This document shows, piece after piece, positions 1 to 36,870 of a stretch of 36,870 nucleotides of DNA. Numbering within the stretch: the stretch's first letter is position 1; every line of letters begins with the position of its first letter. The translations under genes were made by a program, and so were the position numbers. The notes beneath the pieces were generated by a model. It was not told the DNA's origin. It searched no databases and saw only the letters and a list, made by a program, of their open reading frames with translations. This DNA is from Gemmatimonadota bacterium (lineage in GTDB: Bacteria; Gemmatimonadota; Gemmatimonadetes; Gemmatimonadales; GWC2-71-9). The stretch is from assembly GCA_003221035.1 (NCBI GenBank), contig QHUB01000039.1, positions 1 to 36,870 on the forward strand, written 5' to 3'.

Positions 1-246
1 GGCGAGCCACCGCGCGGCGACGATTTCATTCCCCGGTGGATTGGTGGTATTGATCCGCACGTATTGGGACAGGAGCGCCGTTGCTTCGTCGCCCAACGCT
101 TTCCAGTCCGCGTCGCCGGGAGCCGTCATCAGGGCCACGCGCGCGGGCGTCTCGAGCACCGGCGCGCTCGAGGGGCCAGCGAGGGGCGGCATCGGGCGCC
201 GCGCGCACGCGGAGAGCAGCAACAACAGCAGGGCGGTGCGGGTCAT
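1..246 (-). CDS. M20-family metallopeptidase, lipoprotein N-terminus (partial)
   Basis: This is the first 82 codons of a gene that leaves the window at its left edge. The ATG at 246 opens a hydrophobic stretch of leucines ending in LLSAC, a lipobox with the acylated Cys at residue 14, so the protein is probably a lipoprotein. Residues 58-77 read LLSQYVRINTTNPPGNE, the conserved N-terminal signature of M20 peptidases (ArgE/DapE/CPG2 type). The metal-binding part lies outside the window, so activity and substrate cannot be judged. The start is 3 bp after the stop of the metallo-hydrolase gene upstream, so the two are probably co-transcribed. Confidence 0.75.
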   Translation of the reverse strand, partial: MTRTALLLLLLSACARRPMPPLAGPSSAPVLETPARVALMTAPGDADWKALGDEATALLSQYVRINTTNPPGNEIVAARWLA

Positions 247-249
247 GCG

Positions 250-1227
250 CTAGTCCAGTACCAGCGTCTGGCCATGGGCGAGCTGGTGATACCCGGCCGG
301 GACGAGCCCGGCAGCTTGCCACGCCCGTTGGGCGCGACGCGGCGGCTCATCCATCGCCTCATCGGTCAATTTGAATGTGCCCCAGTGAATCGGCACCATC
401 GCGCGCGCGTTCAGTTTTCGGAATGCCTCCACAGCTTCTTCGGGATTCATATGGACGTAGCGCATGAACCAGCGAGGCTCGTAGGCGCCGATCGGCAGGA
501 GTGCGACATCGAACGGGCCGTAGCGTTCGCCGATCGCCTGGAATTCGGGGTGATAGCCGGTATCGCCGGCGAAGTAGACGCTGCGGCCGCTTCCCGCGCG
601 CAGCGCAAATCCGCACCACAGCGTGTCGCCTCTGTCGCCGAAGCCGCGCGCGCTGAAGTGCTGCGCCGGCGTCGCGGCGATGCGGAGTAGTGGTGACGCC
701 TCGTGTTCCTGCCACCAGTCGAGCTCGGTCACCCTGCGCGCGCCGCGCGTGCGCACAAACGGCGCAAGACCGAGCGGCAGGATCCAGGCGGCATCGGGAT
801 ACGCGCGCGCGAGCCGTCGCACCGTGACGTCGTCAAGATGATCGTAATGGTTGTGTGATTGCAGGATGACATCGAGTGGCGGCAGCTCGTCGAACGCGAT
901 GCCCGGCGGTACCCAGCGCTTGGGGCCCGCGAACCGCAGCGGCGAGGCGCGCTCACTCCACATCGGGTCGGTCAGAATATTGAGTCCGCCAATCTGCACG
1001 AGCAGGCTCGAGTGACCGACCCAGGTCACCGTGAGCTGGTCCGCTCTCGCGCGAGGTCGCACGAACGCCGGTGCGACACGCGCAAACACCGACGGATCCG
1101 GATCGCGGGGCCTCGGCCGGGTCGTGCGATGGACCAGCATCCACTTGAGCAGTCCGCTGAATCCTGGGACGGCCTGCGCAACCCATGGGTTGCGGAAGCC
1201 GCCGCCAGGACGATGATGCGACGTCAC
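250..1227 (-). CDS. MBL-fold metallo-hydrolase, NAPE-PLD-like
   Basis: A 325-residue metallo-beta-lactamase-fold hydrolase. The zinc motif HNHYDH follows VILQS, further ligands lie in TPAQHF, AGDTGYH and the C-terminal PIHWGTF, and the block IGAYEPRWFM plus MNPEEAVEAF is typical of the N-acyl-phosphatidylethanolamine phospholipase D (NAPE-PLD)/UlaG-like branch. The N-terminal GGFRNPW also fits that branch, which supports the GTG start at 1227. A 7-bp inverted repeat (1225-1231 with 1244-1250) places this start codon in a possible stem. There is no signal peptide, so it is probably cytoplasmic. A phospholipid-type phosphodiester substrate is plausible from the family; the actual substrate is unknown. 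It lies between a DUF4382 lipoprotein gene (34 bp upstream) and the M20 peptidase gene. Confidence 0.85.
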   Translation of the reverse strand: MTSHHRPGGGFRNPWVAQAVPGFSGLLKWMLVHRTTRPRPRDPDPSVFARVAPAFVRPRARADQLTVTWVGHSSLLVQIGGLNILTDPMWSERASPLRFAGPKRWVPPGIAFDELPPLDVILQSHNHYDHLDDVTVRRLARAYPDAAWILPLGLAPFVRTRGARRVTELDWWQEHEASPLLRIAATPAQHFSARGFGDRGDTLWCGFALRAGSGRSVYFAGDTGYHPEFQAIGERYGPFDVALLPIGAYEPRWFMRYVHMNPEEAVEAFRKLNARAMVPIHWGTFKLTDEAMDEPPRRAQRAWQAAGLVPAGYHQLAHGQTLVLD

Positions 1228-1261
1228 GGCGGCAATATACGCACGCCGTGACGCTGTCTGT

Positions 1262-2422
1262 TTAGCGAGGGGCTGAGGGACCCGCCGAGGAATCCGGGTA
1301 CACGTGGATCGTCAACGTGTCCACGAGGGCGCCGCTGGTCGCCACGATCCGGCCCGTGCCGACCGCTTTGGACGTGACGCGCGCAAAGCGGTTGCTGTCG
1401 ACGGCGAGTTGGAGAATCCCGGTATCGAGGTTGGCCCAGCCGACGACGGCACCCGGATCCTGCTGATGCTGAGCGGTGACGACAATGGCCTCGAGTGAAT
1501 TCGTCCGATTCACCAGCATCGACGTCGCGCCCTGGATGAGCACGTCACCACGGAACGCCGACAGCATCACGTTGTGCGTCGTCTCGAAGCCTCGATTGAC
1601 GGCGACGCTCGAATCGAGGGCCGCGCCATAGCTGCTGGCTGAGGGTGGCTCGACGCCGACGATGTAGGTGCCGGGCAGCAGGTACGCGAGCCGGTAGCGC
1701 CCGGCCGCGTCCGTCTTGCCGGTCGACAGGATGTACCAGTTGTTCGGCCCGCCGCCCCACGCCTGTACCGTCGCATCCGCAACCGGGCCGGCGGCGCCGC
1801 CGCCGCTCGTATCGTGCTGGACCGTGCCCGCGATACTCCCGGTCGCCGCGCGATTCACGGCGCGGATCGACGCGAAGAAGTCGAACGCGCCATCGCCAAG
1901 CTGATTGTAGACGAAACTCCGGCCGACGTCGAAGTCGATCACGATCACCGCGCCGGTGTCAGGAACGCTGATCGGCTGCTCGACGAACGATCCGTAGGAC
2001 TCCCGCCCAGACCCGTTCCAGCGCACGACTGCCGGCGAACCGTTCTTGAAGCGGATCCCCTCCGAGGAGTCGACGTCGATGGTGACGAGCACCGCTTTGT
2101 ATTGATCGGCGGTTACCTCGCCGATGCCCAGCGAATCGGTGAGGCCCTGCTGCAGTGTCAGCAAATCGATCTGGCGATGGGGCGCGGCCACGGTGACCCA
2201 GCTCATGCTGTCGGCCGACGCTCCGGTATCCGCGTGCGTGGAAACGCCGATGCTGACGATGTACACCTTCACGCTTTGCACGGAATCGAAGGGGAACGGT
2301 GCATCCGTGAGCAGCACCTTGGCCATCGGCTTGCGGTTGTTGCTCGACGATGACGTATCGTCTTTATAGCAGGCTGCGGAAATGCTGACGGCGGCAAGCA
2401 AGGCGAGCGACAGTCGTGACAT
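1262..2422 (-). CDS. DUF4382 lipoprotein with carboxypeptidase-regulatory-like and Ig-like domains
   Basis: A 386-residue surface lipoprotein. The ATG at 2422 is chosen because a strong Shine-Dalgarno (GAGGAGG) sits just upstream and it opens a signal peptide ending SISAAC, a lipobox with Cys about residue 17. A longer in-frame reading to 2587 has no signal sequence. After a Ser/Asn linker comes a DUF4382 domain (about 30-190, starting KVLLTDAPFPFDSV), then a carboxypeptidase-regulatory-like beta-sandwich (about 195-270, with GSIAGTV and GRYRLAYLLPGTY), then a C-terminal Ig/BIG2-like domain. No catalytic residues are seen, so an adhesive or structural role on the cell surface is likely. It is transcribed away from the sigma-factor gene. 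Confidence 0.8.
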   Translation of the reverse strand: MSRLSLALLAAVSISAACYKDDTSSSSNNRKPMAKVLLTDAPFPFDSVQSVKVYIVSIGVSTHADTGASADSMSWVTVAAPHRQIDLLTLQQGLTDSLGIGEVTADQYKAVLVTIDVDSSEGIRFKNGSPAVVRWNGSGRESYGSFVEQPISVPDTGAVIVIDFDVGRSFVYNQLGDGAFDFFASIRAVNRAATGSIAGTVQHDTSGGGAAGPVADATVQAWGGGPNNWYILSTGKTDAAGRYRLAYLLPGTYIVGVEPPSASSYGAALDSSVAVNRGFETTHNVMLSAFRGDVLIQGATSMLVNRTNSLEAIVVTAQHQQDPGAVVGWANLDTGILQLAVDSNRFARVTSKAVGTGRIVATSGALVDTLTIHVYPDSSAGPSAPR

Positions 2423-2590
2423 CGTCAAAATCCTCCTCAGGGGAGTTGCAGCCGACGGCGTTGTCGCATTGAATACCCGTATGCTCTCGGTACGCGTCAC
2501 AGCGGATGACGGTTTTCTGGCGGGCCCTTTCGACGCCGTCGATTCGACGCCCGTGATTCGACGACTATTTGTGACGTATCTGGGCAACGC
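2423..2590. promoter_or_regulatory. Divergent intergenic region with palindrome and direct repeat
   Basis: This 168-bp gap separates the DUF4382 lipoprotein gene (leftward) from the ECF sigma factor gene (rightward) and must hold both promoters. I see a perfect 13-bp palindrome, CGTCGATTCGACG, at 2537-2549. Its right half, GATTCGACG (2541-2549), recurs at 2555-2563, 14 bp further on. These are candidate operator or sigma-recognition elements. No clear -35/-10 pair for the housekeeping sigma factor stands out on either strand. Confidence 0.4.
2431..2438 (-). promoter_or_regulatory. Ribosome binding site of the DUF4382 lipoprotein gene
   Basis: On the minus strand this reads GAGGAGGA, a near-perfect Shine-Dalgarno 8 nt before the ATG at 2422. 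It fixes the start of the lipoprotein gene and rules out the longer in-frame extension. Confidence 0.8.
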
Positions 2591-3160
2591 ATGAGTATAG
2601 ACAGAGTGGAATCAAGCGACGCTGAGCTGGTGCGCCGGGTCCGGGCCGGCGACATCGGCGCCTACGGCGTCCTGGTCTCGCGCTACCGCGACCGCTTGGG
2701 ACGCTACGCCGTGCACATGATCGGGAATCGGGAAGACGCGGAGGAAGCGCTGCAAGACACCTTCGTGCGTGCGTACCGCTCCCTGGCGCGCTGCGATGCG
2801 GCGCGTTTCGGGGCCTGGCTGTACGGCATCCTCGTCAACCGTTGTCGCACGACCGGCGCGCGAGCGGCCCGCCGCCGCCGGATGTTCGTGCACGACGCAG
2901 ACGCGCTCCAGGGCATCTCGCACCCGGGCGATGATCAGGCCGACCGGCTTGCGTGGAGTGACACCGTCGATAGGGCGCTGGCCAAGCTGAGCCCGGAGCA
3001 CAGGGAAGCGTTCCTGCTGAAGCACGTCGAGGACTTGGAGTACGAGCAGATCGCGGAGCTCACGGGCGCCGGCATTTCGGCGCTCAAGATGCGGGTGAAA
3101 CGGGCCCGCGAGCAGCTGCAACAGTATCTGAAAGAGGCGGAGCATGTTCGACCGGCATGA
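2591..3160 (+). CDS. ECF-type RNA polymerase sigma-70 family sigma factor
   Basis: A 189-residue ECF sigma factor. Region 2 spans about residues 10-80: ELVRRVRAGDIGAYGVLVSR, then NREDAEEALQDTFVRAYRSL, then FGAWLYGILVNRC. Region 4 spans about 125-180: ALAKLSPEHREAFLLKHVED followed by the helix-turn-helix YEQIAELTGAGISALKMRVKRA. Regions 1 and 3 are absent, as expected for ECF factors. The last 17 bp overlap the next gene, a membrane protein with a short cytoplasmic N-terminus in the usual anti-sigma position, so the two are probably translationally coupled. The signal sensed is not shown, but two products in this operon carry glycogen-binding-like domains. Confidence 0.92.
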   Translation: MSIDRVESSDAELVRRVRAGDIGAYGVLVSRYRDRLGRYAVHMIGNREDAEEALQDTFVRAYRSLARCDAARFGAWLYGILVNRCRTTGARAARRRRMFVHDADALQGISHPGDDQADRLAWSDTVDRALAKLSPEHREAFLLKHVEDLEYEQIAELTGAGISALKMRVKRAREQLQQYLKEAEHVRPA

Positions 3161-3644
3161 GGATGTGGTGGAGCGCGTGATTCAGCACCTGCGCCGGCCG
3201 GTGGTCCCTCCCATCGATCCCGGGCTGGACGCGCGCGTCATGGTCGCGATCGCTCAGACCCCTGGCGGTAGCGAGGGGAGGCGCTGGCTTTATTGGGCGT
3301 CGCTCGCCGCGGCCGCCGTGCTCGCCGTCGTGCTGGTCGCGCATCCGTGGTCGCGCGGCGGACGGGCAAGCGGCTCGGATCTTCTCCAGTTCGTATTCGT
3401 CGCTCCGCGGGCGGCATCGGTTTCACTCGTAGGCGATTTCAACGACTGGGACCCGGCGCGGTCCCCGATGCAAACGGCGCAGGGCGTGTGGGCCACCGCC
3501 GTCCGACTCGCGCCTGGACGCTATCGCTACGCGTTTCTCGTGAACGGTGTCGAGTGGCGCGCCGACCCGGCGGCCCCCGTGGCCAAGGACGATGAGTTTG
3601 GGACGCCGAGCTCGGTGGTGACGGTGGGAGGGAAGAGACTATGA
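3144..3644 (+). CDS. Membrane protein with C-terminal AMPK-type glycogen-binding (CBM48-like) domain; candidate anti-sigma factor
   Basis: This 166-residue protein has three parts. Residues 1-46 are a short charged segment resembling the N-terminus of anti-sigma factors, without a zinc-finger HxxxCxxC motif. Residues 47-66 form one transmembrane helix (YWASLAAAAVLAVVLVA). Residues 80-163 form an Ig-like E-set domain of the AMPK1_CBM/CBM48 family, shown by VSLVGDFNDWDP, the LAPGRYRYAFLVNG strand and W131-like aromatics. The predicted topology puts the carbohydrate-binding domain outside the cytoplasm. The gene overlaps the sigma factor gene by 17 bp and the next gene by 4 bp (ATGA). The anti-sigma role is inferred from position and topology only. 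Confidence 0.75.
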   Translation: MFDRHEDVVERVIQHLRRPVVPPIDPGLDARVMVAIAQTPGGSEGRRWLYWASLAAAAVLAVVLVAHPWSRGGRASGSDLLQFVFVAPRAASVSLVGDFNDWDPARSPMQTAQGVWATAVRLAPGRYRYAFLVNGVEWRADPAAPVAKDDEFGTPSSVVTVGGKRL

Positions 3645-4252
3645 TCATTGCGGCGCTGCTCATGACACTGCAGGTGGCGGTTCAAGATCCGCGGCTCGAG
3701 CGGCTCGACCCCGAGACTCGGGGCCTCGTCGGCGCCGTCATCGATTCGGCGCGCGAGGTCGGTCTGCCGTCCGAGCCTCTCGTTCAACGCGCGCTCGAAG
3801 GCGTCACCAAGGGAGCAGCCGGAGCGCGCATCGTCGCCGCAGTGCGGCGACTCAGCGCGGACCTCGGCACGGCACGCGGCGCACTCGGCACACACGCCTC
3901 TTCGCCGGAGCTCGAAGCGGGCGTGGCCGCGTTGCGTGCGGGCGCCACGCCGCAGCTGCTCGCGCACCTCCGCGACGTTCGCAAGCCACCGCTCACCATG
4001 GCGCTATCGGTGCTGGCTGACCTGGTTGCCGGCGGTGTCCCTCCCGACAGCGCCGCCGCCGCGATACTCGTACTCGCGCCAAATGCTCGTGATGCGGATC
4101 TCGTGGACTTTCGACGCGCGGTCGAGCGCGACATTGCACTCGGCGCGCCGCCGGGGACGGCAACCTCTGTCCGCGTCAACGCGGGAGCCGCTAGTCCGAA
4201 CGCCATCCACGCTCCGCCGCCCGGAAACGCTCCGCCCCCTCGCCGGCCGTAG
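3641..4252 (+). CDS. Small exported helical protein of unknown function
   Basis: I do not recognise this 203-residue protein. It starts with a short hydrophobic segment (MIIAALLMTLQVAVQ) that could be a signal peptide. The rest is Ala-rich and predicted mostly helical (residues 18-170), and the C-terminal 30 residues are Pro-rich (APPPGNAPPPRRP). There are no cysteines and no visible catalytic motif. Its ATG overlaps the stop of the candidate anti-sigma gene (ATGA), and the barrel gene starts 14 bp after its end, so it belongs to the same operon. It may be a periplasmic partner of the two CBM-containing proteins; that is inference from position. Confidence 0.7.
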   Translation: MIIAALLMTLQVAVQDPRLERLDPETRGLVGAVIDSAREVGLPSEPLVQRALEGVTKGAAGARIVAAVRRLSADLGTARGALGTHASSPELEAGVAALRAGATPQLLAHLRDVRKPPLTMALSVLADLVAGGVPPDSAAAAILVLAPNARDADLVDFRRAVERDIALGAPPGTATSVRVNAGAASPNAIHAPPPGNAPPPRRP

Positions 4253-4266
4253 TTGCGCCCTAGTCT

Positions 4267-5415
4267 GTGCGGAGACTTGCGCTCATCGTCCTCGTGTACG
4301 GGGGTGGGGTTGAGCCGCAGGCGCACACTGCTGCCGCCCAGATTGCCGCCCACGTAGAGGCAGGCTTTTCCGACGTCAAATACGATGGGTTCCTGGCGTC
4401 CGGCGCCGTCTCGTTCGCACCCACAATGCGCTGGGAGCACCCGCGCGGCCGCGGCTTCATCAGCGCGCGCGGGACATATCTGCGCTTTGAAAGCGGTCGT
4501 CACAGCCTGGACGCGTCGGCCAACGGCTCCTGGTTCGTCCCGCTCGGCAGCTCACGCCGTTGGCGCGGCGAGCTTGCCATGGCGGGCGGTGCAAGCCAAT
4601 ACGCGGATATCGCGAGCTTCAATCACGTCGTGCTGGAGTCGCGCGTCCACTTGACCGAAAACAACCACGGCGGTTGGGCGGGCGTAACACTCGGTCGCTC
4701 GTCATTCGGAAGTGAACCGAGGCCGGCGGCGGTGCTGGCGATGGGCGTCTGGCTGCTTCGTACGAACAAGACGATGTTCGTCTCGCTCGACCGCACCCGG
4801 GTCGGCGATACCGTCTACAGCGACCTGCGTTCATCCGGCCGATGGCAAGAAGACAAATTCGTGCTCGAGGGCATCCTCGGCGCGCGCTTCTGGAGCACTG
4901 GCGGCGGGCGCGGCGTCTTTGGCGAGGGCAGCGCGATTCTGTCTTTCAGTCCTGTTGCCGCGCTGGTCTTGTCCGGCGGTCGCTATCCCACAGACGTAGT
5001 TAGCGGAAGCATCGCGGGCCGGTACATCTCGCTCGCCATCCGGCTGGGAACGACAACGATCGCAAGGCGGGTTCGACCTGCTGCGACGCATTCCGCTGGA
5101 TCAGATCCCGTCGGTTCAATCTCGAGTGACATCCGGCTTACCATTCACAAGCAACTGGGAGACGACGTGCGGCTAGGCGTCTATGTCCCGGGCGCTCAGA
5201 CTGTGGAGATCAGCGGCGATTTCACCGATTGGCAGCCCGTCACGCTCACCCGGAGCCTCGACAATACAAATCTCTGGGAGGCGACGTTCCGGATGACTCC
5301 CGGCATGCACCGCATCAACGTACGTCGCGATGGTGGGGCGTGGAGGGCGCCGGGCGGGACCACGCGGAGCACCGACGACTTCGACGGCGAGGTGGGTGTC
5401 TTTACGATCCCCTAG
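4267..5415 (+). CDS. Probable outer-membrane beta-barrel protein with C-terminal glycogen-binding (CBM48-like) domain
   Basis: A 382-residue protein starting at GTG 4267, with a short hydrophobic leader. Residues about 25-270 alternate polar and hydrophobic residues with many aromatics and Gly turns (AAHVEAGFSDVKYDGFLASG, ARGTYLRFESGRHSLDASAN), as in outer-membrane beta-barrels. Residues about 295-382 form a second AMPK-type E-set domain, LGVYVPGAQTVEISGDFTDW followed by MTPGMHRINVRRDG, similar in layout to the domain in the gene at 3144. It ends the sigma-factor operon. The stop overlaps by 3 bp the stop of the convergent MFS gene, so no terminator fits between them. The ligand is unknown; alpha-glucan binding is the family precedent. 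Confidence 0.75.
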   Translation: MRRLALIVLVYGGGVEPQAHTAAAQIAAHVEAGFSDVKYDGFLASGAVSFAPTMRWEHPRGRGFISARGTYLRFESGRHSLDASANGSWFVPLGSSRRWRGELAMAGGASQYADIASFNHVVLESRVHLTENNHGGWAGVTLGRSSFGSEPRPAAVLAMGVWLLRTNKTMFVSLDRTRVGDTVYSDLRSSGRWQEDKFVLEGILGARFWSTGGGRGVFGEGSAILSFSPVAALVLSGGRYPTDVVSGSIAGRYISLAIRLGTTTIARRVRPAATHSAGSDPVGSISSDIRLTIHKQLGDDVRLGVYVPGAQTVEISGDFTDWQPVTLTRSLDNTNLWEATFRMTPGMHRINVRRDGGAWRAPGGTTRSTDDFDGEVGVFTIP

Positions 5416-6620
5416 CGCGCGCCACCCGCCAGCAGCCGGGCCTCCGGCCGCTGTCGCAATACCAGCATCGCCCACACCCCGAGCGCGGGTCCGATCGCCA
5501 GCACGCTCATGCTCCAGCGCCAGCCGATCGTTGCAGCAACCTTGGGCAGCAAGTAGATGGTCGCGCAGGTCAGGAGAAACCCAAGACTCGTCTGAAGTGT
5601 GAGCGCGGTGCCGACATAGTCACGTGGCGCGAGCTCGCTCACCGCCGCCGAGAACTGCGCCGAGTCCGCGACGACGGTGATGCCCCATATGACCAGCACC
5701 GGAAGTAGAACGGTGAGCGGCATTCCAAAAAGGAAGCCCACCAGAAGCGCGCAGCTTGCTGAAAGCACCATGGCACCACTCGTCACCAGTGTGCGTCCCC
5801 ACCGGTCCGCGTACTTCCCGCCCAGCCAGCTACCAATGGCTCCACTGCCGATGACTCCAAACGTGACGAGCGCGGCCAGCGTGGTGACCTCGGCGGTTGC
5901 GCCACGACGGGCCCGCTCGCTTGCCGCGACGAAAGCCGCCATCCACGTCCACATCGCGTACACCTCCCACATGTGCCCGAGGTAGCCAAGATTCACGAGC
6001 AACACGCCGCGGTCCTTGAGAATCCGTGGAGCGGCCGCGAGAGAAAACGGCGGCGACGGGGCGGCGTACGGACCGTCTCCAGGCACGAGGAGCATGAGTA
6101 GACCGCCGGCGACCGCGCTGGCCGCTGCCACGAAGAGGACGATGCGCCATTCCGCCGGCGAGACGGCCCACCGTACGAGATGGGGGCTCGCCGATCCGAG
6201 CGTCAGGGCACCGACGAGGATGCCGATTGCCAATCCTCTTCCTTCCTTAAACCACCCCGCGGCGATCTTCATGCTTGGCGGGTACACACCCGCCAGGGCC
6301 GCACCGGTGAGTACTCGGCAACCGATGCCAACTGCGAAGCCCGACGCGCCCGCCACGCCGACTGTGGCCGCGGCCGCGAGCATGGCCGACCCTGCGACGA
6401 GTCGCCGCGCCGAGACACGATCCGCCAGCGTGAGAATCGCGCTCAGCAAAGCGCCGGCGACGAAGCCAAGCTGCACCGACATCGTCAGCCAGGCGGTCCC
6501 GCCCGGCGTCAGCTGCCACACGCGAGCCAGCGTCGGCGCAACCGCGGACGCGCTAAACCACGGTGCCATCGCCAAGAGCTGGGCGATGGCCACGACGGCC
6601 AGCACACGACGTGGATTCAC
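5412..6620 (-). CDS. MFS transporter
   Basis: A 402-residue major facilitator with about 12 hydrophobic helices. The N-half has the expected basic loop after helix 2 (LADRVSARRLVAG) and the C-half has the corresponding GKYADRWGRTLV motif, a clear MFS loop signature. The family resembles CynX/NimT-type or other small-solute permeases; the substrate cannot be read from the sequence. The GTG start at 6620 overlaps the stop of the Nif3 gene (GTGA), so the pair is probably one transcript. Confidence 0.85.
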   Translation of the reverse strand: MNPRRVLAVVAIAQLLAMAPWFSASAVAPTLARVWQLTPGGTAWLTMSVQLGFVAGALLSAILTLADRVSARRLVAGSAMLAAAATVGVAGASGFAVGIGCRVLTGAALAGVYPPSMKIAAGWFKEGRGLAIGILVGALTLGSASPHLVRWAVSPAEWRIVLFVAAASAVAGGLLMLLVPGDGPYAAPSPPFSLAAAPRILKDRGVLLVNLGYLGHMWEVYAMWTWMAAFVAASERARRGATAEVTTLAALVTFGVIGSGAIGSWLGGKYADRWGRTLVTSGAMVLSASCALLVGFLFGMPLTVLLPVLVIWGITVVADSAQFSAAVSELAPRDYVGTALTLQTSLGFLLTCATIYLLPKVAATIGWRWSMSVLAIGPALGVWAMLVLRQRPEARLLAGGAR

Positions 6621-7372
6621 AAACCGGTGGGATGATCCAAGAACACCCAGGGCAAGTCGAACTTCTTCGATACGTGCTCAGCAAGCGCCTTTACTCCAAC
6701 CGTTTCGGTCGCGTAATGGCCCGCATAGAACACGTTGACGCCGAGCTCCTCGGCGTCGAAAAAGGTCCAATGCTGCCCTTCACCCGTCACGAATGTGTCG
6801 AGCCCGGCCGCCGCGGCCTGCGGGATGATCGATCCGCCCGCGCCCGTCACGATTCCGACGCGTTGCACTCGCTCCGGCCCGAACGCGAGGACGCGTGGCG
6901 CGGTGCCCAGCGCCTTGGTGACGGCCCAACTGAGCTCGGCGCGTGTCCCGCTGTATTCGCCCCACACGCCCGCGGGCGCTCCGTGATAGGAGCCGAATTC
7001 GCTCTTCACCTTGATTTCGAGCAGACGCGCGAGAACGCGATTGTTTCCGACGTCCGGATGGCGATCGAGTGGGAGGTGCGCGGCGTAGAGCGCGATGTTG
7101 CCTTTGATGAGCCCGTCGATGCGGCGATAAGCAGGACCGACCAATGGCCTCAGGCCACCCCAAAACATTCCGTGATGAACCAACAGAAAGTCCGCGTGTT
7201 TCTCGGTCGCGAGCCGGATGGTCGCCTCGCACAGATCGACCGCAGCCGCGAGCCGCGAGACGACACCCGAATTGCTCACCTGCAGGCCGTTCAGAGCATC
7301 GGGCGCGTCCGCGATTTCATCTGCGATACGGAGGTACTCATCGAGGTAAGCGACCAGGGTATCGAGGCGCAC
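6617..7372 (-). CDS. Nif3-like dinuclear metal centre protein
   Basis: A 251-residue member of the Nif3/YbgI (DUF34) family, hexameric cytoplasmic proteins that bind a dinuclear metal centre. Family motifs are present: the metal-binding HHGMFWGG near residue 66, the HLPLDRHPDVGNN segment, and the C-terminal TGEGQHW and HYATETVG blocks. Length matches the short form without a PII-like insert. The start is GTG at 7372. The physiological reaction of the family is unsettled; annotations as GTP cyclohydrolase I type 2 are weakly supported. It lies upstream of and overlaps the MFS gene. Confidence 0.88.
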   Translation of the reverse strand: MRLDTLVAYLDEYLRIADEIADAPDALNGLQVSNSGVVSRLAAAVDLCEATIRLATEKHADFLLVHHGMFWGGLRPLVGPAYRRIDGLIKGNIALYAAHLPLDRHPDVGNNRVLARLLEIKVKSEFGSYHGAPAGVWGEYSGTRAELSWAVTKALGTAPRVLAFGPERVQRVGIVTGAGGSIIPQAAAAGLDTFVTGEGQHWTFFDAEELGVNVFYAGHYATETVGVKALAEHVSKKFDLPWVFLDHPTGL

Positions 7373-7462
7373 TTAAGACACCGTAAGCACACTATCGCAG
7401 CACCACCGCGACTTTCCACATTCGCGGTGCTCGTAAACGAATGTACCGCAATTAGTTAGAGA

Positions 7463-7493
7463 ATCCACACGAGGCCGGCGCGCGCGTGTGGAT
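7463..7493 (-). terminator. Candidate hairpin terminator after bactofilin
   Basis: A 9-bp perfect stem (ATCCACACG with CGTGTGGAT) and 13-nt loop begin 5 bp after the bactofilin stop. Read on the minus strand it is followed by TCTCTAACT, a poor U-tract, so intrinsic termination is only possible, not secure. One arm contains the DnaA box. Confidence 0.4.
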
Positions 7494-7495
7494 AA
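7487..7495 (-). other. DnaA box (TTATCCACA)
   Basis: On the minus strand this is an exact match to the high-affinity DnaA box TTATCCACA. Two degenerate relatives lie nearby on the plus strand, GAATCCACA (7461-7469) and CTTTCCACA (7412-7420), each with two mismatches. One perfect 9-mer can occur by chance, but a place 3 kb from parS is where such a box would be meaningful. Confidence 0.4.
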
Positions 7496-7497
7496 TT

Positions 7498-7929
7498 CTA
7501 GGCTCGCGCGAGCGCCGATGCCGCTTGGCGAACAGGCGACTGTGGGGGCTGGCCGGCGTCCTCTCCCATTCGCAGCACGCCGTTGATCTCGCCGCCTTCC
7601 TGGATCAGGAGACGCTTGGTGTGTACATCGCCGTGGACGACCGAGGTCGCTTGGAGCTCCACACGCTCCTCGGCGTAAATAGCCCCACGGACGTCGCCGC
7701 CGATGATCGCCTCGCGGCTGACGACGTCGCCTTCGACCTCCCCGCCCCGTGCAACGAGGACCTGTTTTGCCGCGCGCACAGTGCCGCTCACCGAGCCCTC
7801 GATCTTCACGACGCCGTCGGCCGAGATGTCGCCAACGACGCGCATGCCCGCGCCGATGATTGAAAGGCCGGGGACGCCTTCGCGTGCGTTCCCCCCGGAG
7901 ACTGGACTTTTTTCGGAGAAGACGGCCAT
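7498..7929 (-). CDS. Bactofilin (polymer-forming cytoskeletal protein)
   Basis: A 143-residue bactofilin. The core (about residues 22-122) is a right-handed beta-helix with regular Gly/Val/Glu repeats, for example GDISADGVVKIEGSVSGTV and GEVEGDVVSREAIIGGDVRG, flanked by flexible tails. Such proteins self-assemble into nucleotide-independent filaments and often localise peptidoglycan enzymes or segregation factors. The ATG at 7929 overlaps the stop of the M23 peptidase gene (TGATG), so the two are coupled. It ends the parAB operon. A link to ParABS positioning is known in Myxococcus and is plausible here. Confidence 0.93.
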   Translation of the reverse strand: MAVFSEKSPVSGGNAREGVPGLSIIGAGMRVVGDISADGVVKIEGSVSGTVRAAKQVLVARGGEVEGDVVSREAIIGGDVRGAIYAEERVELQATSVVHGDVHTKRLLIQEGGEINGVLRMGEDAGQPPQSPVRQAASALARA

Positions 7930-8753
7930 CAGCTTCCCTCCTTCACGAGATCGAGCGGATCGATCGACTTGCTGTCATGTCGAATTTCGAAGTGCAGATG
8001 CGGCGCGCTGGACCGCCCTGAGTTACCGGACAAGCCGATGACCTGCCCTGCCTGAACTTCGTCGCCCTCGGTCGCGATCAGCCGTGACAGATGACCATAC
8101 ATCGTCTCATACCCGGACGCGTGTCGCAAGAGGACAAACAAACCGTAGTCGGAATCGTAGCCGGCGGCGCTGACCTGCCCACCTCCCGAGGCGCGTACCG
8201 GCGTCCCCAGCGGGACGGCGATATCGATACCCGGGTGCGATTCGTCCACGACGCCGGGCCGAATCTGCCCTCGCGTGACGAAGCCCTGCACGTCGAGCGG
8301 CCAGTGGAACGGGGACCCGGACGCGAACCGGTTTACGGCCCCGGGGACGGTCGCGCGAATCACCACAGCCCGCATGCCCGTCGGCAGGTCGCTCGGACTC
8401 ATGACGGTCCCACCGCCGTGCGACGCGGGGGCCGCAGGGGGGGGAGCTTTCACACCGAGCATTTGACGCAGCTCTTGATAGTTCGCTTCCGCGCGATTCA
8501 GGGCAGAGGCCAGCTGCTGCTCGCGGCTGTTTTCGATTTTGAGTCGTGAGACTTCGCGCTCGAGCCCTGGGACGCGCGCCGCGTTTCGGAAGATGGGACC
8601 GGCGAAAGCAAAGAATCCCACGACTGAGACCGCGATCGCGCCGGCACCCCACTTCCCCGCTACGAGTGCCCAACGCGGAATCTGGTACTGTTTGGATTCG
8701 AGATCGCCGTCGGCGTGCACGACGATTGTTACGTTGCGACTGGTCGGAGTCAT
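7929..8753 (-). CDS. M23 (LytM-type) peptidoglycan endopeptidase, membrane-anchored
   Basis: A 274-residue protein with an N-terminal cytoplasmic stretch, one transmembrane helix (about residues 31-52), a coiled coil (about 58-98, LEREVSRLKIENSREQQLAS) and a C-terminal M23 domain (about 160-270). Zinc and catalytic residues are complete: HPGID, the YGHLS histidine and APHLHFEIR. It is therefore predicted to be an active endopeptidase cutting peptide crosslinks in the periplasm. The ATG overlaps the parB stop (ATGA) and its own stop overlaps the bactofilin start. M23-bactofilin pairs are known to shape cells in other phyla (CcmA with Csd1 in Helicobacter). Confidence 0.92.
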   Translation of the reverse strand: MTPTSRNVTIVVHADGDLESKQYQIPRWALVAGKWGAGAIAVSVVGFFAFAGPIFRNAARVPGLEREVSRLKIENSREQQLASALNRAEANYQELRQMLGVKAPPPAAPASHGGGTVMSPSDLPTGMRAVVIRATVPGAVNRFASGSPFHWPLDVQGFVTRGQIRPGVVDESHPGIDIAVPLGTPVRASGGGQVSAAGYDSDYGLFVLLRHASGYETMYGHLSRLIATEGDEVQAGQVIGLSGNSGRSSAPHLHFEIRHDSKSIDPLDLVKEGS

Positions 8754-9640
8754 CCGTCGAACGGCGCGCCGAGGATCAGCTCCAGGAGCCGCGCGAGATC
8801 GTCGTTCGAGTAGAACGACACATGGATGTGCCCTTTCCCTTTCGCGCGCAACGAGACGCGAACATCAGTACCCAGCCGGCGGCGCAGGGCGTCTTCGACG
8901 CGCCGTACTTCGGGCGCGACACCGAGGCCGCGTTTCATCCGCGGCCGCCGTTCCGGCGCGCGGCCGCCGCGGACGCGATCCTCGACCTCGCGGACCGAGA
9001 GACCTTGCGCGACGGCCTCGCGCGCGAGGTTCGTGACAATGCGCGGGTCCTCGAGCCCGAGCAACGCGCGCGCATGACCCACGGACAAATGACCCTCATG
9101 CAGCATTTGCAGCACGACCTCCGGCAGCTTCAACAGCCGAAGCGCGTTGGCGACGGTGGACCGATCACGACCGACGGCATCGGCGACGTCTTGCTGGGCG
9201 AGCTTGAACTCGGCGATCAATCGCTCGTAGCCGCGCGCCTCGTCCACCGGCGACAAGTCGTCGCGTTGCAAGTTTTCAATGAGCGCGAGGGTGAGCAGGG
9301 TGCGGTCGTCCGCTTCGCGCTGAACTGCGGGAATGCGCTCCCAGCCCAGCTGCTGGCACGCGCGCAAGCGGCGCTCGCCCGCGATGAGCTCGTAGCCACC
9401 ATTGCCGGAAGCGCGTCTGACGACGACCGGCTGAAGCAGGCCAGCCTGCTTGATCGAGGACACCAGCTCCTCGAGTGCTGCCGGATCCACTGTCTTGCGC
9501 GGCTGGAACGGATTCGGCTTGATGTCGTGAATGGGGAGCTCGACGAGACTGCCCTCGCGCTCTGCTTCGGCGCGTGTGGGCCCGAGCAGCGCTTCGAGTC
9601 CCCGGCCAAGACGCCGTCTTCCTGCGGCAGTGTCCGTCAT
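8750..9640 (-). CDS. parB: Chromosome-partitioning protein ParB
   Basis: A 296-residue chromosomal ParB. The N-terminus GRRRLGRGLEALLG is the conserved ParA-stimulating segment. The CTPase domain (about 35-125) has the box II motif GERRLRAC and the ENLQRDDLSPVDEA block. A helix-turn-helix (about 145-185, QQDVADAVGRDRSTVANALRLL) reads parS, and the last 60 residues form the dimerisation domain. It loads on the two parS palindromes at 10549-10590 and spreads as a CTP-dependent clamp. The start overlaps the parA stop (ATGA). Confidence 0.95.
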   Translation of the reverse strand: MTDTAAGRRRLGRGLEALLGPTRAEAEREGSLVELPIHDIKPNPFQPRKTVDPAALEELVSSIKQAGLLQPVVVRRASGNGGYELIAGERRLRACQQLGWERIPAVQREADDRTLLTLALIENLQRDDLSPVDEARGYERLIAEFKLAQQDVADAVGRDRSTVANALRLLKLPEVVLQMLHEGHLSVGHARALLGLEDPRIVTNLAREAVAQGLSVREVEDRVRGGRAPERRPRMKRGLGVAPEVRRVEDALRRRLGTDVRVSLRAKGKGHIHVSFYSNDDLARLLELILGAPFDG

Positions 9641-10485
9641 GCGGTCACCTCCGGAGAGGCCAGCGGGGGCGGGGGCAGCGATTCAATGGCAGGCAGGTTT
9701 GGCGAGGGGGGAGCACCCTGCTCCACCCGGCGAATCAGCTCCTGTGCGACCGCCAGGTAGCTCTTGGCGCCAATCGACTGCACGTCGTACAGGATGATCG
9801 GCTTTCCGAAACTCGGCGCTTCCGCCAGACGCACGTTACGGGGAATCGTGGCGGAAAACATCCGGACACCGAAGTATTCCTTGGCCTCCTCGGCAACCTG
9901 TCTGGAGAGGTTGAGCCGCGCGTCATACATCGTCAGGAGCACGCCTTCGATGGCGAGCGTCGGATTGAAATTCCGCTGCACGAGTTTGACAGTGTTGAGG
10001 AGCTGCGAAAGTCCCTCGAGTGCGTAGTACTCGCACTGAATCGGAATGATGACGCTGTCGGCGGCCGTCAGCATGTTCAGAGTGAGCAGGCCGAGCGAAG
10101 GCGGGCAGTCGATGACGACGTAACCGTATTGGTCGCGCACGTCGCGGAGCGCTTCGCGCATGCGCGTTTCGCGCGCGTTCCGATTGACGAGCTCGAGCTC
10201 GGCACCGACCAGGTCCTGGGTCGCGGGAATGACATCGAGAAACGGGAAGTGCACGTGCGGAAAGCGCGCTTGCGTCAGGGGATCGCCATCGATGAGCGCG
10301 TCATACAACGAATGTCGAATGCGATCGCGCTCGATGCCGACACCGCTCGTCGAGTTACCCTGCGGATCTGCGTCGATCAGCAGAGTCTTGCGTTCGGCGG
10401 TCGCGAGAGAGGCCGCGAGGTTCACCGCGGTCGTCGTTTTACCGACGCCGCCTTTTTGATTCGCGATCGCAATTACGCGTGACAT
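9637..10485 (-). CDS. parA: Chromosome-partitioning ATPase ParA (Soj)
   Basis: A 282-residue ParA/MinD-type ATPase. The deviant Walker A KGGVGKTT (residues 11-18, with the signature Lys 11) starts right after the first beta-strand, Walker A' is LLIDADPQGN, and Walker B is VVIDCPPSLG. There is no N-terminal helix-turn-helix, so it is the chromosomal Soj type rather than a plasmid type Ia protein. It drives segregation of ParB-parS complexes over the nucleoid. The C-terminal 25 residues are Pro-rich. It is the first gene of the parA-parB-M23-bactofilin operon. The upstream 64 bp are AT-rich and probably carry its promoter. Confidence 0.96.
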   Translation of the reverse strand: MSRVIAIANQKGGVGKTTTAVNLAASLATAERKTLLIDADPQGNSTSGVGIERDRIRHSLYDALIDGDPLTQARFPHVHFPFLDVIPATQDLVGAELELVNRNARETRMREALRDVRDQYGYVVIDCPPSLGLLTLNMLTAADSVIIPIQCEYYALEGLSQLLNTVKLVQRNFNPTLAIEGVLLTMYDARLNLSRQVAEEAKEYFGVRMFSATIPRNVRLAEAPSFGKPIILYDVQSIGAKSYLAVAQELIRRVEQGAPPSPNLPAIESLPPPPLASPEVTA

Positions 10486-10548
10486 TGTAAGTCGTTATGT
10501 GCCAATTAGTTATATGATTAACAGGTTGTGGTCAGCCCAATATATGTT

Positions 10549-10564
10549 CGTTTCACGTGAAACG
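10549..10564. other. parS centromere site 1
   Basis: The 16-mer CGTTTCACGTGAAACG contains the perfect 14-bp palindrome GTTTCACGTGAAAC, the conserved core of the bacterial parS consensus TGTTTCACGTGAAACA. It lies 63 bp upstream of parA and is the expected binding and loading site of ParB. Confidence 0.95.
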
Positions 10565-10574
10565 AAAGAGCATA

Positions 10575-10590
10575 CGTTTCACGTGAAACT
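10575..10590. other. parS centromere site 2
   Basis: CGTTTCACGTGAAACT repeats the same perfect 14-bp core, 26 bp centre to centre from site 1 (about 2.5 helical turns). It ends 12 bp before the mnmG stop codon region. Confidence 0.95.
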
Positions 10591-10601
10591 GCAACAAACC
10601 C

Positions 10602-12473
10602 CTACGCGACCCTCCGCCGCCACCTCGTGGCCTCGAGAACAAGGTTGTGAAGATCACTGGGTGTGACGCCTGGAACGCGCGCCGCCTGCGCCAGTGAGGC
10701 GGGTCGCACGCGATCGAGCTTCTGTCTCGCCTCGGTCGCCAAAGTCCGGAGCTCGAGGTAAGGGAGATCTCCAGGCAACACGAATGACGCCAACTCGGCG
10801 AGCCGCGCCGCGGCCTCGCGTTCGCGCGCCAAGTAGCCGTCGTACTTGATTTCGATTTCCGCGGAGACGATCGCCTCGGCCGGCGTCTCAGCGCCAACAC
10901 CCGCCGCCGACAACAAAGCGCCAAGCGAGACACCCGGCCGCTTCGCGACGGTGGCAATTCGCTCGCTCTCCGTCAGCCTCGTACCGCTCGCAGCGAGCGC
11001 GTCGGCTGCCTGGGCCGGCGTGATGGCTGTTTCCCGCGCGAGCTCGAGCGTGGCTTCCTCGGCTGCAAGCCGCCGCTCCGCTGCGCGGAGCTCGCCGTCG
11101 GTCAGCAAGCCGAGTTGCTCGGCGAGCGGGAGCAAACGCCGGAGTGCGTTGTCTTGCCGGAGCAGGAGTCGGAACTCGGACCGCGACGTGAACAACCGGT
11201 AGGGCTCATCGACACCGCGCGTCACGAGATCGTCGACCAGGACGCCGATGTACGCGTCGTCGCGGCCGAGGACCACCGGCTCGGCGCCGCGAAGCCGCCG
11301 TACGGCGTTGATGCCGGCGACAATCCCTTGTCCTGCGGCTTCCTCGTATCCGGTGGTGCCGTTGATTTGGCCGGCGAAGAACAGATGCTCGACCGTCTTC
11401 ACCTCGAGCCACGGTGTCAACTGCGTCGGTGGATAGTAGTCGTATTCGATCGCGTAGCCCGGGCGCGTCATGCGCGCGCGCTCGAGCCCCGGCACGGCAT
11501 GGAGGAATTCGAGCTGTACCGCGACGGGCAGGGAAGTGGAGAGCCCGTTGACGTACAACTCTGTCGTGTCGAGGCCCTCGGGCTCGAGGAAAATCTGATG
11601 TCGCTGCGCCGACGGAAACTTCACGATCTTGTCTTCGACGGAGGGGCAGTAGCGCGGACCGCGCCCGCTGATCGCGCCTCCGTAGAGCGCGGACTCCTGG
11701 ATGTGTCGCTGGATGATTTCCTTTACTTCCGTTCCGGCCCACGTGATCCAGCACGGCACCTGCCGTGGCCGTTCGACGCGCTCGTGGAAGGAGAAGCGAA
11801 ACTCCTGACTGTCGCCGTCCTGACGCTCGACTTTGCTCCAGTCAACGGAGCGGCCATCGACGCGCGGTGGAGTGCCGGTCTTGAATCGCGATACTGTAAG
11901 CCCAATAGTCTCAATGACTTGCGCCATCTCTACGGACGGTTGATCGCCCGCTCGGCCCGCTGGGATTTGCGTGTCAGTGCCGAGGTGAATGCGACCACGC
12001 AGGAATGTGCCGGCCGTGATGATGACGGCGCGCGCCGTGAAGCGCCGGTCGTCTCCCGTCTCGACGCCGGTGATGCGATGGCCACCGCGATCGAAAAGCA
12101 GATTTGTGACCATGCCCTGCGACAACTCGAGAGTGGGGAACTGCTCGAGCAAAGCCCTTACGGCGCGCTTGTACAACGTGCGATCGGCTTGCGCGCGGGG
12201 CGCCCACACGGCGGGACCCTTCGAGCGATTCAGCATGCGAAACTGGATGGTCGCGCGATCGGCGGCGCGGCCCATCACGCCCCCAAGAGCATCGACTTCG
12301 CGGACGACCGTGCCCTTCGCGATACCGCCGATCGCGGGATTACAAGACATCTGCCCGACGTTGTCGAGGACGGAGGTCAGCAGGAGAGTACGCGCGCCCA
12401 GGCGGGCGGCCATCGCGGAGGCCTCGGTACCGGCGTGCCCGCCACCGACGACGATTACGTCATAGTCCGACAT
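10602..12473 (-). CDS. mnmG: tRNA uridine-5-carboxymethylaminomethyl modification enzyme MnmG (GidA)
   Basis: A full-length (623 residues) MnmG. With MnmE it installs the cmnm5 group on U34 of several tRNAs, using FAD, NADH and methylene-THF. The N-terminal FAD-binding GGGHAGTEA is at residues 11-19. The SCNPAIGGIAKG, AGTFLRGRIHLG and GTPPRVDGR blocks are all present. The C-terminal helical MnmE-binding domain runs from about 540. Location beside parAB is the classical origin-proximal neighbourhood of gidA. No mnmE or rsmG (gidB) is seen in this window. Confidence 0.96.
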   Translation of the reverse strand: MSDYDVIVVGGGHAGTEASAMAARLGARTLLLTSVLDNVGQMSCNPAIGGIAKGTVVREVDALGGVMGRAADRATIQFRMLNRSKGPAVWAPRAQADRTLYKRAVRALLEQFPTLELSQGMVTNLLFDRGGHRITGVETGDDRRFTARAVIITAGTFLRGRIHLGTDTQIPAGRAGDQPSVEMAQVIETIGLTVSRFKTGTPPRVDGRSVDWSKVERQDGDSQEFRFSFHERVERPRQVPCWITWAGTEVKEIIQRHIQESALYGGAISGRGPRYCPSVEDKIVKFPSAQRHQIFLEPEGLDTTELYVNGLSTSLPVAVQLEFLHAVPGLERARMTRPGYAIEYDYYPPTQLTPWLEVKTVEHLFFAGQINGTTGYEEAAGQGIVAGINAVRRLRGAEPVVLGRDDAYIGVLVDDLVTRGVDEPYRLFTSRSEFRLLLRQDNALRRLLPLAEQLGLLTDGELRAAERRLAAEEATLELARETAITPAQAADALAASGTRLTESERIATVAKRPGVSLGALLSAAGVGAETPAEAIVSAEIEIKYDGYLAREREAAARLAELASFVLPGDLPYLELRTLATEARQKLDRVRPASLAQAARVPGVTPSDLHNLVLEATRWRRRVA

Positions 12474-12543
12474 GGCTCGAACAATAACGAGCCCTGGTGC
12501 TAGACGTCGAGGGAGACGCCGAGCCGCCGTAGCCGCTGAGCGG

Positions 12544-12927
12544 TTACAAGGGGCGAGCGGCCGGTTTGCTCGCAGCCCCGCTGATTCGCTTTAACAAACC
12601 CCAGAGCGTGCGACCGGTCTCGTTGGTCAACGCTTCGAGTCGAGCGAACTCCACAACTGACATGTACTCCAGCTCTCGGGCCATCTCGAGGATCGTTTCG
12701 ACCTCGGCGAGCGAGCCCCGTGCTGTATCCAAAAACCGCCGGCATTCGCGCGAGCCATATCGCGTATTCCCTTCGGCGATGTTCAACGGAACGCTCTGAC
12801 AAGCCCGACGCAGCTGATCAGCGAGGCCAGTTTGCTCATAATCAGGAAAACGCCGAGATACGCGCACGCCCTCGATCGCCAAGCGTTGTGCGTGCTGCCA
12901 AGCTTTGAGTGTCTTGTAATGGGCCAT
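12544..12927 (-). CDS. Four-helix-bundle protein, S23 family
   Basis: This 127-residue protein belongs to the S23/four-helix-bundle (TIGR02436) family, first described in intervening sequences of 23S rRNA. Family hallmarks are LKAWQHAQRL near the N-terminus, FPDYEQTGLADQLRRACQSVPLNIAEG and SLAEVETILEMARELEY. It probably forms a pentamer of four-helix bundles; the molecular role is not known. Here it is a free-standing protein gene, not in an rRNA. It sits 70 bp upstream of mnmG on the same strand, just behind an intrinsic terminator for the ABC genes, so it needs its own promoter. Confidence 0.88.
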   Translation of the reverse strand: MAHYKTLKAWQHAQRLAIEGVRVSRRFPDYEQTGLADQLRRACQSVPLNIAEGNTRYGSRECRRFLDTARGSLAEVETILEMARELEYMSVVEFARLEALTNETGRTLWGLLKRISGAASKPAARPL

Positions 12928-12950
12928 ACGGCGAACCTATGGACACAAAC

Positions 12951-12984
12951 AAAAAGCACGGCATCCAATTCACGCATGCCGTGC
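12951..12984 (-). terminator. Intrinsic terminator after the ABC transporter genes
   Basis: On the minus strand a perfect 9-bp stem, GCACGGCAT paired with ATGCCGTGC (12976-12984 with 12956-12964, 11-nt loop), is followed by TTTTTGTTTGTG. This is a good Rho-independent terminator 65 bp after the permease stop and 24 bp before the S23-protein start. On the plus strand the tail is CCTTTCT, weak. Confidence 0.8.
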
Positions 12985-13048
12985 CTTTCTAACTCCGAAC
13001 CCCTCGAATCCGCTCAGCGGCTCGGCGGCTCAGCGTCTTCCTCAGCGG

Positions 13049-14299
13049 CTAGGCTCTTACCCACCTCATGAGCTCTTTCAAATTCGGCCGTTTGCCCGTC
13101 ATCAGAATCCCGACCCGATAAATGCGAGCCGCCACCCACGTCACCCCAACGATCGCCGTGCCCAAAATCACGAGCGATGCCACCAGCTCCCACGTCGGCA
13201 TGCTCCCCGCCGTCCATCGGACTGGCGTCGCGATCGGCGTCGTGAACGGCACCAACGAAAGTGTCCGCGCGAACGTCGAGTTGGGATCGTTCGTCAGGCC
13301 GAGGATCGAGAGATACGAAATCATGAGGAGGTACGTGACCGGCTGCTGCGCCTGGCGCGCCTCCTGCTCGTTACTGGACATCGCCCCGACCGCGGCAAAC
13401 ATCGCCGAGTACAGCAGGAAGCCACCCAGGAAGAAGGCGACGAACACCGCGAGCGTGGCGGCGGGGATGTGCGGCAGCGTCATCTGGACCGCGCTGGGAT
13501 CGGCGCCCAGCGCCCGTGCGATCGGATTGCGCAGCAAGAGCAGTACACGCGCCGACACGCCCCAAATCACAAACTGAAAGAACGAGACAGAGCCGGCCCC
13601 GAGGATCTTCCCGAGCATCAGCTGGAACGGCCGCACCGACGAGACGAGCACTTCGATGATCCGCGTGGTCTTTTCTTCGAGCACCGAGCTCATCACGTTG
13701 ACGCCGTACAGCAGAATCGCCATGAACAGCAGGATCGCCATCAGATAGGCCATCAGGAACGACTGTGCGGCACTTTCCGAGACGGTGCCGGTACGCGTGA
13801 TTTTCCGTTGATCCAGCGCGACCCGAATCTGCGCCCAGTCCACGACACCGGGATTCACACCCTTTTGCTCGAGGCGCTCCTTGACCACGAGGCGTCCGAG
13901 AGAGCGCTGCAGGTTCTCGATCGTCTGCATGCCGAGGCTCGTGGCGTGATATTCTGCCCGTCCGGTTTCGACGAGGTCGTTGCTGACGATCAGGAAACCA
14001 TTGAGCCGCTTGGACTCTACGACGTCCCGCAGCGAGTCCATGACACCAGCATGCGCGGGAACCAATGACGCCCGGAACGAGCCGCTCGTTTCCAGGGCTT
14101 CGACGACGCGGCGGCCCAGTCCGCCCGTGCTCGAGTCTACGACCGCGACATTGCGGGCGCCCCCGCCCAACGACTGGACGATCTGAAAGACGATGATGCC
14201 GGCGAATAGCACCGGTCCCAGAACCGCCGATACCCAGAACCATTTGGTCCGCACGCGTTCCACGAACTCGCGCCGGATGATCGCCCAAACCTTATGCAC
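13049..14299 (-). CDS. ABC-2 type transporter permease (NatB-like)
   Basis: A 416-residue ABC exporter permease of the NatB/YhaP type. An N-terminal transmembrane helix (residues about 17-39, WFWVSAVLGPVLFAGIIVF) is followed by a large extracytoplasmic domain (to about 190) and then about five more helices. The GTG at 14299 is chosen because it opens the canonical VHKVWAIIRREFVERV amphipathic start and overlaps the ATPase stop by 8 bp. A longer reading to 14389 would lie 98 bp inside the ATPase gene. The substrate is unknown; Na+ or small-molecule export is the family precedent. It ends at the terminator at 12951-12984. Confidence 0.85.
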   Translation of the reverse strand: MHKVWAIIRREFVERVRTKWFWVSAVLGPVLFAGIIVFQIVQSLGGGARNVAVVDSSTGGLGRRVVEALETSGSFRASLVPAHAGVMDSLRDVVESKRLNGFLIVSNDLVETGRAEYHATSLGMQTIENLQRSLGRLVVKERLEQKGVNPGVVDWAQIRVALDQRKITRTGTVSESAAQSFLMAYLMAILLFMAILLYGVNVMSSVLEEKTTRIIEVLVSSVRPFQLMLGKILGAGSVSFFQFVIWGVSARVLLLLRNPIARALGADPSAVQMTLPHIPAATLAVFVAFFLGGFLLYSAMFAAVGAMSSNEQEARQAQQPVTYLLMISYLSILGLTNDPNSTFARTLSLVPFTTPIATPVRWTAGSMPTWELVASLVILGTAIVGVTWVAARIYRVGILMTGKRPNLKELMRWVRA

Positions 14300-15248
14300 G
14301 GTTCTCGCCTCCGGTCGCGGCCGCGGTGGCAGCCTCCGGCCCCACGAGGTCCACGAAGATCTTGTGCAGTGACGGACTGGCCAACTCAAAGCGCGCGAGG
14401 CGCGCGCCCGACGTCACGAGGCCCTTGAGGATTTCCTGCGGGTCCGCCCCCGGCGCGAGCTCGAGCTCCGCCTGCTGCCCAAAGTCCTGGATCTTGGCCA
14501 CGAGTCGCCGGTCCGCGAAGATCTGCGGCGCGTTGCCCTGACTCCCGTCGAACGCAACGATCACGTGCTGACCACCATGGGTGCGTTTCACCTCGGTGAG
14601 GCTGCCGTCGATCAGTTTCTTGCCGCGCGCGATGATGCACAGCCGGTCGCAGAGCTTTTCCGCATGCTCCATGATGTGCGTCGAGAACAGGACCGTCTTC
14701 CCGCGGCGGCGGTAGTCGAGGACGGTCTCGCGCATCACTTGCGAATTGACGGGATCGAGGCCGGAGAATGGCTCGTCGAGAATGACGAGCTCCGGATCGT
14801 GCAGGACTGTCGAGATGAAGGCCACCTTTTGCTGCATGCCCTTCGAGAGGTCCGAGACCTTCCGCAAGCGCCAGTCGCTGAGTCCGAGCTTGTCGAGCCA
14901 TTCGAGCGCCTGCACGCGCGCCATCCGGCGCGACACGCCCTTTACCTCCGCCAGGAAGATGAGCACGTCCAGGACCCGCATCTTCTGGTAGAGCCCGCGC
15001 TCTTCCGGCAGGTACCCAATCCGCTCCGAGTGATCGCGTCCGCCCGCGACAGTATCGAACAACCGGACCGAGCCCGAGTCGGGCTCGTAAATATCCATGA
15101 TCATCCGGAGCGCGGTGGTCTTGCCGGCGCCGTTGGGCCCGAGCAGGCCATAGATGATGCCGGAGGGAACGCTGAGCGAAAGCGAATCTACCGCGGTGTG
15201 ACCCGCGAAGCGTTTCGTGACGCGATCGACGATGACCGGTTCTGGCAT
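14292..15248 (-). CDS. ABC transporter ATP-binding protein (NatA-like)
   Basis: A 318-residue ABC ATPase partner of the permease. Walker A GPNGAGKTT is at 37-45, the signature LSKGMQQKV at 134-142, Walker B LVILDEPFSGLDP at 154-166, and the switch His in STHIMEHAEKL follows. The last 90 residues form a regulatory or dimerisation extension, as in NatA and other ABC-2 ATPases with a C-terminal DUF4162-type region. It lies 23 bp downstream of sufS, so read-through from the suf operon is possible. Confidence 0.92.
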   Translation of the reverse strand: MPEPVIVDRVTKRFAGHTAVDSLSLSVPSGIIYGLLGPNGAGKTTALRMIMDIYEPDSGSVRLFDTVAGGRDHSERIGYLPEERGLYQKMRVLDVLIFLAEVKGVSRRMARVQALEWLDKLGLSDWRLRKVSDLSKGMQQKVAFISTVLHDPELVILDEPFSGLDPVNSQVMRETVLDYRRRGKTVLFSTHIMEHAEKLCDRLCIIARGKKLIDGSLTEVKRTHGGQHVIVAFDGSQGNAPQIFADRRLVAKIQDFGQQAELELAPGADPQEILKGLVTSGARLARFELASPSLHKIFVDLVGPEAATAAATGGENRA

Positions 15249-15271
15249 GCGGGGAAGCTAAGGACGCGACG

Positions 15272-16501
15272 CTACGACGCTAGGACACGAAACAGCTCGC
15301 CAGCTTTGCGGACCGCAGCTACGAGACTCTCGATGTCATCAACGTCATTATAGATGTAGAAGGATGCGCGGGCTGTCGCGGCGACGCCGAGCCGCCGCAT
15401 CAGAGGTTGGGTGCAATGATGGCCCGCGCGGATGCAGACGCCGTCCCGGTCGAGAATCGTGGCCAAGTCGTGCGGATGGATGTCGCCGTAGGTGAAGGGC
15501 ACGACGCCGGCCCGGTGGTCCCGCGGACCGTAGATGGTGATCCCCTCGATTTGCGAGAGCCGCTCCACCGCGACTCGGGCGAGCTGCTGTTCGTGCTCGG
15601 CAACGTGTTCCAGACCCAGCTGCTCGAGATAGGCAATCGCCACCGCCAACCCCACGGCTGCCTCCACGTTGGGCGTTCCCCCCTCGAACTTGTGCGGGAT
15701 CTTGTTCCACGTGGACCGGTCGTCCCAGACCCGCTCGATCATCTCCCCGCCGCCGTGATAGGGTGGCATCGCCTCGAGCAGTTCCGGCTTGGCGATCAGC
15801 GCACCGCTGCCCATCGGGGCCAGCATCTTATGCCCGGAGAAGGCATAGAAGTCACATCCGATCGTCCGTACGTCCACGCGCAGATGCGGGCTCGACTGAG
15901 CGCCATCCACCACCGTCACCGCACCAGCCGCATGGGCCAGCTTGGTGAGCTGGGCGGCGGGGTTCACCGTCCCGAGCGAGTTGGAGACATAGGGAAAGGC
16001 GACCAGCTTTGGCTTCGCCTCCAGCGCCCGGCCGAAATCGGCCAAATCGATCCGGCCGTCTCCGGTGATTTCCACCATGCGGAGCGTGGCGCCCTTTTCC
16101 TGACACAGGATCTGCCAGGGCACGATGTTCGAGTGGTGATCCATGGCGGTCACTACCACGGTGTCGCCGCGGCTCACGTTGGCCCGTCCCCACGAACCGG
16201 CGACCAGGTTGATCCCTTCGGTGGTGCCCCGCGTGAAGACCACACCTTCACGGGCCCAGGCGTTCACGAACCGGGATACGGCGGTGCGCGCCGCCTCGTA
16301 GGCGTCGGTCGCCTCGACCGCGAGCGCGTAGGCGCCCCGGTGGACGTTGGCGTTGTGCTCGCTGTAATAGTGCGCGATGGCGTCGAGGACTCGACGCGGC
16401 TTCTGGCTCGTCGCCGCGTTGTCCAGATACACGAGCCGCTGACCGTTCTCTTTCCGCGCGAGGATTGGGAAATCGCCGCGGATGCGTTTCGTGTCGATCA
16501 T
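15272..16501 (-). CDS. sufS: Cysteine desulfurase SufS
   Basis: A 409-residue type II cysteine desulfurase. The PLP-lysine is K225 in FSGHKMLAPMGSGAL, the persulfide-carrying Cys is C363 in IRAGHHCTQPL, and the substrate region contains RGTTEGINLVA. These positions match E. coli SufS (K226, C364) within one residue. It takes sulfur from Cys and passes it to SufU. The ATG at 16501 overlaps the sufU stop (TGATG) and opens the typical MIDTKRIRGDFPIL; a longer reading would sit inside sufU. It is the last gene of sufBCDUS. Confidence 0.95.
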   Translation of the reverse strand: MIDTKRIRGDFPILARKENGQRLVYLDNAATSQKPRRVLDAIAHYYSEHNANVHRGAYALAVEATDAYEAARTAVSRFVNAWAREGVVFTRGTTEGINLVAGSWGRANVSRGDTVVVTAMDHHSNIVPWQILCQEKGATLRMVEITGDGRIDLADFGRALEAKPKLVAFPYVSNSLGTVNPAAQLTKLAHAAGAVTVVDGAQSSPHLRVDVRTIGCDFYAFSGHKMLAPMGSGALIAKPELLEAMPPYHGGGEMIERVWDDRSTWNKIPHKFEGGTPNVEAAVGLAVAIAYLEQLGLEHVAEHEQQLARVAVERLSQIEGITIYGPRDHRAGVVPFTYGDIHPHDLATILDRDGVCIRAGHHCTQPLMRRLGVAATARASFYIYNDVDDIESLVAAVRKAGELFRVLAS

Positions 16502-16959
16502 CAGAAATCTTTCGCCGACTCGGTCGTCACCGGATCGCCCGTGTTCTGGAGCGCCGCGTGCAGCGCGTGCCAGGCGAGACTCGCGCATTTGATCCGGCTC
16601 GGGAACGCGCGCACACCCGAAAATGCCGCGAGCTTTCCCGGAGCCGTGGCCCCTCCGGCAAGCATGTCCCGGAACGCCTGGAACAATGCTTCAGCGTCGG
16701 CTGGAGTCTTGCCCTTTACGGCTTCGGTCATGAGCGAGGCCGATGCCTTGGAGATCGCACAGCCCGACCCCTGCGGCATCTGAAAGCCGATGTCGCTGAT
16801 GTGGTCACCATCGAGCTGGACGTACAGTTGAATGCGATCGCCGCACAGCGGATTGTTGCCCTCGGCTCTGCGGGTGGCGGAGTCGAGACGCTTGAAATTG
16901 CGCGGACTGCGATTGTGATCGAGGATGACCTGCTGGTACAGCTCTCCCAGATCCGTCAT
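16501..16959 (-). CDS. sufU: Zinc-dependent sulfurtransferase SufU
   Basis: A 152-residue SufU. Zinc ligands and acceptor cysteines are C39 and D41 (GNNPLCGDRI), C67 (GSGCAIS) and C125 (RIKCASLAW), spaced as in Bacillus SufU. It accepts persulfide sulfur from SufS and passes it to the SufBCD scaffold. The ATG at 16959 overlaps the sufD stop (TAATG). The operon therefore uses SufU rather than SufE. Confidence 0.94.
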   Translation of the reverse strand: MTDLGELYQQVILDHNRSPRNFKRLDSATRRAEGNNPLCGDRIQLYVQLDGDHISDIGFQMPQGSGCAISKASASLMTEAVKGKTPADAEALFQAFRDMLAGGATAPGKLAAFSGVRAFPSRIKCASLAWHALHAALQNTGDPVTTESAKDF

Positions 16960-18254
16960 TACTCGGCCAGACGACCGCGAACAATCGCATCGAGCTGCGC
17001 GCGCAGCGGCGCGATTTCCATGCGGCCGAGGATCTCGGCGGCAAAGCCATAGGTGAGGAGGCGACGCGCGTCGTCCTCGCCGACACCACGGCTCCGCAGG
17101 TAGAACAGCGCGCGCGGGTCGAGCGGACCCACCGTAGAACCGTGCGTGCACTTGACGTCATCGGCGTAGATCTCGAGCTGCGGCTGGCTGTCGGCGTGCG
17201 CGTGTCCGGACAACAACAGGTTGTTGTTCGTCTGCTTCGAGTCGGTCTTCTGCGCGCCAGGGCGCACGATGATCCGGCCGGTGAATACGCCCCGCGCCTT
17301 GTCATCGAGCACGCCATTGAAGTACTCGTGGCTCGCGCAGTGGTCGGCGGCATGATCGATCGTCGTGTGATGATCGGCGTGCTGCGCCCCGGCGAGCAGA
17401 TACAATCCGTTGAGGATCAGTGTACCGCCGGGACCCGCCATCACCGCGCCGATGTCGTGACGCGCGAGCGCTCCGCCGAACGCGACGAAATGAAGATTCA
17501 GCGTGCTATCGCGCCCCTGGTGCGACTGCGAGGTGGCGACATGATACGCACGATCGCTTTCCCGTTGAACGCGATAATGATCAGCGCGGGCCCCGTCACC
17601 GACGACGATCTCGGTGACCGCATTCGTCCAGTAGCTGTGATCGCCCAATGCGGCGTAGGTCTCGACGATGGAAGCCCTCGCTTCACGCTCGATCACCACG
17701 AGATTGCGCGGGTGTGCAACAACGGGCTTGGTGCCGCTTGCCAGAAACAGGAGTTGAATCGGTTCAGGGATGTTGGTCTTGGCCGGGACGTGGACAAACG
17801 CTCCGTCGCTCACGAATGCGGTGTTCAGTGCCGAGAAGGGCCGATCCTGGGTGGCGACATATTTCCCCAGATGCTGGCGCACGAGATCCTGGCGATGACT
17901 GACCACATGCGCCAGGCTCTGGACGTCATCAAAAAAGGGCGTCGAGAGAGACCGTTGAAAAAAACCGTCAACAAAGACCAGCCGGTAACCGGCCTCGAGC
18001 AGCAAGAAGGGTCGAATCTCGTCGAGCGTCGGAATGCGAGCGGGCTCCTTGGCCAGCTCGAATGACCCCTCGGCAATCGGCGCGACGCTGGTGAAGCGCC
18101 ACGCCTCCTGTTTCATGTTCGGGAAGCCGAGATGGTGAAAGCGGGCGATGCCGCCTTCGCGCAGATCCTTAAGCCAGTCGGGCGCCCCCGAAACCCCGTT
18201 CGAAGCCCACGCGCGATACGACCCGACGAGCTGGTCTACATGAGCCATCGTCAC
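16959..18254 (-). CDS. sufD: Fe-S cluster assembly protein SufD
   Basis: A 431-residue SufD, the paralogue of SufB that pairs with it on the SufC dimer. The C-terminal region has the core motifs THGSTVGPLDPRALFYLRSR and LTYGFAAEI, with a conserved His after the Cys-Thr. The central beta-helix is present (residues about 130-370). The start codon at 18254 overlaps the sufC stop (ATGA). The N-terminal 100 residues are SufD-type and include SNGVSGAPDWLKDLREGGIA. Confidence 0.95.
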   Translation of the reverse strand: MTMAHVDQLVGSYRAWASNGVSGAPDWLKDLREGGIARFHHLGFPNMKQEAWRFTSVAPIAEGSFELAKEPARIPTLDEIRPFLLLEAGYRLVFVDGFFQRSLSTPFFDDVQSLAHVVSHRQDLVRQHLGKYVATQDRPFSALNTAFVSDGAFVHVPAKTNIPEPIQLLFLASGTKPVVAHPRNLVVIEREARASIVETYAALGDHSYWTNAVTEIVVGDGARADHYRVQRESDRAYHVATSQSHQGRDSTLNLHFVAFGGALARHDIGAVMAGPGGTLILNGLYLLAGAQHADHHTTIDHAADHCASHEYFNGVLDDKARGVFTGRIIVRPGAQKTDSKQTNNNLLLSGHAHADSQPQLEIYADDVKCTHGSTVGPLDPRALFYLRSRGVGEDDARRLLTYGFAAEILGRMEIAPLRAQLDAIVRGRLAE

Positions 18255-19024
18255 GACACCATGGCGGCATCACGAAGCCAGTCGTAGCCTTTTGCCTCGA
18301 GTTCGTGGGCCAATTCGGGGCCGCCCGACTTCACGATCCGGCCGTCGGCCAACACGTGGACGACGTCCGGTGTGATGTAGTTCAGCAGCCGCTGGTAGTG
18401 GGTCACGATCAAGAACGCGCGCTCAGGAGCGCGCAGCTGATTGACCGCCTGGGCCACAGTCTTGAGGGCGTCGATGTCGAGTCCCGAATCGGTCTCGTCG
18501 AGAATCGCGAAGCGCGGCTCGAGCACCGCGAGCTGGAGGATCTCGTTGCGCTTTTTCTCGCCGCCCGAGAACCCTTCGTTCACCGGACGATTCATCATCG
18601 CGTCGTCCCAGCCGATCGCTTTGAGTTTGCTCTCGAGGACCTGCAGGAAATCCAGGGGGTCGAGCTCCGCCTCTCCCTTACTCTTGCGGATCGCGTTCAG
18701 CGCCGAGCGCAGAAAGTAGGAGTTGGTGATGCCGCGGATTTCGACGGGATACTGGAACGCGAGGAACACACCGTCGCGCGCGCGCTCCTCGGGATCCAGC
18801 TCGAATAGGTCTTTGCCGGCGTACTGCACCGATCCGCCCCGGACTTCGTACGCGGGATGGCCGGCGAGCACTTGCGCGAGTGTGCTCTTGCCGGAGCCGT
18901 TCGGTCCCATGATCGCGTGCACTTCGCCGTCGCGAATCGTGAGGTCGACGCCTTTCAGGATCTCATTGCCCGCGACGGCGGCACGCAGACCTTTGACCTC
19001 GAGCAAAACCTTCCCCTTAGCCAA
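18251..19024 (-). CDS. sufC: Fe-S assembly ATPase SufC
   Basis: A 257-residue ABC-type ATPase of the SufBCD scaffold. Walker [13 protein letters not shown], the signature [13 protein letters not shown] and Walker [15 protein letters not shown] are present; the ETDSGLD form is SufC-specific. No ATG lies near the expected N-terminus. I chose TTG at 19024 because a GGAGGG Shine-Dalgarno (19030-19035) sits 5 nt upstream; it overlaps the sufB stop by 8 nt. A second TTG at 19006, after another GGGG/AAGG, would give a slightly shorter protein. The extended reading to 19072 has no family support. Confidence 0.92.
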
Positions 19025-20450
19025 CGCTTCCCTCCAGACTGATGCCGAGGAGCCGCGTCGCCTCGACGGCAAACTCCATCGGCAGCTCCTTGAAGACTTC
19101 TTTGCAGAATCCGTTGACGATCATCGAGACCGCGTCCTCGGACGACAGGCCGCGCTGGCGCAAATAGAAGATTTGATCCTCACCGATCTTCGACGTGGAC
19201 GCCTCGTGCTCCATGATCGCAGTGCTGTTGCGCACGTCGATATATGGAAAGGTGTGCGCTCCACATTTGTCCCCAATCAGCATCGAATCGCACTGCGAAT
19301 AGTTCCGCGCGCCCTCGGCGCCCTTCATGATCTTCACGAGTCCGCGATAGGTGTTCTGCCCGCGACCGGCTGAGATACCCTTCGATACGATCGTCGAGCG
19401 CGTGTTCTTGCCGAGGTGGATCATCTTCGTACCGGTGTCGGCCTGCTGTTTGTGACTCGTCACCGCGACCGAATAGAACTCGCCGATCGAATTGTCGCCC
19501 TGGAGAATGCAGCCCGGATACTTCCACGTGATCGCCGAGCCGGTCTCCACCTGCGTCCACGAAATTTTCGAATTCACGCCGGCGCATTTGCCGCGCTTGG
19601 TGACAAAGTTGTAAATGCCGCCGCGCCCTTCTTCGTCGCCCGGATACCAGTTCTGAATCGTCGAGTACTTGATCGTCGCGCGATCGAACGCGACCAACTC
19701 CACGACAGCCGCGTGCAGCTGGTGCTCGTCACGCATCGGCGCCGAGCAGCCTTCGAGATAGCTCACGTGGCTGCCTTCGTCGGCGATGATCAGCGTCCGC
19801 TCGAACTGGCCGGTGGACGACGCGTTGATGCGGAAGTACGTCGAGAGCTCCAGCGGGCAGCGCACACCCTTCGGCACGTACACGAACGAGCCGTCGGTGA
19901 ACACCGCGGAGTTCAGCGCCGCGAAGAAGTTGTCGTTGGCCGGGACGACGGTGCCGAGGTACTCCTGGACCAAGCCGGCATGCTCGCGGATCGCCTGCGA
20001 AATCGGCATGAAGATGACGCCGTACTTCGCGAGCTCTGCCTGGAACGTCGTCGCTACGGAGACGCTGTCGAACACGGCATCGACCGCGACACCCGTGAGC
20101 CGTTTCTGCTCCTCGATCGGGATGCCGAGCTTCTCGAAGGTCGCGACCAGCTTCGGATCGACCTGGTCGAGGGAGTCGAGCTTGGGGAGCTTTTTGGGTG
20201 CCGCGTAGTAGCTGATCGCCTGATAGTCGATCGGGCCGTACTTCACATTGGGCCAATGCGGCTCCGACATCTTCAGCCAGTTGCGATACGCCTTGAGGCG
20301 CCAATCGAGCATCCAGTCCGGCTCGCCCTTCTTGGTGGAAATCAGCCGGATGACGTCCTCGTTCAAGCCGGCCGGCACGACCTCGGATTCGATGTCGGTG
20401 ACGAAGCCGTACTTGTACGGTTGCTGGACGTGCGCTTCAATGCCTGTCAT
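19017..20450 (-). CDS. sufB: Fe-S cluster assembly protein SufB
   Basis: A 477-residue SufB, the scaffold on which clusters are built. The N-terminal [27 protein letters not shown] and the SEPHWPN segments are SufB-specific. The core contains [22 protein letters not shown], and the C-terminus contains [23 protein letters not shown] with [16 protein letters not shown]. It is the first gene of the operon; inverted repeats and a candidate promoter lie 60-150 bp upstream. No Rrf2/SufR regulator is encoded nearby. Confidence 0.96.
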
Positions 20451-20512
20451 GGCACTCCCGGAAGTCCTTAACGGACATGTACTTGGCTCTCAGATCGACG
20501 GCCCAAGTCGGA

Positions 20513-20540
20513 ATCCTAATGGTTTTGTCGGGATTGTCAA
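20513..20540 (-). promoter_or_regulatory. Candidate suf promoter with overlapping operator-like palindrome
   Basis: On the minus strand TTGACA (20535-20540), a 16-bp spacer and TAGGAT (20513-20518) form a plausible sigma-70-type promoter 63 bp before sufB. The -35 box lies within an 11-bp palindrome, GATTGTCAATC (20532-20542), which could be an operator. Confidence 0.5.
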
Positions 20541-20553
20541 TCAACAGCATACA

Positions 20554-20601
20554 CCGTCAAGAAAGAGGCGTCTAGCAAGGGCGTCCGCCTCTGCTTGACG
20601 G
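20554..20601. repeat. Long imperfect inverted repeat between mobA-like gene and sufB
   Basis: Two arms pair as CCGTCAAG/CTTGACGG (20554-20561 with 20594-20601) and AGAGGCG/CGCCTCT (20564-20570 with 20586-20592), with a small internal mismatch and a 15-nt loop. It lies 6 nt after the stop of the mobA-like gene and upstream of the suf promoter. In the minus direction no U-tract follows; in the plus direction TTCTTTT does, though no plus gene ends here. It may act as a bidirectional or Rho-assisted terminator, or as an operator. Confidence 0.55.
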
Positions 20602-20607
20602 TTCTTT

Positions 20608-21219
20608 TCAGTAGATATCCCGATTCCACTCCCTCACCAGCCGTTCATAATCCTCGGGCCGGTTTACCTGATCTATTACCGCGGGATCGTCGACCGGCAC
20701 GCTCACCACGTCCTGCTCGTGCGCCCGCAGGACTGCCCGCGCGCCTTCCCGCGTGGCCTCTGGACTCTCGAGCAGCTCGGCAAACAGGTGGGAGTCCCAA
20801 ATGACCGGGTGTCCGCGACGCTCCGCGAATGTCGGAAGCACCGCAGGTGCCGTCGTTCGCCGGTAGCTCTCGAGCAGCCGTTCGACCGTACTCACCCGCA
20901 CATGCGGCAAATCGACCGGCCAGACGAGAACGGCGCTGGGTTGAATCGGCTGCAGCGCCCGTAGGGCGCTCCGGAGCGAGGCGATCGGGCCCGTTTCCGG
21001 CTCAGGGTTGTCCACGAGCAGGACCTCATGACCCGCCAGGACAGGCTGGATCCGCGGCGCGTCCGGGCCCAGCACCACAACGCGTGTCTTGACCTCCAAG
21101 GCTTCCAGCGCTTCCAGAATCCGCACCGCAAAAGGGACGCCGAGGAAGTCCAGGAGGGCTTTTGGCGTTCCCATGCGTGACGAACGGCCGGCAGCCAAGA
21201 CGACGCCCGCGAGCGACAT
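20608..21219 (-). CDS. MobA-like nucleotidyltransferase
   Basis: A 203-residue protein of the MobA/MocA nucleotidyltransferase family. The N-terminal VVLAAGRSSRMGTPKALLDF is the nucleotide-binding signature, VDNPEPETGPIASLRSAL is the second conserved block and PVDLPHV holds a metal-binding Asp. Closest in style to molybdenum-cofactor cytidylyl- or guanylyltransferases (MocA type), but a sugar-phosphate substrate cannot be excluded and no other molybdopterin genes are here. The ATG at 21219 is chosen because it directly opens the signature; an in-frame ATG at 21273 would add 18 residues without homology. Confidence 0.82.
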   Translation of the reverse strand: MSLAGVVLAAGRSSRMGTPKALLDFLGVPFAVRILEALEALEVKTRVVVLGPDAPRIQPVLAGHEVLLVDNPEPETGPIASLRSALRALQPIQPSAVLVWPVDLPHVRVSTVERLLESYRRTTAPAVLPTFAERRGHPVIWDSHLFAELLESPEATREGARAVLRAHEQDVVSVPVDDPAVIDQVNRPEDYERLVREWNRDIY

Positions 21220-21271
21220 AGGGGCTATGAGACTAAGGGCCCAAGTGGCAAGGTGGCTAGAGGGTAGTTGC

Positions 21272-21853
21272 ATGACGGACAGAAAGGCGCAATCTTGGCG
21301 CGCTCACATGGCCGCCCGACGCATTCGACAGCTCGGCGACCCGATCCTGCGGGTCCGCTGCACCCCGGTGGAAGACCCTAAATCGCCGGCGGTGCGGCTG
21401 CTTTCGGACGATTTGCGCGACACACTTCGCGTCGCCAAGAAGAAGTACAATATGGGCCGCGCCCTCTCGGCGCCGCAGATCGGTGCGCCGGTGCGGGTCG
21501 TCCTCGTCGAGATCGGCAAGTTCCGCGCGACCATGATCAACCCCGAGATCACGGATGTCGGCTCGGAAGACTTTCATGTCTGGGACGACTGCTTCTCGTT
21601 CCCGAACATGCTGGTCCGTGTGACGCGGGCCTATCGCGCGACGCTCCGGTATACGGACCTGAAGGGCAAGATTGTCACGATGGACCTCGAAGGACCCATG
21701 GCCGAGCTACTCCAGCATGAGCTCGATCACCTCGATGGAATCCTCGCCTTAGACCAGCCCAGCGGCCTGGATCCGTTCGCGTATCGCGCCGAATGGGAAA
21801 AGAATCACAAGCCCGAAGAGCGTTACGGACCGCCACGCCCGCGCGAACTCTAG
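21272..21853 (+). CDS. def: Peptide deformylase, divergent motif form
   Basis: A 193-residue deformylase, which removes the N-formyl group from nascent proteins. Motif 3 is intact, QHELDHLDG, the zinc/iron HExxH. Motif 1 is GRALSAPQIG instead of GxGLAAPQIG, and motif 2 is WDDCFSFP instead of EGCLS, which keeps the metal-binding Cys but replaces Glu-Gly with Asp-Asp. It is probably active but of a divergent subtype, perhaps a second copy in the genome. The ATG at 21272 follows an AGAGGG Shine-Dalgarno. Another ATG at 21308 is possible. thiC lies 105 bp downstream. Confidence 0.88.
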   Translation: MTDRKAQSWRAHMAARRIRQLGDPILRVRCTPVEDPKSPAVRLLSDDLRDTLRVAKKKYNMGRALSAPQIGAPVRVVLVEIGKFRATMINPEITDVGSEDFHVWDDCFSFPNMLVRVTRAYRATLRYTDLKGKIVTMDLEGPMAELLQHELDHLDGILALDQPSGLDPFAYRAEWEKNHKPEERYGPPRPREL

Positions 21854-21873
21854 CCCGGTTACATTCCAGTCAT

Positions 21874-23308
<1,435 letters not shown>

Positions 23309-23309
23309 G

Positions 23310-24575
23310 TCAGTCCAGCCTGCGTTCCGAGGAGCGAGCATGCCCTTCGAGCCCCTCGACGCGGCCGAACCACGCGGCATCCTCGAGGAGCGGACGGGCC
23401 GCCGCACCATCGTCGATGCGCAGCCACGTCCGTACGCGCAGGAAGGTATAGACCGACAGTCCCCCCTTTGACCGCGCTGTGCCGCCCGTCGGCAGGACGT
23501 GATTCGGCCCCGCGCCGTAGTCGCCCAGCACTTCGGCGGAGGCGCCGCCGATAAACAGCGCACCGAAATGCGTGAGGCGCGGCGCGACCAGGTCCGCATT
23601 GTCAAGCAAGAGCTCGAGGTGTTCGGGCGCGAGCGCGTCGCACGCCACAACCCCCTCCTCCACGTTCGACACAACGACTACCCCGCCGTTGGCCAGTGCC
23701 TTCCGCGCGAGGGGCTCCGTCGGCAACGCCGCGAGCTGACGCGCGAGCTCCGCCTCGACGTGCTCGGCAAGCTTGCGATCGGTGGTAACGAGGATCGGCA
23801 GCGCATCGGCATCGTGCTCAGCCTGCGCGAGGAGGTCGGCGGCAACCGCGGCGGGCGAGGCGGTTGTATCGGCGAACACGACGAGCTCCGACGGTCCCGC
23901 CAACATGTCGATCGCCACTCGTCCCGCGACCAACTGCTTGGCGGCGGTGACGTAGCGGTTGCCGGGCCCGACGACCACGTCGCACGCCGAAAGCGGCCCC
24001 ACGCCGAAGGCAAGCGCCGCAATGGCGTGGGCGCCGCCGGCCGAGAGCACCCCATCAGCGCCCGCGAGGGCCGCGGCTGCCAGTGTGATCGGCTGCGGCT
24101 TGGGACTCGCCACCCAGATCTGCTCGACCCCGGCAGTCTTCGCAGTCACCGCGGTCATCAGGACAGACGAGGGCAACGGATACCGGCCCCCCGGTGCGTA
24201 ACAGCCGGCGCGCTCCAGCGGCGCGATCCAGTGGCCAGCCGTGCCGCCCGGCACTGCGACCGTGACACTGTCGAGTGCTCGCCGTTGTGCCTCCGCAAAA
24301 GTGCGAATCCGCTCCGCGACCCGCTCGAGCCGTGCGCGGTCCTCCGCCGCCAGATCGCTCAGGGCCCGAGCGAGCACGCCGCGATCGAGAAACAATCGTC
24401 CGCCCGGCGCGACATCGCTGAAGCGCTCGGCGTACTCGCGCAGCGCCGCTTCACCCCGCAGGCGTACCGACTCCACGATCGGCGCCGCCACCGCAATGGC
24501 CTCCGCCGGGACGACACCGTTGCGCCGGCTCACCAGCTCGGCGACGCTGCGCAGGGGCAGAAGCCGGGAGCTCAC
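23310..24575 (-). CDS. hisD: Histidinol dehydrogenase HisD
   Basis: A 421-residue HisD, which performs the last two NAD-dependent oxidations from histidinol to histidine. Conserved blocks include ERAGCYAPGGRYPLPSSVLMTAVTAKTAGV, the zinc region in GPGNRYVTAAKQLV, AGPSELVVFAD and LAQAEHDADALP, and the C-terminal PEHLELLLDNAD and SVYTFLRV. The GTG at 24575 overlaps the stop of the upstream gene (GTGA) and opens [10 protein letters not shown]; an extension to 24884 reads only a shadow of that gene. Last gene of the operon. A short GC-rich tail follows the usual HisD core. Confidence 0.95.
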   Translation of the reverse strand: MSSRLLPLRSVAELVSRRNGVVPAEAIAVAAPIVESVRLRGEAALREYAERFSDVAPGGRLFLDRGVLARALSDLAAEDRARLERVAERIRTFAEAQRRALDSVTVAVPGGTAGHWIAPLERAGCYAPGGRYPLPSSVLMTAVTAKTAGVEQIWVASPKPQPITLAAAALAGADGVLSAGGAHAIAALAFGVGPLSACDVVVGPGNRYVTAAKQLVAGRVAIDMLAGPSELVVFADTTASPAAVAADLLAQAEHDADALPILVTTDRKLAEHVEAELARQLAALPTEPLARKALANGGVVVVSNVEEGVVACDALAPEHLELLLDNADLVAPRLTHFGALFIGGASAEVLGDYGAGPNHVLPTGGTARSKGGLSVYTFLRVRTWLRIDDGAAARPLLEDAAWFGRVEGLEGHARSSERRLD

Positions 24576-25831
24576 GTCTTCCCCACCATCGGACGACGGC
24601 TGACCGCGCGATGCCGGCGGCCGAGCTCGGCGCGGACGTCGGCCAGAGTTCCGCCACCACGCGCCAACGCCACGAGCGCCATGTACAGCACGTCGGCGGT
24701 CTCGCGCACGACATCCTCCGACGACTCGGCCCGCGCAAGCTCCTCCGCTTCTTCCCGCAGCTTCGCCGCAAGCAGCGCCGGATCCGCCAACAGCTTCGCG
24801 GTCCCCGAGCCGGCAATTGGACGACGCTTTCGATCCGCGAGCGCGAGCTCCAGCTCGGCCAGATCGAAGTCGGATGGCCAGCACGAGCGGCGATTCAGGT
24901 GACAGAAGCCCGCGCCTGACTGCCGCACGGTGAAGCGCAGCGTATCGCGATCACAATCGAGGTCCACACGCACGAGGTGCTGCGTGTTTCCGGAGGTCGC
25001 GCCTTTCTCCCAAATCGCTTGTCGCGAGCGCGACCAATAGATGCCACGCCGCTCGGTGACCGCGCGGGCCAGCGACTCGCGCGTGCTCCAGACCAGCCCG
25101 AGCGCGCGGCCCGCTTCGTCGCAGACGACTGTGGGCCAGAGCTCGCCCCAGATCGGTTTCGCCAGCGGCGCGGCGACGGCGTCGCCGAGCGACAGCCGGC
25201 CCGTGTACAGCGCCATGCCAACCTGCGCATCGGCTCCCAGTGAATCGAGCTCGGCAATTTCAGCCGCGGTGGTGATCCCACCCGCGGCCGTCACCCGCAC
25301 GCCGGCGGCGGCGCGCACGACGGCATCCACAGCCGCGCGGTCGAACCCGCCCATCGCACCTTCCTTGTCCACCTGCGTGAAGAGGAAGCCGCCGACGACA
25401 CCCGCCAGCTCGCGCACGCGCTCGAGCACCGGGATGCCGGTCGAGGTGCGCCACCCGTCCACCACAACCGCGCCGCGTTCGGCATCCACCGCCGCGATGA
25501 CGCGGTCGCGCGGCAACGCGCCGCAGAATTCCGGTGTCGCGGCGGTGCCGATCATCACCTGCGTCGCGCCCGCATCGAGCCAGCGCCGTGCGGCGTCGAG
25601 GTCGCGAATGCCTCCGCCGACGCGGCACGGCGCCCGCCGCACGAGGCCCTCAATCAGGTCGGCGTTCGAGCCCTGGCTGAGTGCGGCATCGAGGTCCACG
25701 ACGGCCACTTCGCCGGCGAGCGAGAACTGCTCCAGACGCTCGACCGGATCGCCCCCGTCCAGAACGAACTCCCTGCCGCGCCGCAGCTGCACGGCGCGTC
25801 CCCGCATGATGTCGATGCTCGGCACGATCAT
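24572..25831 (-). CDS. hisA: HisA-HisI-HisE fusion: ProFAR isomerase + phosphoribosyl-AMP cyclohydrolase + phosphoribosyl-ATP pyrophosphatase
   Basis: One 419-residue protein with three enzymes. HisA (1 to about 225) is a beta/alpha barrel with the acid-base Asp pair D7 (PSIDIMRG) and D116 (AAVDAERG) and the phosphate loops GGGIRDL and AAGGITT. HisI (about 229-319) has WSRSRQ, KGATSGN, metal-binding DCDRD (292-296) and Cys 310 and 317. HisE (about 322-410) has the acidic EEAEEL and ETADVLY helices. The usual HisIE pair is joined behind HisA, so steps 2, 3 and 4 share a chain. The ATG overlaps the hisHF stop (ATGA). Confidence 0.93.
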
Positions 25832-27210
25832 CGCCGCACCTCGATCCCGCGGCCGGCCAGGTCAGCCTTGATCCCATCCACCGTGTCGTCGCCATCGTGA
25901 AAGACCGATGCGGCCAGCACGGCATCCGCGCCCGCGGCGAACGCTGCGGCAACGTGCTCGCGCGTGCCGACGCCACCGGAAGCGACGACGGGAATCCGCA
26001 CCGCCGCCGACACCGCGCGCAGCAGCTCGAGGTCGTGCCCGGTGCGCGTCCCGTCGCGATCCCAGCTCGTGAGCAGGATTTCGCCGGCACGGAGCTGTTC
26101 GCCTTCGCGCGCCCACGCAACCGCGTCGGGCCGGGCTATCTCCCGGCCGCCCAGCACCAGGACCTCCCAGCGCTCCGCCGCGCGCCGCGCATCGATCGCC
26201 AGGACGACGCACTGACACCCGAACGCCTGCGCGAGCTCAGTCAGCAACGCGGGCCGCTGCACCGCAGCGGTATTGACGCTCACCTTGTCTGCACCGGCCT
26301 CGAGCAGCGCGCGCGCATCGTTCACGCTGCGAACGCCTCCGCCCACGGTCAGCGGAATGCCGATCGCCGCGCGCACGCGCCGCACCGTGTCGAGCTGGGT
26401 GCCGCGGCCGGCGGCGGACGCCGCGACGTCGAGGATGACGATTTCGTCCGCGCCTTGCGCTTCGTAGCGCGCCGCCTGCTCGGCAGGGTCGCCCGCGTCG
26501 CGCAGATCCTGGAAACGGACGCCTTTCACCACGCGGCCGTCCCGCACGTCGAGACACGGAATCAGGCGTGGCAGCAAACGTGACGTCGCTGTCGATGCCA
26601 CCGCGGTGGGAGCCGTTCGTCCCGTGAGCCAACGCTCGAGCAGCGCGGCGCCATAGCCGCTCGAGAGCTCGGGATGAAACTGGCACGCGAGCACACCCTC
26701 ACGCTCGAGCGCAGCGACGAACCGGACCCCGTGCGTCGTCCACGCAGCACGCCAGCCATCCGGCCGCTCACGCAGCGCATACGAGTTTGCGAACGCGGCC
26801 ACACCATCGGTCACGAACCCTGCGCCTGGTTCGACGGTGACATGGTTCCAGCCGAGGTGCGGGATCCGGACGTTTGGTGGCAGCCGCCGGCACGTTCCCG
26901 CGATCACACCGAGCCCGCAAGACTCGGGAGATTCTTCGCTCGCCTCACACAAGAGCTGCATGCCGAGACAGATCCCGAGGATTGGCGTTCCGCGCGCCGC
27001 GAGTTCGGGAATCACGGCGTCGAGCCCGCCGCCGCGGAGCGCCGCCATGCCGGCGCCAAACGCGCCCACGCCCGGGAGCACGAGTCGTTCGGCCTCGCGC
27101 ACGGCGGCGGGATCGGCGCTGACCACCGCAGTCGCCCCGAGCCGCCGCAGCGCCCCGGCAATCGACGCGAGGTTCGCGACCCCCGAGTCCACGATCACGA
27201 CGTCACTCAC
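25828..27210 (-). CDS. hisHF: HisH-HisF fusion: imidazole glycerol phosphate synthase, both subunits
   Basis: A 460-residue single-chain IGP synthase. The N-terminal glutaminase (1 to about 197) has nucleophile C81 in GICLGMQ and H179/E181 in [10 protein letters not shown] 17-residue linker (about 198-214) leads to the cyclase (from about 215) with catalytic D221 ([10 protein letters not shown]) and D340 (LAIDAR). Eukaryotic HIS7 has the same order, but in bacteria the two are usually separate. GTG 27210 overlaps the hisB stop by 8 bp and has a GGAG upstream; a reading to 27249 is longer without homology. Confidence 0.94.
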
Positions 27211-27808
27211 GACGGGCCGCTCCGAGTGTGCCCTTCGTGGACGGGACATCGTCGAAGCCGGACAGCGCGACAGCCTGGCGCAGCGCGAGCGCGGTCGCCT
27301 TGAACGCCGCTTCGGCGCGATGGTGATCGTTGTCGCCTTTCAGCACATCGACGTGCAGCGTGATCCGGGCGGCAGTCGCGAGCGAGCGCAGCACGTGCGG
27401 AATGTTCTCGCACGCGAGCTCACCGATCGTTTCGCGCTGCAGGTCCAGAGCGATGTCCGCAAAGGGCCGGCCGGACAGATCGACCACCGCACGCGCGAGC
27501 GCTTCGTCCAGCGGGGCGAGCGCCCATCCGAAGCGATTCACCCCGCGCCGCTCTCCCAGGGCGCGATCCAGTGCTTCGCCCAACGCGAGCCCGCAATCCT
27601 CGGCGGTGTGATGATCGTCGACCTGCAGGTCCCCCTCACCGGTGAGCATGAGGTCGAAGCGCGCATGACGGCTGAGCGAGTCGAGCAGGTGGTCGAGGAA
27701 CCCGATCCCGGTCTTCACGGCAGTCTTGCCCGTCCCATCGAGATCGAGGGTCATGCGGATCGACGTCTCGCGCGTCGCGCGAGTAATGCAAGCAGTGCGC
27801 GAACTCAT
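27203..27808 (-). CDS. hisB: Imidazoleglycerol-phosphate dehydratase HisB
   Basis: A 201-residue monofunctional IGP dehydratase (step 6). The metal-binding motifs are complete: [10 protein letters not shown] with [15 protein letters not shown] and [15 protein letters not shown]. There is no HAD phosphatase half, unlike enteric HisB, so phosphatase activity must come from elsewhere; the adjacent hisC fusion is the candidate. The ATG overlaps the stop of the hisC-HAD gene (ATGA). Confidence 0.96.
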
Positions 27809-29454
27809 GAAAGGAGCTCCTCGAGGTCGGTGACATCACTGAGAACGTGGGCGGCGCCCGCCTCAGTGAGCGCGGTGGCAGTCGCAACGAGGTCGTCACC
27901 GGGCGCCACGATGCCGAGGGGGATGACGTCCGCACCCGCGGCGGCGCGGACGTCGTCGGGCGTATTTCCCACCATCCAGGCGGATCGCACACCAAGTCGT
28001 GCGAGCGCGAGTCGCACGGGGGCGGGATCGGGTTTGCGCGCGGCATCTTCCATGCAGACGGTGGCGCGGAACAGCCCGGCGATACCCTCGCGCTCGAGGA
28101 ACCACCGCGCCTCGTCGCGCGGCCGGCCCGTCACGACGGCCAGCGGGAGCCGGTTCGAGAGTCGCGCGAGCACGTCGCGTGATACGATTGAACGCTCGCG
28201 CTCGCGCAATCCCGGAGATCCGTTCGCCCCAAGGTACAGCGCTTGGTAGCGCGTGGTGACGCTCGGCAGATCGACCGCGCCGCCGCCGGCCGCAATGAGC
28301 CGCTGCGTCACGATCCAGTCATTGCTGGCGTCACCGGCACGCAGCGCCGCCTCGATGTCGTCCATGGTGACCGTCACACCAAAGGACGCCGCGGTGGCAA
28401 TCATCGCGGCGCGCTGCGACTCACGGACGTCCGCGAGCACGCCATCGAGATCGAAGACGATGGCTTCTGGCGTGAGCACTGTCTCGAGCGCGCGCGTGAG
28501 CCGCTCGAAGTCGGCGGGCTCACCCGGCAGCGTAATGCGCAGACTCGTCTCGAGACGCGCACGGCCGGGGAAGTCGCGCACCAGAATCCCGCGCGCGCCG
28601 AGCCCGTCGCGGACGAACGCCGCCCGCGGGCCGAAGTCGGCGAATACGAAGTTTGCCTGCGAGGCGCGTGCATCGACGCCGCGCGCGCAGAGGAGTTGCC
28701 GAAGGTTGGCGCGCTCCATACGGACCTGCGCCACGTGGGCGCGCAACGCGGCGTCGCCGCGTCGCAACTGGAACAGCGCGAGCGCGAGCGACGGCCCGGC
28801 GACGGGATATGGGGCGCCCGCGGCGCGCAGCACGGCGATCACCTCCGAGGTCCCGACGGCGTAGCCCACGCGACACCCCGCTAGACCCCAGGCCTTCGAC
28901 ATCGTGCGGACGACGACCACGTTGGGGAGCTCGAGCACGCCAGGGTCGATGTCGGCGTCGGCGTACTCGACGTACGCCTGATCGAGCAGCAGGAGAGCAC
29001 GCGGCGCGGCGGCCGCTATGCGTCGCACATCATCCCGCGATGCGACGCCGCCTGTCGGATTGTTGGGCGATACGATGACTACGATGGCGATGCGGTTGTC
29101 CAGCTCCGCGAGGATCTCCTCGAGGGGAAACGCATCCGCAATCCACGGCACGCGCACGAGCGGAGCACCGGCGAGGTCAGCGAAGCGCTCCAACATGTCG
29201 AAGGTCGGCTCGGGCAGCAGCACCGGGCGATCGGGGCCCGCGTACGCTCGGTAGATGCGATCGAGCGCCTCGTCCGCGCCGGCTGTCACGAGGACGCGGT
29301 CCGGGCTCACCCCGACGCGATCAGCGAGCGCCGTCTCGACTGCCGTGGCATCGGGGTAGCAGCGCAGCAGCTCCGGATCCAGGGCTGCCAGCTCGGCGAG
29401 CAGGGCTTGTGGTGCTCGAGGCCCTTCATTGCTGTTGAGGCGGAGCACGCTCAT
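27805..29454 (-). CDS. hisC: HisC-HAD fusion: histidinol-phosphate aminotransferase with C-terminal HAD phosphatase
   Basis: A 549-residue fusion. Residues 1 to about 325 are a HisC-type class I/II aminotransferase with LRLNSNEGP, YPD, SPNNPTGG, the PLP-lysine K187 in TMSKAWGLAGCRVGY, and the phosphate-binding ETSLRITLP. Residues about 329-549 are a HAD-superfamily hydrolase: motif I FDLDG (D335, D337), motif II VVTGRP (T442), motif III K474 in RKPDP and motif IV GNTPDD (D500, D501). The hisC product is the substrate of a histidinol phosphatase, so the HAD half is a likely HolPase. ATG 29454 overlaps the hisG stop (ATGA); a reading to 29640 is longer without homology. Confidence 0.93.
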   Translation of the reverse strand: MSVLRLNSNEGPRAPQALLAELAALDPELLRCYPDATAVETALADRVGVSPDRVLVTAGADEALDRIYRAYAGPDRPVLLPEPTFDMLERFADLAGAPLVRVPWIADAFPLEEILAELDNRIAIVVIVSPNNPTGGVASRDDVRRIAAAAPRALLLLDQAYVEYADADIDPGVLELPNVVVVRTMSKAWGLAGCRVGYAVGTSEVIAVLRAAGAPYPVAGPSLALALFQLRRGDAALRAHVAQVRMERANLRQLLCARGVDARASQANFVFADFGPRAAFVRDGLGARGILVRDFPGRARLETSLRITLPGEPADFERLTRALETVLTPEAIVFDLDGVLADVRESQRAAMIATAASFGVTVTMDDIEAALRAGDASNDWIVTQRLIAAGGGAVDLPSVTTRYQALYLGANGSPGLRERERSIVSRDVLARLSNRLPLAVVTGRPRDEARWFLEREGIAGLFRATVCMEDAARKPDPAPVRLALARLGVRSAWMVGNTPDDVRAAAGADVIPLGIVAPGDDLVATATALTEAGAAHVLSDVTDLEELLS

Positions 29455-30329
29455 GGCACGATCTGCGACAGCGTGGAGACCACGACGTCGGTGCCGCCGG
29501 CCGCCTTCACGGCGGGAATCACTTGCGGCAGCAGGTCGCGCGGAACGGCGGCTTTCACAGCGTAGCCGCCATTGCCGAACAAGCGGGCCACCGTCGCCTG
29601 CCGCATGGACGGCAGCACGGCCACCACCGCGTCGAGGCACGCGGCCGATGCGTTCACTTCCAGCATGACACGGCGGCGCGCTTCAAGCACCGAGTTGATC
29701 AAGAGAACGAGATCGTCGATGAACCGGCGCCGCGGGGGATCTTCCAAAGCCGCGCGGTTCGCATACAGGCGCGTGGAGGACCGCATCAGGACGTCCACGA
29801 TCGCCAGTCCGTTCGCTTCGAGTGTCGCGCCGGTCGCGGTGTTGTCGACGATCACGTCGGCATCTTCAGGCGGGAACACTTCCGTCGCACCGTACGAGCG
29901 GACGAACTCGGCACAGACCGCGCGCGCAGCGATCCAGCGGCGGGTCAGGCGTTCGTATTCGGATGCGATCACGAGTCGCCGAGCAGGAAGCCGGCCGTTT
30001 TCGAGCAGTGCCGCCGGGGCGGCGACGACGAGCTGCACCGGATCGAGTCCCGTGTCGAGCAGCTCGACGACATCCACCTCGAGTTCGGCGACCCAGTCGG
30101 CCCCGGCAAACCCGACATCGCGGCTGCCGAGCGCCAGCATTTCCACGATGTTCTGCGGCTTGAGCAGTTTCGCTTCGGCGCCCGGGAGCGAGACGTCGGG
30201 GCGATAGCCCCGCGCGCTGGGACGCACGCGAATGCCGGCGTCGGCGAGCAGGGTGAGCACGCCATGCTCCATCCGGCCCTTGGGGAGCCCGAGTCGAAAC
30301 GGAACGGCGCGAGACGCAATTGTGGACAT
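29451..30329 (-). CDS. hisG: ATP phosphoribosyltransferase HisG, long form
   Basis: A 292-residue HisG that commits PRPP and ATP to histidine synthesis. LGLPKGRM starts the catalytic part, and DADVIVDNTATGATLEANGL is the PRPP-binding loop. The C-terminal 75 residues (VMLEVNASAACLDAVVAVLP through DVVVSTLSQIVP) form the ACT-like regulatory domain of the long, HisZ-independent form, which is inhibited by histidine. The ATG at 30329 is preceded by GGAG. A GTG at 30389 would begin inside the attenuator hairpin and is rejected. First structural gene of the operon. Confidence 0.95.
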   Translation of the reverse strand: MSTIASRAVPFRLGLPKGRMEHGVLTLLADAGIRVRPSARGYRPDVSLPGAEAKLLKPQNIVEMLALGSRDVGFAGADWVAELEVDVVELLDTGLDPVQLVVAAPAALLENGRLPARRLVIASEYERLTRRWIAARAVCAEFVRSYGATEVFPPEDADVIVDNTATGATLEANGLAIVDVLMRSSTRLYANRAALEDPPRRRFIDDLVLLINSVLEARRRVMLEVNASAACLDAVVAVLPSMRQATVARLFGNGGYAVKAAVPRDLLPQVIPAVKAAGGTDVVVSTLSQIVP

Positions 30330-30381
30330 CACAACGACTCCGTGTTGGCCGAACCGGAGCCTCCGAGGTGCGCGACGCCCT

Positions 30382-30417
30382 AAAAGCACGACGCCGGCCC
30401 TCGGGGGGCCGGCGTCG
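30382..30417 (-). terminator. His attenuator terminator hairpin
   Basis: On the minus strand a perfect 12-bp G/C-rich stem (CGACGCCGGCCC with GGGCCGGCGTCG, 5-nt loop) is followed by TGCTTTT. It sits between the leader peptide (stop at 30447) and hisG (start 30329), with no other gene between. The U-tract is short, but the stem is very stable. An alternative pairing with the region just after the leader is possible. Confidence 0.85.
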
Positions 30418-30436
30418 GTAGTGAGTCAAGACTTTT

Positions 30437-30499
30437 GCGCCTCCGGCTATCCCCCGTGGACCGAGTGATGATGGTGATGCCGGCTATGAAGAGAGGCGC
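30437..30499 (-). promoter_or_regulatory. Attenuator alternative pairings: segment 1:2 and 2:3
   Basis: Segment 1, GCGCCTC in leader codons 2-4 (30493-30499), pairs 7 bp with segment 2, GAGGCGC (30437-30443). Segment 2 together with GGGGG (30451-30455) and GCC (30445-30447) can instead pair with the terminator's 5' arm and loop (30403-30414) with 12 base pairs and two 3-nt bulges. A ribosome stalled on the His codons would cover segment 1 and favour 2:3. Confidence 0.7.
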
Positions 30500-30503
30500 G
30501 CAT
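30447..30503 (-). CDS. hisL: His-rich leader peptide of the histidine operon (hisL-type)
   Basis: An 18-codon reading frame, MRASLHSRHHHHHSVHGG, then TAG. Seven of 18 codons are His, five consecutive (30465-30479), mixing CAT and CAC. It lies upstream of hisG and is followed by a strong hairpin terminator. Ribosome stalling at the His run when charged tRNA-His is scarce would release the antiterminator. No good Shine-Dalgarno precedes the ATG; the nearest AGG is about 13 nt away. The expected transcription start is at or within a few bases of the ATG, so it may be read as a leaderless message. It is too short to be found by ordinary gene callers. Confidence 0.9.
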   Translation of the reverse strand: MRASLHSRHHHHHSVHGG

Positions 30504-30510
30504 GGATGGT

Positions 30511-30539
30511 GATATACCTGGGGCGACGAAAGCCGTCAA
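30511..30539 (-). promoter_or_regulatory. Promoter of the histidine operon
   Basis: On the minus strand TTGACG (30534-30539), exactly 17 bp, then TATATC (30511-30516). The -35 matches 5/6 and the -10 matches 5/6 of the sigma-70 consensus. Only 7 nt separate the -10 from the leader ATG at 30503, so the transcript should start at or next to the ATG. Confidence 0.75.
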
Positions 30540-30550
30540 GGTTCGTCTGT

Positions 30551-31018
30551 TTACGAACCCGCGGGGCGCGTGAAGCTCGACTCGACCGTCGTGATCGAAA
30601 TCGCGCTCGTCGTCACCGTGAGCCGGTAACGATCCAGCGACGCCCCGCGCTCGAAGTCGAGGTCATAGGTCCCCGGCGCGACCGGCAATGCAGTTTGATA
30701 TTGCGCCGGTCCAGTGGCCGTCATGCAGACGTCCGGTTTGATCACACTCCCCGACATCGTCACGCGAATAGTCTGTCCGGCGACATTCATTCCGCCGTCC
30801 AGCTGGTAATTCATGCACGGGTAGCTCTGCTGGTCCGAGACCAGAAGAACGACCTGGTGCGCACCAGAAGGCACGGGAGCGTAATGGACGACAAACACCA
30901 GTTGTAGCTGAGTTCCGTCGGGGCCGGGGAACATTGTGCAGGCGAAGTAATTGTCCGGTCTGGTATTCAGCATGACCGCGGAGAGCAACGGGACGATCAC
31001 GAGCGCGCGACGCAACAT
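30551..31018 (-). CDS. Small exported protein of unknown function
   Basis: I do not recognise this 155-residue protein. A signal peptide is clear (MLRRALVIVPLLSAVML). The mature part looks like one beta-sandwich domain, with alternating hydrophobic strands (QLVFVVHYAPVPSGAHQVVLLV, GTYDLDFERG) and four Cys (C27, C68, C98 and others) that could form disulfides. The gene follows the PPC-repeat gene by 51 bp on the same strand and lies just upstream of the his promoter. A 6-bp inverted repeat at 30540-30559 covers its stop but has no U-tract. Confidence 0.7.
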   Translation of the reverse strand: MLRRALVIVPLLSAVMLNTRPDNYFACTMFPGPDGTQLQLVFVVHYAPVPSGAHQVVLLVSDQQSYPCMNYQLDGGMNVAGQTIRVTMSGSVIKPDVCMTATGPAQYQTALPVAPGTYDLDFERGASLDRYRLTVTTSAISITTVESSFTRPAGS

Positions 31019-31069
31019 GACTCAATACTCGGCTCCGTCACCACACGCTGCTGTAGTCCTTAGGGGAGC

Positions 31070-34042
31070 TTAGCGGATGATCAGGAACTGATAGGGGCCT
31101 GTGGTGATGTCTTCGCCCCAGAACCCCGTGCCGCGGAAGCGGATGACAAAACTCCCGCTCGGCGGGACGACAAAGGAGCCGACTGGATAGAGTTGTGAAG
31201 TGCCGAAATAGCTCGCGCTGCTCCTCGTCGAAGGTTGACCGGACAACGGATCAAACATCTCGACACTCACGCCGTGGGAAGTCTCATTCATTTCAGGCGG
31301 CGCGAGCATGCGGAAGAACGCGTGCAACGTATCACCGGGTGTCCCCGACACCGTGAATTCGTCGATATCGCCGATGTAATCGAGTGCTTCGCTGCTGACG
31401 GTGTCGCCGAGCGTGTAGGCCGCAGCCGCTGCCTCCGGTGCTCGATTGACGGGAACAACGTGCAATCCGTACCGCCCGGTCAGCCCGAAGGCACCACCGC
31501 ACGTCGCGTCGGCGCACGATCTGTAAAAGCCGCCCGGCTCGAACACGGCGACGTTCACGCGTCCGCCCGGCGGCACACGGAAGGGTCCGGTGAATTTCTT
31601 GAACTGACCAACCGTCCCGGTCAACGTGTCCCCTGTGCCTGGATCGATCGCCCGGATGTACGCGAAGTCTCCGTCGTAGGCGAATCGACCGTCGTAGACG
31701 AGTCCCAGCTCCTGTCCTGGCGTCGCCGTGACGGTGAACTGATCCCAATCGCCCGGGCGATCGATCGCCTCGGTCATCACCGAATCACCGGGCGCCAGAG
31801 CGGCACTCACCTGCTCGGGGAGCGAGTCTTCGGTCACGATCGCGAAGCGGTACGGTACCTGTGTAGCGCCGCCAATGCCAAGCACGGTGAGGTTGTACCA
31901 GCCAGTCACTGGCAACTCGATCCGCATCGTCTGGTGATCGTCGAGCGCGCTAGCCGCCGCAGAGCTGTAGACCGCGGCGTTGGGGTACGCATCGTAAGGT
32001 CCCGGCGTCGTCATCGACGCAACGAGCTCGGCGCTCGATGACGGATCGAGACCTTGGAACTTCAGGTTGACGTGCTGTCCACGGTTGCCATGGAAGTGGA
32101 AAGTGTCCACGTCGCCCCAGGGGGCGATCGACTCACCTGCGACCGTATCGCCGACGGCGAACGTGTCGGCAACCGCTTCGGGCCCGAGGCTGAAGCCGTA
32201 GAGCCAGAGCCGGTAGGGACCGCGTGACGTCGAGCGCGACTGGGTCTGAAATCCGTCGACTCGCACGATGTACCTGCCGGGATGCAGTGTCAGTCGACCC
32301 GCCGATACTCGCTCACCGGGCCTCGCGTTCGACGTGGCGCTCACAACCTGGCCCGACGCGGCGTCAATCAGCTGGGCAGTCACCCAGCCATATGATGTCG
32401 TATCGCCGTCGAACTGAAAGACCAGATTGGCGCCGGTCGTGTCCGGGACCGTCACCGTGAATTCGTCGATGTCGCCGGATACATCGAGCGCTTCGCCGCT
32501 GATGCTGTCGCCCAACGTGAGCGCCTGCGGTACGTGCTCGGGGCGGCGATCGATCGAAAAGAGCGAAAGACGATACGGGCCGCGATCCGAATTGGTCACC
32601 GTCTCGACTCCGCTCACGCGGATCCGATATGTCCCGGTACTCTGCAGCGCGAAGCGCCCCGTCACCTGGTTCATCAGCACCGTGTCGCTTCCAGCGCTTT
32701 GTGCCGTGGCAACCACTGCACCCGCGTCGTTCAGCACCTCGAGTTGCAGACGCGTGTCGCTCGACCCGTTAGTCGCCTGCAAAGAGACGTTGAACTCCCG
32801 GCCTGCGGAGCCCGAGAACGTGAACTCATCGATGTCCCCAGGGAGCGCGATGTTCTCTCCCGAGACCGTATCACCAGCAACAAGGGCCGCGGGGACGTGC
32901 TCGGGGCGCCGGTCGATGGGGTAGAGATACCAGCGGTACGAACCGGTGTCGGCGATGCGCGAGTTCTGTGTGCCACTGATGCGCACCACATACGTGCCCG
33001 ACTGCGGGATCTGGAACCGCCCGGTGGCATGCGCGAACAGGGCGGTATCGGCCGCTTCCGTCCCCGGAACCAGCGCGAACAGGTCCTGCCCGACTCGCGC
33101 GACTTCGAGCTGAAACTGGTGCGTCGATTGCAGGAACGCGTTAAACTCGGTGTTCGCGGCGGCTGAAAACGTGAATTCATCGACATCGCCCGCGATGTCG
33201 ATGTGCTCGTTGGAGACTTCGGTGTTCACGGGCGCCGTCGCCGGCCGATGCTCGGGAGCGCGATTGATGAGATACGTCCAGAAGCGGTAGGGTCCCGAGT
33301 AACGCGGGTAGACGTTGCTGAGAACGGAGCTCACGTAAACGCGGTAATCCTGTGCGGCGGGGAACCGGAGCCGGCCCGTCGTCAGAGTGGGCGTCCCCGC
33401 ATCGGCAAAGACGTATCCAAATAACCCGTACTGCACGGGATCGACGATACTGAGCCCGATCGAGCCGGAGCCGGTGGGTCCCTGCGTTTCCGCGACCGCG
33501 ACGAACTCTTGGCCGGCGTCGCCGTGCAGGACGAATACATCCTCATCGACGATTGGGTCGATCGTCTCGCCCGCGACGGTGTCCCCGAGGTTAAATCGCG
33601 CTTCCCGCGACTCGGGATCCGGGTTGATCAGATAGACGACAAACCGAAAGCGCGCCGTGGACGCCGGTGGGACGCCATTCACGACGAAGTCGTACACCGT
33701 TCCGGAGCTCGTCGACATGGTCTGCGTGGCGTTCCGGTACAGCGGCGGCGATCCCGGACCCGAGATCGCGTTTGCGGCGAACCCGGGGTGGATCGAGTCG
33801 TACACGACCAATGAAACGGTGCCAGAGAGCGCTTCGAGGAAAATCGCGTAGGCGGCGCCGGGGGCCGCGGCAAAGGAATAGTGAGCCGGAGCATTCCCAC
33901 TGAGTTGATCGGTGATCTCCTGGCCGATCGGAACACGCTCGCCTTCACCCTTCGGTTCGAAGGGAGAGCTTTCGCACGCAAGCGCCATGGAGATGAAGAC
34001 GGCCGCGGCAAGCGGAATCCGGAGAGTGCGACGGTAGCACAT
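31070..34042 (-). CDS. Giant PPC-repeat lipoprotein 1
   Basis: A 990-residue surface lipoprotein with signal peptide and lipobox (SMALAC, Cys 23). It contains eight tandem units of about 105-125 residues resembling bacterial pre-peptidase C-terminal (PPC) beta-sandwich domains. Unit borders repeat as RxPE...GDTVxxExID..GDxDEFTF, for example RRPEHVPAALVAGDTVSGE. There is no catalytic domain, so it is probably a structural, adhesive or ligand-binding protein. The order and signatures of units 6 and 7 (NRGQHVN, GDWDQFT) match those of the downstream neighbour at 34087, which is therefore a tandem paralogue. The ATG follows GAAGGACC. Confidence 0.85.
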   Translation of the reverse strand: MCYRRTLRIPLAAAVFISMALACESSPFEPKGEGERVPIGQEITDQLSGNAPAHYSFAAAPGAAYAIFLEALSGTVSLVVYDSIHPGFAANAISGPGSPPLYRNATQTMSTSSGTVYDFVVNGVPPASTARFRFVVYLINPDPESREARFNLGDTVAGETIDPIVDEDVFVLHGDAGQEFVAVAETQGPTGSGSIGLSIVDPVQYGLFGYVFADAGTPTLTTGRLRFPAAQDYRVYVSSVLSNVYPRYSGPYRFWTYLINRAPEHRPATAPVNTEVSNEHIDIAGDVDEFTFSAAANTEFNAFLQSTHQFQLEVARVGQDLFALVPGTEAADTALFAHATGRFQIPQSGTYVVRISGTQNSRIADTGSYRWYLYPIDRRPEHVPAALVAGDTVSGENIALPGDIDEFTFSGSAGREFNVSLQATNGSSDTRLQLEVLNDAGAVVATAQSAGSDTVLMNQVTGRFALQSTGTYRIRVSGVETVTNSDRGPYRLSLFSIDRRPEHVPQALTLGDSISGEALDVSGDIDEFTVTVPDTTGANLVFQFDGDTTSYGWVTAQLIDAASGQVVSATSNARPGERVSAGRLTLHPGRYIVRVDGFQTQSRSTSRGPYRLWLYGFSLGPEAVADTFAVGDTVAGESIAPWGDVDTFHFHGNRGQHVNLKFQGLDPSSSAELVASMTTPGPYDAYPNAAVYSSAAASALDDHQTMRIELPVTGWYNLTVLGIGGATQVPYRFAIVTEDSLPEQVSAALAPGDSVMTEAIDRPGDWDQFTVTATPGQELGLVYDGRFAYDGDFAYIRAIDPGTGDTLTGTVGQFKKFTGPFRVPPGGRVNVAVFEPGGFYRSCADATCGGAFGLTGRYGLHVVPVNRAPEAAAAAYTLGDTVSSEALDYIGDIDEFTVSGTPGDTLHAFFRMLAPPEMNETSHGVSVEMFDPLSGQPSTRSSASYFGTSQLYPVGSFVVPPSGSFVIRFRGTGFWGEDITTGPYQFLIIR

Positions 34043-34086
34043 GGTCCTTCAGTCCTACCCGCGGCGCCGGTCGAATGTCAAGAAGA

Positions 34087-36870
34087 CTACGGTTTGACCT
34101 GCATTTCGTATGGCGCGGTGATAATGTCGTCGCCGAATGTGCCGCTGCCGCGGACGCGTATCAGGAATTGACCGCCCGCGGGTACTGTGAACGTCCCGAC
34201 CGGATAGAGTTGCGTCTGTCCGAAGATCTCCGTGCCTTTGCCCGCCAGCGTATCGCCTGTGACCGGATTGATGATCTCGAGGGTCAAGCCGTAGCCGTTT
34301 CCTCCGTTCACCGGCGGCGCCGTGAGGCGAAGGTACGCCGTGAGCGCCGACCCCGGCGTCGCGCTGGCGGTGTACTCATCGATGTCGCCCACGGAGATGC
34401 TGTCACGCGCCGTATCGCCAATGACATATGTCGCGGAGGCGCGCTCCGGAGCGCGGTTGACGTGGATTATACTGAAGCGGTAACTGCCTGTGAACCTGAA
34501 GACGTTGCCACACGTCGCATCGTAGCATTCATAGAAGCGTAACGCGGGCTCGTAGACGGCCACCTTTGTCTGGCCGCCGCTCGGCACACGGAATGGACCG
34601 GCGAACCGCGTGAACTGTCCGACGGTCCTCGCAAGCGTGTCACCAGTCGCGGGATTGAAGGCAACGATAAGCGGGAACGAATTCGTGCCCGAGGATTGGA
34701 AGACGAATCCGAGCTCTTCACCGGGGGTGCCGGTGAGGGTGAACTGATCCCAATCCCCTCGCGTGTCGATGAGCTCATCCGTGACGGAATCGCCGGGGAC
34801 GAGCATGGTTCCCACGTGCTCGGGCATCGTATCGACGGCGGTCAACGCGAAGCGATACGGGCCATGCTCGATCCGCTGCGTCGGTGAGCTTCCGCCAGAG
34901 ACCCTGATCGTATAGCGACCCGTGGCGGGGAGGTCGAGACGCGTGGTCTGCTGCGACCCCAGAGTCGGGCTGGAGGTGGGTGTCGAGACCCAACCCATGA
35001 GGTTGTCCGGCTGATAAAGCATCGCCGTATAGCCGGCATTGGACGATGAGTCGGACGTACCCTGCAAAGCGAAGTTGACGTGTTGCCCCCTGACCCCGTT
35101 GAAGTAGAAGACGTCGACATCACCGGGTGGATCGATCAGCTCCCCGTCAATTGTGTCGCCGATCGCGATGTTCTGACTGCGCGACTCGGGCGTTGGCTTC
35201 GACGGATACATCCAGACTTTGTACCATCCCGCACCGGCATCCGGGTACGGAGGACTCTGCACGCGCAGGATATAGGAGCCCGGACCGAGTGTGAAGCTTC
35301 GGTAGTAGGAGTCGATCGTCACCGGCTGGCGCGAAACGGCGCGAAGCACCGACACCCCGACACCAAGGTTCGCCTCCGTCTCGTAGAACAGGATGGCGCC
35401 GCTGCTGTCGGTTACTGAAAACGTAAACTCATCGATGTCGCCGGGAACATCGATCGATTCGGTTTCGACGCTGTCGCGGAAGCCGATCGATGCGCTATGC
35501 GTTTCCGGCTGCGGATTGACGGGGTAAACGAAGAAGCGATACGGCCCCACAGGACCGTCGAATCGCAGCTTGTAGGTGCCGGTGGTCGGGAACGCGAACC
35601 TGCCTGTGCTTTGTGAAAGCAGGTCGCTGCCCGACCCTCTCATGCTGACACTGGACATGACCTGGCCCGCGGGATTCAACAGGGAAAACTGGATTCCGCC
35701 GGTCGCTGAGCTCTCCGCCTCCACAAAAATGTTGACCTGCTGTCCGGCGGTGCCGGACAGGGTGAACTCGTCCACATCGCCGGGCGGATCGATTGATTCA
35801 CCGGCAATGGTATCGCCGATGGTGACGACGGCGGGGACAGACTCCGGAGCTCGATTGACGCGGTAGAGGTACAGCCGGTACGAGCCCGCGGCATCCGATG
35901 CTTGCTGGCTCCTGATCCGCAAACGGTACGTGGTGTCTTTGAGGGCCTTGAACCGTCCGCTGCCGTGCTGAAACAGGCCCGTATCCGCCGCCACGGAGTT
36001 AGTAAAACGAGCACCGCCTTCGATCGGCCCGAGCGGCGATAAAGTGACGAAACGCGCCGCGCTCGATTGAATGAAGGCGTTGAACTCGGCGCCGACGGGG
36101 GCCTGGAACGTGAAATCGTCGATGTCTCCCGGTATGTCGATTTGCTCGGTTACCACAGTGTTGACCGCGATCGCGCCGGCTGCCGTCTCGGGTTTCGGAT
36201 CGATCTCGTAGACATGGAATCGGTACGGCCCGGTGTACCGGGAGTTATTCAGTGTCGATGGCGGTCCCGGAACGGTAAAGCGATAGTCGCGATCACCGGG
36301 CAGCGGCCCCGCGACGAACAGCGAGCGGGGTGACTGGCCCACGATACTGTACGTATACGCCAAGACGGTCGACGACACGGGGTCGGCTACATGCATCCAC
36401 AGCGCCGGACCAGCCGTCGGTCCAAGTGGCTCGATCCAGCCCGCGAGGTACTCTCCGGCACGGCCTGCCGTGAAGAAGTCGTCCACGTCAGGGATGGCAT
36501 CGATCGATTCGCCGCTGACCGTATCGCCGACGTTGAATCGCGGGCTGCGCGATTCAGGTGCCCGATTGACCGGATAAATGAAGAACCGGAAGCGCGTGGA
36601 GTCCTGCACTCCGCCGATCACCTCGAGCAGCAAAATGCCTGCCCGCGAGAAATTGTCGCTGACCTGCGTGGAGATGTCCGGTCCTCCGGCCAAGTCGGAA
36701 ACTGTGGCGAGCGGAGCCCTGGTCACCGAGTCCTTTACCACAAGGGTGCCACCTCCGGAGTTCGCTTCGAAGAACACGGCGTATTCGGCGCCGTTTTGGC
36801 CCACAAACGAGTATGTGACTCGTTCCGATCCGAATAAGGACCCGCTGATCGTGTCGCCAGCGACCACACG
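34087..36870 (-). CDS. Giant PPC-repeat protein 2 (5' end cut by window edge)
   Basis: A paralogue of the 990-residue protein, at least 927 residues here. It leaves the window at its N-terminus, so the signal peptide is missing; about 35 residues should lie beyond position 36870. The apparent GTG near 36867 is a window artefact, since the protein aligns through it. It has eight PPC-like units with the same border motifs (NRAPESxSxxFNVGDTVSGESID, GDIDEFTFSV). Unit 6 carries NGVRGQHVNFALQG and unit 7 carries GDWDQFTLTGTPGEELGFVF, matching units 6 and 7 of its neighbour. It is transcribed 44 bp upstream of the other gene. Confidence 0.85.
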   Translation of the reverse strand, partial: RVVAGDTISGSLFGSERVTYSFVGQNGAEYAVFFEANSGGGTLVVKDSVTRAPLATVSDLAGGPDISTQVSDNFSRAGILLLEVIGGVQDSTRFRFFIYPVNRAPESRSPRFNVGDTVSGESIDAIPDVDDFFTAGRAGEYLAGWIEPLGPTAGPALWMHVADPVSSTVLAYTYSIVGQSPRSLFVAGPLPGDRDYRFTVPGPPSTLNNSRYTGPYRFHVYEIDPKPETAAGAIAVNTVVTEQIDIPGDIDDFTFQAPVGAEFNAFIQSSAARFVTLSPLGPIEGGARFTNSVAADTGLFQHGSGRFKALKDTTYRLRIRSQQASDAAGSYRLYLYRVNRAPESVPAVVTIGDTIAGESIDPPGDVDEFTLSGTAGQQVNIFVEAESSATGGIQFSLLNPAGQVMSSVSMRGSGSDLLSQSTGRFAFPTTGTYKLRFDGPVGPYRFFVYPVNPQPETHSASIGFRDSVETESIDVPGDIDEFTFSVTDSSGAILFYETEANLGVGVSVLRAVSRQPVTIDSYYRSFTLGPGSYILRVQSPPYPDAGAGWYKVWMYPSKPTPESRSQNIAIGDTIDGELIDPPGDVDVFYFNGVRGQHVNFALQGTSDSSSNAGYTAMLYQPDNLMGWVSTPTSSPTLGSQQTTRLDLPATGRYTIRVSGGSSPTQRIEHGPYRFALTAVDTMPEHVGTMLVPGDSVTDELIDTRGDWDQFTLTGTPGEELGFVFQSSGTNSFPLIVAFNPATGDTLARTVGQFTRFAGPFRVPSGGQTKVAVYEPALRFYECYDATCGNVFRFTGSYRFSIIHVNRAPERASATYVIGDTARDSISVGDIDEYTASATPGSALTAYLRLTAPPVNGGNGYGLTLEIINPVTGDTLAGKGTEIFGQTQLYPVGTFTVPAGGQFLIRVRGSGTFGDDIITAPYEMQVKP

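Follow-up and report, generated by a model that had tools for sequence, protein, structure and literature searches.

The his operon and the region upstream of hisG

The window, that is, the whole stretch of DNA that was analysed, comprises 36,870 nt of contig QHUB01000039.1 (assembly GCA_003221035.1) from a soil bacterium of the phylum Gemmatimonadota. The nearest named relatives of this genome are Gemmatimonadetes MAGs, in agreement with the preliminary description, which had suspected a distant phylum. A histidine operon in the order hisG-hisC-HAD-hisB-hisHF-hisAIE-hisD occupies the minus strand from the hisG ATG at 30329 down to 23310. Its first gene, hisG (29451-30329, minus), encodes ATP phosphoribosyltransferase, and its matches to TIGR00070 and PF01634 bear out the earlier naming of the gene downstream of the leader. 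The genes that follow, all on the minus strand, include hisB for imidazoleglycerol-phosphate dehydratase (27203-27808) and hisD (23310-24884 as the longest frame, in which the domain begins at about residue 128). Additionally, three gene fusions are found within the operon (24572-29640, minus): hisC with a HAD hydrolase domain (27805-29640 as the longest frame, the true start probably lying near 29450), hisH with hisF (25828-27249) and hisA with hisIE (24572-25831). The HAD domain fused to hisC is possibly the histidinol-phosphate phosphatase.

The start of hisG was placed at ATG 30329, which is preceded at a distance of 8 nt by GGAG (30338-30341, minus), read from the sequence as its Shine-Dalgarno element. 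A GTG at 30389 was discarded as the start because it lies inside the terminator described below, and the homology of several close relatives starts near residue 21 of this longer hisG frame. Beyond the operon, a TPP riboswitch (RF00059, 63.4 bits; 21868-21968, plus) lies immediately 5' of thiC (21959-23308, plus) and faces the his operon. On the other side, 31070-36867 (minus) encodes two large proteins of 990 and 926 aa with PPC (bacterial pre-peptidase C-terminal) domains and little else that is recognisable.

Upstream of hisG, the short open reading frame hisL (MRASLHSRHHHHHSVHGG, then the stop) extends on the minus strand from ATG 30503 to TAG 30447. Seven of its 18 codons are His codons, of which five, CATCACCATCATCAC (30465-30479, minus), are consecutive and would be the regulatory ones; a short ORF with clustered His codons and the cognate operon downstream is the arrangement of a His-type attenuator. 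No second short ORF with at least five His per seven codons is present elsewhere in the window, and none arose in 4.4 Mb of simulated order-2 Markov sequence. A targeted search of the whole 3.36-Mb genome returned five consecutive His codons at three places. The first belongs to a coding gene read in the wrong frame, the second is part of a long open stretch, and hisL alone is a short ORF before a his operon.

An intrinsic terminator hairpin, CGACGCCGGCCC/GGGCCGGCGTCG (30389-30417, minus; 12 bp, 5-nt loop, -27 kcal/mol), stands between the leader and hisG. Its stem starts 29 nt after the hisL stop and is followed by the U-rich tail TGCTTTTAG (30380-30388, minus). The U-tract is short in the window's own genus, with 3-5 T beginning 3 nt past the stem; across all leaders the median is 7 T in 10 nt. 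Segment 2 of the antiterminator, its 5' strand GGGGGATAGCCGG (30443-30455, minus), spans the hisL stop codon, and segment 3, the 3' strand CCGGCCCCCC (30403-30412, minus), is common to the 5' arm and loop of the terminator. The 2:3 pairing (CGGGGG-AUA-GCCGG with CCGGCCCCCCG) shares the terminator 5' arm and is mutually exclusive with the terminator. Moreover, segment 1 (GCGCCTC, 30493-30499, minus) can pair with the part of segment 2 that reads GAGGCGC (30437-30443, minus).

The observation of a His-rich leader and a hairpin before hisG is confirmed. The preliminary description had reported an 18-codon frame with seven His, five of them consecutive, a 12-bp terminator hairpin about 30 nt past its stop and a 1:2 pairing of 7 bp, and each can be read directly at these positions. 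It had also given the 2:3 pairing as 12 bp; the pairing exists, but it has about 11 bp and a bulge of 3 nt.

Distribution of the leader and position of its promoter

In the initial set of loci, 53 had a His-rich leader. A short His-rich frame followed by a terminator stands 5' of hisG in each of the 14 closest relatives (L002-L015) and in many other Gemmatimonadota. The leader is also present at loci labelled Phycisphaerae, other Planctomycetota, Acidobacteria, Vicinamibacterales and Sumerlaeota, as well as Spirochaetes, two Gammaproteobacteria, Acidimicrobiia and Dehalococcoidia. Some of the labels outside Gemmatimonadota may stem from mis-binned contigs; the leader of L046, labelled Dehalococcoidia, is nearly identical in kind to that of L040 from Gemmatimonadetes. 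Among the loci examined, those of Myxococcota and Alphaproteobacteria have a similar hisG, but a search upstream of it gave no His leader.

A further set of 79 Gemmatimonadota hisG loci contained the leader in 55 cases, distributed by family. It is present at all loci of families f2 (25/25), f4 (2/2) and f8 (1/1) and at 27 of 32 in f5, where one further locus is incomplete, and absent from f7 (0/12), f11 (0/5) and f3 (0/1). The f7 genomes (L129, L131, L133, L136, L138, L140, L143-L145, L147, L148 and L150) have a close hisG, about 67% identical, without the leader. Judged from these sequences, the state of f7 is a lineage-specific loss or replacement of control. Two distant types of HisG, with 60-100% and about 35% identity to the HisG of the window, are associated with the leader, and the terminator sequences differ, being of the GACGCCGGC type and the GCGGCCCGTC type. 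The predicted element is thus widespread in Gemmatimonadota and occurs in Planctomycetota and on some MAG contigs of other phyla.

The predicted hisL promoter consists of a -35 element, TTGACG (30534-30539, minus), and a -10 element, TATATC (30511-30516, minus), in the layout TTGACG-17 nt-TATATC-7 nt-ATG. From this spacing, the expected transcription start coincides with the A of the hisL ATG or lies no more than 1-2 nt away. In other words, hisL is predicted to be leaderless, with its start codon at the first base of the RNA. This promoter escaped a generic sigma-70 scan because the last base of TATATC is C. When 107 leaders are counted as they stand, related ones included and relatedness uncorrected, TTGA occurs at -42 to -33 from the leader ATG in 91 (85%), as against 90 of 3894 other ATGs of the same loci (2.3%). 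By the same count, the -10 position carries T[AT]NNNT in 61/107 leaders (4.4% of other ATGs), and Shine-Dalgarno-like words occur in only 3/107 (12.5% of other ATGs). Additionally, the base at -1 is C or T in 90 of the 107, and the start base is A in 100. The spacing is absent from E. coli hisL when the same tools are applied to it.

Within about 265 kb of contig sequence from the same genome, TANNNT peaks at -12 and -15 of long ORFs, and leaderless genes are for this reason probably not rare in this bacterium. The same attenuator could nevertheless be served by a leadered hisL, with transcription starting further upstream and the ribosome loading on a 5' UTR. An in-frame TTG at 30539 would offer such a reading an upstream start, though it is identical with the -35 box itself and was discarded as the hisL start on that ground. 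A leadered hisL is unlikely in view of the promoter elements held at a fixed leaderless spacing at most leaders of several phyla, the near absence of Shine-Dalgarno words and the TANNNT peaks at the long ORFs.

Conservation and covariation of the pairings

The preliminary description had asked whether related genomes keep the His run and the hairpin pairings. The His run, the distance to the terminator and both alternative pairings are kept, with covariation. The attenuator interpretation is supported, because this comparison, which could have contradicted it, did not. The His-codon cluster, the terminator and the antiterminator recur across the 107 leaders, and the terminator lies at a median of 31 nt from the leader stop (10-90% range 25-37). 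The compensatory changes that had been anticipated exist for 3:4 and 2:3, which covary in divergent sequences, but not for 1:2, the register of which is not kept.

An alignment of 15 sequences retains 96.6% of the terminator pairs, with two doubly changed pairs, and 95.2% of the antiterminator pairs. The 1:2 helix of the window is paired in 48.6% of the cells of this alignment, which is not above slid controls. For 2:3, most pairs are almost invariant among these 15 closest sequences, so that such counts say very little, and a swap test on divergent sequences was used instead. In this test, each segment is paired with its own partner and with the partners of other species, here among 34 representatives below 70% identity and with 5000 permutations; an earlier run had 22 representatives. 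The terminator pairing 3:4 reached -24.1 kcal/mol with its own and -16.3 with swapped partners (z -10.3, 0/5000 permutations), and the antiterminator pairing 2:3 reached -22.3 and -19.1 kcal/mol, respectively (z -6.6, 0/5000). The control pairings 1:3 and 2:4 were flat among the same 34 representatives. The 1:2 signal was weak (z -1.7, 251/5000), and weaker still without the His codons in segment 1; this helix, which would be a protector or pause helix, is present in the window and some relatives, in a register that is not conserved. The outcome was the same within each of the two terminator types. Sequence comparison thus shows selection, throughout the phylum, on the leader and on both predicted pairings.

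Many leaders at L160-L201 share a conserved tail after the His codons (e.g., GPTGRG) that resembles a peptide motif. This conservation probably reflects RNA pairing, since the tail coincides with antiterminator segment 2.

The alternative hairpins might instead act on translation, hiding or exposing the hisG ribosome-binding site without termination of transcription, and helices that sequester such a site in place of a terminator are described for some attenuators in the available text of PMC9413887. Nearly all leaders, however, have a GC-rich hairpin with a U-rich tail, and the hairpin of the window ends about 50 nt 5' of the hisG ATG with GGAG outside it, which makes translational attenuation very improbable. 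Poly-His peptides bind metals. The frame could thus be imagined as a small metal-binding protein, or as a chance run before a hairpin that simply terminates transcription arriving from upstream. However, the peptide varies except for its His cluster and the segments that pair in the RNA, the frame lies before hisG, segments 2 and 3 covary and the simulated 4.4 Mb contained no such run; this reading is highly improbable. Control by a T-box or a HisR-like repressor, both of which act on his genes in Firmicutes according to the available text of PMC9413887, with the leader as a relic, is equally far-fetched given the absence of a T-box covariance-model match in the window (gathering threshold) and in the region (E <= 10) and the visible selection on the leader and both pairings.

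The proposed switch and its comparison with known systems

The element is very probably a ribosome-mediated transcription attenuator of the his operon that senses charged tRNA-His; the short U-tract of the window's genus, the unconserved register of 1:2 and the absence of the leader from f7 and f11 weigh against this reading. RNA polymerase would start at or beside the A of the hisL ATG, so that the ribosome would have to begin on an AUG at the very 5' end, with no Shine-Dalgarno sequence to guide it. A shortage of charged tRNA-His would make the ribosome stall on the five His codons, leaving segment 2, around the stop codon, free to pair with segment 3. Formation of 2:3 would block the terminator and allow transcription of hisG-hisD. 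With ample histidine, the ribosome would move on to the stop codon and cover segment 2, segment 3 would pair with segment 4 and transcription would end near 30380. The ORF, its His codons, the terminator, the antiterminator, their covariation and the distance from promoter to ATG are seen in the sequences and their comparison; translation of hisL, stalling at the His codons, termination at about this position and the response to histidine are what we infer from the arrangement and conservation of the leader.

A fold model, in which the transcript ends in the terminator loop and the position of the ribosome masks RNA, is consistent with this switch. In the window, segment 3 is paired upstream with a probability of 0.77 when the ribosome is on the His codons (whether the first, the middle one or the last), of 0.09 when it is at the stop and of 0.25 without a ribosome; some of the contrast between stop and His codons follows from the design of the model, since the more RNA is masked, the fewer partners are left for pairing. 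Across the 107 leaders, the mean was 0.77 versus 0.61 with segment 2 shuffled, the real leader being higher in 105/107, and within this model it is only the shuffled-segment control that speaks to selection.

Outside the window, a likely leucine attenuator lies before leuA (locus L225, G000:C40:48116-48298), with the leader MNAFALLLSLVLLLGLTLSRGVAARAEVRS, its stop and, 31 nt further on, the hairpin CCGCGAACCCAATCAGGTTCGCGG with CTTTTTTG, followed by leuA. ilvB is inside an operon headed by leuA, and it was the leuA upstream region that was examined in its place. No Trp leader was seen upstream of trpE.

The enteric his attenuator is a six-segment structure, and the Gemmatimonadota element follows a smaller 1:2 / 2:3 / 3:4 plan. 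The two are alike in a short His-rich ORF before hisG, in a mutually exclusive antiterminator and terminator and in the expected signal, charged tRNA-His. They differ in that the promoter of E. coli hisL is not at the leaderless spacing while the Gemmatimonadota hisL is predicted to be leaderless, and in that the latter element is a compact 3:4 / 2:3 switch without a conserved 1:2 helix. The enteric His_leader model RF00514, which scores 131.6 bits on E. coli as a control, matched neither the window, even at E <= 10, nor 19 sampled relatives, and no model in Rfam matches the element. The layout had been likened at the outset to that of enteric his operons: the attenuation plan holds, but the enteric element itself does not, with RF00514 silent, 1:2 poorly conserved and hisL apparently leaderless.

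His attenuators are known in Proteobacteria and some Firmicutes, as stated in the available parts of PMC9413887 and PMC2965389. The Firmicutes examples (B. cereus group, Peptostreptococcaceae and Erysipelotrichales) combine a His-codon leader with alternative hairpins, and their leader peptides were found by comparison only. They belong to other phyla, no leaderless start is described in these parts of the two sources, and the likeness is one of description only. Leaderless leader peptides, in turn, are known from trpL of Sinorhizobium meliloti (PMC7298713) and from leuL, trpL, ilvL and others of Streptomyces lividans, for which eight are listed and none is His (PMC8079986). These leaders have the start codon at the transcript 5' end and stand mostly before amino-acid biosynthesis genes; they concern Trp, Leu and branched-chain amino acids, whereas the present case concerns His, in another lineage and with a leaderless start that is predicted.

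In the literature searched, with subscription journals mostly outside it, no paper on attenuation of this kind in Gemmatimonadota and no description of a leaderless leader ORF for histidine were found. The element therefore appears to be a known mechanism in a new lineage, a histidine attenuator unreported in Gemmatimonadota with a predicted leaderless leader ORF. It is also reasonably probable, if less assured, that most Gemmatimonadota use leaderless attenuation without a Shine-Dalgarno sequence as the standard control of their his operons, and that the same control exists in Planctomycetota and other phyla. It would then have been retained across two HisG types about 35% identical, with terminator and antiterminator changing together, as an undescribed and widespread class of his attenuators in which the ribosome loads at the RNA 5' end. 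For a soil phylum that is large and for the most part uncultivated, the element offers a specific candidate regulator of amino-acid synthesis that is open to experiment. An RNA family could be built from the 107 leaders, and annotation could take in their ORFs, which gene callers probably overlook. Compared with E. coli, such leaders would be a naturally occurring example of attenuation that does without a 5' UTR, in which the coordination of ribosome loading with polymerase escape must differ.
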